Shown one piece after another: positions 1 to 57,252 of a DNA stretch of 57,252 nt. The stretch comes from an uncultured Alphaproteobacteria bacterium (GTDB taxonomy: Bacteria; Pseudomonadota; Alphaproteobacteria; HIMB59; GCA-002718135), in the NCBI GenBank assembly GCA_902525035.1, contig CABZFN010000008.1, positions 1-57,252 on the forward strand, written 5' to 3'. A program made the position numbers and the translations under genes. Below the pieces are notes generated by a model that was not told the DNA's origin, made no database searches, and saw only the letters and a program-made list of their open reading frames with translations. Position 1 is the stretch's first letter. Every line of letters starts with the position of its first letter.

Positions 1-471
1 ACAATATTAAACATAATAGAGCCATCAGCCGGATCAATATATTGGAAAGGAAAATTATTAAAAAAAAATTTATATGATTTCTATAATAATATTACATATA
101 TTGCTGATAAAACTACAAGCTTAAACAGACTAACAGTGAAAGATAATATAAATATTTGGAAAAAAATATTTGTATCAAATATTAGTGATTCCCAAATTGA
201 AAAGGCATTAAAGACTTTAAAGTTACAAGGCTATTTAAATCAAAAAGTTAGTACATTATCTTTAGGAGAGACAAAAAAATTAGAATTTTTACGATTAATA
301 ATAGAAAATAAGAAGTTATGGATTTTAGATGAACCACTTTCAAGTTTAGATGAAGATTCAATGGAATTAATGAAACAAACTTTTGAAGATCATTGTTCTA
401 AGGAAGGCTCTGTAATTTTTAGTTCACATCACAATCCTGGGATTTATGTAACTGAAGAAATTAACTTATAA
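1..471 (+). CDS. ccmA: Haem exporter ATP-binding subunit CcmA (5' truncated by window edge)
   Basis: This is the ATPase of the CcmABCD complex, which uses ATP to release haem-loaded CcmE during periplasmic cytochrome c maturation. The frame is open from base 1 with no stop, so the N-terminus, including Walker A, lies outside the window. About 156 codons are present. Visible are the ABC signature LSLGE, Walker B with its glutamate in LWILDEP, the D-loop SSLD and the switch histidine in SSHH. An internal GTG at 136 could be mistaken for a start, but coding similarity continues upstream of it. ccmB follows after 5 nt, so this opens the visible part of a ccmABCDEFGH operon. Confidence 0.93.
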   Translation, partial: TILNIIEPSAGSIYWKGKLLKKNLYDFYNNITYIADKTTSLNRLTVKDNINIWKKIFVSNISDSQIEKALKTLKLQGYLNQKVSTLSLGETKKLEFLRLIIENKKLWILDEPLSSLDEDSMELMKQTFEDHCSKEGSVIFSSHHNPGIYVTEEINL

Positions 472-476
472 AGAAA

Positions 477-1148
477 ATGAAATTTTTAAATAAAATAATT
501 TTCTTTTATTATAGAGAGTACAAATTAAATCTAAGTGGCTTTCAGGATATTTTAACAAATATAATTTTTTTCTTCGTTTCGATACTAATTTTCATATTCT
601 CTATTGGGCCAGATAAGGAAGTCATTTCTCTTATAGGAGTAGGTATGATATGGACGCTATTATTACTAAGTTCCACATTATCCCTAAGGAAATTTTATCA
701 AGATGACTATGAGAACGGAAATCTTTTAATGATACATTTAAATGGTTTTAGTTTTGGTTTTATTGCTATTTTAAAAACTTTTTCACATTTTTTGTTTGTA
801 CAGATACCTTTTCTATTGTCTATACCAATTGCTTGCATCTTACTAAATATTGCTAATGATAAACTCTTCTACTTATTTGCTAGTTTTAGCATAGGATCAC
901 TTATTCTGTCCTGTTTAGGTTCAATTTCATCTTCAATGAACCTAATGAATCAGCGAAACTTTCTGTTGGGTAGTGTCATTGTTATGATATTTAGTGTTCC
1001 AGTAATTATTTTTTCAGTAGGTATAATTAATATGGAAGAAAGCTTTAATTCTCTTATAAATATATTATTTGGAATATTGTTAATTGTTTTTGCTATAAAT
1101 CCCTGGGCAAGTGGGTTGTGTCTTAAACTTTCATTAGAAAATAATTAA
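477..1148 (+). CDS. ccmB: Haem exporter membrane subunit CcmB
   Basis: CcmB is the integral membrane partner of the CcmA ATPase in system-I cytochrome c maturation. The 223-residue product is close to the usual CcmB length. It shows about six hydrophobic segments, with a polar N-terminus carrying the YYREYKL stretch and the QDDYENGNL loop typical of the family. It lies 5 nt after ccmA and 1 nt before ccmC, so translational coupling is likely. Identification rests on this position and on the family-like N-terminal region; no catalytic residues are expected. Confidence 0.92.
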   Translation: MKFLNKIIFFYYREYKLNLSGFQDILTNIIFFFVSILIFIFSIGPDKEVISLIGVGMIWTLLLLSSTLSLRKFYQDDYENGNLLMIHLNGFSFGFIAILKTFSHFLFVQIPFLLSIPIACILLNIANDKLFYLFASFSIGSLILSCLGSISSSMNLMNQRNFLLGSVIVMIFSVPVIIFSVGIINMEESFNSLINILFGILLIVFAINPWASGLCLKLSLENN

Positions 1149-1149
1149 T

Positions 1150-1848
1150 ATGAAGTTCTTAGTTAATCCTAGTAAATTTAATGAGATGGCTGATTACTTA
1201 TTTAGACCATTTCTGATCTTATCTATGATATTGTTTGCAATAGGATTATTGTTTTCCTTTTATTTTTCACCAGATGATTATCAACAAGGATCAACAGTAA
1301 GAATAATGTATATACATGTTCCAAGTGCATGGTTAGCTTTACTAACTTATGCAATAATGACTATTTATAGTATTTTGGCACTTGCTTTTAGAATACCTTT
1401 TGGTTTTATTTTTAATACTGCAGTTGCTCCAATAGGAGCGGTTTTTACTTTAATATGTATAGTAAGTGGATCTTTATGGGGAAAGCCAATGTGGGGTACT
1501 TGGTGGGTATGGGATGCGCGTTTAACATCTGTTGCAATACTATTTATTATTTATCTAATTATTATTTTTATGAATTTATCTTTTGAAAATAGGATTGTTA
1601 GAGAAAAGGTTGTTGCTATATTTATTCTTGTTGGTTCAGTAAATCTGCCGATAGTTAAATTTTCAGTGGATTGGTGGAATACCTTACATCAACCTGCAAC
1701 AATAAGTAAATTATCTAAACCGACCATTGATCCTTCAATGATGACGCCTTTAATTATTATGACATTTGCATTTATAATGATTGGAGTAGCAATAGCCATT
1801 TTAAGAATAAAAACAGAGATAATTTCAAGAAAATCTTATTTAAGTTAA
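1150..1848 (+). CDS. ccmC: Haem-handling protein CcmC
   Basis: CcmC presents haem in the outer leaflet of the inner membrane and loads it onto CcmE. The 232-residue protein has six predicted membrane segments. The tryptophan-rich WWD signature WGTWWVWDARLTS sits near residues 117-129 between segments. Flanking candidate axial histidines lie in IHVPSAW and in NTLHQPAT. The length is typical. It starts 1 nt after ccmB and is followed by a 61-nt gap before the tiny ccmD gene. Confidence 0.96.
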   Translation: MKFLVNPSKFNEMADYLFRPFLILSMILFAIGLLFSFYFSPDDYQQGSTVRIMYIHVPSAWLALLTYAIMTIYSILALAFRIPFGFIFNTAVAPIGAVFTLICIVSGSLWGKPMWGTWWVWDARLTSVAILFIIYLIIIFMNLSFENRIVREKVVAIFILVGSVNLPIVKFSVDWWNTLHQPATISKLSKPTIDPSMMTPLIIMTFAFIMIGVAIAILRIKTEIISRKSYLS

Positions 1849-1909
1849 TTTGTGACTTTTAGTCCATTGGATTAAGTATCATTCCTAAGTATTTTTGTTA
1901 TTAGAAGCT

Positions 1910-2014
1910 ATGTATTTTTGGTATATTTTAGGATCCTATATCTTTGCCTTTCTTTTAATTTTTTTGTTATTATTTTTTAGTTACTTAAAACTTAGAAGAA
2001 TAAAAAAGAAATGA
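1910..2014 (+). CDS. ccmD: Haem exporter small subunit CcmD
   Basis: This 34-residue protein is easily missed because of its size. It begins MYFWYILGSYIFAF, has one hydrophobic helix (about residues 5-26), and ends in a lysine/arginine-rich cytoplasmic tail (KLRRIKKK). CcmD tethers the CcmABC complex to CcmE and normally has exactly this layout of one helix plus a basic tail, with a conserved Tyr-containing N-terminus. The stop overlaps the ccmE start as ATGA at 2011-2014. Position between ccmC and ccmE is diagnostic. Confidence 0.88.
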   Translation: MYFWYILGSYIFAFLLIFLLLFFSYLKLRRIKKK

Positions 2015-2451
2015 GTCTACGATTTCAAAGATTGCTATTTATATTGCTTACTTTGGTAATTATACTAAGTGCAGTCTTACTTATTTTATATAATACAAGA
2101 GAAAATGTGTCGTATTTTTATACACCATCGGAAATTGATAAATCAGATATCATAATAAATAAAATAATAAGAATAGGCGGTTTTGTAGAAAATAATAGTT
2201 TTAATAAAATTTCTTCAAGTTCATTTAAATTTAAAATTACTGATGAAAAATCATCCATACTTGTTACTTTCAAGGGCATTCTGCCTGATTTATTTAGAGA
2301 AGGGCAAGGTGCAGTGATAGAGGGTGCTTTCGTTGATAAAAATATTTTTAACGCAACCAATGTTTTTGCAAAACATGATGAAAATTATATGCCAGCATCA
2401 ATAAAAGAAGATCTGAAAGATACAGGTTATTGGAATAAAAAATACAAATGA
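2011..2451 (+). CDS. ccmE: Cytochrome c maturation haem chaperone CcmE
   Basis: CcmE is a periplasmic haem chaperone that binds haem covalently through a histidine and hands it to CcmF/H. The 146-residue protein has an N-terminal membrane anchor (residues 7-27) followed by an OB-fold-like beta domain. The haem-binding histidine is H122 in FAKHDENYMP, with the conserved Tyr126 four residues later. The start overlaps the ccmD stop by 4 nt and the stop overlaps the ccmF start by 4 nt. Confidence 0.96.
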   Translation: MSLRFQRLLFILLTLVIILSAVLLILYNTRENVSYFYTPSEIDKSDIIINKIIRIGGFVENNSFNKISSSSFKFKITDEKSSILVTFKGILPDLFREGQGAVIEGAFVDKNIFNATNVFAKHDENYMPASIKEDLKDTGYWNKKYK

Positions 2452-4310
2452 GTTCATTAGTTGGTTTTTTAAGCTTAGTTTTTGCAATAGGTATTAATTT
2501 TTACTTATTTTTATCGAGATACATATTTAAATTTCAAAAACAGAAATTTAATTTATTCATCCGCTCTGCGTCATTATTAACTTTGTTATCTTTTTTTTCA
2601 TTAATGTATGCTTATGTGGTATCTGATTTTTCAAATTATAATGTCTTTCAAAACTCTCACTCAAATAAACCATTAATATATAAAATTTCAGGTACTTGGG
2701 GAAATCATGAAGGCTCGATGCTTTTGTGGCTAAGTATATTATCTATTTTTAGTTTCTTTTTTTCTTTTACAAAAAATATAGACGAAAGCTTTCAAAGATT
2801 AACATTAATTATCCAATCTTTACTTCATATTTTATTTGGTCTCTTCATTGTCTTTACATCAAATCCATTTCTAGTTAATTCAATTTTAGTAAATGAAGGT
2901 TTGGGTTTAAATCCAATTTTACAAGATCCAGGTTTGGCAGTTCACCCACCTATTTTATATGGAGGATATGTTGGCTATTCTATAGTTTTCAGTATTGCAA
3001 TCGCTGGTTTATTTCAAAATACAGATGATGAATGGCTTTATGTTGCAAAAAAATGGTCATTGATTAGTTGGACTTTTTTAACCGGTGGAATAGCTCTAGG
3101 TTCATATTGGGCATATTATGAATTAGGATGGGGTGGTTGGTGGTTTTGGGATCCCGTCGAAAATATTTCACTGATGCCTTGGATTGCTGGACTTGCATTA
3201 GTTCATTCACTCATGATGGTAAGAGGTGAGCAAGCTATTAAAAAATGGATAGTTTTTTTATCAATTCTTTGCTTTTCATTAAGTGTTTTTGGAACATTTT
3301 TGGTAAGATCTGGAATATTAACAAGTGTACATTCATTTGCTGCAGATGCATCCAGAGGCATATTTATATTACTAATTTTTTTTATTGTAACTGGATTTGG
3401 TTTTTTAGTTTTCTTGTTAAAAGAACCAAAAAAATCAAATGCCTTAAATTTGTTATTTATCAATAAGGTTTCAGCACTTGTAATAAATAATATTTTAATG
3501 ATTATAGCAACATTAACTATTCTTTTAGGAACTATATACCCAATTATAATTGAAGTTTTGTATAATAAGAGAATATCGGTTGGAGGCCCTTATTTTAATT
3601 CAACAGTAATTCCTATAATGATACCTGGTTTTTTATTAATGAGTATTGCGCCAATTTTATCCTGGCAAACAAACAAGATAAATAATTCAAAAAAATATGT
3701 TCTAGCTTTTATTATCTTAAGTGTTTTAGTTCTAATTCAATCATATTTTTTGGATTTTAATGCATGGGGTTTTGTTGGGTTACTTTTAGGTTTTTGGATA
3801 ATATTGGCTTCAATTATTGCTATATTATCTTCATATAAAATTAAAATAAACATTAAATTTTTTAAAATAATTAATCCTCATGTAGCGCATATTGGTGTTG
3901 GTATTGCTATAGTTGGTATCACTTGTTCTAGTGTTTTTCAAAATGAGCTAGATTTTAACCTTAGTGAGGGAGATAAGTTTAATGTAAATGGAAAAACAGT
4001 TTTGTTTGAAAAAATAGAAACAACTAATCAAATTAATTTTCAATCTTTAAGAGGAAAATTTTTGTTTGATATTGAAAAAAATCAATCAAAAGAAATAGAG
4101 GCTGGAAAAAATTATTATCCAGTGTCAAAGATGATTACATCTGAAGCTGGTATTTTACATCAGTGGAATAAGGATATATATTTTATCCTTGGTGATCAAA
4201 AAAATAATGAGTGGTTCGTAAAAGTTTTAATAAATCCATTTGTTAGCTTTATATGGCTCGGAGTGATAATAATGATTTATTCTGGTTTAATAGCAGTTAC
4301 AAGAAGATGA
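2448..4310 (+). CDS. ccmF: Haem lyase subunit CcmF
   Basis: CcmF is the large membrane subunit of the cytochrome c haem ligation complex, which attaches haem to CXXCH apocytochromes. The 620-residue length is near the usual 640-660. The WWD signature WGGWWFWDPVEN lies at residues 228-239. Other family marks are TWGNHEGS near residue 83, the HPP element at 166-168 and GTFLVRSG. A large periplasmic domain precedes the last membrane helix (about residues 490-595). It overlaps ccmE and ccmG by 4 nt each. Confidence 0.97.
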   Translation: MSSLVGFLSLVFAIGINFYLFLSRYIFKFQKQKFNLFIRSASLLTLLSFFSLMYAYVVSDFSNYNVFQNSHSNKPLIYKISGTWGNHEGSMLLWLSILSIFSFFFSFTKNIDESFQRLTLIIQSLLHILFGLFIVFTSNPFLVNSILVNEGLGLNPILQDPGLAVHPPILYGGYVGYSIVFSIAIAGLFQNTDDEWLYVAKKWSLISWTFLTGGIALGSYWAYYELGWGGWWFWDPVENISLMPWIAGLALVHSLMMVRGEQAIKKWIVFLSILCFSLSVFGTFLVRSGILTSVHSFAADASRGIFILLIFFIVTGFGFLVFLLKEPKKSNALNLLFINKVSALVINNILMIIATLTILLGTIYPIIIEVLYNKRISVGGPYFNSTVIPIMIPGFLLMSIAPILSWQTNKINNSKKYVLAFIILSVLVLIQSYFLDFNAWGFVGLLLGFWIILASIIAILSSYKIKINIKFFKIINPHVAHIGVGIAIVGITCSSVFQNELDFNLSEGDKFNVNGKTVLFEKIETTNQINFQSLRGKFLFDIEKNQSKEIEAGKNYYPVSKMITSEAGILHQWNKDIYFILGDQKNNEWFVKVLINPFVSFIWLGVIIMIYSGLIAVTRR

Positions 4311-4831
4311 ATAGAATAATAATTTTAACACCTTTAATCATACTTTTAATAATATGTTTTTTTTCACTTACTTATTTATTAAGTGGTAAAGATCCTAATA
4401 AGCCACCTAGTGCTCTCTTAAATAAAAATGTTCCTAGTTTTGAAAGTACTTCTTTGTACGATACAAAGGAAATAATTATAACAACAGACATAAAAAATAG
4501 AAAGACCTTAATTAATTTTTTTGCTTCTTGGTGTAGTCCTTGTAAAATAGAGCATCCACTTTTTTTTGAAATAGGTAAAAAATATCCTGAACTATATTTG
4601 TTAGGATTTAATCATAAAGATCAAACTTCAGACGCAAAAAAATATTTAGAAGATGATGGAAATCCATATGATTTTGTTGGTGTAGATGCTGATGGATTAA
4701 TTGCTTTAGAGTTTGGTGTTTTTGGACTGCCAGAAACATACTTAATTAATGAAGAAGGTAAGATTATATTTAAATTTATGGGCCCAATAACGAAGGATAT
4801 TTTAAAAAATGAAATCGAGCCACTTCTTTAG
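4307..4831 (+). CDS. ccmG: Thiol:disulfide interchange protein CcmG/DsbE
   Basis: This membrane-anchored thioredoxin-fold reductase keeps the apocytochrome or CcmH cysteines reduced. I chose the ATG at 4307 (174 aa), which overlaps the ccmF stop as ATGA and gives a normal N-terminal anchor (residues 4-25). A start 54 nt further upstream is possible but would put a polar extension in front of the anchor. The active site is C76-S-P-C79 in FFASWCSPCK, and the cis-proline loop is GLPETYLI. The 3' end overlaps ccmH by 23 nt. Confidence 0.94.
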   Translation: MNRIIILTPLIILLIICFFSLTYLLSGKDPNKPPSALLNKNVPSFESTSLYDTKEIIITTDIKNRKTLINFFASWCSPCKIEHPLFFEIGKKYPELYLLGFNHKDQTSDAKKYLEDDGNPYDFVGVDADGLIALEFGVFGLPETYLINEEGKIIFKFMGPITKDILKNEIEPLL

Positions 4832-5195
4832 AATTTTACATATAACAATTTATGGTTTTATGTTTTTAACTTTCAAAATATATGCACTAGAAACTATCGA
4901 TGAAAGAGTAAAAAAATTAACTCTAGAGTTACGATGTATGACTTGTCAAAACCAAAGTATTTATGACTCGGATGCTGAATTCTCAAATGATATCAAAAAA
5001 ATAGTTAAACAAAAATTACAGGAAGGTGAAAGTGAGAAAGATATAAAGAAATTTTTAGCTGAAAGATATGGTGAATACATTCTTTTTAGACCGCTTATGA
5101 ATTATAATAATATTTTTCTTTGGAGTTTTCCTTTTATATTACTAATAATTGGCTTATTTTTTGTATTAATTAAGACCAAAACAAAAAAGGCTTGA
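4809..5195 (+). CDS. ccmH: Cytochrome c maturation protein CcmH (CcmL type)
   Basis: CcmH is a membrane-anchored oxidoreductase subunit of the haem lyase that forms a mixed disulfide with the apocytochrome. The 128-residue product has a signal-like N-terminus, the redox motif LRCMTCQNQS with C43 and C46, the three-helix segment with RYGEYILFRP, and a C-terminal membrane helix (about residues 101-121). This is the short form without a fused TPR (CcmI) domain, and no ccmI follows. It overlaps ccmG by 23 nt and closes the operon. Confidence 0.95.
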   Translation: MKSSHFFRILHITIYGFMFLTFKIYALETIDERVKKLTLELRCMTCQNQSIYDSDAEFSNDIKKIVKQKLQEGESEKDIKKFLAERYGEYILFRPLMNYNNIFLWSFPFILLIIGLFFVLIKTKTKKA

Positions 5196-5271
5196 ACAAT
5201 TTATTTTGTTTTTTTTTATTTAGCTTATATGGTTTCCTTATAATTTAGAAATACTTCTTCAAGGAGGAAAA
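5196..5271 (+). promoter_or_regulatory. Intergenic region with putative weak terminator and -10 box before the binding-protein gene
   Basis: A short AACAA/TTGTT stem (about 5195-5210) is followed by a run of nine T, which could end the ccm transcript. Further on, a perfect TATAAT lies at 5239-5244 without a convincing -35 box at 16-18 nt spacing. A strong Shine-Dalgarno sequence AAGGAGG (5261-5267) precedes the GTG start at 5272, one of the few strong ones in this window, consistent with an abundant periplasmic protein. Confidence 0.4.
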
Positions 5272-6105
5272 GTGAAAAAATTTGTAATATACTTATTATC
5301 AATTGGTATTTTTGGAGTTGCATCAATTGCAAATTCGCAGACAATAAGAATTGGTACAGAAGGTGCTTATCCACCATGGAATAATTTAAACTCTGCTGGT
5401 GAACTAGAAGGTGCTGAAATAGACTTTGGTAACGAAGCTTGTGAACGAATGGGTGTTACATGCGAATGGGTAACTCAAGATTGGGATGGTATAATACCTG
5501 CCCTTCTTCAAGGTAAATATGACATTATTATTGCTGGAATGTCTATTACAGAAGAAAGAAAAGAAAAAGTTAATTTTACAACTGGATATATGACTGATGG
5601 TGCAAGATTTGCTGTTTTAAAAAACAGTGGTTTAGCTAATTTAAATATTGCTGGTATGGCTAAAGTTAATCTTAATAATGCAGGAGGAAAAGAACAAGCT
5701 GCGATAGGTCAATTAATTGCTGCAATGGATGGTAAAACTGTTTGTGTTCAATCTTCAACAATTCACCAAAATTTTTTAGAAAAACACATGTCTGGCGCAG
5801 TAGATGTAAAACTATATCAAGCAGTTGATGATCATAATTTAGATTTAGCTGCTGGAAGATGTGATGCTGTTCTTGCTGATGTAGGATCAATTATTGATTT
5901 TATGGAATCCGATGGGGGTGTTGACGTTGCATTTACTGGTCCAACTTTTTCTGGTGGAGTCTTCGGTGATGGTGTTGGTGGAGCAGTTAGAAAAGAAGAT
6001 ACAGATATCTTAGAGATGTGGAATGCTGCCATTGCAGAAATGTCTAAAGATGGAACTACTGCTGAAATAACTAAAGAGTGGTTTGGCAGAGATATCTCAA
6101 TGTAA
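5272..6105 (+). CDS. Polar amino-acid ABC transporter periplasmic binding protein
   Basis: The product is a family-3 solute-binding protein (lysine/arginine/ornithine/histidine-binding type). The GTG start at 5272 is fixed by the strong AAGGAGG site just upstream and gives a signal peptide ending near ANSQ (residues 20-23). The mature start RIGTEGAYPPWN and the segments GAEIDFGNEAC and AGMSITEERKEKVNFT are characteristic of the ArgT/HisJ fold. Length is 277 aa. No permease or ATPase gene lies beside it, so it is an orphan in this window; substrate cannot be read from sequence alone. A clear terminator follows. Confidence 0.88.
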   Translation: MKKFVIYLLSIGIFGVASIANSQTIRIGTEGAYPPWNNLNSAGELEGAEIDFGNEACERMGVTCEWVTQDWDGIIPALLQGKYDIIIAGMSITEERKEKVNFTTGYMTDGARFAVLKNSGLANLNIAGMAKVNLNNAGGKEQAAIGQLIAAMDGKTVCVQSSTIHQNFLEKHMSGAVDVKLYQAVDDHNLDLAAGRCDAVLADVGSIIDFMESDGGVDVAFTGPTFSGGVFGDGVGGAVRKEDTDILEMWNAAIAEMSKDGTTAEITKEWFGRDISM

Positions 6106-6123
6106 ATCAAATTTTATTTTAAT

Positions 6124-6153
6124 AAAAGCGGTCTTAAAGACCGCTTTTTTTTT
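6124..6153 (+). terminator. Rho-independent terminator after the binding-protein gene
   Basis: AGCGGTCT at 6127-6134 pairs perfectly with AGACCGCT at 6138-6145 around a 3-nt loop, and flanking A and T runs extend the stem. A nine-T tract (6145-6153) follows. It starts 19 nt after the stop codon at 6105. Confidence 0.93.
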
Positions 6154-6202
6154 GATTAAATTACAACCATAATGCATAATAGATATTAAATAAAAATTTA
6201 TA

Positions 6203-6484
6203 ATGAACTCACTTTTGTATTTAATTATTCAAATTATAAACTTATTTCAGTTTGTTCTCATAATTTATATAATTCTAACTTGGTTAGTAAACTTTAATAT
6301 AATTAATACTGGCAATCGATTTGTTTATAGTATTCTTGATGCTTTATACCGATTATGTGAGCCAAGTTTAAATTTTGTAAGAAGATACTTGCCTACTTTT
6401 GGTGCAATAGATTTATCTCCAATTGTCGTTTATCTTGGTTTGTGGTTTATAAAAAGTTTATTAATTGAATATTGGCCTAGATAA
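6203..6484 (+). CDS. YggT family membrane protein
   Basis: A 93-residue protein with two hydrophobic segments (about residues 8-28 and 70-90) separated by the family signature region ILDALYRLCEPSLNFVRRYLP and IDLSPIVVYL. YggT (PF02325) proteins are small membrane proteins of poorly defined function, often near division or pyrroline-5-carboxylate genes. This one has a single YggT unit. It ends 2 nt before folD, so the two are probably cotranscribed. Confidence 0.85.
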   Translation: MNSLLYLIIQIINLFQFVLIIYIILTWLVNFNIINTGNRFVYSILDALYRLCEPSLNFVRRYLPTFGAIDLSPIVVYLGLWFIKSLLIEYWPR

Positions 6485-6486
6485 TT

Positions 6487-7356
6487 ATGCTTCGTATATT
6501 AGATGGAAAAAAAATAGCACAAAATTTAAAAGATCAATTAAAAATTGAGATTGAAAGCATAAAAATAAAATCTAATCGTGTACCTGGACTTGCAGTTATA
6601 CAAGTAGGAAATGTTGCTGCAAGTAGTGTATATGTAAAAGCTAAAACAAAAGCTGCAAAAGAAGTTGGGATTGATGTAATTGATCATCACTTGGTAGAAT
6701 CCGTAAATCAAGACGATTTAATCAATTTGATTAATCAATTAAATAATAATGATGATGTAAATGGCATTCTTGTCCAACTTCCTTTACCCAAAACTATAAA
6801 TGAAGAAGTAATCTTAAATAGTATAGTGCCTGGTAAAGATGCAGACGGGTTTCATCCTGTTAATGTAGGCAAGTTATCAATAAGTCAAACAAATGATGAA
6901 AATCTGATGATACCCTGTACTCCTTATGGTTGTCTTTTACTTCTTAAAGAGCTTAATATTAAATTAGCTGGCAAAAATGCAGTCGTCATTGGAAGATCTA
7001 ATATAGTTGGAAAACCTATGGCGCAATTGTTGTTAAAGGAATCTTGTACTGTTACAACTGTACATTCAAAAACAGTAAATATCGAAAGTGTTTGTAAAAA
7101 TGCTGATATTTTAGTTGCTGCTATTGGTAAGCCTGAGTTTGTTAATAAAGATTGGGTTAAAGATGGAGCAATTGTCATAGATGTAGGTATAAATAGAATT
7201 AATGTAAATGAAGAAAAATCAAAATTAGTTGGAGATGTTCTGTTTAATGAAGTAAAAAATATTGCAAGTGCAATTACACCAGTTCCTGGTGGTGTAGGTC
7301 CAATGACTATTGCCTGCTTATTGAGAAATACAACTATTGCTTTTAAAAATTCTTAA
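6487..7356 (+). CDS. folD: Bifunctional methylene-THF dehydrogenase / methenyl-THF cyclohydrolase FolD
   Basis: FolD interconverts 5,10-methylene-THF, methenyl-THF and 10-formyl-THF in the cytosol, using NADP. The 289-residue length is standard. Visible are the substrate-binding and catalytic stretch SSVYVKAKTKAA (Y49, K53), PGKDADGFHPVN, the Rossmann segment VVIGRSNIVGKPMAQLL and the C-terminal signature TPVPGGVGPMTIACLL. Its product 10-formyl-THF is the cosubstrate of the PurH transformylase encoded at 34024-34944. Confidence 0.97.
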   Translation: MLRILDGKKIAQNLKDQLKIEIESIKIKSNRVPGLAVIQVGNVAASSVYVKAKTKAAKEVGIDVIDHHLVESVNQDDLINLINQLNNNDDVNGILVQLPLPKTINEEVILNSIVPGKDADGFHPVNVGKLSISQTNDENLMIPCTPYGCLLLLKELNIKLAGKNAVVIGRSNIVGKPMAQLLLKESCTVTTVHSKTVNIESVCKNADILVAAIGKPEFVNKDWVKDGAIVIDVGINRINVNEEKSKLVGDVLFNEVKNIASAITPVPGGVGPMTIACLLRNTTIAFKNS

Positions 7357-7361
7357 AAAAA

Positions 7362-8336
7362 ATGACAAAAAGAGTTTTAATTACTGGAATTACCGGGCAG
7401 GATGGATCATATTTAGCAGAATTATTACTTGATAAGAACTATGAAGTCCATGGTATTGTTAGAACATCTGCTTTAGAAAGCCAAGATTATCGATTATGGA
7501 GAGTTAAAAAAATACTTAAAAAAATCCATTTACATTCAGGATCGGTAGAGAGTTATGCAAGTATTTTTAAAATTTTTAACAAAATAAAACCTGATGAATT
7601 ATATCATTTAGCTGCGAATAGCTATGTGGATTATTCCTTTCAAGATGGATTTTCAACTTTATCTTCAAATATATCTTCAACTTATTATTGTTTGTCTGCA
7701 ATAAAGGAAAGTGGGATAGATTGTAAATTTTATTTTGCTGGTTCTTCAGAAATGTTTGGAAAAACAAAAAAATTTCCTCAAAATGAAAGTACTCCATTTC
7801 ACCCTAGATCTCCATACGGTATATCAAAAGTAGCAGGATATGAGTTGACTAGAAATTATAGAGAAGCATATGGTATACATGCATCATCTGGAATTTTATA
7901 TAACCATGAGTCGGAAAGACGTGGATACGAGTACGTTACTAGAAAAATATCTCAAGCTGTTGCTTTAATAAAAATTAAAAAGAAAAAGTATTTAGAGCTA
8001 GGTAATTTAGAAGCTAAAAGAGATTGGGGTTACGCTCCAGAATATGTTGAGGCAATGTGGTTAATACTTCAACAAAAAAATGCTGGGGATTATGTTGTTG
8101 GAACTGGAAAGATTCACAGTATCAAATATTTCGTTGAAAAGGCATTTGATTGTGTGGGATTAAATTATGAAAAGTTTGTTAAAATTAATAAAATTTATTT
8201 TAGACCTTCTGAGACTGAGTTGTTAGTAGCAAACCCATCTAAAATTAATAAAAAAACAGGTTGGAAAGCTAGAACAAAAATAGACGAGTTGATTGAAAAA
8301 ATGGTTACCAATGATCTTGATTTGTTAAATAAATAA
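7362..8336 (+). CDS. gmd: GDP-mannose 4,6-dehydratase
   Basis: Gmd converts GDP-mannose to GDP-4-keto-6-deoxymannose, the precursor of fucose, rhamnose or perosamine units in surface polysaccharides. The 324-residue short-chain dehydrogenase has the NADP motif GITGQDG at residues 9-15, the catalytic SSE at 128-130, and Y152/K156 in the YGISK motif. The diagnostic Gmd stretch GILYNHESERRGYEYVTRKI follows. It is slightly short for the family (usually 340-370), with a trimmed C-terminus. It starts 5 nt after folD, an unusual partner. Confidence 0.92.
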   Translation: MTKRVLITGITGQDGSYLAELLLDKNYEVHGIVRTSALESQDYRLWRVKKILKKIHLHSGSVESYASIFKIFNKIKPDELYHLAANSYVDYSFQDGFSTLSSNISSTYYCLSAIKESGIDCKFYFAGSSEMFGKTKKFPQNESTPFHPRSPYGISKVAGYELTRNYREAYGIHASSGILYNHESERRGYEYVTRKISQAVALIKIKKKKYLELGNLEAKRDWGYAPEYVEAMWLILQQKNAGDYVVGTGKIHSIKYFVEKAFDCVGLNYEKFVKINKIYFRPSETELLVANPSKINKKTGWKARTKIDELIEKMVTNDLDLLNK

Positions 8337-8350
8337 AATTTTATTTATTT
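8327..8350. terminator. AT-only perfect inverted repeat between convergent genes
   Basis: A perfect 24-nt palindrome (AAATAAATAAAA followed by its reverse complement) spans the end of gmd and the stop of the convergent gene at 8341, covering both stop codons. With T-rich sequence just outside it on the plus strand it could act as a weak bidirectional terminator. A stem with no G-C pair is unstable, so this is tentative. Confidence 0.35.
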
Positions 8351-9084
8351 CCTTTTTTGTGCTTTATATATTTATTTATAAAATCATCATTATCCATAAC
8401 ATTAAGATCTTGATCTTTAGACCAATTACCCAAAATTTTTTCATTATAGTTTGCGTGTTCTTCAGTATAATTTTTAAGTAGCATAAATCTTGATCTAGTA
8501 GCGTCAAGCGCATGACAATCTGTAAACGCGGGTAAGCTATAAATTAAATCATAAATATAATAACTTGTGTATTGGTGAAAAAAAACATCTAATAACCTTT
8601 GTTTTTTTTTATTTAATAATAAATTATTAAAACCGACAAATCCAGCTTCAGAGTAATAACCTAATCTATCGTAAACTGAAATTAAAGAATTATTTGGAAG
8701 GCATTTTTCAAACCATACATTTGGAATTGTTTTAAGGAATTCAGTATCAGCATCAAGGAAAAAAATTTGTTGAGAATATTTTCTGGCATCACTCTGTGCA
8801 AAAACTTTATATGAAAATCTTACAGCATCAAGTAAATAAGAAATCTTGGAATTTTTTTGTGATTTTATTTTATTTCTTTCTACAAATTGGAAACACAAAG
8901 GTTGTTCTTTAAATAAATCAAGATAGATTATATTTTTATCTTTAGGATATAAATTGATATCATCTTCCACATAACAATATAGTTTAAGATCCTGATTTGT
9001 TTTAAGATAACTATCAATAAGTTTGTAAGCATACTTTTCATATAACTGATAATTAAAAGTTGTAACAAAAATTTTATTTGTCAT
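8341..9084 (-). CDS. Putative glycosyltransferase with DxD motif
   Basis: A 247-residue protein that opens with a short beta strand (NKIFVTTFNYQLYEKYA) like GT-A folds acting on nucleotide sugars. It contains a DxD-type motif in IFFLDADTEFLK near the middle, followed by a glycine-containing segment GYYSEAGFVGFNN. The order of strand, DxD and later Asp/His-rich stretch (CHALDATRS) resembles families that modify glycans, but I cannot assign a family with certainty. It sits tail-to-tail with gmd and 11 nt downstream of argG on the same strand, so it may be cotranscribed with argG. Confidence 0.6.
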   Translation of the reverse strand: MTNKIFVTTFNYQLYEKYAYKLIDSYLKTNQDLKLYCYVEDDINLYPKDKNIIYLDLFKEQPLCFQFVERNKIKSQKNSKISYLLDAVRFSYKVFAQSDARKYSQQIFFLDADTEFLKTIPNVWFEKCLPNNSLISVYDRLGYYSEAGFVGFNNLLLNKKKQRLLDVFFHQYTSYYIYDLIYSLPAFTDCHALDATRSRFMLLKNYTEEHANYNEKILGNWSKDQDLNVMDNDDFINKYIKHKKGNK

Positions 9085-9095
9085 TTAATTTTATT

Positions 9096-10277
9096 TTAAA
9101 TTTTTAATCTTAGTGAAGATATTTTAATAAAACCTTCTGCATCTTTTTGATTGTAATCACCAACTTCATCAAAAGATACTAAAGACAATTTATATTTACT
9201 AAAAGGTGATTTTCGACCGCTTATAATAATGTTTCCTCTAAATAATTTTAACCTTACATCTCCTGTCACTTTATTTTGAGTAGTATCAATTAGTTTTTGC
9301 ATGGCTACCCTCTCTGAAGAAAACCAATATCCATTGTATATAGTTTCAGCATACTTTGGCATAATTTCATCTTTTAAATGAGCTTCGCCTTTATCAAGTG
9401 TTATGCTTTCAATTGCTCTATGAGCTTTTAATAATATTGATCCTCCAGGAGTTTCATAAACTCCTCTGGATTTCATTCCTACAAAACGATTCTCTACAAT
9501 ATCTTCTCTACCAATTCCGTGTTCGAAACCATATTTATTTAATTCTATAAGTATCTCATGAGGTTTTAGTTTTTTTTGATTTATAGCTACAACATCTCCA
9601 CTTTCAAAACTTAGAATTATTTCATCAGGTGAATTTTTTGAATCATCAATTGATTTAGTTCTAGAATAAATATGTTCAGGTGCTTCAATCCAAGGATCCT
9701 CTAAAATTTTACCCTCAGATGACGTATGAAGTAGGTTAGCATCAGTACTGAATGGTGCTTCTCCTCTTTTATCCTTTGGAATAGAGATTTGATTTTTTTC
9801 TGCAAAATTAATTAGATCTTTTCTTGAATTTAAATCCCATTCCCTCCATGGAGATATTACATTTATTTTTGGATTATTTGCATAGTATCCCAATTCAAAT
9901 CTAACTTGATCATTACCTTTGCCAGTTGCCCCGTGAGCTACAGAATCAGCACCTACTTTCTTGGCAATTTCAATTTGTCTTTTAGCTATTAAAGGACGTG
10001 CTATAGCTGTTCCTAAATAATAAGATCCTTCATAAATAGCGTTTGCTCTAAACATAGGAAATACATAATTTTTAACAAACTCTTCTTGTAGATCTTCAAT
10101 AAAAATTTCTTTAACCCCCAAAGACTCAGCTTTATTTCTAACTGGAGATAGTTCCTCACCCTGACCAAGATCTGCAGTAAATGTAACAATTGGACAATGA
10201 TATTTGTTTTGAAGCCATTTAAGAATTACACTTGTATCCAATCCACCAGAGTAAGCTAAAACTATTTTCTTAGGCAT
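9096..10277 (-). CDS. argG: Argininosuccinate synthase
   Basis: ArgG joins citrulline and aspartate, with ATP, into argininosuccinate in arginine biosynthesis. The 393-residue protein carries the ATP pyrophosphatase loop AYSGGLDTS at residues 8-16 and the substrate segment [32 protein letters not shown] and [14 protein letters not shown] further match the family. Start and length agree with the family. The upstream IalB-like gene ends immediately before the argG start codon with no gap. Confidence 0.97.
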
Positions 10278-10751
10278 TTAGCAATCGTTAATTAATTGAT
10301 TATATGCTGCAGTGAATCCATTGAGGGTATAGACATCATTAGTGACAGTACCTCTAGAAGACTCACCTGTGACCGTGAGCTCTACCCCTTTTTTCATTGC
10401 AAATATGACTTTGGCATCTTCTTCTGTCCAAGCCGCAGTTGGCAAATCCTTAGTTGTATAAAATTTGTAATCTCCCTTATCTATACTAATAATAATATCA
10501 GATGGAGCCTTATAACTATAACCAGCTTCTATTTGTATTACGGTCTCTGGATTGCCTACATTTTTATAGACTAATACATAGAAGTCTCCCCTTTTTTTAT
10601 CACTTGATAAATCTGTTTCTATCGCTAGACTGCCAATATAACAATACTCATCAGTCTGCTCAAAAGACCATTTACCAACTTCTAAAGCATTGAGAGCACT
10701 AGGAAGTGCTACAAATAGCACTAGTAAAAACTTAAGAAAAATTTTCATCAA
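10278..10751 (-). CDS. Invasion-associated locus B (IalB)-like periplasmic protein
   Basis: A 157-residue secreted protein. The N-terminus is a signal peptide ending around LNALEVG (residues 20-26). The mature part contains two distant cysteines (in EYCYIGS and at the C-terminal NDC), the segments KRGDFYVLVYKNVG and IQIEAGYSYK, and the characteristic SSRGTVTNDVYTLNGFTAA. This pattern matches the IalB family (PF06776), widespread in free-living alphaproteobacteria; despite the name, a role in invasion is not implied. It may share a transcript with argG and is divergent from the sigma-factor gene at 10821. Confidence 0.75.
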   Translation of the reverse strand: MMKIFLKFLLVLFVALPSALNALEVGKWSFEQTDEYCYIGSLAIETDLSSDKKRGDFYVLVYKNVGNPETVIQIEAGYSYKAPSDIIISIDKGDYKFYTTKDLPTAAWTEEDAKVIFAMKKGVELTVTGESSRGTVTNDVYTLNGFTAAYNQLINDC

Positions 10752-10820
10752 TTACTTCTTTTAGTATATCTTATGCAATTAGTTAAGAGCGTTTAATCAT
10801 TGTTAGAGTCTTTTTAAATT

Positions 10821-11357
10821 ATGGAAAAATCAAACCTAAATAACTTGATGAAAAGAGTTCAAAGAGACCGCGACGAAATGGCTTTTTCTGAAATCTTTGA
10901 TTTTTTTGCCCCTAAAATCAATGCTTATTTTATTCAAAATAGAATCAAAATTGAAAGTTCCGAGGAATTAACACAGGAGGTTTTAAGTGCTGTTTGGGTA
11001 AAATCAAACCTATATGATTCAAAAAAATCAGCTTTTTCAACATGGATATATACTATTGCAAGAAACAAAAAAATAGACTTTTTCAGGAAAAATTCAAAGA
11101 TAAACTTTGTAGAAGAAGATATACGAGAATTTTTATACCAAGATAGAGAAATTGATCTCATTGAAGAAAGTGAAGCAAAAAAACAAATTGAAAGAATAAA
11201 TAATGAGCTCGATGAACAGCAAAAAATAATTATAAAAATGAACTTTTTTGAAAATAAAAGTCATAAAAAAATTGCAGATGAGCTTGAAATTCCTTTAGGT
11301 ACAGTTAAATCTAGAATAAGGCAAATTTTAACGAAAATGCAGGAATTTATAAAATGA
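10821..11357 (+). CDS. ECF-type RNA polymerase sigma factor (RpoE/ChrR group)
   Basis: A 178-residue sigma-70 family protein with only region 2 and region 4. Region 2 carries EELTQEVLSAVW and the -10 recognition helix AFSTWIYTIARNKKIDFFRK. Region 4 has the helix-turn-helix HKKIADELEIPLGTVKSRIRQIL. The neighbouring ChrR-like gene overlaps its stop by 4 nt, the hallmark arrangement of the sigma pairs that respond to singlet oxygen. The 69-nt upstream gap to the divergent IalB-like gene holds no motif that I can confidently call an autoregulated promoter. Confidence 0.88.
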   Translation: MEKSNLNNLMKRVQRDRDEMAFSEIFDFFAPKINAYFIQNRIKIESSEELTQEVLSAVWVKSNLYDSKKSAFSTWIYTIARNKKIDFFRKNSKINFVEEDIREFLYQDREIDLIEESEAKKQIERINNELDEQQKIIIKMNFFENKSHKKIADELEIPLGTVKSRIRQILTKMQEFIK

Positions 11358-11983
11358 ACGGAACAATAGTAAAAAACGAGCTTATATTTGATTTTGCTTC
11401 AGGAATATTAGGTCCAGCAAAGTCGCTACTCGCATCAACTTATTTACAATTAAACTCAAATGCATCTAAAATTGGCAATACTTTTGAAAAAATGTTGGGT
11501 GAAAATCTAATGGATAATGAAAACATTTATCCTAAAAATTTGAAATATTCAGACTGCATTAACGGTGTAAACACCAAATCTGCTTCAAATCTAAATGATC
11601 CAGTAACCAGCTTCTTTGGCAATCTAAACAATTTAAATTGGAAACAAGTGTATAAGGGTTTCAGAGAGTATACTGCTTCAATCGATGATTATGACGAATT
11701 AAAGTTAATAAAAATGGACCCTGGAGTCTCGGTACCACTGCACTCTCATGGTGGAAAAGAGTACATATTAGTTTTAGAAGGTAGCTTCTGCGACGAATAT
11801 GGTGAATATTCTAAGGGTGATATTCAGATAAATGATCAAAATATAAAACATACTCCAATTGCATCAAATAAGACAGGCTGTGTCTGTTTAAGTATTACTG
11901 AAAAAGAGGTAATATTCTTTGGTAGGTATGGATCCTTCCTGAATTTATTTACCTTTATCAAATCTTTTTTTAAACAAAAATAA
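11354..11983 (+). CDS. ChrR-like cupin anti-sigma factor with degenerate zinc-binding N-domain
   Basis: ChrR proteins bind their sigma factor with an N-terminal zinc domain and sense stress with a C-terminal cupin. This 209-residue protein aligns over both parts. In the N-domain the ligand positions of the ATHLxLCxxCR-type motif read STYLQLNSNAS, so His, Cys and Cys become Y30, N34 and A37, and the early His is also absent. The cupin keeps its metal residues in PLHSHGGKEY, the glutamate-bearing LVLEGSFCDEYGEYSKGD stretch and KHTP. It overlaps the sigma gene by 4 nt. The interaction is inferred from the operon; the missing zinc ligands make the mechanism uncertain. Confidence 0.72.
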   Translation: MNGTIVKNELIFDFASGILGPAKSLLASTYLQLNSNASKIGNTFEKMLGENLMDNENIYPKNLKYSDCINGVNTKSASNLNDPVTSFFGNLNNLNWKQVYKGFREYTASIDDYDELKLIKMDPGVSVPLHSHGGKEYILVLEGSFCDEYGEYSKGDIQINDQNIKHTPIASNKTGCVCLSITEKEVIFFGRYGSFLNLFTFIKSFFKQK

Positions 11984-12003
11984 ACTCTTTGTTGTATAAC
12001 TTT

Positions 12004-12026
12004 CTACGTGTCTAAAATTCACGTAG
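12004..12026 (+). promoter_or_regulatory. Inverted repeat covering the asparaginase start codon
   Basis: CTACGTG (12004-12010) and CACGTAG (12020-12026) form a perfect 7-bp stem with a 9-nt loop. The last three bases of the left arm are the GTG start of the asparaginase gene. It could mask the start codon in the mRNA, bind a dimeric regulator, or end the sigma/anti-sigma transcript weakly; no T-run of terminator quality follows. Confidence 0.4.
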
Positions 12027-13003
12027 ATTTTATTAGAGGTAAAAAAGTTGAAAGTACCCATCAAGTTAAAGCTTTAGTCACAAATATCGACGGCAAAATT
12101 TTATTATCTACAAATAATGATAATGAATTTTTTTTTCCTAGATCATCAATTAAAATATTTCAAGCTATTCCTTTTGTAATGTCAAATGCCATAAAAAATT
12201 ATAAATTAAATAATAAACATATAGCTTTAGCCTGTGCATCACACAAAGGAGAAGAAATTCATATGAGAGAATTAAAAAAATGGATTTCAAAAATAAACTT
12301 AAAAACAAAAAATTTAAAATGTGGTATTCATGGACCATTAGATAAAAAAGCTTCTGAAAAAATAATATATTCTAGAAAAAAATTTAACGAACTACACAAT
12401 AATTGTGCTGGAAAGCACTTAGGTATGTTAACAAGCTGTTTGATCAATAATCAGAGTATCAATAACTATCTAGATTACAATCACACACATCAAAAAAATA
12501 TCAGAAAAGTTTTCAACAAATTTACTGAAACTAAACTATCAAAAAAAATTTATTCTTTAGATGGTTGTAGCGCACCACAATATTCATTTAAAATTAAATC
12601 TATTTCAAAGGCATTAAATAATTTGATTAAAAGTTATAAAGATAATTATGATTATAGTGAAGAAGTCAAAACTTTAATTAATTCAGTTTTAGCAAATCCT
12701 GAATTTATTGGAGGAACTACAAGTTTTGATACTAAAGTTATGAAAACTTCAAAAGGAAAAATATTTTGTAAAAGTGGAGCTGAAGGTGTTTTTTTATTTA
12801 TTGATATTCAAAAAGAAATTAGCGGCATAATTAAAATTTCTGATGGTAATGAAAGAGCTATTCCTATTTCTATACTTAATATTTTTAAAAAATTAAAAAT
12901 CATGAACAAGATAGAATTAAAAAACTTAGAAAAAAAAGAAAAATTTAAGCTACAAAATCATGCAGGCAGAAATATTGGTCACATCAGCCTTACAATAAAA
13001 TAA
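12008..13003 (+). CDS. Asparaginase (AnsA-like, PF06089 family)
   Basis: The protein belongs to the thermolabile asparaginase family that hydrolyses L-asparagine to aspartate and ammonia and is common in alphaproteobacteria. The 331-residue sequence has the family order: an opening TRG-like HVDFIRGKKVESTHQV, then FPRSSIKIFQAIPFV, then ALACASHKGEEIHM. These are followed by LKCGIHGPLDKKA and the signature HNNCAGKHLGML, with a late VFCKSGAEGVF-type stretch (IFCKSGAEGVF). The GTG start at 12008 is supported because the family motif begins within a few residues, but no clear Shine-Dalgarno is present. Its 3' end overlaps the convergent gene by 14 nt. Confidence 0.87.
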   Translation: MSKIHVDFIRGKKVESTHQVKALVTNIDGKILLSTNNDNEFFFPRSSIKIFQAIPFVMSNAIKNYKLNNKHIALACASHKGEEIHMRELKKWISKINLKTKNLKCGIHGPLDKKASEKIIYSRKKFNELHNNCAGKHLGMLTSCLINNQSINNYLDYNHTHQKNIRKVFNKFTETKLSKKIYSLDGCSAPQYSFKIKSISKALNNLIKSYKDNYDYSEEVKTLINSVLANPEFIGGTTSFDTKVMKTSKGKIFCKSGAEGVFLFIDIQKEISGIIKISDGNERAIPISILNIFKKLKIMNKIELKNLEKKEKFKLQNHAGRNIGHISLTIK

Positions 13004-13421
13004 GAAACAAAAACAAGATAATTAATACCGTCAAAGGCAATCTGAGAAAGTAAAATGCTTTTTTATTTTTTTCGTTAGCAAATAAAATAATGTAGTCAAA
13101 AAATAATTGAGTTAACAACAATAAAATTATTAAAATAAAAATTATTAAAATATTGATATTAAGGATACTTAAAATAATAATTATTACAGCAAATAAGCTA
13201 GGTAAAAAACCATATATTACTATGTGAGTGGGTGGATTATTTTTTAAATTCCAATTTATAGATCCTATAAAAACAATTATGATTAGGCTGTAGTAAGTAA
13301 TAAATCTAAGCAGATGTTCTTCTTCAACAATTAAAAAATAGTATTTATCTAAAAAAGTTAAAACATATGGTATTAATCCAAAATATGAAATTAGAAATTG
13401 AAAATTTATTTTTTTAAACAT
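12990..13421 (-). CDS. DUF3429 family membrane protein
   Basis: A 143-residue protein with about four or five hydrophobic segments. The N-terminal ISYFGLIPYVLTF and the mid segment YYSLIIIVFIGSINWNL match the DUF3429 (PF11911) pattern of LGxxGLIPF followed by a YGxxILSFLGGIxWG-type helix. Function is unknown. It is convergent with the asparaginase gene (14-nt overlap of the 3' ends) and divergent from the kinase gene that starts 5 nt beyond its start codon, leaving almost no promoter space. Confidence 0.7.
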   Translation of the reverse strand: MFKKINFQFLISYFGLIPYVLTFLDKYYFLIVEEEHLLRFITYYSLIIIVFIGSINWNLKNNPPTHIVIYGFLPSLFAVIIIILSILNINILIIFILIILLLLTQLFFDYIILFANEKNKKAFYFLRLPLTVLIILFLFLILL

Positions 13422-13426
13422 TTGGC

Positions 13427-14302
13427 ATGGTTGAACAAAGTATCATTTTAGAAATTGAAAAACTTTTAGATAATAAAAAAATTATAGATAGCAAGTTATT
13501 ATCAGACTCTTTTGGGATTAATTGCCTAAAAATTATCACTAGTGATAGTAAAGAGTTTATTGTCAAATATTATTATAAAAATAATGATGAATTTAATGCT
13601 ATAAAATCTGAGACAGATAACCTTCTTTTTTTTAATAAACAAAAGTTTAATCAATTTCCATGTATTATTAACTATAATGATAATTTATTAATAATGTCAT
13701 TCATAAATAATGATGATGATCAGCCAAACCAAACAAATGATGATTTATTAAATAGTATAGTTTCTCTTCACTCAAATAAGAGTGATAATTACGGTTTTAG
13801 TTTTGACACGCAAATTGGTGGTTTGAGACAGATTAATTCTAGTTCTACAAATTGGTTAGAGTTCTATAGAGATAAAAGATTAACTTACATATTTGAAATA
13901 ATTAACAAAAATCAACCTATGGATAAAACAATTAACACTAAAATTGATTTATTAATTAAAAAGATAGATAATTTTATTCCCAACAAACCAATATCTTCTT
14001 TATTACATGGTGACTTATGGGAAGGAAATATACTTTTTAAAAATAAAAAGTTAGTAGGATTTATTGATCCAGGATCTTTTTATGGTCATAATGAATTAGA
14101 AATATCTTATTTGAGATGGTTTAACCCCAAATTTATTGATGAAAATTTTTTAGATAAATACAACGATCACATCAAGATTGATAAATATTACTTAGAATAT
14201 GAACCAATTTATCAATTATATTATTCACTATTAAATGTTTATTTATGGGATAGAAGCTATATTGAAGATGTACGTAAATTGCTGGAAAAAATTAAAATAT
14301 AA
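13427..14302 (+). CDS. Fructosamine/ketosamine kinase-like phosphotransferase
   Basis: A 291-residue aminoglycoside-phosphotransferase-fold protein. The catalytic loop reads LLHGDLWEGNILF and the metal-binding loop GFIDPGSFYGHNELEISYL, which is the specific pattern of fructosamine-3-kinases (PF03881), where HGDLWxGN and DPxxxYGHxExE are diagnostic. GFSFDTQIGGLRQ also fits that family. These enzymes phosphorylate glycation products so that the sugar can be shed. Its stop codon shares one base with the asnB start, so the two are coupled; the link to asparagine synthesis is not obvious. Confidence 0.78.
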   Translation: MVEQSIILEIEKLLDNKKIIDSKLLSDSFGINCLKIITSDSKEFIVKYYYKNNDEFNAIKSETDNLLFFNKQKFNQFPCIINYNDNLLIMSFINNDDDQPNQTNDDLLNSIVSLHSNKSDNYGFSFDTQIGGLRQINSSSTNWLEFYRDKRLTYIFEIINKNQPMDKTINTKIDLLIKKIDNFIPNKPISSLLHGDLWEGNILFKNKKLVGFIDPGSFYGHNELEISYLRWFNPKFIDENFLDKYNDHIKIDKYYLEYEPIYQLYYSLLNVYLWDRSYIEDVRKLLEKIKI

Positions 14303-16188
14303 TGTGTGGAATTAATGGAATAATTTTTAAAACATCTAAAACAGATGTTTCAAAAATTCTTAAAATGAATGCAATTCTAGATCATAGAGGACCGGATGAT
14401 AGTGGATTTATTAACCATAATAATCTTTTACTTGGTCATACTAGGCTATCTATTATCGATACATCAAATCTTGGCTCTCAACCAATGTCTGTAGATGGAA
14501 GATATTGGATTATTTATAATGGAGAAATTTATAATTATAAAACTTTAAGGGAAGAACTAATTCTAAAGAAATATAAATTTTATTCAAATTCAGATACTGA
14601 GGTTGTCCTAAATGCATATAAAGAATGGGGTGTTGATTCATTTCAAAAGTTTAACGGAGAATGGTCTTTCGCAATACTAGACAAAAAAAATAATGAAGTA
14701 ATAATCTGTAGAGATGGTATTGGATATAAGCCTTGTTATATATATGATAATAATAATTTTTTTGCATTTAGTTCTGAAATAAAAGCATTTTACGCATTAG
14801 AAAATACAATTGAGTTTGATAATAATAATTTAGGTATAAATTTTGCTACTCTAAATAATTGCTCTAAAACAAATTTTAAAAATATCAATCAACTTACACA
14901 AGGTAGATATCTAAAAGTAAATTTAAATAACCTAGAAAAAAAGATGTCTAGATGGGACTATCCACTTAATAATTTACCAAAAATAAATTCGGGATTTAGA
15001 GAAAATGTTAATGATTATTTTGATCTTCTTTATGAATCTACAAAATTAAGATTAAACAGTGACGTAAAAACTGGAACTTCACTGAGTGGTGGTTTGGATT
15101 CTTCTGCTATTTTCACATTGATGAATTTAATACAAAAAAAAGAAAAATTTGCTGAAGATGATTTAGATTTAAACCCAATCATAATGAATTATGAGGAAAT
15201 GAAAACCAAAGAGGATGCAGTTCAACTGTCAAAAAAATTTAAAAGAAATTATCAAGTAGTTGATTTTGAAAAAGTTACAGCTGATAAAACAATGGATCTT
15301 GTTTCATCACTTGAGGTAGTTGAAGAATACTTTATCCAATTTGAGCTATATAAAAAACAAAAAGAAAAAGGAATAAAAGTTAGTCTTGATGGTCATGGGT
15401 CTGATGAGTTTTTAGGATATCCAAATTGGATACCAGAATTATCTGTAGATATTTATAACAGTATTGCAAATAATTTTAAAACAATAAATAAATTTGGAAA
15501 AACTCAAAATATTAATAAATTTAAAAGACTATTTGGTCTAGGCGAACAAGAGATTAATCCTATATCTTTCAAATCAGTACCTGACTTAAATTATGGTTTT
15601 AAAAGCTATCTAAATACAGGTAATTTTGATGGAAGTTATCAAATTATTAATGATGATTTAGAAAATTTAGAAAATTTTCCTTATGAATTGTGTTTTACTT
15701 ATTTGATGTCTTATTGTGGTTGGTTTCAGTTTTTTTTAAATAAGTGGGATAGAGCATCGATGTCAAATTCTGTTGAGGTTAGAATGCCATTTTTAGATAA
15801 CAATGTAAGATTATTTGGATTAGCATTAAGCAGTTCTAATAAGCTGAAAAATGGATTTACAAAATCAGTTTTAAGAGAAGCTTTTAAAGATTATTTTCCT
15901 AAAACCATGTATAACCAACAATTTAAACAAGGTCTAAATATACAAAATATTGATTATAATGAAAATACTATAAATTTGATTGCTGAAATCATTAATGAAA
16001 CTAAATTTAAAGAGAGTAATTTTTTTAACTTTAAAAATATTAATAATGATTTTATTAATAAACAAAATTTAGATAAAATATGGTTACTTTGTAAATATTA
16101 TTTAATGATAGAAGGCTTCAAAAAAAGAAATGATTCAATAAATATTAATTTAAAAGTTGAAGAGAAAAGTAATCTATTAAATTCCTAA
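14302..16188 (+). CDS. asnB: Glutamine-hydrolysing asparagine synthase
   Basis: AsnB transfers ammonia from glutamine to aspartate with ATP. The 628-residue protein starts MCGINGIIF, so Cys2 becomes the N-terminal nucleophile of the glutaminase domain. Other glutaminase residues are in LDHRGPDDSG, TRLSIID and YNGEIYNY. The synthetase domain has the ATP loop SLSGGLDSS and the metal-site segment LDGHGSDEFLGYP. A second, more divergent synthase lies at 36600-38336. It overlaps the preceding kinase by 1 nt and the convergent aldo/keto reductase by 4 nt. Confidence 0.93.
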   Translation: MCGINGIIFKTSKTDVSKILKMNAILDHRGPDDSGFINHNNLLLGHTRLSIIDTSNLGSQPMSVDGRYWIIYNGEIYNYKTLREELILKKYKFYSNSDTEVVLNAYKEWGVDSFQKFNGEWSFAILDKKNNEVIICRDGIGYKPCYIYDNNNFFAFSSEIKAFYALENTIEFDNNNLGINFATLNNCSKTNFKNINQLTQGRYLKVNLNNLEKKMSRWDYPLNNLPKINSGFRENVNDYFDLLYESTKLRLNSDVKTGTSLSGGLDSSAIFTLMNLIQKKEKFAEDDLDLNPIIMNYEEMKTKEDAVQLSKKFKRNYQVVDFEKVTADKTMDLVSSLEVVEEYFIQFELYKKQKEKGIKVSLDGHGSDEFLGYPNWIPELSVDIYNSIANNFKTINKFGKTQNINKFKRLFGLGEQEINPISFKSVPDLNYGFKSYLNTGNFDGSYQIINDDLENLENFPYELCFTYLMSYCGWFQFFLNKWDRASMSNSVEVRMPFLDNNVRLFGLALSSSNKLKNGFTKSVLREAFKDYFPKTMYNQQFKQGLNIQNIDYNENTINLIAEIINETKFKESNFFNFKNINNDFINKQNLDKIWLLCKYYLMIEGFKKRNDSININLKVEEKSNLLNS

Positions 16189-17237
16189 ACACATGGGTTG
16201 GGATCCGATAAATGTATATCTTCAACCTCTTTTAAATCAGCTTTTGATAAAGTTATATTAATACTATCTATATTCTCTTTGAGTTGATGCATTGTGGTCG
16301 CCCCAATAATATTACTTGTTACGAAGGGACGATCATTTACAAAAGCATTAGCAAATGTAGATGGGGGTATTCCGAGTTTATGCGCAAGATTAACATATTG
16401 CTCGATAGCATTTTCTCCTCTTTCGGTATGGTGTCTTGAAAATCTTCTTGGCCAAAGAGTGTATCTTGCTTTTTTTGGATTTTTACCTCCAATATATTTA
16501 CCGCTCAATCTTCCTCCAGCTAAAGGTGAATAAGCTAGTAAGCCGCAATTCTCTCTGATTGAAACTTCTGAATTATGAATATCGAATACTCGATTAACCA
16601 AACTATAAACATTCTGGATAGACATCATGCGTGGTAAATTTTTTTCTTTAGATAATTGAAGATATTTCATAACACCCCAAGGTGTCTCATTAGATAAACC
16701 TACATATCTAATCTTTCCTGCTTTAACAAGCTGATCTAAATTATATAGAACTTCTTCAACGGTAGTCCAATCATTATCACTAGCATCATATTCAAAATCT
16801 AAAATACCAAATTTTGGAACTTTTCTTTCAGGCCAATGTAATTGGTATAAATCAATATAATCAGTCTTTAATCTTTTAAGACTTGCATCTATTGCAGCAT
16901 GCATATTTTTTTTATCAAAACCAAGAGTTTTTGATCCTTCTCTAATCCACTCAAGACCATCTGATTTGGAGGCTATTTTTGAGGCTAGAATTATTTTATC
17001 CCTGTTTTTCTTTTCTTGAAACCAATTACCAACTATCTCTTCAGTTTTACCATAAGTTTCTTTTCTTGGCATGACTGCGTATAACTCTGCGGTATCAAAA
17101 AAATTCACTCCTCTTTCAACAGCATAATCCATTTGATCGAAGCCATCTTGTTGACTGTTTTGTTCACCAAAAGTCATTGTACCTAAACAAATGACACTTA
17201 CATCAATATCTGTATTGCCTAATTTTCTGTATTTCAT
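16185..17237 (-). CDS. Aldo/keto reductase (Tas-like), tandem copy 1
   Basis: A 350-residue NADPH-dependent oxidoreductase with a TIM-barrel fold. The catalytic tetrad can be placed as Asp and Tyr in VNFFDTAELY, Lys in ILASKI and His in LYQLHWPE. The C-terminal NADP-binding segment reads TSNIIGATTMHQLKENI. The length and the opening YRKLGNTDIDVSVICLGTMT match the Tas/YajO branch. Its nearest relative is the gene directly upstream (17256-18305), a tandem duplicate with very similar sequence. The substrate is unknown. Confidence 0.9.
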   Translation of the reverse strand: MKYRKLGNTDIDVSVICLGTMTFGEQNSQQDGFDQMDYAVERGVNFFDTAELYAVMPRKETYGKTEEIVGNWFQEKKNRDKIILASKIASKSDGLEWIREGSKTLGFDKKNMHAAIDASLKRLKTDYIDLYQLHWPERKVPKFGILDFEYDASDNDWTTVEEVLYNLDQLVKAGKIRYVGLSNETPWGVMKYLQLSKEKNLPRMMSIQNVYSLVNRVFDIHNSEVSIRENCGLLAYSPLAGGRLSGKYIGGKNPKKARYTLWPRRFSRHHTERGENAIEQYVNLAHKLGIPPSTFANAFVNDRPFVTSNIIGATTMHQLKENIDSINITLSKADLKEVEDIHLSDPNPCV

Positions 17238-17255
17238 TTTTTAATTTCATAATTA

Positions 17256-18305
17256 TTACACGCAAGGGTTTGGATCATAAAGATGAATATCTTCAATCTC
17301 CTTTAAAATATCATCAGTTAAGGTTATATCAATACTATCGATGTTTTCTTTAAGCTGATCCATTGTTGTTGCACCAATAATGTTACTAGTTACAAAAGGA
17401 CGATCATTCACAAAAGCATTAGCAAACGTTGATGGAGCTATGCCATGCTTGTTTGCAAGGTTGACATATTTCTCGATTGAATGTTCTCCTCTCATCGTAT
17501 TGTGTCTATCAAAGCGATTAGCCCATAATGTAAATCTTGCATTAGGTGGATTTTTTCCGCCAATATATTTACCACTCAACCTACCTCCAGCTAAAGGGGA
17601 GTAAGCTAATAAGCCACAATTTTCTCTAATTGAAACTTCTGAGTTGTGGATATCAAAAATTCTATTTACTAAACTATAAACATTTTGAATAGACATCATT
17701 CTTGGAAGGTTTTTTTCTTCTGATAATTTCATATATTTCATTACACCCCATGGTGTTTCATTAGATACGCCTATGTGCCTTACTTTTCCTTGCTTAATTA
17801 AATCTTGAAGAGAACATAACACTTCTTCTAATTCAACCCATGAGTCTTCAGGATCATATTCAAAATCTAATTTTCCAAACTTTGGTACTTTTCTCTCTGG
17901 TGCGTGAAGTTGATATAAATCAATATAATCAGTCTTTAATCTTTTAAGACTACCGTCAATTGCAGCATTAATATTTTTTTTATCAAAGATAAGATTTGGT
18001 CCTCCATCTCTTATCCAGTTGTTGCCTTGACCTTTAGCACAAATTTTAGTTGCTAAAATTACGTCTTTTCTTTTATTATTTTGACCAAACCAGTTACCAA
18101 TAATTTCTTCTGTTTTGCCATAAGTTTCAGCTCTAGTTGGTATAGAATAAACCTCAGCTGTATCAAAAAAATTTACCCCTTTTTCAAATGCATAATCCAT
18201 CTGCTCAAAGCCATCATCTTGATTGTTTTGTTCTCCCCAAGTCATAGTTCCAAGACAAATGACGCTTACATCTAAATCTGTGATCCCTAGTTTTCTATAC
18301 TTCAT
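17256..18305 (-). CDS. Aldo/keto reductase (Tas-like), tandem copy 2
   Basis: A 349-residue paralogue of the gene just downstream. The catalytic residues are in VNFFDTAEVY (Asp, Tyr), ILATKI (Lys) and LYQLHAPE (His). Identity with copy 1 is high and nearly total in SLVNRIFDIHNSEVSIRENC-type stretches, while the His-adjacent residues (HWPE versus HAPE) and a short segment after FEYD differ, which could change substrate preference. Copy 2 comes first on the transcript and is 18 nt from copy 1. Confidence 0.9.
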   Translation of the reverse strand: MKYRKLGITDLDVSVICLGTMTWGEQNNQDDGFEQMDYAFEKGVNFFDTAEVYSIPTRAETYGKTEEIIGNWFGQNNKRKDVILATKICAKGQGNNWIRDGGPNLIFDKKNINAAIDGSLKRLKTDYIDLYQLHAPERKVPKFGKLDFEYDPEDSWVELEEVLCSLQDLIKQGKVRHIGVSNETPWGVMKYMKLSEEKNLPRMMSIQNVYSLVNRIFDIHNSEVSIRENCGLLAYSPLAGGRLSGKYIGGKNPPNARFTLWANRFDRHNTMRGEHSIEKYVNLANKHGIAPSTFANAFVNDRPFVTSNIIGATTMDQLKENIDSIDITLTDDILKEIEDIHLYDPNPCV

Positions 18306-18323
18306 ACTATTTTTACAAAATAC

Positions 18324-18354
18324 CTTGAAATTCTCGGATTTATAGCGATATTAA
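18324..18354 (+). promoter_or_regulatory. Candidate promoter of the Bax-inhibitor-1 gene
   Basis: CTTGAAA at 18324-18330 is followed after about 18 nt by TATTAA at 18349-18354. CTTGAAA is the -35 element of heat-shock sigma factors as well as a good TTGAAA housekeeping box; the -10 is not decisive between them. An AAAGGAG ribosome-binding site sits just before the ATG at 18376. Confidence 0.4.
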
Positions 18355-18375
18355 TAATAATTAAAAGGAGAAATT

Positions 18376-19128
18376 ATGGCTTTAGACTTTAATCAACGAT
18401 CTTATACTAAATCAGTAGATCAGGCGGCAATTGATGAAGGCTTGAGAGCGTATATGCTTAAAGTCTACAATTATATGACAATTGGCTTGTTACTTACTGG
18501 ATTTATTGCTTACTTTTTTGGAAAAGCATCAATAGTTACAAACGAGATGGGACAAATTGTAGGAGTTACTCAAGTTGGTGCATTACTTTTTGGATCTCCA
18601 CTCAAATGGGTTATTATGCTTGCTCCACTAGGATTTGTATTTTATTTAAGCGCCAGAATCAATAGGATGTCAGTTTCGGCTGCACAGATAACTTTCTGGT
18701 TATTTGCAAGTATAATGGGCCTATCTCTTGCCTCAGTATTTATTGAATTTACTCAAACATCTATCGCTAGAGTATTTTTTATTACAGCAAGTACTTTCGG
18801 AGCAATGAGTTTGTATGGATATACAACAAAAAGAGACTTAACAAAACTTGGTGGCTTCTTATTTATGGGATTAATTGGTATTATCATTGCAAGCGTTGTT
18901 AATATTTTTGTTGGCTCAACAGCATTGCAGTTTGCAATCTCAGTTATTGGTGTTCTAGTTTTTGTTGGACTAACAGCATATGATACACAAAACATAAAAA
19001 ATATGTATTATGGTGGTGATAGTGAAGAAACAGGATCAAAAAAAGCATTGATGGGTGCATTAAAATTGTATTTGGACTTCATCAACCTATTCATTTTATT
19101 GCTACAATTATTTGGTCAAAGAAGATAA
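18376..19128 (+). CDS. Bax inhibitor-1/YccA family membrane protein
   Basis: A 250-residue protein with about seven membrane helices of the TMBIM family, which in bacteria includes YccA, a modulator of the FtsH protease, and pH-gated calcium-leak channels. Family marks are the cytosolic N-terminus, YNYMTIGLLLTGFIAYFFG, ALAPLGFVF-type helix 2 (here MLAPLGFVFYL) and the C-terminal YDTQNIKNMYYGG. The aspartates of the C-terminal segment (AYDTQ and LYLDFINLF) correspond to the pair known to be the pH sensor. It has its own promoter candidate and terminator. Confidence 0.92.
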   Translation: MALDFNQRSYTKSVDQAAIDEGLRAYMLKVYNYMTIGLLLTGFIAYFFGKASIVTNEMGQIVGVTQVGALLFGSPLKWVIMLAPLGFVFYLSARINRMSVSAAQITFWLFASIMGLSLASVFIEFTQTSIARVFFITASTFGAMSLYGYTTKRDLTKLGGFLFMGLIGIIIASVVNIFVGSTALQFAISVIGVLVFVGLTAYDTQNIKNMYYGGDSEETGSKKALMGALKLYLDFINLFILLLQLFGQRR

Positions 19129-19160
19129 TTCTTTTAAAACCTAAATATCTTTTTATTATA

Positions 19161-19188
19161 CCCAGTCTTTTAAAGGCTGGGTTTTTTT
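19161..19188 (+). terminator. Rho-independent terminator running into the next start codon
   Basis: CCCAGTCTTT (19161-19170) pairs with AAAGGCTGGG (19172-19181), one G-T pair, tight loop, then seven T. The T-tract ends at 19188, immediately before the ATG of the next gene at 19189. Confidence 0.9.
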
Positions 19189-20994
19189 ATGTCTAACTTA
19201 GAAAATAAACTTAAAAAAATTATCGATACATTCAACAAAATTAATCGAGAAATTGCTTTTAAGGATATTAAAAAATTATCTGAAAAATATAACAAGAACA
19301 TAAGCGTTCAAAATATTTTGTATCAAATATCTATAAAAGTTGGTGACATAGATACATCTATTAATGCTTTAAAAAAAATCTTAATTATCGATAAAAATAA
19401 CACTTCGTATCTTTCTAAATTATATAAATTACTTTTGGGAAAAGGTATGCTTGATCAGGCACTAGAAAAAATTGATTTTATACTAGAGATAGATAATAAA
19501 AATTATGACGCTTTACGTGACAAATCCTATATTTATTTTTTAAAGAAAGATTATATTGAAGCAAAGAAATACATTGAAAATATTTTAAACTTAAAAGATG
19601 ACGATTACTTTGGATATAATATTAAAGGCTTAATATATCTTAAAAATAATTTTTTTGAGAAAGCAAGAGATTTCTTTAATACAGCTTTAAAAATAAATGA
19701 TCGGTATATAGATAGTTATAATAATTTGGGTGTTTGTTTACTTGAATTAGAAAAACTTGATGAAGCAAAAAAAATTTTCAATGTTGCTTATGACATTGAT
19801 AAAAAAAATGTATCAACCCTAATTAATTTAGCTAATGTTCTAAGTCTTCAAGATAATATTTTGAGTGCATTAGAACATTATAACGAAGCATTAAGTTTAG
19901 AGCCAAATAATCAAGAAATTATTTCTAATTTGGCTATATGCTATTGCAGGGATAGTAAAGAAAAAGAGGCAAAAATATACTACGATAGAGCAATAAAAAT
20001 TAATCCGTATGATTACAAATTAATGTATGCGTATTGTACATTACAATTAAAAATAAATAATTTTGATGATTCATGGGAATTATTTGATTCACGATTATTA
20101 ATAGAAAAAAATAAACACAAGTTGAGCAATTTTGATTTGATTAAAAATAATTTATTTAAAAATTTAACTATTAATCAAGATGACAAATTACTTGTTTTAA
20201 GAGAACAAGGAATAGGTGAGGAAGTTTTATTTAGTTCAATATATCCTGATATTATTAACAAATTTAAAAATCTTAAAATAGAAGCCGATAAAAGATTATT
20301 ACCTATTTTTAATCGATCATTTGGAAAAGAAATATTTGTAGAAGATGGGTATTACTCAAAAAATTCTAGTGTATCTGATTTTGATAAAATTATATATGCA
20401 GGAAGTTTAATCAAATTTTTCAGAAAAAATAAAAGTGATTTTGATTATACTCATTATTTAACTGCTAGAGAAGATATTGTTCATAAGTATAAAGAAAAAC
20501 TAAACAATCATAAAGATAAATTGAAAATAGGTATATCTTGGAAAAGTGTTGTGAATATTTATGGTAGTTTGAAATCATTATCAATTAGAGATTTTGAGCC
20601 ATTGTTTATGGACAACAGATTAATTATTAATTTACAATATGGAGATATTGGTTCAGATAAAAAATATATATTTGAGCAAAACGAATACTTGGAAGTGTTT
20701 AGCGATTTAGATTTATTTAATGATATTGAGTCATGTATGGGATTATTGAAAAATTTAGATTTATTTATTACTGTAAGTAATTCAACAGCACATTTTGCTG
20801 GAGCCTTAGGTATACCGACAATACTAATTTGCCCAAGAAAATCATCTACTTATTACTATTGGAATACACAAACTGGTTCTTCAGTTTGGTATAAAAACAT
20901 AAAAGTTTTAGGAGTCGAAAAATCAATTAATGAGACAGTTAATGTAATTAATAATATTTTAGAAAAAGGAAATGAATTTAAATTTTCAAATTAA
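19189..20994 (+). CDS. TPR-repeat protein with C-terminal heptosyltransferase-like domain, copy 1
   Basis: A 601-residue two-part protein. Roughly residues 1-290 are tandem tetratricopeptide repeats with motifs such as YNNLGVCLLELEKLDEA and NLANVLSLQDNILSALEHY. The C-terminal half resembles the acceptor end of GT9 heptosyltransferases: LVLREQGIGEEVLFSS, IGISWKS and ITVSNSTAHFAGALGIPT. Such fusions are usually annotated as TPR glycosyltransferases and linked to surface glycans or protein glycosylation. The start directly abuts a terminator T-tract and lacks a Shine-Dalgarno. No other Met codon is near. The 3' end overlaps copy 2 by 23 nt. Confidence 0.8.
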   Translation: MSNLENKLKKIIDTFNKINREIAFKDIKKLSEKYNKNISVQNILYQISIKVGDIDTSINALKKILIIDKNNTSYLSKLYKLLLGKGMLDQALEKIDFILEIDNKNYDALRDKSYIYFLKKDYIEAKKYIENILNLKDDDYFGYNIKGLIYLKNNFFEKARDFFNTALKINDRYIDSYNNLGVCLLELEKLDEAKKIFNVAYDIDKKNVSTLINLANVLSLQDNILSALEHYNEALSLEPNNQEIISNLAICYCRDSKEKEAKIYYDRAIKINPYDYKLMYAYCTLQLKINNFDDSWELFDSRLLIEKNKHKLSNFDLIKNNLFKNLTINQDDKLLVLREQGIGEEVLFSSIYPDIINKFKNLKIEADKRLLPIFNRSFGKEIFVEDGYYSKNSSVSDFDKIIYAGSLIKFFRKNKSDFDYTHYLTAREDIVHKYKEKLNNHKDKLKIGISWKSVVNIYGSLKSLSIRDFEPLFMDNRLIINLQYGDIGSDKKYIFEQNEYLEVFSDLDLFNDIESCMGLLKNLDLFITVSNSTAHFAGALGIPTILICPRKSSTYYYWNTQTGSSVWYKNIKVLGVEKSINETVNVINNILEKGNEFKFSN

Positions 20995-22762
20995 TAATCT
21001 TCTTAGAAAGTTTGAGTCTGGGAATAAACGGGATAGTTACAGAGAATTATTAAAAATTTTTAAAAAAAATAAAAATGATAATTTATTACGTTACAATTTG
21101 GCAGTAATTCAGCAAAAACTTAATTTAAATGAGGAGGCAAAGATTAACTACAATTATTTAATTAAGTTTGAAAAAAATATAAAGGCTATGATTAATCTTT
21201 ATAATATTTTTTTCTCGGAAGAAAAATACTACGAAGCATTAAATATAATAGATAATATATTAAAAATTCAACAAATTGAAAACGTTCACAAAGATAAAGC
21301 TTTTGCATGTTTAAAATTAAACAATATTAAAATTTCTAGAGAAATATGTGAATATTATCTTAGTAAAAATAGAAAAGATTTAATTGCTCTTAATATTTTA
21401 GGTCAGTGTTCCTTTGCTGAAGGAGATAATAAAATGGCTATAAAAATCTTTATAGATATCTTAGAATTTGATCCTAACAATTTATCTGCACTAAATTCAT
21501 TAGGTAGAATTTATCATGAGAAACGTGACACAAAAAATGCGGAAAAGTTTTTTTTATTAGCATTAGAAAGAGATGAATATTCTTACCATATTGTAAATAA
21601 TATTGCTGGATTTTATAGAGAAGAAGGAAAAAATGATAAAGCTGTATATTATTATAAAAAAGCCATAAATCTAAATCCAAACAATCCATATGTTTATAAT
21701 AATTTATCTAAAACTTTTTTTGATTTAGGCATTAATGAAGATGCGAAAGATAATAGTTTCAAAGCATTAAAAATAAAACCAGATGATGGTGATATACAAA
21801 AAACATTGTCATTTATTTACTTAAAAGATCATGATTTTGAAAAAGGTTGGGATTATTTTGATGGAAGACTAAAGTTGAATGAATTTATTAAAAAGAATAA
21901 AAATATTGAAAGATTAAATAAAAAACTATTTAGAAAAAAAATTTTAAATAACTCTAAAAATAAATTTTTAGTTGTAAGAGAACAGGGTGTTGGAGATGAA
22001 ATTCTTTATGGTTCAATGTACGGCGATCTTTTAAAAACATTAGAAAATGTTACAATAGAATGTGATCCAAGATTATTGAATTTATTTAAAAGATCTTTTC
22101 CCAAATATAGTAATAGCTTTATTGAGCTTGGAAGTATTTCAAATGATGATTATGAATTAGAAAAAATAGATTATGTTTTATATGCTGGAAGCTTAGGTAG
22201 ATATTATCGTAAAAGATTAGAAAATTTTATTAATGAACCATTCCTAAAAATAGATCAAAAAAAATATACAGAGATACAAAGTAAGTTATCTCAATATGAT
22301 AATAAATATAATATTGGAATTTCATGGAAAAGTTTTAATAATAGATACGCATCTGACAAATCATTAGAGTTAAATGACTTTAAGGACGTATTTAAGTTAC
22401 CAAATTGTAATGTTTTTAATTTACAATACGGTGATGTTTTAGATGAGATTAATAACTTTAATGATAAGAAAAATAAACTTTTAAAGATTGAAGATCTAGA
22501 TCTTTATAATGATTTTGAAAGTGTAGCAGCATTTTTAAAATCACTAGACATGTTTATAACTATAAGTAATAGTACTGCGCATCTTGCAGGATCACTGGGT
22601 GTCAAAACAATATTAATAAAGCCAGATAACTATGCTCTTTTTCATTATTGGAACCAAAAAAACAACAAAACACCCTGGTATAATTGTGTTGAATTAATTG
22701 ATAGAGAGAGTTTTTTAAAGGGATCTACAAATTTAGAAAATTATTTAAAATCTATGATTTAA
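20972..22762 (+). CDS. TPR-repeat protein with C-terminal heptosyltransferase-like domain, copy 2
   Basis: A 596-residue paralogue of the preceding gene with the same architecture: TPR repeats over about residues 1-285 (for example VYNNLSKTFFDLGINEDA) and a GT9-like half with LVVREQGVGDEILYGSMY, IGISWKSFNNRYASDKS and ITISNSTAHLAGSLGVKT. In copy 2 the glycine-rich loop keeps GDE as in true heptosyltransferases; copy 1 has GEE. The two overlap by 23 nt in different frames. The convergent GT8-like gene overlaps its 3' end by 11 nt. Confidence 0.8.
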   Translation: MNLNFQINNLLRKFESGNKRDSYRELLKIFKKNKNDNLLRYNLAVIQQKLNLNEEAKINYNYLIKFEKNIKAMINLYNIFFSEEKYYEALNIIDNILKIQQIENVHKDKAFACLKLNNIKISREICEYYLSKNRKDLIALNILGQCSFAEGDNKMAIKIFIDILEFDPNNLSALNSLGRIYHEKRDTKNAEKFFLLALERDEYSYHIVNNIAGFYREEGKNDKAVYYYKKAINLNPNNPYVYNNLSKTFFDLGINEDAKDNSFKALKIKPDDGDIQKTLSFIYLKDHDFEKGWDYFDGRLKLNEFIKKNKNIERLNKKLFRKKILNNSKNKFLVVREQGVGDEILYGSMYGDLLKTLENVTIECDPRLLNLFKRSFPKYSNSFIELGSISNDDYELEKIDYVLYAGSLGRYYRKRLENFINEPFLKIDQKKYTEIQSKLSQYDNKYNIGISWKSFNNRYASDKSLELNDFKDVFKLPNCNVFNLQYGDVLDEINNFNDKKNKLLKIEDLDLYNDFESVAAFLKSLDMFITISNSTAHLAGSLGVKTILIKPDNYALFHYWNQKNNKTPWYNCVELIDRESFLKGSTNLENYLKSMI

Positions 22763-23447
22763 ATTTATTAGAAAGATATTCATCTCTTTCCGTAAGCCAT
22801 TCCTTTGCAAATTCAACGTCCTGCCATTCAGAAAACCATGGTCCTCCCCTAGTATAATGAACTGCGTAAGGTTTATCTTTATTGCGGCCTGACGTCCACC
22901 CTTCTAACCAATTCCATCTTTCGTCTAAAGATCCAATTTCATCATCTTGACACCATTTAAATTGATGAAGGAATGCACCTGTTTCGTTATTAACTTTTTC
23001 AACAGTTAATTGTTTGGTGCTAGGATGAGAGCAGTTATATAAAATAAAACTAGACCAATTTTTTCTTGGATAAATTGTTTGTTTCTGTCCATCCATTTTA
23101 TGTTTCTCTTTGGGTGTATAGTCATGCTTAACACAGTAAACGGCTTTATTTTCATCAAGATTTTTAAATAAGTTGGAGACATCGCCTAAAAAAATAAAAT
23201 CACAGTCACAGAAAACTGCCCAACCTTCATAATTTGTGAGTTTTGGTACTAAAAACCTAGAATAAGTAAATTGTGTAGATGCTAAAGGATCAATGCTTCT
23301 GGTGTATAAGTTTTTAGCAATAAGCTCATCAAGTTTTAAAGACATAACTTTTACATCAGCATTGGTACGTTTTAGTAGTGAATATTTACAAACTCTGTAA
23401 GCAATATCCTCTTTAGAATCATATCCTATAAAAAAATTTAATTTCAT
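22752..23447 (-). CDS. Putative glycosyltransferase (GT8-like)
   Basis: A 231-residue GT-A-like protein. It opens with NFFIGYDSKEDIAYRVCKYS, typical of proteins that bind nucleotide sugar with a first beta strand. The DxD metal motif is in VFCDCDFIFLGDV near residue 85. Downstream are QTIYPRKNWSSFILYNCSH, QDDEIGSL and the C-terminal VHYTRGGPWF, an arrangement often annotated as glycosyltransferase family 8-like in marine alphaproteobacteria. Donor and acceptor are unknown. It starts 1 nt after the hemY stop on the same strand. Confidence 0.7.
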   Translation of the reverse strand: MKLNFFIGYDSKEDIAYRVCKYSLLKRTNADVKVMSLKLDELIAKNLYTRSIDPLASTQFTYSRFLVPKLTNYEGWAVFCDCDFIFLGDVSNLFKNLDENKAVYCVKHDYTPKEKHKMDGQKQTIYPRKNWSSFILYNCSHPSTKQLTVEKVNNETGAFLHQFKWCQDDEIGSLDERWNWLEGWTSGRNKDKPYAVHYTRGGPWFSEWQDVEFAKEWLTERDEYLSNKFKS

Positions 23448-23448
23448 A

Positions 23449-24750
23449 TTAATTGATATTTTGTCTTATCATCATTGGAGACGACCAAACAAGAGAATTA
23501 TAATTACCAGATTTGGATAAAGAACTCCATTCTTCTTGTGACTGATTTGTAATTCTACATATCCAACAATTTTCTAATTTAGCATTTTCAGCTCTCATTA
23601 TCCAAGCATCACTTTTTTGCTTATCATTATTTTCTCCAAGTTCTATATCTGACATAAAATAACAGGTATCCCTAGAAGGACTAGAGCCAATCATTCCAAT
23701 AATATTCTCTCTAGCGATATCCCATTTTAAATTTTTTATAGCAAAATAAATTAAAAGTTTTTTGGATTCTTCTTCGCCAGCATTATTTTTAATTATTTCA
23801 TTTATAAATTTTATATCGGTAAGATCATTATCATTAAGTATTTTTATTATTATAGAGCGAAGTAAAGAACTTGGATTTAAACTCCAATATTTCTTGATTA
23901 ATTTTTTAAGGTTTCTTTTGTCATTTAAAGCAGCAGTAATTTCCAAATGAAGTTTTACATATGGAGGAAAATTTTTTTTCATGTCTACTGCTTTCAAAAT
24001 ATTTTTTAAAGAGTCCTTAATATCACTATCATATTTTATTTTAGCTATTTCATAAAATCCTATTGATTTATTTTCATTTAAATCATTTTTACTTATTATT
24101 TTATTTGAAAAAGCTTTATCTGATAATGAAATTATTTGATTCCAGTTTTTTGTTTTTGCTGCAATAAATATTAGTGTATCATAAAGTTTTTCAATATTAG
24201 GATTAATTGAAAACAATTTTTCTCCATATAAGAAAGCATGGTGATAATCTTGATTTCTTAAATTTTGTTCCATTAAACCTCTGTATCCAAGTGTTTCAGT
24301 CTTTTTTGATTTAATCATATCTTCATAAATATTGTTTAATTCTGGAAATTTTTTTTCAATCTTTAAAACTTCAGACTTTAGTAATAGAGATAATGAAGGA
24401 TCATCCTTGAGATAACTAACCATTTTTCTGTGTGATTTTAAAGCTGTTTTATTGTCTTTGTTTGCGACCGCTATCATTGCATCGACAAAGTGTAAGTACC
24501 CTTTTTCAATTTTATTATATTTATTTTTTAAGAAGTATTTTCTAAGTGAAAGTCTTGATCGAAAATATAAATAAAACACCAAATATAATAAGAAAATAAA
24601 AGATATAAAAACAACAGCGAATAAATTTGAAGAAAAAGAATATTTTAAATTTCCTATATCTAAGGATACAATAAATGGATTGGTAAAAATAAAAGTGAGC
24701 CCTATGATTAATAACAAAAATTGCAATACAAAAATTGAAAATCTATACAT
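23449..24750 (-). CDS. hemY: HemY-like inner-membrane TPR protein
   Basis: HemY here means the proteobacterial porphyrin-pathway-associated TPR membrane protein, not protoporphyrinogen oxidase. The 433-residue protein has two N-terminal membrane helices (about residues 3-25 and 39-63), a long helical repeat region, and the C-terminal signature with tryptophans and paired cysteines (NCWICRITNQSQEEWSSL, then LVWSSP). It is thought to organise late haem biosynthesis. It overlaps the mitofilin-like gene by 8 nt, the order found in many alphaproteobacteria. Confidence 0.85.
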   Translation of the reverse strand: MYRFSIFVLQFLLLIIGLTFIFTNPFIVSLDIGNLKYSFSSNLFAVVFISFIFLLYLVFYLYFRSRLSLRKYFLKNKYNKIEKGYLHFVDAMIAVANKDNKTALKSHRKMVSYLKDDPSLSLLLKSEVLKIEKKFPELNNIYEDMIKSKKTETLGYRGLMEQNLRNQDYHHAFLYGEKLFSINPNIEKLYDTLIFIAAKTKNWNQIISLSDKAFSNKIISKNDLNENKSIGFYEIAKIKYDSDIKDSLKNILKAVDMKKNFPPYVKLHLEITAALNDKRNLKKLIKKYWSLNPSSLLRSIIIKILNDNDLTDIKFINEIIKNNAGEEESKKLLIYFAIKNLKWDIARENIIGMIGSSPSRDTCYFMSDIELGENNDKQKSDAWIMRAENAKLENCWICRITNQSQEEWSSLSKSGNYNSLVWSSPMMIRQNIN

Positions 24751-25627
24751 TATTTAATTTAGATATTTCCGTTATAAAATTATTATAGTTTTTCATTTCA
24801 TTCAAAGATACTTTAAAAAAAACTTTGTGATTTTCTATTTTACTTAGACTGTCATAAGCTTTATTTATGTTTCTATTTTTAATAAAAAATTTAGTTTCCT
24901 CTAGTAATAAAATTTTTTCATCTGAAATAAAATTTTCTGAAGATGGGGAAAGGTTTATGTAGGGTAAAAAGATTTTATTAAATAAAGTATTTCTATTATT
25001 CGCTATATTTTTCAAATATGAATTAACTTCATCGTTAAATTGATCTTCTAAAAATATATGACCTTTGTACTTATTTCTTTTTAGAATTGATAATTTTTCC
25101 AGAATGGGGTTTTTATTATTTTCTAAAATTGTTTCAAGGTATTTGAGCTCCCTATCAAAATCTATATTGTTTTCGTATTTAATTTTTATTAACTCAACTA
25201 CTTCATTAATAGATTGATTTACTAGTTCAGGATTATTATTTGGCTGATCTTCAATATTTTTATTTTTTATAGAAGAAAACTCATAACTTAGAGTATTGAA
25301 ATTCTTATTTAATAATTCTATGCTTTCATTGATTGACGTCAAATCAACTTTTGATTCTTTATTTGAATTTTCTTTAATAAGTTTTTCTATATTTGTTAAA
25401 GCTGTTTTTGTTTCTAATATTTCTTTAGATATATTTTTTATAAATTTAGAATTTTCATTAATATTTTCCCTAAGCTCATTTTCCAATTCAGTCTGAAGTT
25501 TTGATAATTCATCTTCATTTCGATAATTCGTATAGAGAAGATAAATTAAGAAAAAAACGCATAATAAAAGAATAAAGCTTAATGAAAATTTAGAAAAAAC
25601 ATAAAAACTATCAAAAACTTTTTTCAT
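24743..25627 (-). CDS. Alphaproteobacterial mitofilin (Mic60)-like membrane protein
   Basis: A 294-residue protein with one N-terminal membrane helix (about residues 10-32), a long periplasmic coiled coil (about residues 35-150, rich in Glu, Lys, Asn and Leu), and a C-terminal helical domain. This is the layout of bacterial Mic60 homologues (COG4223), which shape intracytoplasmic membranes and couple to the outer membrane. Assignment relies on architecture plus the diagnostic position just upstream of hemY; sequence motifs are weak. Unlike the usual gene order, no hemC or hemD precedes it; tsaD starts divergently 61 nt away. Confidence 0.72.
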   Translation of the reverse strand: MKKVFDSFYVFSKFSLSFILLLCVFFLIYLLYTNYRNEDELSKLQTELENELRENINENSKFIKNISKEILETKTALTNIEKLIKENSNKESKVDLTSINESIELLNKNFNTLSYEFSSIKNKNIEDQPNNNPELVNQSINEVVELIKIKYENNIDFDRELKYLETILENNKNPILEKLSILKRNKYKGHIFLEDQFNDEVNSYLKNIANNRNTLFNKIFLPYINLSPSSENFISDEKILLLEETKFFIKNRNINKAYDSLSKIENHKVFFKVSLNEMKNYNNFITEISKLNNV

Positions 25628-25688
25628 ACCCTTTTTTTAGCATTATTAGTTTGTTGTTTAACAGTGTAAAATACTATACCAAAAAAAT

Positions 25689-26699
25689 ATGCTTGTATTT
25701 GCTGCAGAAACTTCGTGCGACGAAACATCAATATGTCTAATGGAAAACAGCTCAATTGTAGAACATATTACTTTTTCACAAGAAATTCATAAAATACATG
25801 GTGGTGTTGTTCCAGAATTAGCTTCAAGATCTCATTTGGAAAAAATACAAATTATAACAAATGATTTATTTAATAATAAAAAAATAGATCCAAAAAGAAT
25901 AGATGTTTTTACTGCTACCTGTGGACCGGGACTTATAGGAAGTTTATTGGTTGGATCAACTTTTACCAAATCTTTAGCGATTTCTCATAACAAACCATTC
26001 ATTCCAACTAATCATCTTGAAGGACACATATTGTCTACAAGTTTTAATAACGATATTAAATTTCCAAATCTCATCCTGCTTTTAACGGGAGGCCATACTC
26101 AGGTTTATTTGATGAAAAGTGAAAATGAAATAGAGCTATTGGGACAAAGTGTTGACGATGCAATAGGAGAAGCTTTTGACAAAACTGCAAAATTAATTGG
26201 TCTATCATATCCTGGTGGTAGCGAAATTGAAAAACAAGCGCTTAAAGGGAATGAGAATAAATTTGTTTTACCAAAACCATTAGTTAAAGAAACAAATTTT
26301 AATTTTTCATTTTCTGGTATTAAAACAAATATAAACCTTTTAACAAAAAAAAATAAAATTGATAAAAAGTTTGTAGAAGATTTGTCAGCATCATTTCAAA
26401 AAAATATTACTGAAATTCTTATTGAAAAGTTAGAAAGAGGTTTAAAAAGATTAAGTTCTGAAAATAAAAATGTAAAATCAATTTCTATAGTTGGGGGAGT
26501 ATCAAATAATAAATATATTCGAAGTAAAATAGAGAATTTTTTTTTCGAAAAAAATATTAAAATTTATTTTCCAATAAAAGAAATGATGGGAGACAATGCT
26601 GCAATGATTGCTTGGTCATGTATGAAATTCTATAAAAAAGAAAGAAATGATTTATTTTTTAAACCAATGCCTAGATTAGGAGTAAGAAGTGTATTATAA
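25689..26699 (+). CDS. tsaD: tRNA N6-adenosine threonylcarbamoyltransferase TsaD
   Basis: TsaD transfers threonylcarbamoyl to A37 of ANN-decoding tRNAs, together with TsaB and TsaE. The 336-residue protein of the ASKHA fold shows the opening AAETSCDETS, the iron-binding histidines H109 and H113 in NHLEGH, TGGHTQVYLM, the GEAFDKTAKLIGLSYPGG stretch and the C-terminal GGVSNNKYIR and MMGDNAAMIAW. Length and start are standard. It is divergent from the mitofilin-like gene. Confidence 0.97.
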   Translation: MLVFAAETSCDETSICLMENSSIVEHITFSQEIHKIHGGVVPELASRSHLEKIQIITNDLFNNKKIDPKRIDVFTATCGPGLIGSLLVGSTFTKSLAISHNKPFIPTNHLEGHILSTSFNNDIKFPNLILLLTGGHTQVYLMKSENEIELLGQSVDDAIGEAFDKTAKLIGLSYPGGSEIEKQALKGNENKFVLPKPLVKETNFNFSFSGIKTNINLLTKKNKIDKKFVEDLSASFQKNITEILIEKLERGLKRLSSENKNVKSISIVGGVSNNKYIRSKIENFFFEKNIKIYFPIKEMMGDNAAMIAWSCMKFYKKERNDLFFKPMPRLGVRSVL

Positions 26700-26739
26700 A
26701 ATTAATATGGTAAAAAGTTTAAACTAAAGAAATATTAAA

Positions 26740-27147
26740 ATGAAATACTGGTTATTGAAATCTGAACCTGATGCTTGGTCTTGGGATAATCAAGTTAAAG
26801 AAGGTGCATCTATGTGGGATGGAGTCCGAAATTATCAAGCAAGAAATAATTTAAAAAAAATGAAAAAAAATGATTTATGTTTTTTTTATCATTCTGTTAC
26901 TGAAAAAAGTGTTGTAGGAATTATGAAAGTAGTAAAAGAATATTATCCTGATCCAACTGATAATACAGAACGTTTTGTAGTTGTTGATGTTAAAGCTACA
27001 AAAAAACTAAAAAAACCAGTAACTCTTGATCAAATAAAAGAAAATATTAAATTAAAAGATGTCGCTCTTCTGAAACAAAGTAGGTTGTCAGTTATGCCAA
27101 TAAAAAAAATGGAATGGAATGAAATAATTAAAATGTCATCATCTTAA
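26740..27147 (+). CDS. EVE domain protein
   Basis: A 135-residue single-domain protein of the EVE family (PF01878), related to PUA and YTH domains that recognise modified bases in RNA or DNA. The opening YWLLKSEPDAWSWDNQ, then WDGVRNYQARNNL and the aromatic cage segment FFYHSV, are family signatures. The standalone form is common near tsaD in alphaproteobacteria, consistent with a tRNA-modification context, although the ligand is unknown. Confidence 0.9.
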   Translation: MKYWLLKSEPDAWSWDNQVKEGASMWDGVRNYQARNNLKKMKKNDLCFFYHSVTEKSVVGIMKVVKEYYPDPTDNTERFVVVDVKATKKLKKPVTLDQIKENIKLKDVALLKQSRLSVMPIKKMEWNEIIKMSSS

Positions 27148-27156
27148 GTGCATAAT

Positions 27157-28059
27157 ATGACAAAACATATTTTTTGGATAGCATCATATCCTAAAAGTGG
27201 AAATACACTTTTAAGATCAGTCCTTTGTTCATTATTTTTTTCAGATACAGGTATTTTTAATTTTCAGTTATTGAAAAAAATTGTAGCCTTTGAAGAAGTA
27301 AGTAGACTAAGAAAGTGCCGCAATACAAGAGCAGAAATTATTAATTCAAAAAATTGGAAAGAAAAGAATCTTTTAATTTTTGAAAATATGTCTGAAATTC
27401 AAAATAAATCAAATTTAGGTTTTAATGAAGATTTTGCTTTCTTTAAAACACATTTCAATGGAAATAATTTTGATGGTAAAAGTTTTTTTATTAATGATTA
27501 TTTAAGAGGGATAATTTATATTTACCGAGATCCGAGAGATGTGTGTGTGTCATGGGCAAGACATACAGATTTATCAATAGATGCAAGTATAGATTTTATG
27601 TTAAATGAAGCTGCGTCTATCAAATGGGCTGATGAAGAAAAATTTAAGGACTATAAAAGCAATGTGCCTGTATATTTATCTTCTTGGGAAAGCCATATAA
27701 AATCTTGGATTGATAATAAATTTAGTTGTCCATTTTTAATACTTAATTATGAAGATTTAGTTTACAATAAAAGTGACACAATCGAAAAATTAATAGATTT
27801 TTTTGAAAAAAATTATAAAATTAAAATATCTGATAAAAAATTAAAAATAAAAAATATCTTAAACTCTACCTCTTTTAATAAATTACAGAACTTAGAAGTA
27901 AAGTATGGTTTTAATGAAAGTGTAAATAATAAGAGTAATTTTTTTGCGGTTGGAAAAAAAGAACAATGGAAAACTAAACTAAATCAAAATCAAACTAGTA
28001 TGTTAGAGAATCAATTTGGATCTATAATGAAAAGATTAGAATATAAATTTAATAAATAA
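27157..28059 (+). CDS. Sulfotransferase family protein
   Basis: A 300-residue PAPS-dependent sulfotransferase-like protein. The 5'-phosphosulfate loop reads ASYPKSGNTLLRSVL at the N-terminus and the 3'-phosphate-binding motif IIYIYRDPRDVCVSWARH follows mid-protein. LILNYEDLVYNK and the C-terminal FFAVGKKEQWKTKL (RKGxxGDWK-like) complete the fold. I prefer the ATG at 27157 to a GTG three codons earlier. A paralogue with the same motifs lies at 44348-45175 inside the tRNA cassette array. The acceptor is unknown, possibly a lipid or glycan. Confidence 0.85.
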   Translation: MTKHIFWIASYPKSGNTLLRSVLCSLFFSDTGIFNFQLLKKIVAFEEVSRLRKCRNTRAEIINSKNWKEKNLLIFENMSEIQNKSNLGFNEDFAFFKTHFNGNNFDGKSFFINDYLRGIIYIYRDPRDVCVSWARHTDLSIDASIDFMLNEAASIKWADEEKFKDYKSNVPVYLSSWESHIKSWIDNKFSCPFLILNYEDLVYNKSDTIEKLIDFFEKNYKIKISDKKLKIKNILNSTSFNKLQNLEVKYGFNESVNNKSNFFAVGKKEQWKTKLNQNQTSMLENQFGSIMKRLEYKFNK

Positions 28060-28083
28060 TTTAATTTATTTATTGAATTTTTT
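28051..28083 (+). terminator. Weak AT-only terminator-like hairpin
   Basis: AATAAATAA (28051-28059) pairs with TTATTTATT (28066-28074), followed after three bases by six T. The stem contains no G-C pair, so termination would be inefficient. It overlaps the sulfotransferase stop codon. Confidence 0.3.
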
Positions 28084-28109
28084 ATATTTTTATATTTAGT
28101 ATTGTTTTA

Positions 28110-30035
28110 ATGATAAATATTGAAGAAAAATGGCAAGAGGAGAGCAAAATAAATTCTGATGAATATTTATCTCTTTACAAAGAATCAATTGAAAATAATG
28201 ATGCTTTCTGGGATCGACATGGAACTAGAATTGATTGGTTTAAAGAATATACGAAAATAAAAGAAATTAAATATTCTAATAAAGATGTAAGTATAAAATG
28301 GTATGAGGATGGACAACTTAACGTAACATATAATTGTATTGATCGACATGCTAAAAAAAGTCCTGATAAAGTAGCTATTATTTGGGAGGGTGATAACCCA
28401 AATGATGTTAAAAAAATTACTTATAAAGAACTTTTATTTAACGTATCAAGAGCAGCTAATGTTTTAAAAAAAATTGGAGTTAAAAAAGGTGATAGAGTAA
28501 CAATTTATTTAACTATGATACCTGAGCTGGCATATCTGATGCTAGCTTGTGCAAGAATTGGAGCCGTACACTCAATTATTTTTGGTGGTTTTTCTGCAGA
28601 ATCAATTGCTGGTAGAATTACAGATTGCCAATCAGAATATGTAGTAACAGCAGATGAAGGAGTTAGAGGTGGTAAAACAATTCCTTTAAAAGAAACTACG
28701 GATAAAGCACTAGAATCATGCCCAAATGTTAAGAAATGTCTAATCATTAAAAGAACTAACACTGAAATAGAATTGAAAAAGGAAAGAGATATATTTTTTG
28801 AAGATATTGTAAAAGAAGTTGATAGTTTCTGTGAACCTGAAATTTTAAATGCGGAAGATCCTTTATTTATTTTATATACTTCAGGATCAACGGGTAAACC
28901 AAAAGGTGTTATGCATACATCAGGTGGATATATAGTATATGCATCTATGACGCATGAGTATATTTTTAATTATAATGATGGAGACATATATTGGTGTACT
29001 GCAGACATTGGTTGGATCACTGGTCACAGTTATATAATTTATGGGCCGCTATCTAATGGTGCCACTACATTGATGTTTGAGGGTGTTCCTAACTATCCTG
29101 ATTTCTCTAGATTTTGGCAAATAGTAGATAGGCACCAAGTAAATATATTTTATACAGCACCGACTGCCATAAGAGCATTAATGCGTGAGGGTGACGAATA
29201 CGTAGAAAAAACTAAGAGATCTTCATTGAAATTATTAGGGACAGTTGGTGAACCAATAAATCCAGAAGCTTGGAAATGGTACTTTGAAGTGCCTGGAAAT
29301 TCAAAATGTCCAATAGTTGATACGTGGTGGCAAACTGAAACTGGAGGTATATTAATATCTCCTCAAACTGGAGCTATGAAGTTAAAACCAGGCTCTGCTT
29401 CTAAACCTTTTTTTGGCATTGAACCATGTATTGTAGATAAATATGGTAAAGAATTGGAAGGTGAGTGTGAAGGTATGTTATGCATGAAAAGATCATGGCC
29501 AGGTCAGATGCGCACTGTTTATGGTGATCATAAAAGATTTATTGATACTTACTTTTCACAATTTGATGGTAAATATTTTACAGGTGATGGATGTAAAAGA
29601 GATAAAGATGGCTATTATTGGATAACAGGGAGGGTTGATGATGTAATTATTGTTTCAGGACATAATTTAGGTACGGCAGAAATAGAAAGTGCTTTTGTAT
29701 CTCACAAAGATGTTTCTGAAGCAGCAGTAGTAGGCTATCCTCATGATGTTAAAGGAAATGGATTATATTGTTACGTTTCTCTAAAAGTTGGTGTGAATTC
29801 ATCAGAAGATTTAGCTTTAGATTTAAAAAAAACAATCAGAGAAAAAATTGGTCCTATTGCTACACCTGACTTTATACATATTGCAGCTGGATTACCAAAA
29901 ACTAGGTCTGGAAAAATTATGAGAAGGATTTTAAGGAAAATAGCTTCAAATGATTTTGAGAATTTAGGAGATACCTCTACTCTGGCAGATCCATTAGTTG
30001 TAAATGATTTAATAGAAAATAGAAAAAATAAATAA
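28110..30035 (+). CDS. acs: Acetyl-CoA synthetase
   Basis: AMP-forming acetate:CoA ligase, activating acetate through acetyl-AMP. The 641-residue length is typical. Visible are the ATP loop [31 protein letters not shown], the acetate-pocket segment [11 protein letters not shown], the hinge [15 protein letters not shown], and the C-terminal [15 protein letters not shown] with the lysine that is regulated by acetylation in other bacteria. Convergent with tdk, with the stops 1 nt apart. Confidence 0.97.
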
Positions 30036-30036
30036 T

Positions 30037-30588
30037 TTACCTCGGCTCCCAATGCTTAAGACACCGGGGTTCGTAAATATTTGCTGCACCAACTTGTGTT
30101 CTCTGACCACCTTCAGTTTTTCGATAAGTTTTTGTTGCCTCTATTCCACAAACATTACAAAACCCATATATTTTAAGTATTTTGTCAGATAAACCTAGCA
30201 ACATTGAGGATGTTTCCCATGGTTTTCCTCTTGAATCTTGGTCTAATCCTGCACAGACAACATCGATACCTTTATTTAAAATTATTTCCACATTATCAAT
30301 TGTATTTTTTGTGTCCATAAATTGTATTTCATCTAAGAAAAGCATGTCAACTTTACTTTTATCAAAAGTAAATTTTTTTAATGTCGTATCCCAATCAGTC
30401 ATAGAGTAACATTCGTGACTTAAATCATTATGTGTTATAATTTTCTCATTTGAATATCTATTATCAATACTAGGTTTTATAACAATGATTTTTTTGTTTT
30501 GATGTTTTGCCCAGAGAATTCTTTTAAGTAATTCACTGGTTTTGCCAGCAAACATTGCACCTACAATCGTTTCAAGATTACCACGCAT
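30037..30588 (-). CDS. tdk: Thymidine kinase
   Basis: Type II thymidine kinase that phosphorylates thymidine with ATP for salvage. The 183-residue protein has the P-loop VGAMFAGKTSELL at residues 9-21, the DEIQF Walker-B-like segment, and a lasso/zinc region with CNVCGIEATKTYRK and the late CLKHW supplying Cys and His ligands. GAANIYEPRC matches the thymidine-binding loop region. It is monocistronic, convergent with acs and divergent from rsmB. Confidence 0.95.
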   Translation of the reverse strand: MRGNLETIVGAMFAGKTSELLKRILWAKHQNKKIIVIKPSIDNRYSNEKIITHNDLSHECYSMTDWDTTLKKFTFDKSKVDMLFLDEIQFMDTKNTIDNVEIILNKGIDVVCAGLDQDSRGKPWETSSMLLGLSDKILKIYGFCNVCGIEATKTYRKTEGGQRTQVGAANIYEPRCLKHWEPR

Positions 30589-30658
30589 AAGTCAATATAT
30601 TTTATTTCTTATATTTATTATATAACTAATTTAAATAAATAATAGATTATTTTCTGAT

Positions 30659-31927
30659 ATGATTAAGGGTGAAAAAGTTAGATTTGATATTTACAATATT
30701 TTATATTGTGTACATAAATTCAATAAGAAATTAAACCATCAATCTATACAAAAAATTATTAACAAACATAAAATAGAAGATGTTTCTCTTTTGAATAACG
30801 TAATTTTAAATTCAATGAGGTTTCATTTACATTCATCAAAGATAATCAATAAATATATTAAAAAAAAAATAAAAGAAAAAGAAAAAATATTATTAATCAG
30901 TGCTATTACACAAATTGTATTTTTAGACTTTAAAGATTACGCAGTCATTAATTGTTCAGTTGAAATAGCTAAAAAATTAAAAATATATCATGGTTTTATT
31001 AATGCATTACTAAAAAATATATCAAGAGATAAAAAAAAATTAAAAAATATTAATATAAATTTTGAGGACTTACCTTTATGGTTTAAAAATGAAACTGATT
31101 CACTATCTACTTATAAAAAAAATTTTTTTTTAAAAAACTTTAATAAAGAACCAAGCTTGCACTTAGTTTTTAAAAATAAAGGCCATTTAGAAAATTTTGA
31201 AGAAAAATTAATTAGAACTTCTCAAGTATCTGGTTTTTTAATTAGCAAAAAAAATATTGAAAGTATAAAATCTTTTTCAAAAGGATACTGGTGGGTTCAA
31301 GATTTTTCATCTTCTTTTCCGTTACAAAACATAAATTTAAAAAATAATAAAGTGAAAATTTTAGATGCTTGTGCTGCTCCAGGAGGTAAGTCATTTCAAG
31401 TACTATCAAATAATCAAAATTTAGTATTAAATGATAGGAGTAAAAGTAGAATTAAAATACTTAAATCAAACTTAAATAGACTAAGTTTTAATCCAAAAAT
31501 ATTAAACATGGATTTTATTAAATTTAAAGAAAACAAAAAGTATGATTTGATAATAATTGATGCCCCATGTTCATCAGTTGGAACGATAAGAAAAAATCCT
31601 GAAATTTTTTTTAAAACCAATGGTCCCAATTTAGAAGAATTATGTGACTTGCAAACAAGAATGATAATAAAAGCTTCAAGCATATTAAAGCTAAATGGTT
31701 TATTGCTTTATATGGTGTGTTCATTTCTAAAAAAAGAAACTGAAGATCAAATAGAAAGCTTTCTAACTAATCATACAAATTTCGAGCTTTGTAAATTTAA
31801 TTTGTTTGATCAGAATATCAAATATGCAAAACTAGTAAAAAATAATTTTTTTCTTACATTACCAAACACTATCCTAAATTATAACATTGATGGATATTTT
31901 GCAGCATTTTTAAAAAAAATTAAATGA
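30659..31927 (+). CDS. rsmB: 16S rRNA (cytosine-C5)-methyltransferase RsmB
   Basis: RsmB methylates C967 of 16S rRNA using SAM. The 422-residue protein has an N-terminal NusB-like RNA-binding region (about residues 1-130) and a C-terminal Rossmann methyltransferase. The SAM loop is DACAAPGGKSFQV, the first catalytic cysteine is in IDAPCSSVGTIRKNPE, and the second is in LLYMVCSFLKKETEDQI. The stop overlaps the heparinase-like gene by 4 nt. The rsmB-heparinase-purH order is typical of alphaproteobacteria. Confidence 0.93.
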   Translation: MIKGEKVRFDIYNILYCVHKFNKKLNHQSIQKIINKHKIEDVSLLNNVILNSMRFHLHSSKIINKYIKKKIKEKEKILLISAITQIVFLDFKDYAVINCSVEIAKKLKIYHGFINALLKNISRDKKKLKNININFEDLPLWFKNETDSLSTYKKNFFLKNFNKEPSLHLVFKNKGHLENFEEKLIRTSQVSGFLISKKNIESIKSFSKGYWWVQDFSSSFPLQNINLKNNKVKILDACAAPGGKSFQVLSNNQNLVLNDRSKSRIKILKSNLNRLSFNPKILNMDFIKFKENKKYDLIIIDAPCSSVGTIRKNPEIFFKTNGPNLEELCDLQTRMIIKASSILKLNGLLLYMVCSFLKKETEDQIESFLTNHTNFELCKFNLFDQNIKYAKLVKNNFFLTLPNTILNYNIDGYFAAFLKKIK

Positions 31928-33456
31928 TACTGTTTATTAAAAAAATATTTTTTGTTCACATTATATATAAATTTAAATCGTATAAAAATTTATCTTTTTT
32001 TGATTTAAATTTTAGAAAAATTGATTTTACAAATTATCAAAATATAAAATCATTCATTTTTAAAGAGAATTTTTATACTTTAAAAAATAAAAATATTCAT
32101 AGTTTTGATTTTTTAAACTTTTCTAACAAGCTTGGAGGAAAAATTGGGATTAATTTGTCAAAAAAATCTATATTTAGTTGGTTTGAAAAAAATAAAAATA
32201 AGTTAAATTTTCCTTGGTCAGAAGATCTAAGTTCTAAAAGACTAATAAACCTATTGTATAATTATGAATATATCAATTCTTCTTCTTCTTTAGTAGATAA
32301 AAAAAAATTGAATATAATAACTTTCTTTCATTTACAAAGAGTTCTATTTGACTTTAATCAAAAAAAAATCAGTGAAATTTCATCGTATGATATAATCGCA
32401 TATTTGTTGTCATCATTAATTATTAATAAATTTAGTAATAGAAAAATTTCTTATATTAAGTTTATAATTGAAAATCAAATTGACAAAATAGGTATGCATA
32501 AAAGTTATAATCTTTTAGAGCATTCAAAATTTATAAATAATTTAAATGAAATTAAAAATATATTACTCTTTTTTAGGATTGAAGAATCAAATCTTTTTGA
32601 TGAATTAATTTTAAAAATGAAATCTATTTTAAATCAGTATTTTCATAATGATGGTAGTTTTCCTCTCTTCAACGGATCAAATAATATATACACAAAGATA
32701 ATTTATGAGTCTCTTAATAAAGATATATTTTTAGTAAAAAGAACTTTTGACAACGTTGATAATGGAATTGCTTTTTATGGTGATAAAAATAAAAAACTTT
32801 TCTTTGATGTGGTGCAACCCAATCAAGATAAAATAAGTTCAAAATTAAGTGCTAGTACTCTTTCTATTGAATGGAGTAGTTACGGTGAAAAAATATTTAC
32901 AAATTGTGGTGCATCAGAAAGTTTTGGAAAAAATCCTGAATATTTAAGATATAGTGCTGCGCATTCTACTATTGTATTACAAAATACAAATATAAGTGAA
33001 ATTAAAGAGGGAAACCCGCATATAATATTTCCTCAGTCAGTTGTTTTTAGAAAAGAATCAAACGATAATAAAGAAATTTTTGAAGGATCTCATAATGGAT
33101 ACATTAAGAAGTTTAATAAAATTATTAAAAGAAAATTAATTATATATAAAAACAAAAACCAGCTGGAGGGTGAAGATACACTTATAGCCTATAAAAATAG
33201 TAACAATAGATTAATTTTCCACATAAGATTTCACTTAGCCGATGAGATGACTTGTAATTTTACAAATAATAAAAAAAATATAATTTTAAGGACAAAATTA
33301 AATAACATATGGTTATTTAAAAGTGATACAGAATTAATTATAGAAGATAGCATATTGGTAGACAAAAATTTTACGAAACCTATAAAACAAATTGTAATTA
33401 AAGGTATAGTAACTGATGATAAAACAATAAAAAAATGGTCTTTAGAAAAAATTTAA
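31924..33456 (+). CDS. Heparinase II/III family protein
   Basis: A 510-residue protein of the kind that sits between rsmB and purH in many alphaproteobacteria. The C-terminal beta-rich part is recognisable from DNVDNGIAFYGDKNKKLFFDV, TNCGASESFGKNPEYLRYSAAHST and EGSHNGYIKKFN, which match heparinase II/III-type domains, including the conserved AHST. The family degrades uronic-acid-containing polysaccharides in some members; a role in this lineage is not established. No signal peptide is evident. It overlaps rsmB by 4 nt and the purH start by 1 nt. Confidence 0.78.
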   Translation: MILFIKKIFFVHIIYKFKSYKNLSFFDLNFRKIDFTNYQNIKSFIFKENFYTLKNKNIHSFDFLNFSNKLGGKIGINLSKKSIFSWFEKNKNKLNFPWSEDLSSKRLINLLYNYEYINSSSSLVDKKKLNIITFFHLQRVLFDFNQKKISEISSYDIIAYLLSSLIINKFSNRKISYIKFIIENQIDKIGMHKSYNLLEHSKFINNLNEIKNILLFFRIEESNLFDELILKMKSILNQYFHNDGSFPLFNGSNNIYTKIIYESLNKDIFLVKRTFDNVDNGIAFYGDKNKKLFFDVVQPNQDKISSKLSASTLSIEWSSYGEKIFTNCGASESFGKNPEYLRYSAAHSTIVLQNTNISEIKEGNPHIIFPQSVVFRKESNDNKEIFEGSHNGYIKKFNKIIKRKLIIYKNKNQLEGEDTLIAYKNSNNRLIFHIRFHLADEMTCNFTNNKKNIILRTKLNNIWLFKSDTELIIEDSILVDKNFTKPIKQIVIKGIVTDDKTIKKWSLEKI

Positions 33457-34040
33457 TGAAAAAATTTGCTTTAGTATCTGTTTATAATAAAAATAATTTA
33501 AGATATCTTTGTTCGAATTTAATTAAAAATAATTATAGTTTAATATCTACTGGATCTACTGGAAATAAAATAAGGTCAATGGGATTTAAATGTATTGATG
33601 TTTCTAAAATAACTAAATTTAAAGAAATGTTTAATGGTCGTATAAAAACACTTAATCCACTAATTTATGCTTCATTACTTTATATCAAAGATAATAAAAA
33701 TCATAAAAAACAATTTTTATCATTAAATGTTCCTGAAATAAGTATTGTAGTTGTAAATTTATATCCATTTGAAAAATATAGACAAAATAATATAAATAAA
33801 AGAGTAACAGAGATGATAGATATTGGTGGGCCAAGTTTACTAAGGGCAGCTGGTAAAAACTTTAAATATATTACTCCAATTATAAATATAGACGATTATC
33901 CTAAATTAATTCAAAATATTAATATCAATGGAGGTGAGACAGATATTAATTTTAGAAAAAAAATGGCTTATAAAGTATTTAAAGAAACTGCAAAATATGA
34001 CCAAATTATAGCAAAGTGGTTTAATGAATTCAAAAAATAA
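33456..34040 (+). CDS. purH: PurH N-terminal half: IMP cyclohydrolase domain
   Basis: This frame encodes only the cyclohydrolase (MGS-like) domain of the normally fused PurH, which closes FAICAR to IMP. The ATG at 33456 gives 194 aa starting KKFALVSVYNKNNL; an upstream start at 33435 lies inside the heparinase gene. Family marks are LISTGSTGNKIRSMG, EMFNGRIKTLNPLIYA, VVVNLYPFEKY and DIGGPSLLRAAGKNF. It stops at 34038-34040, exactly in the usual inter-domain linker, after an A6 run. The transformylase domain continues in the +1 frame from 34024. Removing one A of 34032-34037 would fuse both halves in frame. Confidence 0.9.
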   Translation: MKKFALVSVYNKNNLRYLCSNLIKNNYSLISTGSTGNKIRSMGFKCIDVSKITKFKEMFNGRIKTLNPLIYASLLYIKDNKNHKKQFLSLNVPEISIVVVNLYPFEKYRQNNINKRVTEMIDIGGPSLLRAAGKNFKYITPIINIDDYPKLIQNININGGETDINFRKKMAYKVFKETAKYDQIIAKWFNEFKK

Positions 34041-34944
34041 AAAATTATTACTAAGATATGGTGAAAACCCAAATCAAAAAGCTCATCTAATTAGTAATAA
34101 GAAAAAATCAATTTTTACTTTTCAAATTAGTGGAAAAAAAATAAGTTATAATAATATCCTTGACCTTGATAGTGGAATCAAATGTTTATATGAATTTAGT
34201 GAACCTACATCTATTATTGTTAAACACACAAATCCGTGTGGAGTGGCTTCTGCCAAAAATATTAACAAGGCATTTGAAAAATCATTTGCAAGTGATAAGA
34301 AAAGTGCATTTGGTGGAATAATATTTCTGAATAGAAAAGTAAATTCAGTATTAGCAAAAATAATATTTAAAAATTTCTTTGAAATGATTGTTGCACCCAA
34401 ATTTGATAAGGAGGCAGTAAAGATATTAAAAAATAAAAAAAATTTAATTTTACTAAAGATGCCAAATATCAAAAAAAATAATAAAATTGAGTATAAATCT
34501 ACTTTGTTTGGAGATCTTTATCAAACAAAAGATTTGATGCCAATAAATCAAAAATTTATCAATTTAGTATCAGAGAAAAAAGCATCTTCAACATCTATTC
34601 AAGATATAATATTTTCTTTAAAGATAGTAAAACATTTAAAATCAAATGCAGTTGTTTTATCAAAAAATAAACAGACTATGGGTTTAGGACATGGGCAAAC
34701 AAATAGGGTAGATGCATTAAATTTTGCGATAAAAAATAAAAAATATTATTTTAAAAATTCTTCTTTTGTATGTGCTTCTGATGGTTTTTTTCCATTTACT
34801 GATAGTATAAATATTCTAAATAAGAGTGGCTGTGATACAATTGCTCAACCAAGCGGATCGATAAATGATAGAAAAATAATCACTTTTGCAAATAAAAATA
34901 GAATATCATTGTATTTCACTAAAAATAGACTTTTTAAACATTGA
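34024..34944 (+). CDS. purH: PurH C-terminal half: AICAR transformylase domain
   Basis: This 306-residue frame is the AICAR formyltransferase domain, which uses 10-formyl-THF to make FAICAR. It opens shortly before LLLRYGENPNQKAHL, the canonical start of the domain. Then come VKHTNPCGVASA (catalytic His of the KHxNPCG motif), KSAFGGIIFLNRKV, KSNAVVLSKNKQTMGLGHGQTNRVDA, SDGFFPFTDSI and the terminal FTKNRLFKH. The domain looks intact. Its ATG at 34024 overlaps the first half by 17 nt, allowing translational coupling, although no strong Shine-Dalgarno is seen. Whether this is true gene fission, programmed frameshift or a base-call error is open. Confidence 0.9.
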   Translation: MNSKNKKLLLRYGENPNQKAHLISNKKKSIFTFQISGKKISYNNILDLDSGIKCLYEFSEPTSIIVKHTNPCGVASAKNINKAFEKSFASDKKSAFGGIIFLNRKVNSVLAKIIFKNFFEMIVAPKFDKEAVKILKNKKNLILLKMPNIKKNNKIEYKSTLFGDLYQTKDLMPINQKFINLVSEKKASSTSIQDIIFSLKIVKHLKSNAVVLSKNKQTMGLGHGQTNRVDALNFAIKNKKYYFKNSSFVCASDGFFPFTDSINILNKSGCDTIAQPSGSINDRKIITFANKNRISLYFTKNRLFKH

Positions 34945-35093
34945 ATAAGAAAACTGATATACCGCAGTATATTAAAATACTAATTAAAAATAATCCTAAG
35001 ATTGTTTCTGGTAGAAAGAATTTTTATCAACATCATCAAAGGATTACAAATACTTTAAAAATCATTAAGGAATATTTTAAGATTAAAGATTAA
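34941..35093 (+). CDS. Possible small basic protein downstream of purH
   Basis: A 50-codon frame starts with TTG overlapping the purH stop as TTGA and ends at 35093. The product is basic, with IPQYIKILIKNNPKIVSGRK and a helical tail rich in Lys, Ile and His. I do not recognise it. Support is limited to the overlap with purH, matching the spacing style of this genome, and the absence of internal stops. It might also be chance in AT-rich sequence. The rest of the gap to 35160 holds nothing I can identify. Confidence 0.35.
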   Translation: MNKKTDIPQYIKILIKNNPKIVSGRKNFYQHHQRITNTLKIIKEYFKIKD

Positions 35094-35160
35094 TAATTTA
35101 ATAAAATAATTAATATTTTGAAATGTTTACTGAAGATGTGTTTTAATGTAAGTAGAATAC

Positions 35161-35757
35161 ATGACTAAGCCTAATCTTTTGTTTCCGACTCCTGTTTGGA
35201 CAATACAATTAGAAAATTACAATGATGTTAATGAACAAATGTATGATTATATTAAATTAAAACAAAATAATGATAAAATTGGTATTAGCAAAAGTAATGT
35301 CAAAGGTTGGCATTCTGAAGATTTTAATCTTACTGACAAAGAAATTCAAAACTTTATATCTTTTATATTACCTGAAATAGAACAAGTAATGAATGATATG
35401 AATTGGGAAAAAGAAAAACAAATTGCTAAAATTAATAACATATGGGCAATAATAAATACTGGCGGTTCAGCGAATTTAAGACACCAGCATGGAAACAGCA
35501 CTATAAGTGGGGCTTATTATGTTCGTGCACCAATAAACTCTGGTGATATAGTGTTTTATGATCCTAGACCTGCACCTATATTTTCACATCCTAATGTATC
35601 AAATCCAAACTTACTAAATGCTCAGGTAAATGGAATAAGTCCAAAAGAAGGAGCTTTAGTATTATTTCCTAGCTTTCTTGATCATTCGGTAAATGAAAAT
35701 CTTTCTAATGAAGAAAGAATTGTAATAAGTTTTAATATTAAAATACAAATTAAATAA
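35161..35757 (+). CDS. 2OG-Fe(II) oxygenase (TIGR02466-type), copy 1
   Basis: A 198-residue putative 2-oxoglutarate/iron dioxygenase. The beta-helix core is visible as NIWAIINTGGSANLRHQHGNSTISGAYYV, where the first HxH supplies an iron ligand, followed by SGDIVFYDPRPAP and the late LVLFPSFLDHSVNEN with the second histidine and ERIVISFNIK with the 2OG-binding arginine. This is the pattern of the phage- and marine-rich TIGR02466 family. Substrate unknown. A more divergent relative is at 39277-39960. Confidence 0.82.
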   Translation: MTKPNLLFPTPVWTIQLENYNDVNEQMYDYIKLKQNNDKIGISKSNVKGWHSEDFNLTDKEIQNFISFILPEIEQVMNDMNWEKEKQIAKINNIWAIINTGGSANLRHQHGNSTISGAYYVRAPINSGDIVFYDPRPAPIFSHPNVSNPNLLNAQVNGISPKEGALVLFPSFLDHSVNENLSNEERIVISFNIKIQIK

Positions 35758-35761
35758 TAAA

Positions 35762-36550
35762 TTACATATTATTTTTTATAAAATCCCAAGCTTCTCCACT
35801 TTCAATCTCTTTTAAAGTCCACTGACCATAAGCTAAATTATTAAAAATTTTATAATTTATTTTTGGATTCTCTATTTCTTCAATTCTGTTAATATTTTTT
35901 AAAGAAGATAATGTAAAATAAGCAGGAATGCCATTTAACATAGCTTTAAAACCGGCTGTGGATTGTAGACTTACAAAAGACCACGCATGGTCCAGTAATT
36001 TATCCAAGGGTTTTTTTGAAAATTTATTATGTACTATAATTTTTCTATCAGAATATTTTTTTACAAGTTTTTTAGTTTCCTCAACCCAATTATAAGCATT
36101 ATATATTTTTTTCATAGCATCTGATGGTTCAGATAAAATAATTTCGTCTCCAGATTTTCTCTGCTCAACAAAATTAAGATCCAATTCATTCAGTCTATCA
36201 TCTGGATAATTTCCATCGCCGTTATGAATAAAGTCGTTATATACTATTCGAAAATAACCATTCATATCCAGAACATTAGTTCTTTTATTTTCAAATTTCC
36301 TACTTGATTGATTAAAATAACCATGGTCCATATAATAAAAATTTTTAACCTTCCTAATTATTTCATAGGTACCTCTTAACACTCCATAAGTTGCTATAGT
36401 TTTTTCATATTCTTTAAAATCTTTAATGTGACACATTAATGCGTTTGATCCCTTAGCAAAATTATAACATAATGTTTTATTCATTATGTGATCTGTATAA
36501 ATAACAATAGGTTTTTCCATTTTTTGACTTCTTATTATCACGCTATTCAA
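35762..36550 (-). CDS. Uncharacterised protein, possibly glycan-related
   Basis: A 262-residue protein I cannot assign. The start could be at 36550 or at the internal ATG at 36520, where MEKPIVIYTDH begins a clear first beta strand. The C-terminal part (SFVSLQSTAGFKAMLNGIPAYF) resembles the acceptor end of GT-B enzymes that handle capsule or surface sugars, where a Ser/Thr-Ala-Gly-rich turn precedes a hydrophobic strand. GDEIILSEPSDAM and VEETKKLVKKYSDRKIIVHNK also fit such a fold. It lies among other surface-type genes, 49 nt downstream of an asparagine synthase. No catalytic motif is certain. Confidence 0.5.
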   Translation of the reverse strand: MNSVIIRSQKMEKPIVIYTDHIMNKTLCYNFAKGSNALMCHIKDFKEYEKTIATYGVLRGTYEIIRKVKNFYYMDHGYFNQSSRKFENKRTNVLDMNGYFRIVYNDFIHNGDGNYPDDRLNELDLNFVEQRKSGDEIILSEPSDAMKKIYNAYNWVEETKKLVKKYSDRKIIVHNKFSKKPLDKLLDHAWSFVSLQSTAGFKAMLNGIPAYFTLSSLKNINRIEEIENPKINYKIFNNLAYGQWTLKEIESGEAWDFIKNNM

Positions 36551-36599
36551 ATATAATTAAAATTATTTTCGAAGTTAGTGTCAGTAAAATAAAAAATTA

Positions 36600-38336
36600 T
36601 TATAAATACATTTTATATTCCTGCGCCCACGCTCTTAACATCCAAGTAATAATCATTCTTTTTGGATTTCCTGTATAATTTTCATTCGATAATATCTCAC
36701 CAATACCATCATCCTTACTACATGTGTTAATATACTTGTCGCGAATGTTTTGAAATTGATTGAGCCAAACTGTTATAGGAACTGACCAACCTGTTTTTTC
36801 TTTATTAAGGATATAATCAGGTAAAGTCTCTTTATATGCAATCTTTACAGGTAATTTTATTTGCTCTGAATGTGTTCCAAATTTATAGTCTGAGTTAATT
36901 GATAAGCAATACTCCATGTATTTTTTTGATGCTAAAGGAAATCTGCCTTCCATAGAAAAGGCCATTCCAAATTTATCATTCCTCGTAAAAAAATCCTCTG
37001 AAACAATTGTTATACAATCTAAGGCCATTGCAGAATTAGCAAGATCGTCAGGATTCCATATCTCTTCAGGTAAAGACTCTTTGAGAATCTCATGTAAGTC
37101 ATCATAATTAAAATCAACATTTAACTTAATTGGTGATGCAAATTTTCGCATCCACAAACGAATAAAGTCATCCCACGTTTTGGGTTTATCAATGATATTT
37201 TTGATTCTAAAATAATTTGTATATCCTCCATACAACTCATCCCCCATATCACCTGACATTGTTACAACTATTTTATTTTCAGATAAAAACTTATTTGTGT
37301 AATAATACATAGGTAAATTCCAATTATATCTTGGTTCTTCCATAAATTTAATTGTATCATTCCAATATTCTGAAATTATATTTGGCGTAATTTTTACTTG
37401 TTTGTGATTCAAGTTAAGAACTTTAGAAAACTTATCAGCTATATTAGCATCACTATTATGATCCTCTCCATTAATAATTTCATTTGGATCCATAATATTT
37501 GTAAATGAAGAGATTTTTTTTAGAGTTTTACTTAACTCATATGCAACTACTGATGAATCAATACCTCCAGATAAAAAAACGCCAAATTTTCTCATTCCTA
37601 TAGTTGAGTTTTTAATTGCTAATGATGTATTTTCAAGAAAATCATCAATATTAAATTTCTTATTAGATAGAGGCTTTACAAAAGATCTAAAAGATTTTTT
37701 TATTTTTTTTTGATCAATATTGTAAACAATTGTTTCACCAGGAAGTACTTTGTAAATACCTTTAAAAATCGTTTGCCTTAAAACATTTACTCCTAATAGG
37801 CTTGTACAGGCTAATGAATGTCTATCGATTTTATTTGAATTTTCTACATAGGGAAGCAAACCCTTAATTTCTGAACAAAAAATAATCCCTGATTTTATAA
37901 AGGCAAAATATAGGGGTTTTATTCCAGCATGATCTCTTGATAAAATTAATTCGTTATTTGAGTTATTGTACCAAGCAATTGAGTGCATTGAGTCTATTAA
38001 AGTAGATATGACTTTTTCATAAGAAATGTTATCAAAAAGCCAACTAAGTAACTCAGTGTCACAAGTAGTTTTAGGTAAGAACTTATCTTTATATATATCT
38101 ACTAAATCATTATAATTAAATATTTCTCCATTATACACTAATACATTACCAGACTCAGATACCCATGGTTGCTTTCCTTCATTTGGTTTAGATGTGATTG
38201 ATAACAAATTGTGGCCTAGTGTTATATTATCTCTGACAAAGATATCAGAACCATCAGGTCCTCTGTGAGAACATTTTTTAATGATACTCTTAATTATTTT
38301 TTCGTTTCTTTCAGTTATACCGTAAATGCCACACAT
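36600..38336 (-). CDS. Asparagine synthase-like amidotransferase, second copy
   Basis: A 578-residue class II glutamine amidotransferase fused to an asparagine-synthetase domain. It begins MCGIYGITERN, giving Cys2 as nucleophile; CSHRGPDGSDIF and YNGEIFNYNDL belong to the glutaminase site. The ATP loop is FLSGGIDSSVVAYEL and a later metal-site segment is MSGDMGDELYGGY. It is clearly different from AsnB at 14302. Members of this type in surface or secondary-metabolite clusters often amidate other carboxylates, so true asparagine synthesis is not assured. Divergent from the GT9-like gene at 38433. Confidence 0.85.
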   Translation of the reverse strand: MCGIYGITERNEKIIKSIIKKCSHRGPDGSDIFVRDNITLGHNLLSITSKPNEGKQPWVSESGNVLVYNGEIFNYNDLVDIYKDKFLPKTTCDTELLSWLFDNISYEKVISTLIDSMHSIAWYNNSNNELILSRDHAGIKPLYFAFIKSGIIFCSEIKGLLPYVENSNKIDRHSLACTSLLGVNVLRQTIFKGIYKVLPGETIVYNIDQKKIKKSFRSFVKPLSNKKFNIDDFLENTSLAIKNSTIGMRKFGVFLSGGIDSSVVAYELSKTLKKISSFTNIMDPNEIINGEDHNSDANIADKFSKVLNLNHKQVKITPNIISEYWNDTIKFMEEPRYNWNLPMYYYTNKFLSENKIVVTMSGDMGDELYGGYTNYFRIKNIIDKPKTWDDFIRLWMRKFASPIKLNVDFNYDDLHEILKESLPEEIWNPDDLANSAMALDCITIVSEDFFTRNDKFGMAFSMEGRFPLASKKYMEYCLSINSDYKFGTHSEQIKLPVKIAYKETLPDYILNKEKTGWSVPITVWLNQFQNIRDKYINTCSKDDGIGEILSNENYTGNPKRMIITWMLRAWAQEYKMYL

Positions 38337-38432
38337 TGTATTTTATTAATAGTTTAAATTAAAAGTATAAATTATTAGTTAAAGTTTAATATAAGTCTAG
38401 TTAATTGATCAAATTTTTAATATTATACATTT

Positions 38433-39269
38433 ATGGGGTATGGTGATGATATAATGATTACAGGTTATGCAAAAGCCTTGAAAGAAAAATATCCCAATTA
38501 TCAAATAGTAGCTGGTAACAGAAAAGAGGGAGTAGTTTTGGATTCCATAATTTTTAACAATAACCCCAATATTAAAAGAGTTTCTGAGCTAAAAAATATG
38601 AAAACTATTTGGATAGATAGTTATTCTGGTCATAGACCCTATTTTTTAAAAGAAACTGAAGAGAAATATTATTGGAATAAGAAACATAGAGTGAAAGTTG
38701 GTGAGTTATACTTTTCAGGTGAAGAAAAAAAATTTTCCTCAAATATAATTTCAAATGCTATAGCTTGGTGGAAGGAAAATAGAGGAAAACAGTATAAAAA
38801 AATTATATTTTTTGAACCTTCAAGAATTAAAACTAATAAAAATAATGCATCTAGTAATAGAAATTGGGGGCTTGAAAAATGGAACTCATTTTTGAGTATT
38901 TATAAAAATGAATATTTATTTGTACAATCAGTGTTTCGTGATAGCGATATATTAAATGGCGTTTATAAATTTAAATCAGATTTTAGAGAGGCATGTGCCG
39001 TTTTAGATGAATGTGATTATATAATTGGAGGAGAGGGTGGATTTTGTCATGCAGCAGGTGCATTAAATAAAAAAGGGTTATTTATATATGGAGGATGGAT
39101 TGATCCCAAATTTATTGGATATCAAATTCATAACAATATCTATATTGATATAGAAGGATCACCTTGTGGAATGAAAGCTGATTGTGAACACTGTAAAAAA
39201 TGCAATAAAATAATATCAGTTGAAATGGTATCTAATCTATTTTCTGAGATGATTAATAAGGAAAATTAA
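38433..39269 (+). CDS. GT9-like putative glycosyltransferase
   Basis: A 278-residue protein that begins directly with MGYGDDIMITGYAKALKEKYP, the nucleotide-sugar glycine loop of heptosyltransferase-like proteins, with almost nothing in front. An in-frame stop at 38418 rules out a longer N-terminus except through a non-standard start. The C-terminal IIGGEGGFCHAAGALNKKGLFIYGG matches the GT9 acceptor-side motif (SxxSGxxHxAAAL-like). It ends with an unusual cysteine cluster, SPCGMKADCEHCKKC, which could bind metal. Divergent from the asparagine synthase-like gene. Confidence 0.65.
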   Translation: MGYGDDIMITGYAKALKEKYPNYQIVAGNRKEGVVLDSIIFNNNPNIKRVSELKNMKTIWIDSYSGHRPYFLKETEEKYYWNKKHRVKVGELYFSGEEKKFSSNIISNAIAWWKENRGKQYKKIIFFEPSRIKTNKNNASSNRNWGLEKWNSFLSIYKNEYLFVQSVFRDSDILNGVYKFKSDFREACAVLDECDYIIGGEGGFCHAAGALNKKGLFIYGGWIDPKFIGYQIHNNIYIDIEGSPCGMKADCEHCKKCNKIISVEMVSNLFSEMINKEN

Positions 39270-39276
39270 TTAATTT

Positions 39277-39960
39277 TTAAAATTTTATCCATTTTTTAAA
39301 ATTTGGCATTAAGTGCTCAAAACCCCTACTGTCTTTTAGCATAATAGTTACATCTCCAGATATTGAAATTCGAGGTTTACCAGACTGATTTGGCATAGTA
39401 GCATGTGGGGTCTTAGAAGGAAAAATTATTATAGTATCTTGTTCTAAATCGAAAACTGATTTGTCTGAATTGTATGCATTTGGTTTATTTATTAATGATT
39501 TATCTATTTTGCTATTAGTAAATATATTTTTTGCTATTTCATTTTGTAATTCATTTGATCTAAAAATTATTCCACCAGAATTATTTGGTTTTAAAAGATA
39601 ATAAGCAAAACTTATATTTGATTGTGAATGTGTATGAAAATTTATATTCTCCTCATTATTAGTATATGTTGCCCAAGATCTCTGATAAAAAATATCTAAA
39701 AGATCTGTATTTATTTCAAAAAGTTCTAAGTATTTTATTATAGAAGTTGATATTTTTTTAGATAGATTTTTAAAAATATTGTTTGAGAATATAAATTCGT
39801 AACCCTTTGTATCTCCTGTCCAAGCATACATAGACTTATTTGTCTTTTTATTTGTAGATTGCATTCTTTCAATTTCATTTATCAAAGTTGTTCTTTCATC
39901 TTCATCTATTACAATTATATCTTGTGCAATCGTAAGGGGGAAAAGATTTAAGACTTTCAT
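39277..39960 (-). CDS. 2OG-Fe(II) oxygenase-like protein, copy 2
   Basis: A 227-residue putative iron/2-oxoglutarate dioxygenase. Iron ligands are suggested by NFHTHSQSNISFAYYL (HxH) and the later IIIFPSKTPHATMPN; the 2OG-binding arginine would be in KPRISISGDV. The N-terminus (VLNLFPLTIAQDIIV) is that of TIGR02466-type proteins whose substrates are unknown. It is convergent with the GT9-like gene, with 7 nt between them. Sequence similarity to the gene at 35161 is limited to the core motifs. Confidence 0.75.
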   Translation of the reverse strand: MKVLNLFPLTIAQDIIVIDEDERTTLINEIERMQSTNKKTNKSMYAWTGDTKGYEFIFSNNIFKNLSKKISTSIIKYLELFEINTDLLDIFYQRSWATYTNNEENINFHTHSQSNISFAYYLLKPNNSGGIIFRSNELQNEIAKNIFTNSKIDKSLINKPNAYNSDKSVFDLEQDTIIIFPSKTPHATMPNQSGKPRISISGDVTIMLKDSRGFEHLMPNFKKWIKF

Positions 39961-40059
39961 ATTAATATTGTAGTACTAAAAATTAATTTATAGTATAAAA
40001 TTTTTATTTGAAATAAAATATTTTATTTTAAGACAAAATATTAGTGTAATAAATTTTAA

Positions 40060-40857
40060 ATGTCTCTTGAAGCAATAAGATTTAAAAAATCGAATCCAAA
40101 TTTAAATTATAAGGATATGGCTTTATCTGATCTTCAAAAACTTCCTGTGCATAATGGAATTATTGATTTTAAAATAACAAAAATATCTTTCTTAATGTTA
40201 AATGTCTTAAATGATGATTCATCTGTAACTAAGTATTTTTGGAAAGATTCTCATGATTTAGTATCATTGGATCTATGGTATGAAATTTCTACAGAAAAAG
40301 GAACTTTTATTGATGTTGGTGCACATACTGGTTTATATTCTTTAGTAAGTTTAAAAGCAAATAAGGAAAATAATGTAATATGCTTTGAGCCACATTTCTT
40401 GAATATGGCAAGATTAATAACAAATTTAAGATTAAATGGGTTAACAAAAAATATATCAACTATTTTAGCAGCTGCATCAAACTTTACAGGAAAAACTAAA
40501 TTTAAAATTTTAACAGAAAAATCATACTTATCAAAAGGTGGAAAAATTGACAGAGAAGGAACTCAGGTTGATGTCTTTGCTCTAGATGACTTATTTTTTG
40601 GAAAGTTACAGAAACCCTTGAGAGCAATTAAAATAGATACAGAAGGTGAAGATTATAAAGTATTGCTTGGATCTGAAAAATTAATTAGTAAATATAAACC
40701 AAAGATTATCATCGAAGTAAGAGATGAAAATAAATTAAATGTTAGCAAGTTTTTAAAAAAATACGACTATAAATTTTTTGATGTGTTGGATTTAAAAAAA
40801 GAAATACAAATAGAAAACATAAAAATAGATGATATGATAAATATATTTGCTGAGTAA
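40060..40857 (+). CDS. FkbM family methyltransferase
   Basis: A 265-residue SAM-dependent methyltransferase of the FkbM family (PF05050), usually acting on glycans or natural products. The SAM-binding loop is GTFIDVGAHTGLYSL, followed by NVICFEPHFLNMARLITN, and the family-typical IKIDTEGEDYKVLLG with IIIEV near the C-terminus. The N-terminal 70 residues form a less conserved extension. It is the last plus-strand gene before the tRNA-associated cassette array, 13 nt from the first array gene. Confidence 0.88.
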   Translation: MSLEAIRFKKSNPNLNYKDMALSDLQKLPVHNGIIDFKITKISFLMLNVLNDDSSVTKYFWKDSHDLVSLDLWYEISTEKGTFIDVGAHTGLYSLVSLKANKENNVICFEPHFLNMARLITNLRLNGLTKNISTILAAASNFTGKTKFKILTEKSYLSKGGKIDREGTQVDVFALDDLFFGKLQKPLRAIKIDTEGEDYKVLLGSEKLISKYKPKIIIEVRDENKLNVSKFLKKYDYKFFDVLDLKKEIQIENIKIDDMINIFAE

Positions 40858-40870
40858 CAAAAATATTAAT

Positions 40871-41155
40871 TTATCTTCTATCTAAAATTATTGAAACACA
40901 ATAATTTGTTATATCATTAAATTTTTCTGTCTCAACATAATCTTCATCATCCAATAATTCTTCTATTGAATATTTTTTAGAAATTTCACTAGTAAGACAA
41001 CCACAAATAAAAAATTGTTCACCAACTGACATAGATAAACCAACATTTTCTCCTAAACATCCTTCATTATATGAATTTAATAATTCTTTATCTTTAATTT
41101 CAGCAAAGGTTGCAGATGAAAAAAATAAAATAAAGATTGTAAATGAAAATTTCAT
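40871..41155 (-). CDS. Small secreted protein with CGC motif (array family C), copy 1
   Basis: Unrecognised family. The ATG at 41155 (94 aa) is preferred to a longer TTG start because it gives a signal peptide ending around TFAE and the same length as its paralogue at 46816-47100. Shared features are a first cysteine in NEGCLGENV, then SVGEQFFICGCLTSEI, the acidic YSIEELLDD and a last cysteine in TNYC. The four cysteines suggest two disulfides in the periplasm or outside the cell. A pair of 11-bp repeats and a tRNA-Gly fragment lie just upstream. Confidence 0.65.
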   Translation of the reverse strand: MKFSFTIFILFFSSATFAEIKDKELLNSYNEGCLGENVGLSMSVGEQFFICGCLTSEISKKYSIEELLDDEDYVETEKFNDITNYCVSIILDRR

Positions 41156-41171
41156 AATTTGTTTTATTAAA

Positions 41172-41193
41172 ACTGTATTGTAACTGTATTGCA
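41172..41193. repeat. Paired 11-bp direct repeats (ACTGTATTGTA, ACTGTATTGCA)
   Basis: Two adjacent 11-nt units, differing at one base, lie 16 nt upstream of the family C gene (copy 1) and 35 nt from the tRNA-Gly fragment at 41229. Same geometry as seven other pairs in the array. Confidence 0.75.
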
Positions 41194-41228
41194 AATAGAT
41201 TTTAAAATTTAAAGGAAGAATTGGGATT

Positions 41229-41264
41229 TGGAGTGGTCGAATGAATTCGAACTGTCGACTTCAA
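41229..41264 (-). repeat. Partial tRNA-Gly 3' fragment, leftmost copy
   Basis: 36 nt that align with the 3' end of the intact tRNA-Gly at 49218-49292 (same strand, from CCA through the T arm into the variable region) with about six substitutions. It is too short to be a tRNA. It is the farthest fragment from the intact gene. Confidence 0.8.
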
Positions 41265-41283
41265 AATAAAAATTTACTATTTT

Positions 41284-41856
41284 TTAATTCAATCCGTAGT
41301 TTCTATCAACCCAATCAGAAACTGATTCTGACTGAATACTAATACCAATATTTTTTGGAAAGTTCGTATTTATATCCCAATCGTAACAGGTTACTGATGC
41401 TCGTCCACCTTTATCAAACAAAAAATATGTTCCGGTATAAGTAGATTTCCCAGATGAATCGTCGAAATGGGTAGTTTTGTCCTGGTCTATTATTTCTGAA
41501 TTTTTAAATGTAACAGACAAAATTTCTACAATTTCATTCTTTTTTTTATAGCAGTCATTAATGTTATTATAATCTTTTCTACCGTTTAAAGACTGAATAA
41601 TAAATTTTTTATCATCTGGAATATAATAAAATTGAAAAACATCATACAATTCATCTTTTGACTCTAACTCAATTATCCTAAATTTCATATCTGAGGGATA
41701 ATCATCATAATTTAAAGCATTTTCAATTTCGTATTTAGAAAAATAATTAAGCAAACTATCTCCGATTGACATTTCACCTATCTCAAAATCTGAAACATCC
41801 TCTGCAACCAATGAAGACGAAAATAGCAAAACAAATAGTGTGAGAAAGATTTTCAT
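41284..41856 (-). CDS. Secreted protein, array family A, copy 1
   Basis: A 190-residue protein of unknown function and one of four paralogues in this array (others start at 43453, 46065 and 46750). It has a signal peptide with LLFSSSLVAED. The family then shows DFEIGEMSIGDSLLNYFS, a lone cysteine in NINDCYKKKNEI, DDSSGKST, and CYDWD near the end. Two conserved cysteines suggest one disulfide and a periplasmic or outer-membrane location. I recall similar sequences in SAR11-like genomes but cannot verify it. It is the last of three genes between the fragments at 41229 and 42791. Confidence 0.7.
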   Translation of the reverse strand: MKIFLTLFVLLFSSSLVAEDVSDFEIGEMSIGDSLLNYFSKYEIENALNYDDYPSDMKFRIIELESKDELYDVFQFYYIPDDKKFIIQSLNGRKDYNNINDCYKKKNEIVEILSVTFKNSEIIDQDKTTHFDDSSGKSTYTGTYFLFDKGGRASVTCYDWDINTNFPKNIGISIQSESVSDWVDRNYGLN

Positions 41857-41889
41857 AATATTTTTAAATAATTTATATACATATTTTAG

Positions 41890-42276
41890 TTAGTTGCATG
41901 TTCCAGACCAAATAGTATGTTCATGAACATCTCCAGCGGTTGAAGTTGTGTATACAAAGATTTTCTTATCAAGATTTATTGACATTGAGGTTATACCAGG
42001 GACATCTATCCATGAGTCTTCTTCTACTGCTCTAATTTTACCATCTACATTACTAATAATATCAAGAAGGACTTTAAAATAATAATCAACCACCTTCCAC
42101 TCTAAATTAATTTGGTTATTTTCTAAATTAATTTCTAATGTAGAAATTCTATCTTCATAGTCTATCCATACACCATCTGATGATCCATGAATTTTTGCAA
42201 GGCAAAATAACTTTATATCCTTTGAAAATACCTGAGAAGAAAATAATAAAATGATCAATATAAGAAAAGTTTTCAT
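41890..42276 (-). CDS. Secreted protein, array family B, copy 1
   Basis: A 128-residue protein of unknown function. The ATG at 42276 is chosen over a TTG three codons earlier. Signal peptide to about QVFSKD. The mature part has an early cysteine (KLFCLAK), WIDYEDRISTLEINLENN and ends TIWSGTCN. Its relative at 43617-44030 shares the WID(Y/L)E segment and the terminal G(T/F)CN, so the two cysteines probably pair. A pair of 11-bp repeats lies 18 nt upstream without an intervening tRNA fragment. Confidence 0.62.
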   Translation of the reverse strand: MKTFLILIILLFSSQVFSKDIKLFCLAKIHGSSDGVWIDYEDRISTLEINLENNQINLEWKVVDYYFKVLLDIISNVDGKIRAVEEDSWIDVPGITSMSINLDKKIFVYTTSTAGDVHEHTIWSGTCN

Positions 42277-42294
42277 AATTATCAAAATAGTAAA

Positions 42295-42316
42295 ACTCTA
42301 TTGTAACTCTATTGCA
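42295..42316. repeat. Paired 11-bp direct repeats (ACTCTATTGTA, ACTCTATTGCA)
   Basis: Two adjacent units differing at one base, between the family B gene start (42276) and the end of the next gene (42320). No tRNA-Gly remnant remains beside this pair. Confidence 0.75.
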
Positions 42317-42319
42317 AGT

Positions 42320-42715
42320 CTAATTAACATTACAATCAGCAAAAATAGAAAGCGTAAAGAAATTTTCATCGGGCGAATGAATAGATAAACTAAAATTACC
42401 ATCCGCTAGATATAAGGTTGAAAAAGGGAGTATATATGGTTTAAATTCTACCTCTAAATCTTGTTTTGCCATTACATTTTCATCTCTTGTTACAAGAATT
42501 TCATATATGGATTCACTATCGATAACTACTGTATCTTTTTTCCAACTAAGTCCAAATCTGCTGTTAATTTCTATACCACTATCACTTACTCCAGAAGGTG
42601 TACTTTTGTTAACATATGTTATTAGGCAAGTATAATTATCGCCTTCTGCTGCAAACATCGAAGATGAAATAAACAAAAAGGAGAGTGTAAAAAGAATTTT
42701 AATTAACATTTTCAT
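42320..42715 (-). CDS. Secreted protein of the cassette array, distant family B-like
   Basis: A 131-residue protein of unknown function. Signal peptide with FLFISSSMFAAE, cleavage around residue 22. The mature part has an early cysteine (YTCLITYVNK), mid segments rich in Ser and Glu, and a late cysteine (FADCNVN). The overall two-cysteine layout resembles family B, but the similarity is too weak to be sure of common descent. It is first on the leftward transcript after the fragment at 42791. Confidence 0.6.
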   Translation of the reverse strand: MKMLIKILFTLSFLFISSSMFAAEGDNYTCLITYVNKSTPSGVSDSGIEINSRFGLSWKKDTVVIDSESIYEILVTRDENVMAKQDLEVEFKPYILPFSTLYLADGNFSLSIHSPDENFFTLSIFADCNVN

Positions 42716-42733
42716 AATCTCATTTTATTTAAA

Positions 42734-42755
42734 ACTATATTGCAACTGAATTGCA
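42734..42755. repeat. Paired 11-bp direct repeats (ACTATATTGCA, ACTGAATTGCA)
   Basis: Two adjacent units, 18 nt upstream of the gene starting at 42715 and 35 nt from the tRNA-Gly fragment at 42791. Confidence 0.72.
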
Positions 42756-42790
42756 AATGAAATCTCAAAATTAAAGGTGGGTTTAGAATT

Positions 42791-42820
42791 TAGAGCGGGC
42801 GAAAAGATTCAAATTCTCGA
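42791..42820 (-). repeat. Partial tRNA-Gly 3' fragment
   Basis: 30 nt matching the acceptor 3' strand and T arm of the intact tRNA-Gly with about six substitutions; GAGCGGGCGAA is retained. Confidence 0.78.
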
Positions 42821-42877
42821 CCCGTTTAAAGTATATACTATGAAGTACTATTTTAAGACTTTGATTTAAAATTATTT

Positions 42878-43453
42878 TTAATTATAAGCATTTTCTAAAA
42901 ATTTAGAATAATCTTCAGTCATAATATTTATTCTAAGTGAATCAGTATAAGGGTACTTATCTGCCCAATCATAACATTGAATTATAATTCTACCTTCATC
43001 ATCTAAATACAACTCAATATCTGTTACTTTACTTTTACCTGATTTATCATATGGGTGTTCATAAGTAGATTTGCCTAAATCTAAAATATCTACAAATAAT
43101 TTTTTTATTTCTTTAGATATACTGTCTATTTGTTCATAACATTCATTAATATTATTTCTTTGATAGAAAACAAAACCAGATATATTTACAATTTCATAAT
43201 TTTTATCATTAGTTTTAACTGAAATTTGAAAACTTTCATAAGTTAATGAATTTGGTAAATAAAGTTCAGCGATTGGAGTGTATAATGATGTATCAAACCA
43301 ATTTAATTCTTTATTTTTTTCTAATTGTTCTCTTGAAAAATAATCTAGCGCGCTATCACCGATACTAATTCCTTCTATTTGAAAATCTGTAATATCATCT
43401 GCAAACATTGAAGACGAAAACAGCAAAAAGAAGAGTGTTAGAAAAATTCTCAT
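42878..43453 (-). CDS. Secreted protein, array family A, copy 2
   Basis: A 191-residue family A paralogue. I start it at the ATG 43453; a longer frame uses a TTG inside the upstream repeat pair. The signal peptide (FFLLFSSSMFADD) and the first mature residues DFQIEGISIGDSALDYFS are almost identical to copy 3 at the DNA level, while the rest has diverged. NINECYEQIDSI, DKSGKS and CYDWAD are conserved. Function is unknown. Confidence 0.68.
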   Translation of the reverse strand: MRIFLTLFFLLFSSSMFADDITDFQIEGISIGDSALDYFSREQLEKNKELNWFDTSLYTPIAELYLPNSLTYESFQISVKTNDKNYEIVNISGFVFYQRNNINECYEQIDSISKEIKKLFVDILDLGKSTYEHPYDKSGKSKVTDIELYLDDEGRIIIQCYDWADKYPYTDSLRINIMTEDYSKFLENAYN

Positions 43454-43471
43454 AATTTCTTTTAATATAAA

Positions 43472-43493
43472 ACTAAATTGCAACTTAATTGCA
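43472..43493. repeat. Paired 11-bp direct repeats (ACTAAATTGCA, ACTTAATTGCA)
   Basis: Adjacent units upstream of family A copy 2, 35 nt from the tRNA fragment at 43529; identical to the pair at 46084-46105 because both lie in the 192-bp repeat. Confidence 0.75.
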
Positions 43494-43528
43494 AATGGAA
43501 TTTAAAATTTAAAGGTGTAATTGGGATT

Positions 43529-43553
43529 TGGAGTGGGGAAGGGTTTCGAATTC
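43529..43553 (-). repeat. Partial tRNA-Gly 3' fragment, degraded
   Basis: TGGAGTGGGGAAGGG and the following TTCGAA correspond to the CCA end, acceptor and T loop of tRNA-Gly with one deletion and several substitutions. Identical to 46141-46165 over this length. Confidence 0.72.
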
Positions 43554-43616
43554 ATCACTTGCTTCAACAAAACCAAGTTATAAAACAAATTCTACGTAAA
43601 CTATATTGAAAGAATA

Positions 43617-44030
43617 CTAATTACAAAAACCTTCATAGATAGATATCCCATATTCACTATAATATATATATGTTAACATCTTAAATTTTTGGTCAAATAT
43701 GATGCTATGAAAATCATTATTGTTAAATTGTAAATTTTCATTAGCAAAAATATATCGATTAGTTTCTTTAACTTCATAAAATTCAATTGGTGGATAATCA
43801 TTCTCAATAAATTTTTCTTCAAGTATGATCATTGATAATTGATTTCCCTGATCTAAAAAAAGTACATTATAATTCTCTAGGTCTATCCATTCATCATAAG
43901 GTATACCGTCTATTAAATTTGGATCTGTGACTGAATTATTTTTTACATGAATTTTGAGATTACAATCATATTCTAAAGATAATAGTGGTGGTGATAAGAA
44001 AATAAGAGTAAAAATAATTAAAATCCTCAT
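43617..44030 (-). CDS. Secreted protein, array family B, copy 2
   Basis: A 137-residue protein of unknown function. Signal peptide to about LLSLEY. Mature part with an early cysteine (YDCNLKIHVKNN), DEWIDLENYNVLFLDQGNQL and the terminal SIYEGFCN, paralleling the gene at 41890-42276. The segment between the fragments at 43529 and 44107 holds only this gene. A perfect copy of ACTATATTGAA lies at 43600-43610, just past its stop, matching the repeat pair at its other end. Confidence 0.65.
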   Translation of the reverse strand: MRILIIFTLIFLSPPLLSLEYDCNLKIHVKNNSVTDPNLIDGIPYDEWIDLENYNVLFLDQGNQLSMIILEEKFIENDYPPIEFYEVKETNRYIFANENLQFNNNDFHSIIFDQKFKMLTYIYYSEYGISIYEGFCN

Positions 44031-44049
44031 AATATAGAAGTCATATAAA

Positions 44050-44071
44050 ACTATATTGAAAGTATATTGAA
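44050..44071. repeat. Paired 11-bp direct repeats (ACTATATTGAA, AGTATATTGAA)
   Basis: Adjacent units 19 nt upstream of family B copy 2 and 35 nt from the tRNA fragment at 44107. The surrounding about 70 nt resemble the stretch at 47109-47180. Confidence 0.78.
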
Positions 44072-44106
44072 GAACTTTTTAAAAAAATTAGATTAGAGTT
44101 TAAATT

Positions 44107-44155
44107 TGAAGCATGCGAAGGAATTCGAACCCTTGACTTCAATCTTGGCAAGGTT
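44107..44155 (-). repeat. Long partial tRNA-Gly 3' fragment (to anticodon arm)
   Basis: 49 nt aligned with the 3' half of the intact tRNA-Gly, from the CCA end through T arm and variable region to the anticodon loop TTGGCAA, with about six substitutions. It lies in the 317-nt gene-free stretch 44031-44347, which otherwise holds two repeat pairs. Confidence 0.85.
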
Positions 44156-44235
44156 TCCTAGTAGAAATGATTTGAATTTTCCCTCAATTTATGTGGGATA
44201 ATTTTAAACAAAGCTTAGTCTTATAATCGAATTAA

Positions 44236-44257
44236 CGCCCCCAATATGTTCCCAATA
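44236..44257. repeat. Paired 11-bp repeats (CGCCCCCAATA, TGTTCCCAATA), left end of the sulfotransferase cassette
   Basis: Two adjacent 11-nt units ending CCCAATA, a degraded form of the GTGTCCCCA pair at the other end of the same segment. Confidence 0.6.
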
Positions 44258-44347
44258 GAGAGATGTCTGAGTATTGAAAGCAACAATAACGAAAACTAAC
44301 AAAGAGGTAAATTGTAATTGTTTAATAATCTCACTTTATCCTAATTA

Positions 44348-45175
44348 CTAAATATAATTAAAATACTTCATTAATGGTTGTAAATTATTATCTATAATTT
44401 CAATTTGTGTGTTTGATAAAATTTCTTTCCATTGATTTGATGTTCCAGATCTGAAAAATTTTGAATGCTTAGATGCTTCATCGAAACCATTTGAGGTTTC
44501 TTGAAATTGTAAAATTTTGAAGTTAGTATTTTTTGTAATCTTATCAATATTTTTTTTATTATTTAAAATATTTTTATTCGTAATTATATTTATAAAAGTG
44601 ATAATTTTGAATATCATGTCATTTGTTTTAAATAATAGATCTTCATATCTAATAAACAAACTTGGGACACTTTTGTATTCTAACCAAGATTTAATATTTA
44701 ATTCCCAATTAGAAACCAATTCTCTAGCACCATTTGCATTCGTCATAAGTTGTTTATTAAAAACAACTTGATTTATAGCTTCATCCAAATTTATTCCAGT
44801 AAACTTACTTAATGACACAACTACATCTCTAGGATCTCGCACAATATAAATAAAACCTGCATTTACAGTTTCATTTGTAAAACTTTTATGCCTCACACTA
44901 TGAGTCTTGAAAAAATAATTATATTTAGTATTTTGATTAAGTTTATTTTGACATAAAATAAGGTTTCTTGACATCCAGTCATAATCTATCAATCCTTTTT
45001 TATCATAAATCTTATTTTTAAATGAAGTAAAGTTCATTTTATCTGATAACAATCTAATTTTTGATAAATCTTTTATGTTGATAATATTGTTTTGTTGTAG
45101 TGAGGAAAGAATTATTGATCTAAGCCAAGTATTGCCAGATTTAGGATATGAAGCCAAAAAAATATTTTTAAACAC
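44348..45175 (-). CDS. Sulfotransferase family protein (array cassette)
   Basis: A 275-residue PAPS-dependent sulfotransferase-like protein. The phosphosulfate loop is LASYPKSGNTWLRSIIL at the N-terminus, and FIYIVRDPRDVVVSLSKF is the 3'-phosphate motif. LFIRYEDLLFKTN and the C-terminal FFRSGTSNQWKEIL complete the set. It is a relative of the gene at 27157-28059. It is the only gene between two tRNA-Gly fragments (44107 and 45382) and, unlike the neighbouring small secreted proteins, an enzyme. Acceptor unknown. Confidence 0.85.
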   Translation of the reverse strand: MFKNIFLASYPKSGNTWLRSIILSSLQQNNIINIKDLSKIRLLSDKMNFTSFKNKIYDKKGLIDYDWMSRNLILCQNKLNQNTKYNYFFKTHSVRHKSFTNETVNAGFIYIVRDPRDVVVSLSKFTGINLDEAINQVVFNKQLMTNANGARELVSNWELNIKSWLEYKSVPSLFIRYEDLLFKTNDMIFKIITFINIITNKNILNNKKNIDKITKNTNFKILQFQETSNGFDEASKHSKFFRSGTSNQWKEILSNTQIEIIDNNLQPLMKYFNYI

Positions 45176-45325
45176 TAAAAAATATTTAGAAAATTAATTT
45201 TAATTTAATATTACAAATTTAAATATTTAATTTTTTTAATAAATATAATTAGTATTTTTAAAAGTTTATATCTGGTAATAAAATTAAATATAATATTTTT
45301 CTTAAAATATTATTTTAATATGTGA

Positions 45326-45347
45326 AGTGTCCCCAGTGTGTCCCCAT
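45326..45347. repeat. Paired repeats with GTGTCCCCA at 11-bp period, right end of the sulfotransferase cassette
   Basis: GTGTCCCCA occurs at 45327-45335 and 45338-45346. It sits in the 317-nt gene-free stretch 45176-45492, 35 nt left of the tRNA fragment at 45382. The stretch between the gene and this pair is AT-rich with nothing else recognisable. Confidence 0.78.
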
Positions 45348-45381
45348 ATTATTTTTTTATTTTATAAATTGGTGATTTTAT

Positions 45382-45410
45382 TGGGGCGAGCGAAGGGATT
45401 CAAACTCGAC
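45382..45410 (-). repeat. Partial tRNA-Gly 3' fragment
   Basis: Retains CGAAGGGATTC and CTCGAC of the acceptor/T-arm region with small deletions relative to the intact tRNA-Gly. Confidence 0.72.
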
Positions 45411-45492
45411 CCGCTTTCGTTAGTAAATATAAAAAATATTAGGGCAACAGAACACAGAACTCCCCACTTTTATAATTTCCCTTTGCTTCCTC

Positions 45493-46065
45493 TTATTTTC
45501 GCTGCTTTAACCATTGACTTACTTCTTCAGTATTTAAATTAATCATTAAAACGTCAAAGAAACTAATTTTTTCTGAATAATCATAACATTCTACTGCTAT
45601 TTCATCATTAGAGTGCAAAATAAAATAGGTATAATAAATCGTTGATTTACCTGAGTCATCAAAAGAAGGTATAAATTTTGATTCTGATACCTCAGCATTT
45701 GGAAACATAAATCTAAAATCATTTACAATTTTTTTCTTGAGTTCTAGACAATCACTTATACTTATTTTCTTTCTGCCATTAATCTGATGAATAATATATT
45801 TTTTGTCCAAATCATTAGTAACAATAAATGAAATCAAATCATAATTTTTTGTCTTTTTGTGTAAAAATATTTCTGCAAATTCTTCAGTTTTATAATTATA
45901 TAATTCATTTATGCTATAATCTATATCTTCTTTAATATGATCTTCATCCAAATATTTTAAAAGACTATCTCCAATACTAATTCCTTCTATTTGAAAATCT
46001 GAAATATCATCTGCAAACATTGAAGACGAAAACAGCAAAAAGAAGAGTGTTAGAAAAATTCTCAT
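45493..46065 (-). CDS. Secreted protein, array family A, copy 3
   Basis: A 190-residue family A paralogue starting at ATG 46065. Signal peptide FFLLFSSSMFADD and DFQIEGISIGDSLL are shared with copy 2 through a 192-bp near-identical DNA block. Downstream, the protein differs strongly from copy 2 but keeps the family positions: a cysteine in SISDCLELKKKI, FDDSGKST and CYDYSE. This suggests a conserved export module joined to a variable body. Function unknown. Confidence 0.68.
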   Translation of the reverse strand: MRIFLTLFFLLFSSSMFADDISDFQIEGISIGDSLLKYLDEDHIKEDIDYSINELYNYKTEEFAEIFLHKKTKNYDLISFIVTNDLDKKYIIHQINGRKKISISDCLELKKKIVNDFRFMFPNAEVSESKFIPSFDDSGKSTIYYTYFILHSNDEIAVECYDYSEKISFFDVLMINLNTEEVSQWLKQRK

Positions 46066-46165
46066 AATTTCTTTTAATATAAAACTAAATTGCAACTTAA
46101 TTGCAAATGGAATTTAAAATTTAAAGGTGTAATTGGGATTTGGAGTGGGGAAGGGTTTCGAATTC
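45974..46165. repeat. 192-bp near-identical direct repeat, right copy
   Basis: Partner of 43362-43553; one mismatch seen, at 46001. Both copies end inside the tRNA-Gly fragment. Confidence 0.9.
46084..46105. repeat. Paired 11-bp direct repeats (ACTAAATTGCA, ACTTAATTGCA)
   Basis: Identical to 43472-43493; 18 nt upstream of the start of family A copy 3 and 35 nt from the tRNA fragment at 46141. Confidence 0.75.
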
Positions 46166-46170
46166 TCGAC
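46141..46170 (-). repeat. Partial tRNA-Gly 3' fragment
   Basis: 30 nt matching the CCA end, acceptor strand and T arm with one deletion and about four substitutions. Confidence 0.75.
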
Positions 46171-46183
46171 CTACTTAATATGG

Positions 46184-46750
46184 TTATTTATAAGCAGAGT
46201 TTTTTATCCAATTTAAGAAATCCGTTTTTTCTATTGATACCTTTAAGGTATCCATATAACCCATTTGTTCTGTCCAATCAGTACAGACAACTTTTATAAC
46301 AAAATTATCATTACGAAATTCACTTACACTAGCAATACTTTTCCCAGATTTATCTGCATTATGTGAATGATCGTATTCATCATTTTCCATGTTCTGAAAT
46401 AAATAAGCAATATCATCATAAATTTGATTTTTTTTATCATAACACTCATTAATATTATTTGGATAATCTAGAAAACCAGTAACACTATCTATGATATAGT
46501 TCTTATCAGAACTCTTAAAATGTAATTGAATAGCATCATAAACTTTAAATGATGGTAAAAATTCTAATTCAGTAACTAAATATGTTGTATCTGTATAATA
46601 ATTTTTGAAATTATTTTTTATTTCCTTCTCACTAAAGAAATCCAAAGCACTATCTCCAATACTTATTCCCTCAATCTGAAAGTCTGAAATATCCTCTGGC
46701 AACACCGAAGATGAAAACAACAAAACAAAGAGTGTGAGTAGATTTTTCAT
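46184..46750 (-). CDS. Secreted protein, array family A, copy 4
   Basis: A 188-residue family A paralogue. Signal peptide LFVLLFSSSVLPED, then DFQIEGISIGDSALDFFS, a cysteine in NINECYDKKNQI, DKSGKS and a variant CTDWTE where the others have CYDW. It ends with FLNWIKNSAYK. The segment between fragments at 46141 and 47175 holds this gene and family C copy 2. A degenerate 11-bp pair lies upstream without a tRNA remnant. Function unknown. Confidence 0.68.
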   Translation of the reverse strand: MKNLLTLFVLLFSSSVLPEDISDFQIEGISIGDSALDFFSEKEIKNNFKNYYTDTTYLVTELEFLPSFKVYDAIQLHFKSSDKNYIIDSVTGFLDYPNNINECYDKKNQIYDDIAYLFQNMENDEYDHSHNADKSGKSIASVSEFRNDNFVIKVVCTDWTEQMGYMDTLKVSIEKTDFLNWIKNSAYK

Positions 46751-46768
46751 AATTTCTTATAACATAAA

Positions 46769-46790
46769 AATGTAATGCAAATATGTTGAA
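46769..46790. repeat. Degenerate 11-bp repeat pair (AATGTAATGCA, AATATGTTGAA)
   Basis: Position and spacing match the other pairs, but the two units agree poorly; included because it sits 18 nt upstream of the gene starting at 46750. Confidence 0.45.
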
Positions 46791-46815
46791 AATGGAAATA
46801 GAAAAAATTCAGATA

Positions 46816-47100
46816 TTAAAAACCAATTTTTTTATTACAATCTGTAATAATTCTAATATATTTTCTATTTTCAAGAAGTCCTCCAGATGAGAATATGTCA
46901 AGTATTTCATCAATCTCAAATTCCTCATAAATACCATGTGTTGAGCAACCACAATATTCAAATGCTTGACCAATGCTAACCCTATCAACAGCAGTTTTTA
47001 AACATCCATCATTCATTTTTTTTAAGTATTCCATTTTCCATTCATTTGCCTGTAATAGTGTTGAAAAAAATAAAACAAAGATTGTGATAAGGATTTTCAT
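46816..47100 (-). CDS. Small secreted protein with CGC motif (array family C), copy 2
   Basis: A 94-residue paralogue of the gene at 40871-41155. Signal peptide to about LLQANEW. Shared pattern: NDGCLKTAV, SIGQAFEYCGCSTHGI, EIDEILDI and a final cysteine in ITDCNKK. The four conserved cysteines suggest an exported disulfide-bonded protein; no known family recognised. Its leader contains the only perfect 11-bp repeat pair of the array and the best preserved tRNA fragment lies just beyond. Confidence 0.66.
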   Translation of the reverse strand: MKILITIFVLFFSTLLQANEWKMEYLKKMNDGCLKTAVDRVSIGQAFEYCGCSTHGIYEEFEIDEILDIFSSGGLLENRKYIRIITDCNKKIGF

Positions 47101-47118
47101 AATTTCATTTCATATAAA

Positions 47119-47140
47119 ACTATATTGAAACTATATTGAA
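47119..47140. repeat. Perfect paired 11-bp direct repeats (two copies of ACTATATTGAA)
   Basis: Two identical adjacent units, 18 nt upstream of family C copy 2 and 35 nt from the tRNA fragment at 47175. Confidence 0.82.
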
Positions 47141-47174
47141 GAACTTTTTAAAAAATAAGACTGGAGTTAGAATT

Positions 47175-47223
47175 TGGAGCGGGCGAAGGGATTCGAACCC
47201 TAGACTTCAACCTTGGCAAGGTT
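47175..47223 (-). repeat. Long partial tRNA-Gly 3' fragment, nearest to the intact gene
   Basis: 49 nt identical to the intact tRNA-Gly 3' half except one base (47202). It runs from the CCA end to the anticodon arm and stops after AAGGTT, where the match ends abruptly. Confidence 0.93.
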
Positions 47224-47281
47224 AAAATTAGATTATTGTTTTTGATGGAATTTGTAGATTTTAATTTATATTAAGTTTTTA

Positions 47282-47303
47282 TGTCACACTCTTGGCACAA
47301 TAA
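47282..47303. repeat. Paired 11-bp repeats (TGTCACACTCT, TGGCACAATAA), left end of AOX cassette
   Basis: TGTCACA and TGGCACA at an 11-bp period, 58 nt right of the tRNA fragment. The same units recur at the other end of the segment. Confidence 0.68.
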
Positions 47304-47391
47304 TAACAATAAAGCTTAAAAAATTAATTCGTAGCTTTAAATAACCTTTATTACCTGATGTATATGGATAATTAGTGCCTATATTAATATC

Positions 47392-48063
47392 ATGGAATAC
47401 TTGTCTAAACATCATAAACCAAAAAATTTTAGTGATAAAATTGCATTGGCATTTACTAAATTCTTAAGGTTTCTAGCTGATACTTTTTTTAGAAAAAAAT
47501 ACGGTCATAGAGCAGTTGTTTTAGAAACAGTTGCAGCTGTACCAGGTATGGTTGCTGGTATGTTAATACACCTTAAATCTTTACGAAAAATGCAAGATGA
47601 TAATGGTTGGATTAAAACATTACTTGATGAAGCTGAGAATGAAAGAATGCATCTAATGACATTTATTAAAATCGCTCAACCAACACTCATTGAAAGAATA
47701 ATAATTTTATTAGCACAGTTCATATTTATCATTTTTTATTTAATCATATATTTATTATCACAAAGAACTGCTCATAGGATTGTTGGGTATTTTGAGGAAG
47801 AAGCTGTAATAAGTTACACTGAATATTTAAAAGAGGTAGAGGAAGGTAAAATTGAGAACGTTAAAGCTCCCGAAATAGCTATAAATTACTGGAACCTCCC
47901 CTTAAATTCTAAATTAAAAGATGTTATTAAAGTTATTAGAGATGATGAAGCTGGTCACAGAGATGTGAATCATAGTTTTGCAAATATACTTAATACCAAA
48001 AAGAAAAGTTACAAAATTGATAATGAGAATAATAGCAAGAAAATTAGCAATTTAAAAATTTAG
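47392..48063 (+). CDS. aox: Alternative oxidase (cyanide-insensitive ubiquinol oxidase)
   Basis: AOX oxidises ubiquinol and reduces oxygen to water without pumping protons, using a di-iron centre instead of haem. The 223-residue protein contains all six iron ligands in the family's order: E45 in LETVAAVPGM, E84 and H87 in AENERMHLM, E136 in YFEEEAV, and E186 and H189 in DDEAGHRDVNH. TLLDEAENERMHL and RTAHRIVGY are strongly AOX-specific, so this is not COQ7. Two hydrophobic stretches (near 45-62 and 100-122) fit a monotopic membrane protein. It lacks the plant regulatory cysteine region. It lies inside the tRNA-Gly-bounded segment. Confidence 0.95.
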   Translation: MEYLSKHHKPKNFSDKIALAFTKFLRFLADTFFRKKYGHRAVVLETVAAVPGMVAGMLIHLKSLRKMQDDNGWIKTLLDEAENERMHLMTFIKIAQPTLIERIIILLAQFIFIIFYLIIYLLSQRTAHRIVGYFEEEAVISYTEYLKEVEEGKIENVKAPEIAINYWNLPLNSKLKDVIKVIRDDEAGHRDVNHSFANILNTKKKSYKIDNENNSKKISNLKI

Positions 48064-48199
48064 TGAAAAAGTTTGAATTTAATTAAAAAATTAGATAATT
48101 CTAAATTAATAATAAATATAAAAAGAACAAATATTACATATAGTATCTGGTAAAAAAAATAATTGTTTTAAAAAAATTTTTATCGGTTAGATAAATAAT

Positions 48200-48502
48200 A
48201 TGTTCGTAGCAATGAATAGGTTTAAGATTTTAATTGGTAAAGAAAACGATTTTGAAAAAGTTTGGAAAAATAGAGAAACACACTTAGATAAAGTTCCAGG
48301 ATTTCAAAACTTTAACTTAATTAAAGGTAAAACTACAGATGAATATACCCTGTATGCCTCTCATAGCATATGGAATTCTGAAGAAGATTTCATTAACTGG
48401 ACAAAATCAGAAGAGTTTCGTCTAGCCCATAGAAATGCGGGGAATAATAAACATCTTTATTTAGGTCATCCAGAATTTGAGGGGTTTACAAAAATACTAT
48501 AA
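48200..48502 (+). CDS. Antibiotic biosynthesis monooxygenase-fold protein, HmoA/IsdG-like
   Basis: A 100-residue dimeric alpha-beta-barrel protein. MFVAMNRFKILIGKENDFEKVWKNRE and VPGFQNFNLIKG, then YASHSIWNSEEDFINWTKSEEF and FRLAHRNAG, match the haem-degrading or ABM-type monooxygenases seen in many alphaproteobacteria, including the asparagine of MNRF and tryptophan of the SxW motif. Haem degradation is a family-based inference. The following gene overlaps or abuts it. Confidence 0.75.
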   Translation: MFVAMNRFKILIGKENDFEKVWKNRETHLDKVPGFQNFNLIKGKTTDEYTLYASHSIWNSEEDFINWTKSEEFRLAHRNAGNNKHLYLGHPEFEGFTKIL

Positions 48503-48509
48503 AATTTTA

Positions 48510-49118
48510 ATGAAAAAAATTTTTATTGCTTTTGGTCATCATAATTATAAAGACTCTTTTAATTCAGCAATTAGAGATACTTTTGTAGATGAAGCAAAGA
48601 GACTTGGTCATGAAATTGACTTGGTTAATCTCTTTGAGGAAAAGGAGCAGCTTCCATTTTATAATCAAAATATAAACCCTCCTCCAAAACTTGTTCTTGA
48701 ATACAGAAAAAGATTAGAAAAATGTTCTGTCATGATGTTAATTGGAAGTTGTCATAATTTAAGGCTTAATGCAATTCTAGAAAATTGGGTAGACTGGGTA
48801 CTTCATCCTAAATGGTTTTTTTCTTATAAATCTCTGATACCAGGTAATAAATATTTTAAAAACTATGGTTACCCTGTTCCAGGAGCAATGAGGGGTAAAC
48901 TTGGAATTATTTCGATTACTTATGGGGGTCCAATGATTAGTTACCAAAATTTTTCAATTTTTGATAACATACCATTTAGAAGAATTAAGAAAGTAGTATT
49001 TAAATTAGGTGGTTTAAAAACAAAATATATTCGATTTTATTCAGTTTTGCCAAATATGGAAAAAAAGATATTCGATAAGCATATGTTAAAAGTCAAAAAA
49101 TTAGCTAGAAGCCTGTAA
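48510..49118 (+). CDS. Flavodoxin-fold NAD(P)H oxidoreductase
   Basis: A 202-residue protein of the flavodoxin_2/KefF-MdaB type (PF02525). The start at ATG 48510 is preferred to 48477, which would begin inside the previous gene. It opens KKIFIAFGHHNYKDSFNSAI, the FMN/FAD loop of the family. LGHEIDLVNLF, the central CSVMMLIGSCHNLRLNAILENWVDWVL and GKLGIISITYGGP follow the expected order. The usual PLYW stretch is altered. It probably reduces quinones or flavins. It is 7 nt from the monooxygenase gene. Confidence 0.75.
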   Translation: MKKIFIAFGHHNYKDSFNSAIRDTFVDEAKRLGHEIDLVNLFEEKEQLPFYNQNINPPPKLVLEYRKRLEKCSVMMLIGSCHNLRLNAILENWVDWVLHPKWFFSYKSLIPGNKYFKNYGYPVPGAMRGKLGIISITYGGPMISYQNFSIFDNIPFRRIKKVVFKLGGLKTKYIRFYSVLPNMEKKIFDKHMLKVKKLARSL

Positions 49119-49132
49119 AAGACTATTTTTTC

Positions 49133-49154
49133 TGTCACACTGGTGTCACAATAA
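49133..49154. repeat. Paired 11-bp repeats (TGTCACACTGG, TGTCACAATAA), right end of AOX cassette
   Basis: TGTCACA at 49133 and 49144, exactly 11 bp apart, 63 nt left of the intact tRNA-Gly. A variant pair lies at 47282-47303. Confidence 0.78.
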
Positions 49155-49217
49155 GGATTTAAAATTAGAAAGTTTTAAAAAACTTAGCAGACAAAAGAGA
49201 AGGTTTGTGGGGTTTAT

Positions 49218-49292
49218 TGGAGCGGGCGAAGGGATTCGAACCCTCGACTTCAACCTTGGCAAGGTTGCGCTCTACCCCTGAGCTACGCCCGC
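49218..49292 (-). tRNA. tRNA-Gly (anticodon GCC)
   Basis: On the minus strand the sequence folds as a full cloverleaf: acceptor GCGGGCG pairing with CGCCCGC, D arm GCTC/GAGC, anticodon stem CAACC/GGTTG with loop TTGCCAA, T arm with TTCGAAT. Discriminator T and encoded CCA follow (75 nt including CCA). The anticodon arm is nearly palindromic, a frequent feature of phage-type attachment sites. Its 3' end faces the cassette array, and seven partial copies lie to its left. The retinal operon is on the other side. Confidence 0.97.
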
Positions 49293-49346
49293 ATAATTTA
49301 CACAATTACCATTTTGAATCTATAAGTCAATATTTGAGAAAACGAT

Positions 49347-50165
49347 TTATTTAAATCTTCTTCTGTAAACAATATCAACAAGTAACATATGAGGAAGCGT
49401 TAAAGCAGCAAGTCCAATGAAAATTACTTTTAATATAGACTCATATAATGATAAATTTTGAACTAGATAGTAAACAATTCCTAAACCTCCAATCCAAGAA
49501 ATTATTGTAAAAATTATTGTGGAGTAAATAACAAAGTATTTATTTTTTAAATTTAAATAAATATTTTTAGTCAAATGTTTTAAATGTTTGTAAGTGTGAA
49601 AAAAACAGAAATATATTGCAAAGCTAAGTAATGGATCAAAAAAATAAAAAATTAATAAAAGAAATAGAATTTCAATTATTCCTTTTCGCAATGTCTTTTC
49701 GAAGTATGATAGATAAATAAAATATATTATAGATAATAATGTTAAAAAATATGGGATAAAAAAATATTTTTGGATTGAATAAATATTATTATTTGTCAGA
49801 TATTCAAATATCAAAAAAGATTGATCTTCGTTGAAAAATATTATTCCAAAAATAGTGGTCATTCCATAAGTAAAGCTTATTGAATACTTATATTTATTTA
49901 TTTTAAAATTTGTCCAATCACATAATCCAAAATGGGCAATAGTCATTATAATAAAAATCGTTAGAGCAATAATAGGAAAATATAACCAAAATGAGATGAC
50001 TAAAAAAAATAAAATTAGGTATAAAAATATAAATTTTAGAAATTGAATTCTGTTACTAAAACCTACTAAGGAAGCAACTGCACCATCAAATGAGCCATGT
50101 GGAAGACCAATAAAAAAAATTAATAAAAAAGAAATAATATTTAAAATTGTAAGATCGGCTAACAT
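49347..50165 (-). CDS. blh: Beta-carotene 15,15'-dioxygenase Blh (Brp/Blh family)
   Basis: Blh cleaves beta-carotene at its centre into two retinal molecules, the chromophore of proteorhodopsin. The 272-residue membrane protein has many helices and the family's iron-binding histidine motifs: FIGLPHGSFDGAVAS near the N-terminus, IAHFGLCDW, and FFHTYKHLKHL. It is the last gene of the crtI-crtB-crtY-blh operon, 1 nt after crtY, and ends 54 nt from the tRNA-Gly gene. No rhodopsin gene lies in this window. Confidence 0.93.
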   Translation of the reverse strand: MLADLTILNIISFLLIFFIGLPHGSFDGAVASLVGFSNRIQFLKFIFLYLILFFLVISFWLYFPIIALTIFIIMTIAHFGLCDWTNFKINKYKYSISFTYGMTTIFGIIFFNEDQSFLIFEYLTNNNIYSIQKYFFIPYFLTLLSIIYFIYLSYFEKTLRKGIIEILFLLLIFYFFDPLLSFAIYFCFFHTYKHLKHLTKNIYLNLKNKYFVIYSTIIFTIISWIGGLGIVYYLVQNLSLYESILKVIFIGLAALTLPHMLLVDIVYRRRFK

Positions 50166-50166
50166 A

Positions 50167-51249
50167 TTATTTAAATAATTCTTTTATAAAAGGAAGCTTG
50201 GGCATACTATTTATAATTTTTAACTTAGTTATTAAATTTGATTCACCCATCATAAAACTTTGAAATTCATTTCCATTTAGATTAGATGCGAGCTTAATAA
50301 ATGATCTCCCATCTTCTCTGTTATTTTTTAAAAAATTAATAAAAACTTTATCCATTTTTCTTTCTAAAAAATTATGTGTATTTACATAGTTTTTCTTTGA
50401 ATTTTTTAACAATTGGATTTGTTTTATAAGAAATGAAAAGGCATATCCAGTAGAGGGCTTGCACGCACCTCCTCTTATACCAATATTGAAGATATTAGAA
50501 TTAACTGATCTTTTCTCTCCTGCAAAAAACATCGGTATTACTCCTTTTTCTGAGCTCTCTTCTTTAAATTTATTAATATTATTTTTCTTCAAGTAATCAT
50601 TTATTTTTTCCCTATACCAGGAGCTGTGGAAAACATCTTTTGAAAAGACTGTCGATTCAACAAGTGCTTTATTGTGACTAAATGGTAGGATGTAAATAAA
50701 ATGTAAAACATTATTTTCTTCTGTAAAGTGCATCAGTGTTAATTTATTTTCATTAAAAGTATTATCTTCAACAGTAACATTAATTCCAAAAAAATGTTGT
50801 AATAATTCACCTTTTTTTTCTTTTGCCGATCGTGAATCATATATGTTTTCAGCGTAATATATTTTGTCATCAGCAGTTATTATTTTAAAAAAATTTTGTT
50901 CAGGAAGATATTGGACAACTTGCTTATTTATTATTTCTAATTTATTTTTTGTTTCTAAACAAAATTTTTTCCAAGTTTTAAAACTAATGACACAATAAGG
51001 TTTATCTAAACTTGTATGAGTTACGTTAGTATTTTTGTTACCAATAGTCCATTTGTACCATTTTTTTTCAATAATTTTTTCAAAAGGTTTCATCCAATCT
51101 ACTAACCAAAAACCAAAAATATTATCTCTTTTGTTTATATCTCCACTTTCAAATGCAATGATTTCGTTATGGCTATCTCCGTAAAGAATTTTATTTACAG
51201 CTAAACCACTAGGACCTAAGCCAATTATTGCAGCTTTATAAATTTTCAT
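50167..51249 (-). CDS. crtY: Lycopene beta-cyclase
   Basis: CrtY closes both ends of lycopene to give beta-carotene. The 360-residue FAD/NAD(P)-dependent protein has the dinucleotide loop AAIIGLGPSGLAVNKIL at residues 7-23, DWMKPFEKIIEKKW, YDSRSAKEK and the characteristic IGIRGGACKPSTGYAFSFLI. The overlap with crtB is 14 nt. It is of the CrtY/CrtL type rather than the small heterodimeric kind. Confidence 0.92.
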   Translation of the reverse strand: MKIYKAAIIGLGPSGLAVNKILYGDSHNEIIAFESGDINKRDNIFGFWLVDWMKPFEKIIEKKWYKWTIGNKNTNVTHTSLDKPYCVISFKTWKKFCLETKNKLEIINKQVVQYLPEQNFFKIITADDKIYYAENIYDSRSAKEKKGELLQHFFGINVTVEDNTFNENKLTLMHFTEENNVLHFIYILPFSHNKALVESTVFSKDVFHSSWYREKINDYLKKNNINKFKEESSEKGVIPMFFAGEKRSVNSNIFNIGIRGGACKPSTGYAFSFLIKQIQLLKNSKKNYVNTHNFLERKMDKVFINFLKNNREDGRSFIKLASNLNGNEFQSFMMGESNLITKLKIINSMPKLPFIKELFK

Positions 51250-52117
51250 TTGGGAGATTATCTCTAATTTTATGATAATGATATTTCATAAAAGGGATTA
51301 AAATAAAAAGTAAAATTGATTTAACTGTAATTAAAGATTTTTCTAATAAGTTTAAATATACCCTTTCTCTTAAATATTTTTTTTTATTGGATTTTATCTT
51401 AATGCCAATACCTCTATAAATATTAGCTGCAATGAATATACCTAGTCTGCTAGGTAGGGGGATATATTTTAAGCCAGCAAAACCGTTTTCATAAAACTTA
51501 TCTGAAAGGCCTATTACTTTATGAATTGCGTTTGATATTTTTTCATCTTTTTCCACACTTTTGTTATGAAGATCAGTTAAATTTTTTAATGATATGTCAG
51601 GTATCCAATTGGCAGGTAAATATATTCTTTTCATTTTGGAATCTTCATAAACATCTCTTGCTATATTTGTTAGCTGCATTCCAATACCTAAATCAATTGC
51701 GGATTTTGCTGCCTCTTCATGTTTTACGCCTATGATTTTAGACATCATTAATCCAACAGTACCAGCAACATGATAAGAGTATTTTATAAGTTCTTCCTTG
51801 TTTTGAATTCTTATATTTTTCTGATCTAAGATTAATCCCTCAATTAAATCTATAAAAATTAAATTGTTAATTTTATTTTTTTGCAAAAAAATATTTACTT
51901 TATTTTTTTTATTAGTCCTTATTTCTTCAATTGAATTTTTGAGATATATAGTTTGATCTTCACTATATTTATCAGCAATATCATCAAAATATCTACAAAT
52001 TGAATAAAGAGTGCCAGCATTTTTTTTGTAACTTTTTGGTAAAAAAAAACTTGCCCAATAGAAACTTTTGCCTTCCTTTTTAAGGTCAGCATATGGATTG
52101 AGCTTTAAATCAATCAT
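51236..52117 (-). CDS. crtB: Phytoene synthase
   Basis: CrtB condenses two geranylgeranyl diphosphates into phytoene. The 293-residue all-helical protein has the two aspartate motifs: CRYFDDIADKYSED (DDxxD) and NIARDVYEDSKMKRIYLP (second Asp-rich motif). FYWASFFLPKSYKKNAGTLY is the usual N-terminal signature. It starts 2 nt after the crtI stop and overlaps crtY. GGPP supply needs a crtE-type synthase encoded outside this window. Confidence 0.95.
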   Translation of the reverse strand: MIDLKLNPYADLKKEGKSFYWASFFLPKSYKKNAGTLYSICRYFDDIADKYSEDQTIYLKNSIEEIRTNKKNKVNIFLQKNKINNLIFIDLIEGLILDQKNIRIQNKEELIKYSYHVAGTVGLMMSKIIGVKHEEAAKSAIDLGIGMQLTNIARDVYEDSKMKRIYLPANWIPDISLKNLTDLHNKSVEKDEKISNAIHKVIGLSDKFYENGFAGLKYIPLPSRLGIFIAANIYRGIGIKIKSNKKKYLRERVYLNLLEKSLITVKSILLFILIPFMKYHYHKIRDNLPNENL

Positions 52118-52119
52118 TA

Positions 52120-53595
52120 TTATTTTAATTCATCTTTAATTATGTTTTCAACAACTTTAGCTGATGAAAGAACTCCTGGTATTCCAGCGCCTGGATGAGA
52201 GCCTGCGGCTGAAAAATATAGATTTTTAATTTTATTATCTTTGTTGTGATACCTAAACCAAGCTGACTGTGTAAAGATTGGAGCTATAGAAAATCCAGCT
52301 CCGTGCATAGAATTATAATCATTTTTAAAATCTTTAGGATTCATCCAAAAAACATCTGTAATGCTATTTTCTAAATCCGGCATAATTGTTTGCGATAATT
52401 CTTTAACTATTTTATTTTTAAGATTTTCTGATTCAATATCCCAATCAATTTTTCCTTGTAAATTAGGTACTGGACATAAAACATAGAAACTATCACAACC
52501 TTCTGGTGCAAAAGATTTATCAGTTGCAGTAGGTCTATGAATATATAAAGAGAAATCGTCAGATAAAATTTTATTTTTAAATATATCATGAAGCAAAGAC
52601 TTAAATCTTTCAGTCATCCAAATAGTGTGGTGAGCGACTTTATGATATTGTTTTTTTGTTCCAAAAAAAAGTACAAAAAGACCCATTGAATATAATAAGT
52701 TTTTTTCTCTTAATATAGGTCTGCTTAAATTTTGTTTTTTTAAAAGCTTGGAATAAACCATTGGTGGGTCAGCATTGCACACAACAAGATCAAGATCAGT
52801 AATTTCTTCATTATTTGTTAATATTTTTGTAATCTTATTGTTCTCAACAATAAACTCTTTAGCTTCTGTATTAGTTTTAATTTTAACACCACAATCAATC
52901 ATTAATTTTTTTAATTCAGATACAATCTTACCAGTACCACCCATACAAAAGAATACCCCCCATTTTCTCTCTAAATAATGAATTAAAGCATAAATCGAAG
53001 TTGTTGTGTGTGGATCACCTCCAACTAAAAGAGGATGAATTGAAAATGCTTTTCTAAGATAGGGGTTTTTTAAGTAGCTATTTACAAGCTGGGATACAGT
53101 TAAATAGCTTTTTAAAATAATTAAATTAGGAATAACACCTAACATTTTAAAAAAAGAAATAAATGGTTTGTCTGATAATTGAGTAAATCCTACATCAAAA
53201 ATTTTTTTCGATTGATTTAAAAGTTTAGAGTATCCTTTAATATCTCTACTGTCATATTTACTTATTTCAGCATTTGTTTTTTCAATAGTAGAGCAATAAT
53301 CAAATGTTTTACCATCATGAAAATAATATCTATACCAAGGTTCAAGAGGTACAAAGTTAAGATAGTCTTCTCTGTTTTTTCCAAACAGTTTAAATAGTTC
53401 ATCAAAAAGAAATGGTGCAGTTATAACAGTAGGCCCAGCATCGTGTTTAAAACCATTTACCTCAAATACTCTTGCTCTTCCCCCTAGTTCATCTAGTTTT
53501 TCGATTATTGTAGTATCATAGCCAAGCTTTTTTAATCTTAAACTAATAGCTATACCACCAAAACCACTTCCTATAACTACTGCTTTTTTTCCCAT
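52120..53595 (-). CDS. crtI: Phytoene desaturase CrtI
   Basis: CrtI carries out the successive desaturations of phytoene to lycopene with FAD. The 491-residue protein has the Rossmann loop AVVIGSGFGGIAISLRL at residues 5-21, then IIEKLDELGGRARVFEVNGFKHDAGPTVIT, SAAGSHPGAGIPGVLSSAKV at the C-terminus and the substrate-side segment FCMGGTGKIV. Length is typical. First gene of the leftward operon; the divergent deacylase gene begins 57 nt away, so that interval must hold both promoters. Confidence 0.96.
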   Translation of the reverse strand: MGKKAVVIGSGFGGIAISLRLKKLGYDTTIIEKLDELGGRARVFEVNGFKHDAGPTVITAPFLFDELFKLFGKNREDYLNFVPLEPWYRYYFHDGKTFDYCSTIEKTNAEISKYDSRDIKGYSKLLNQSKKIFDVGFTQLSDKPFISFFKMLGVIPNLIILKSYLTVSQLVNSYLKNPYLRKAFSIHPLLVGGDPHTTTSIYALIHYLERKWGVFFCMGGTGKIVSELKKLMIDCGVKIKTNTEAKEFIVENNKITKILTNNEEITDLDLVVCNADPPMVYSKLLKKQNLSRPILREKNLLYSMGLFVLFFGTKKQYHKVAHHTIWMTERFKSLLHDIFKNKILSDDFSLYIHRPTATDKSFAPEGCDSFYVLCPVPNLQGKIDWDIESENLKNKIVKELSQTIMPDLENSITDVFWMNPKDFKNDYNSMHGAGFSIAPIFTQSAWFRYHNKDNKIKNLYFSAAGSHPGAGIPGVLSSAKVVENIIKDELK

Positions 53596-53652
53596 TGTTA
53601 ATTTTGTAATTGTATTTAAATACCTTATTTCTTAATAAATATAATATTATTT

Positions 53653-54165
53653 ATGCTTACAAAGACAGATTTATTTGAATTACTTAGTGCAAAAAATAAA
53701 AAATTTCAAATTCATGATCATGATCCCTTATTTACAGTTGAAGATTCTGAAAATCTAAGAGGTGAAATTAAAGGGGCACATACAAAGAATTTATTTTTAA
53801 AAAATAAGAAAAATAATTTTTTTCTTTTTAGTTGTGACGAAAATGCAAAGGTTAATTTAAAACTATTTTCTAAATCTATCGATGCTAAAAATTTATCATT
53901 TGCTAATGCTGAATATTTAGAACATTTTTTAGGTATAAAGCCTGGATCGGTCTCGCCATTTGCTCTTCTTAATGACAAAGATAATATTGTTAAATTTTTC
54001 TTAGATGAAAAACTTTTTAACAGTGAAATAATTAACTTCCATCCCCTAATTAATACCACAACTATAAGTATTAAAACTTCAGAGTTTATTAACTTCCTCC
54101 TTGAAAATAATAGAAAAATTCATATTTTTTCTCTGAATAGTTATAGTATAATCAAATCATTATGA
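53653..54165 (+). CDS. Prolyl-tRNA deacylase-like protein (YbaK/ProX family)
   Basis: A 170-residue stand-alone editing-domain protein that in characterised relatives hydrolyses mischarged Ala-tRNA(Pro). Recognisable parts are FQIHDHDPLFTVEDSENLRG, GAHTKNLFLKNKKNNFFL with the conserved lysine of the active site, and EYLEHFLGIKPGSVSPFAL. Its stop overlaps the thioredoxin gene start by 4 nt. Confidence 0.9.
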   Translation: MLTKTDLFELLSAKNKKFQIHDHDPLFTVEDSENLRGEIKGAHTKNLFLKNKKNNFFLFSCDENAKVNLKLFSKSIDAKNLSFANAEYLEHFLGIKPGSVSPFALLNDKDNIVKFFLDEKLFNSEIINFHPLINTTTISIKTSEFINFLLENNRKIHIFSLNSYSIIKSL

Positions 54166-55028
54166 GTGAAAATACAAATATAATCGATGTTAATGAAACA
54201 GAGTTTAATGATAAGGTTGTTGAGGCAAGTGAAAATAAATTAATTGTGGTTGATTTTTGGGCTCCTTGGTGCGGACCTTGTAAACAATTAACACCAATAT
54301 TAGAAAAAATAATATCAAAATCAGGAGATAAAATCACCTTAGTAAAAATAAATATTGATGAAAATCAACAAATTGCTGCACAATTAAGAATTCAATCAAT
54401 CCCAACCGTATATGCATTCAAAAATAAACAAATTGTTAATGCATTTCAGGGTGTTATTCCTGAAGGTCAGATTGTTGAATTTATTGAAAAATGTCTAGGG
54501 TCTAAAATTAATGAAGATTTCACTGAATTTTATAATGAAATAGAAAGTGCTATGGCTGAAAATAAGTTTGAAGAAACTAAAGACACTCTTCTAGAATTTA
54601 TTTCTAAAAACTCAGATGAAATTAAAGGTATTTGTTTTTATTTAGAGTGTTTGATTGAGCTTAAACAATTTGAAGATGTTGAGGTGTTCATAAGTTCACT
54701 GGAAAAAGATGTACAAGATAAGAATGAAGTTAAACAGATTTTAAAAAAAATGGAAATTGTGAAAAATAATTCATCCGGACCAAATATTAATGAGCTGCTT
54801 GGTAAACTTGAAAATGAACCAGATAATATCAATCTAATTTTAGAAATATCAGATAAATATTTTTCAATGAAAGAATATGAAAATGGAATGGATCTACTTC
54901 TAAAAAATTATCCAAAAAATAGAGATAGTATTAAAAATAAGATGGTAGAATTTTTTGCTGTACTTGGAAATGCTGACCAAGTCACTATTCAATATAGAAA
55001 AAAACTTTCACAATTAATGTTTTCATAA
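54162..55028 (+). CDS. Thioredoxin-domain co-chaperone (CnoX/YbbN type)
   Basis: A 288-residue protein with an N-terminal thioredoxin fold (active site C37-G-P-C40 in FWAPWCGPCKQL, cis-proline in SIPTVYAFK) and a C-terminal helical tetratricopeptide-like half (about residues 120-288). This is the layout of CnoX/YbbN, a chaperedoxin that protects substrates from oxidation and passes them to GroEL and DnaK. The CGPC motif predicts redox activity, unlike the E. coli protein. Followed after 1 nt by the Lon-domain gene. Confidence 0.88.
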   Translation: MSENTNIIDVNETEFNDKVVEASENKLIVVDFWAPWCGPCKQLTPILEKIISKSGDKITLVKINIDENQQIAAQLRIQSIPTVYAFKNKQIVNAFQGVIPEGQIVEFIEKCLGSKINEDFTEFYNEIESAMAENKFEETKDTLLEFISKNSDEIKGICFYLECLIELKQFEDVEVFISSLEKDVQDKNEVKQILKKMEIVKNNSSGPNINELLGKLENEPDNINLILEISDKYFSMKEYENGMDLLLKNYPKNRDSIKNKMVEFFAVLGNADQVTIQYRKKLSQLMFS

Positions 55029-55029
55029 C

Positions 55030-55623
55030 ATGAAAATCCCAATTTTTCCTTTGAACGGTGCTGTCCTTTTTCCAGGAACAAGCTTGCCTCTGAATATATT
55101 TGAAAAAAGATATATTGAGATGGTTGACTACGCTCTTTCAAATGAAAGATGTATAGGCATGATACAATCTGACGAAAAAAATAAGCTCTATAATATTGGT
55201 TGTATTGGAAAAATTCATAGTTTTAGTGAAACAACAGACGGGCGATATTTAATTAGCCTACAGGGTACTAGTTGTTTCAAAGTTAAGGAAGAGTTAGAAA
55301 AAAAATATAAGTTTAGGTGGGTTGAAGCTAAAATGTTGGATTTTAAGGAAGATAAAAACATTATAAATGAAAAACAAAAAAATAATCTTTTAGATAAGTA
55401 TAGGCAATATATTAAAGTCAAAAAAATTAATTTAAACTTAGAAGAGATTCAAAATATTGATTTTAATCAAATTATAAAGTTTATTGCAATGATATCCCCT
55501 TTTAGCAACATTGAAAAACAGGTTCTTTTGGAAACAAAAAATTTAAGTGATTTTTATAAAAAACTTTATTCAATTTTGGAACTTGAAATAGTTGAAAATA
55601 ATAATAGTAAAACTATTAATTAA
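55030..55623 (+). CDS. LON substrate-binding domain protein
   Basis: A 197-residue stand-alone N-terminal Lon domain (PF02190) without ATPase or protease. The opening IPIFPLNGAVLFPGTSLPLNIFEKRYIEMVD, IGMIQSD, and TDGRYLISLQGTSCFKV are typical. Such proteins follow the thioredoxin/CnoX gene in many alphaproteobacteria; function is unknown, perhaps substrate recognition. Its 3' end overlaps the convergent hydroxylase gene by 8 nt. Confidence 0.9.
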   Translation: MKIPIFPLNGAVLFPGTSLPLNIFEKRYIEMVDYALSNERCIGMIQSDEKNKLYNIGCIGKIHSFSETTDGRYLISLQGTSCFKVKEELEKKYKFRWVEAKMLDFKEDKNIINEKQKNNLLDKYRQYIKVKKINLNLEEIQNIDFNQIIKFIAMISPFSNIEKQVLLETKNLSDFYKKLYSILELEIVENNNSKTIN

Positions 55624-56797
55624 CTCCCATGGCAAAATCACTTATCTGATTTTTTAATTTTTTATTTTTTTCTATTAAATTAATAGTTGAAAATCTTGCA
55701 TAATTAAAAAATGAATTGTCTAATTTAAAGATGCTATCAACCTTATCAGTGATTTGATATAATCTATAAGCTTTAAAAAAATTATCTTTCTGAAATTGCT
55801 TACAAAATTTTTCATCTCCCAATTCCAAACCTAGAGAGTTATATTTTTTTGTAAGTTTATGTACACTTTCTACATCTTGCATACCTAGATTCCATCCTTG
55901 TCCTGCAATTGGATGAAATGAGTGAGCTGAATCACCTAAATAAATAATTCTATTTTCAAAAAATTTAGAATTTAAATGAGCCTTTAAAGGAAATGTTTGT
56001 TTGGTAATTATTTTTTTTATCTCACCTACACTTCCTTGTGTATTATCATTTAGAATGGAAATAATATTTTTATCATCTAAAGAAAGTAAAGAGTTTATAA
56101 ATTTATTAGTGTTTGTCCAAACTATAGAACTTTGAAATTGATTTTGATTTTTTTGCATTGGCAATATTGCAAGAGGTCCGTTTTTAAAGAAGAACTCGTA
56201 AGCAGTGTTATTGTGATTCTTTGAGTGATAAAAATTTATTACAATTGCTTTTTTTTTATAATCTTTTTTATAAATTGGTGTTTTAAAAATTTTTCTTATA
56301 GAGCTATTTTTGCCATCACACGCAAATAGAATATTTGCATTAACATAGAAATTATTTTGCTTAGTTATAATGTTGTCGCTTTGATAAAAAATATCTTTAA
56401 TTGTAACATTGTTAAAAATTTCTACATTTTTTTGTCTTTGCAATTTTTTATACAAGCAATCAAGTATAAACTCGTTTTTAACTATATATCCAAGATTGGA
56501 TTTTCTTCTTTGGTTATCAAAATAAATTTTGTTTGATTGATTTCTGTCTATTATCTGAATATTCTTTATTGGTTGTGCATAATTACTAATTTCTTTCCAA
56601 ATATTTAATTCTTCAAGAAATTTTTTCGTACCCTCTGAAATTGCTGTTGTCCTTTTGTCTAAAATGTTTTTATGATTAAATTTAGCATTTTGCTCTAAAA
56701 CTACTACTTTATTGCCAAGTTTAGAAAGTGAGTATGCTGTAACAGCCCCTATCAACCCTCCTCCTATTATAGTGATATTTGATTGAATTTCTTTCAT
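55616..56797 (-). CDS. UbiH/COQ6 family FAD-dependent monooxygenase
   Basis: A 393-residue flavin hydroxylase that most likely acts on a ring position during ubiquinone biosynthesis. The FAD loop is ITIIGGGLIGAVTAYSLSKLG at residues 9-29, with the second FAD motif IIYLGDSAHSFHPIAGQGWNLGMQDV (GD...P) near residue 290 and the DG motif in LFACDGKNSSIRK. The exact ring position (UbiH, UbiF or UbiI) cannot be read. It is divergent from ftsK, with 47 nt between the starts. Confidence 0.88.
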   Translation of the reverse strand: MKEIQSNITIIGGGLIGAVTAYSLSKLGNKVVVLEQNAKFNHKNILDKRTTAISEGTKKFLEELNIWKEISNYAQPIKNIQIIDRNQSNKIYFDNQRRKSNLGYIVKNEFILDCLYKKLQRQKNVEIFNNVTIKDIFYQSDNIITKQNNFYVNANILFACDGKNSSIRKIFKTPIYKKDYKKKAIVINFYHSKNHNNTAYEFFFKNGPLAILPMQKNQNQFQSSIVWTNTNKFINSLLSLDDKNIISILNDNTQGSVGEIKKIITKQTFPLKAHLNSKFFENRIIYLGDSAHSFHPIAGQGWNLGMQDVESVHKLTKKYNSLGLELGDEKFCKQFQKDNFFKAYRLYQITDKVDSIFKLDNSFFNYARFSTINLIEKNKKLKNQISDFAMGVN

Positions 56798-56844
56798 AAT
56801 TTTCTTCGAATTACCATAATCTAAATGTATTACAATCTAACTAT

Positions 56845-57252
56845 ATGTTCAAGTATGGTTCATTTAGAAATTTTGTAATTAAATTTTTTATAGGAATAGT
56901 TTTATTTATATTTGGCCTTATTTATCTTACTAGTCTTTATTCGTATTCTCCAAATGATCCTGGGTTTAATCAATTTAATTATAATGTTAATAACATTGAG
57001 ATTAGCAATCTTTTGGGATTTTTTGGTGCACATTTATCAAGTTATTCATTGGTTTTAATTGGCACACTAAGCTATTTATTGGCATTTTTTATTACAACAG
57101 AGGGTGGAAAGTTATTTTTAGGAATAGCTAATAGATTTGTAATTTTAAAATTTTTATCAAATCTGACAGGAGTAATTTTTATTAATGTTTCTCTAAGATC
57201 AGTTGATACTACATATTTAAACGCAGGTCTAATTTCTCAATTCGTAGTCGAT
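56845..57252 (+). CDS. ftsK: DNA translocase FtsK, N-terminal fragment (cut by window edge)
   Basis: The first 136 codons of a membrane protein run off the right end. The N-terminus has about four membrane helices, with SLYSYSPNDPGFNQF after the first and ISNLLGFFGAHLSSYSLVLIG before the next, a pattern typical of the FtsK N-terminal domain that anchors it at the division septum. The motor domains are outside the window. The gene neighbourhood (COQ6-type gene divergent from ftsK) is common in alphaproteobacteria. The ATG at 56845 is the first in frame before the helix. Confidence 0.85.
   Translation, partial: MFKYGSFRNFVIKFFIGIVLFIFGLIYLTSLYSYSPNDPGFNQFNYNVNNIEISNLLGFFGAHLSSYSLVLIGTLSYLLAFFITTEGGKLFLGIANRFVILKFLSNLTGVIFINVSLRSVDTTYLNAGLISQFVVD

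Follow-up and report, generated by a model that had tools for sequence, protein, structure and literature searches.

The window analysed here is a whole stretch of 57,252 nt of contig CABZFN010000008.1 (assembly GCA_902525035.1) from an uncultured Alphaproteobacteria bacterium (HIMB59; GCA-002718135). An intact tRNA-Gly(GCC) gene is followed by seven fragments of its 3' part, which separate small units, frequently with one to three genes. Putative arm sites, that is, pairs of tandem repeats with an 11-bp period, lie near cassette ends, and their words vary between cassettes. Starting from the tRNA, the features are as follows.

49218..49292, minus: intact tRNA-Gly(GCC) gene (ARAGORN), the current insertion site
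47224..49217: newest cassette, about 2.0 kb, reaching from the intact tRNA to the first fragment; each end carries the arm word TGTGACA
49133..49150, minus: its proximal arm pair, TGTGACA-CCAG-TGTGACA
48510..49118, plus: Flavodoxin_2-fold gene (PF02525, E=8.8e-17); start codon chosen, as the ORF could begin further upstream
48200..48502, plus: antibiotic-biosynthesis-monooxygenase-domain (ABM) gene (PF03992, E=1e-14)
47392..48063, plus: alternative oxidase gene (AOX; PF01786, E=8.4e-87)
47282..47299, minus: distal arm pair of the newest cassette, TGTGCCA-AGAG-TGTGACA
47175..47223, minus: 49-nt tRNA-Gly fragment (98%) spanning anticodon stem to CCA, local score 93
46171..47174: two secreted-protein-like genes on the minus strand (46816-47100, 46184-46750), with a proximal arm at 47124-47141; distal arm looked for and not found
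46141..46170, minus: tRNA-Gly fragment, short class, 84%, end approximate, local score 35
45412..46140: one minus-strand gene, secreted-protein-like (45493-46065), with a proximal arm at 46089-46106; distal arm looked for and not found
45382..45411, minus: tRNA-Gly fragment, short class, 84%, end approximate, local score 36
44156..45381: cassette of a minus-strand sulfotransferase gene (44348-45175, PF00685), with a proximal arm at 45327-45345 (GGGGACA word) and a degenerate distal arm 44234-44253 missed by the word scan
44107..44155, minus: tRNA-Gly fragment, 49 nt, 88%, local score 68
43554..44106: one minus-strand gene, secreted-protein-like (43617-44030), with a proximal arm at 44055-44072
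43529..43553, minus: tRNA-Gly fragment, weakest of the seven, end approximate, local score 29
42822..43528: one minus-strand gene, secreted-protein-like (42878-43453), with a proximal arm at 43477-43494
42791..42821, minus: tRNA-Gly fragment, short class, 83%, local score 33
41265..42790: three minus-strand genes, all secreted-protein-like (42320-42715, 41890-42276 and 41284-41856); arm pairs 42739-42756 and 42300-42317, the latter without a recognised tRNA fragment
41229..41264, minus: tRNA-Gly fragment, 36 nt, 83%, the farthest recognised, local score 42
40871..41228: innermost unit, with a minus-strand secreted-protein-like gene (40871-41155) and an arm pair (41177-41194)

Only two of the window units are armed at both ends, one of them with a degenerate arm. 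The distal end of the innermost unit was not recognised, and the FkbM gene (40060-40857) comes next.

A first-pass annotation had described seven partial tRNA-Gly(GCC) 3' ends in the orientation of the intact gene and on its 3' side, and all seven indeed align to the 3' part of the tRNA, with the orientation and sidedness expected of insertion into a tRNA. The two longest, said to reach the anticodon arm, reach 49 nt inwards from CCA, as far as the anticodon stem. When 6.3 kb of the array was Markov-shuffled 200 times, best scores had a median of 17 and a maximum of 25, and the window outside the array gave at best 23 on one strand and 19 on the other. A score of up to 28 on the opposite strand within the array probably reflects the palindromic anticodon stem. 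The shuffles and the strand control rule out chance or another repeat family as the source of the fragments. The weakest fragment, at 43529, sits inside a leader that recurs at 46055-46149.

Fragments of the same tRNA were then counted in 83 copies of the locus, the window and 82 regions, taken from 83 of the 102 genomes of the genus. Left out were G003, G004, G005, G008, G015, G016, G029, G040, G044, G045, G047, G052, G053, G055, G072, G074, G089, G098 and G101; tRNA-Gly matches are present in G003, G004 (whose region L134 lies outside the analysed set), G015, G040, G044 and G055, and the others have no match or matches solely to a similar other site. At a score cut-off of 30, which leaves the window fragment at 43529 uncounted and merges two window units into one segment, there are 133 fragments, with at least one in 66 loci and at least two in 39, the first 40 regions having been picked partly for multiple matches. 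In loci having an intact tRNA, all fragments lie on its 3' side (123/123), and their identity drops with rank distance from it (rho -0.47, p 4e-8). Fragment length is 49-52 nt in 85 cases (49-51 nt, from anticodon stem to CCA, in 83), and a short class keeps 23-37 nt (34/133). The 128 segments between sites, some of which hold related cassettes and are not independent of each other, have a median length of 1,234 bp, 86 being shorter than 1.5 kb. As to replication or packaging genes such as those of phage satellites (PICI/PICMI-like), a scan of a sample of the other genes found a DUF5906/phage-primase-like gene in a 5.8-kb unit of G032.

Cassette order differs between genomes, as between G012 and G023, and single units can be much more similar than the chromosome around them. 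The common unit of G066 and G069 is 99.9% identical vs 82.4% for the flank, that of G012 and G076 99.6% vs 81.9%, and the newest window cassette matches G062 at 96.4-96.5% from core to core vs 83.1% in the flank. Conversely, of 30 pairs whose local flanks are at least 96.5% identical, only one has the unit beside the tRNA in common, some regions ending early. Among nine pairs profiled along their length, the match ends at both cores in three (G012/G076, G035/G066 and window/G062), and these integrase-less units are shared as single units with differing array positions and neighbours. In three further pairs, in which the unit adjoins the tRNA, the match has an exact distal end and on its other side runs through the tRNA into the flank. 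The remaining three are inexact, G011 and G091 having just 2.36 kb in common from the distal core; the G010/G012 match extends beyond the distal core, and the window matches G021 at 88%. A sulfotransferase, 88-90% identical, was found behind two different arm words. The annotation had asked for varying cassette number or order among relatives, which the differing orders provide, and had named a conserved order with vertical divergence as the contrary pattern; this was not seen, although in 60 of the 165 cassette-sharing pairs the divergence of the cassette exceeds that of the flank by over 2 points. Sidedness, decay, varying orders and core-to-core sharing thus support its view that the array grew by repeated insertion of small cassettes.

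We next consider the arms. Both were called in 76 of the 128 segments, an arm being uncalled at one or both ends in the other 52, and one word class stood at both ends in 72 of these 76, compared with a mean of 8.8 and a maximum of 19 under shuffling. As the words were derived from the same ends, the informative part of this result is the pairing test. The four segments with different words include the integrase-bearing G017 and G021. For 90 cluster representatives, the similarity between the two arms of a unit was 20.08 vs 16.06 (sd 0.19) when permuted (0/10,000), only 47 of the 90 clusters ranking their own distal arm within the top 5%. Arm word and core length are also linked: the distal core measures 23-36 nt in all 24 segments of the CAATAnA class and 46-73 nt in 87 of 90 segments of other classes. 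Since the short class goes with one arm word, its fragments are not simply eroded long copies.

Period-11 repeats were found at most 130 bp upstream of 16 of 20 recombinase ORFs (null rate 0.7%), with nine different words; the 20 include near-identical ORFs and two that are possibly not integrases, and those lacking the repeat are L086, L256, L262 and L266. Because they also lie directly upstream of integrase genes, the repeats look like integrase arm sites, and from sequence we infer that they are bound by integrases. That the leaders are promoters only is ruled out by the arms at distal ends; a double role as promoter and arm is possible.

As the annotation had stated, the window holds no recombinase gene (no PF00589 match in 57,252 nt). 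Across the genus, tblastn with four queries, in agreement with PF00589 matches, located a full tyrosine integrase in 9 of the 128 segments. The N-terminus of the G017 integrase is predicted to form three strands and one helix (residues 2-49). The arm word of the newest (AOX) window cassette is also the word of integrases found at tRNA-Gly, and no integrase with a CAATAnA, GGGACA or GTAGCC word was found among the genomes examined. The window's own assembly, 78% complete, has a single PF00589 match, on another contig (C6), and no matching integrase. The single shared integrase elsewhere that the annotation had called for is unsupported, since arm words and crossover classes differ, and the evidence points to several integrases with different arm words, carried on larger elements at tRNA-Gly in sister genomes. 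A viral reservoir was also considered and rejected, the exact 49-nt core occurring in just one viral contig, which is GC-rich and phage-like with its own integrase ORF. Viral relatives of the integrase are 24-32% identical among the best 80 matches listed.

As far as comparison of the loci can show, insertion was repeated and one-sided, units were shared from core to core, end words were matched in many units, and words of this kind stood upstream of integrases. We consider it likely that integrative cassettes have been stacked here at one tRNA, moved by arm-matched integrases. A free unit, presumably circular, would carry an attP in which an arm pair lies on each side of a core identical to the tRNA-Gly 3' part. 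Recombination of this core with the chromosomal tRNA, by a lambda/Tn916-type tyrosine integrase, would rebuild the tRNA from the incoming 3' part and leave the displaced 3' part behind as a fragment where the new unit ends distally. Repeated insertion would stack the units, with the newest adjoining the tRNA. Most units lack an integrase and would be served in trans by one whose arm word matches theirs, encoded in a larger element at the same site. Excision, circles and empty sites were not seen; trans action, the circular form and a vehicle between cells are what we infer.

The units could instead be decayed, CIME-like remnants of once-autonomous elements, carried only in cis and now eroding. 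CIMEs have been described (PMC5704250), the older window units lack distal arms, and all eight segments with the CGCTCCA word retain 45-119 aa of an integrase N-terminus beside the proximal arm. We find this reading unlikely, as single integrase-less units are shared from core to core in different positions and among different neighbours, and units of 0.5 kb and 1.2 kb recur carrying both arms.

It is also rather improbable that the window array arose mainly by local tandem duplication of secreted-protein genes whose leader included a tRNA fragment by chance. Such duplication is visible: the array holds four paralogues of one family, a pair of another and a third group of three genes with weak alignment (22-28% identity), 43308-43564 and 45920-46176 are 89% identical, and contig C6 bears a second tandem set of the four-paralogue family where no tRNA gene was called. 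It may account for part of the older half of the array, but leaves unexplained the AOX and sulfotransferase units, their recurrence at the same tRNA in other genomes and the differences in order.

In favour of homologous recombination on the 51-nt repeats and flanks, with arms as relics, 45 of the 61 51-nt fragments are identical to the tRNA, and the very similar flanks of some pairs with differing arrays suggest flank exchange; however, we judge it very improbable as the mover, since it does not predict matched end words, the link between arm class and core length, or one-sided placement. Finally, the simple tyrosine recombinase of contig C6 is hardly credible as the shared mover even if it is the sole PF00589 match of its assembly and similar-sized ORFs recur in many of the genomes, because it matched only the catalytic family with no arm-binding domain, its locus and those of 12 relatives (L102-L113) have no called tRNA gene, and other integrases are present at tRNA-Gly with matching arm words.

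Returning to arm-matched integrases, the stack may further reflect gene-at-a-time exchange, in which a genus-wide pool of integrase-less cassettes would be addressed, through the arm word, to one of many phage-type integrases; we lean neither for nor against this extension. It would resemble integrons in effect by a different mechanism, all integrases using the same tRNA-Gly and cargo being able to change address, a parallel that we likewise hold in even balance. As the arm class would fix the crossover position in the tRNA, at least two integrase families would then feed one array. The pool cargo would include an alternative oxidase set, sulfotransferases and restriction systems. To our knowledge, few mobile elements have been recognised in streamlined ocean bacteria, though genes are exchanged. 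If arm words do pair integrase-less cassettes with integrases, one could predict from sequence which enzyme moves a given cassette and ask directly which ecological genes travel in the pool. Many natural pairs of integrase and arm site around one common core are also on offer.

The layout is that of tRNA-targeted elements in general, with the intact tRNA closing one end and a displaced 3' fragment, oriented alike, closing the other, but such elements carry their own tyrosine integrase, which 9 of the 128 segments do and none in the window. The annotation had compared the array with tycheposons, elements of 4-200 kb with a tyrosine recombinase (PMC10872708, PMC11389934, in the portions consulted). 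The likeness, tRNA-bordered cargo in streamlined marine bacteria, stands loosely; the median unit is shorter and mostly lacks a recombinase, while integrase-bearing units of 5-14 kb would fit. Integron cassettes and CALINs are likewise arrays of gene-sized units whose integrase need not adjoin (PMC11389934, same portions); here, in contrast, the joints fall on tRNA-Gly 3' fragments with arm pairs, and the integrases at tRNA-Gly have a predicted arm-binding-like N-terminal fold. CIMEs, as outlined in PMC5704250, no longer have genes for integration and transfer and depend on a neighbour for movement; like our array, they comprise integrase-less units between att sites, accreted in tandem at a single target. 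In the window genus, att ends and arms are kept in many units and an integrase remnant in one arm class, and the gene-sized units, unlike CIMEs, are shared singly, which makes movement in cis only less probable.

Closer are the additive tRNA-cassette islands of other streamlined aquatic bacteria, in which small tRNA-linked cassettes were noted earlier without a mover, as far as the sections compared go. The fGI-2 of 'Ca. Methylopumilus' has repeats of the last 20 nt of tRNA-Lys in varying number, vs mostly 49-51 nt and a class of 23-37 nt here, beside islands of 330 bp to 42 kb with mostly unknown-function genes; its description gives no mover or arm sites in the sections consulted, and the integrase xerC is linked there to other small insertions and occasionally to other islands (PMC10872708). 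The additive flexible genomic island of 'Ca. Actinomarinales', also streamlined marine bacteria, receives small cassettes at tRNA genes and varies in content among close genomes, and the word integrase is absent from its main text, as are arm sites from the sections consulted (PMC7771536). Our loci likewise have a partial tRNA repeat at cassette ends and content differing between close genomes. Unlike that island, the window genus uses one tRNA-Gly, with several kinds of integrase there and many cassettes with matched end words. Thus, tRNA-targeted cassettes are already published, and it is the addressing by arm sites that appears to be new.

The first-pass annotation had read seven partial tRNA-Gly(GCC) 3' ends in the window array. 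We aligned them, and they are real: each matches the 3' part of the tRNA on the same strand with a local score of 29 to 93, while 200 Markov shuffles of the array reached at most 25. Also as annotated, the two longest fragments retain 49 nt, from the anticodon stem through the CCA, and the window has no recombinase match (zero proteins matching PF00589, the tyrosine recombinase catalytic family). The single PF00589 protein of this assembly (78% complete, 46 contigs) is located on contig C6. The units between tRNA-Gly sites often carry at one or both ends arms, i.e. pairs of tandem repeats named here by their repeat word, and follow one another outward from the tRNA as listed.

Layout of the window array
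49218-49292, minus strand: intact tRNA-Gly(GCC), the only one in the window
tRNA-adjacent: unit of alternative-oxidase, ABM (antibiotic-biosynthesis-monooxygenase domain) and flavodoxin-fold genes, TGTGACA arms at both ends
next outward: units of secreted-protein-like genes, CAATAnA-type proximal (tRNA-side) arms
then: sulfotransferase unit, GGGGACA proximal arm, degenerate distal arm
outermost: further secreted-protein-like units

The secreted-protein-like genes form small paralogous sets, and local duplication may have spread part of the older half of the array. Four paralogues of one such family stand in tandem again on C6 (L011:5365-8179, i.e. G000:C6:25365-28179), a region in which ARAGORN found no tRNA. 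Within 41177-47141, CAATAnA-type arms precede secreted-protein-like genes, with a few tens of bp between arm and start codon, so that the predicted integrase binding could affect gene expression. An arm pair at 42300-42317, immediately before the gene 41890-42276, has no recognised tRNA fragment and is perhaps a cassette joint that lost it.

A 25-nt pattern of the tRNA 3' end (at most 3 mismatches) is matched, frequently in clusters, in 100 of the 102 genomes of the genus, part of these matches being a similar site other than the tRNA-Gly locus. We counted fragments scoring at least 30 in the window plus one fetched region from each of 82 genomes; 78 of these 83 loci have an intact tRNA. There were 133 fragments, with at least one at 66 loci, at least two at 39 and at least three at 15. 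At loci with an intact tRNA, the 123 fragments are without exception on its 3' side, and the 5' side has none; opposite-strand matches scoring at least 30 number two, the highest at 31. Mean fragment identity declines with rank from the tRNA, from 97.9% (n=61) to 95.1% (36), 92.6% (14) and 89.1% (12) (rho -0.47, p 4e-8). One-sided fragments and identity decay are expected if units insert stepwise at the tRNA. The proposal of an array built by repeated insertion at one tRNA is supported, the comparison of loci showing sequential one-sided insertion at tRNA-Gly.

Cassette order varies among genomes: a unit encoding an 86-aa protein is nearer the tRNA than the GGGACA-word sulfotransferase unit in genome G012 but farther from it in G023. 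The 128 segments between adjacent sites have a median length of 1,234 bp, and whole segments are shared by 165 genome pairs. In 83 pairs the segment exceeds the 2.6-kb flank in similarity by more than 2 points, and in 60 it falls short of the flank by more than 2 points, so the shared segments include both recently transferred units and older common or paralogous ones. Clear examples, with segment and flank identities, are G066/G069 (99.9% versus 82.4%), G012/G076 (99.6% versus 81.9%) and G043/G095 (99.4% versus 83.3%). The match ends at both cores (the tRNA-matching parts at cassette ends) in 3 of 9 profiled pairs: G012/G076, whose unit is tRNA-adjacent in one genome and internal in the other, G035/G066, and window/G062 (96.5%). 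Both units are tRNA-adjacent in three further pairs (G066/G069, G043/G095 and G025/G096); there the match stops exactly at the distal end and, on the other side, carries on across the tRNA into flanking sequence. G011/G091 have 2.36 kb in common from the distal core at 99.3% with different proximal ends, the G010/G012 match continues beyond the distal core, and the window/G021 unit matches at 88%. Flank identity is at least 96.5% in 30 pairs, of which only G075/G095 have the tRNA-adjacent unit in common, a few of the compared regions ending early; the flank in such pairs may itself have been exchanged. Comparison of these sequences shows the sharing of single units between genomes.

At the segment ends that we read, a direct-repeat pair of ~11-bp period stands past the CCA and a second one upstream of the distal core, with words that are often common to both ends of one unit and vary between units. 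In a test using no word list and 90 cluster representatives, own-end similarity was 20.08 versus 16.06 (sd 0.19) with permuted ends, a value reached by none of 10,000 permutations, and the own end ranked in the top 5% for 61% of the 128 segments and 47 of the 90 clusters. With a word list derived from the very ends then scored, a proximal pair was called in 103/128, a distal one in 87/128 and both in 76/128 (false-call rates on shuffled sequence, 0.2% and 0.8%). The two ends bear the same word in 72 of these 76 (shuffled pairing: mean 8.8, maximum 19) and disagree in G017, G021, G023 and G091, a pattern that shows matching ends of cassettes.

The word also follows the retained tRNA length: of the 133 fragments, 61 keep 51 nt, another 24 keep 49, 50 or 52 nt, and 34 keep 23-37 nt. 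The 49-52-nt fragments extend to the 5' side of the anticodon stem, and the 23-37-nt ones end in or near the T arm. The distal core measures 23-36 nt in 24/24 CAATAnA-word segments and 46-73 nt in 87/90 segments with other words (exceptions in G018, G021 and G061). Williams reportedly described in 2002 that crossover position within tRNA genes differs among integrase subfamilies. One element (L054, G020) has as distal repeat a 73-nt tRNA-Gly copy still called as a gene by ARAGORN.

A full-length integrase is present in 9/128 segments, in agreement with PF00589 matches in those regions. Six carry the TGTGACA word (G020, G030, G056, G067, G077, G079; 5-14 kb), the others having the proximal words TCCGACA (G017), GGTCACA (G021) and CGTCTCC (G032). 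The same words mark integrase-less units: TGTGACA nine, the window's newest unit included, TCCGACA four and GGTCACA one. In all eight CGCTCCA-word segments the proximal end still encodes an integrase N-terminus of 45-119 aa, so that loss of the integrase with arms kept is visible. For CAATAnA (24 units), GGGACA (17) and GTAGCC (13), no integrase was found in the segments of the 83 loci. An arm-type repeat lies at most 130 bp upstream of 16 of 20 recombinase ORFs taken from the loci of the present analysis, some at tRNA-Arg, -Leu and -Val (null rate 0.7%; nine different words); the tRNA-Val ORF bears TGTGACA, and a comparable repeat was noted by eye at tRNA-Gln.

Passages of PMC8138268 state that integrases of mobile elements typically have arm sites close to the core; the domain that binds them is N-terminal and in one large subgroup consists of three strands and a helix. 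In the AlphaFold2 model of the G017 integrase (mean pLDDT 85.8, pTM 0.58), residues 2-49 form three strands and a helix, and the fold matches Tn1549 and lambda integrases; since the Tn1549 structures are without the N-terminal 81 residues, the arm-binding reading draws on the lambda matches together with the predicted secondary structure. We infer that integrases would bind the arms and act in trans, with a vehicle between cells.

Related integrases or tandem repeats occur at regions L084, L117, L118, L121, L122 and L130-L132, with tRNA genes Arg(ACG), Leu(CAA), Gln(TTG), Val(GAC) and Leu(TAA). A GC-rich IMG/VR contig (L114) has an exact 49-nt tRNA-Gly core copy adjoining a 409-aa integrase-like ORF. 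Many genomes of the genus encode a simple tyrosine recombinase of ~350-385 aa (L010:1126-2193 and L102-L113); no tRNA gene was called at these loci.

Among scanned genes, the cargo of integrase-bearing units includes type III restriction-modification (G056, G077), a primase-like gene (G032) and an MMPL transporter (G021), and that of integrase-less units type II restriction-modification (G013), type I/IIG-like genes (G035) and an HNH nuclease (G002). A tRNA-Ser(TGA) sequence lies inside 17/128 cassettes (e.g. L047:4650-4739): five GTCCCAC-word sulfotransferase units have the complete gene, and seven GGGACA-word units plus four others have its 5' part. The sequence sits 140-158 bp from the distal fragment in 16 of the 17, the 17th copy being on the opposite strand at 799 bp, and is possibly a portable second insertion target.

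Among the papers listed in searches of an open-access library, which covers few subscription papers, we noticed no description of arm-site words common to integrases and integrase-less tRNA cassettes. Insertion at tRNAs has known counterparts: passages of PMC7771536 report that gene cassettes of 'Ca. Actinomarinales' insert at tRNAs, leaving a tell-tale tRNA repeat, and passages of PMC10872708 describe repeated tRNA-Lys ends in 'Ca. Methylopumilus'.
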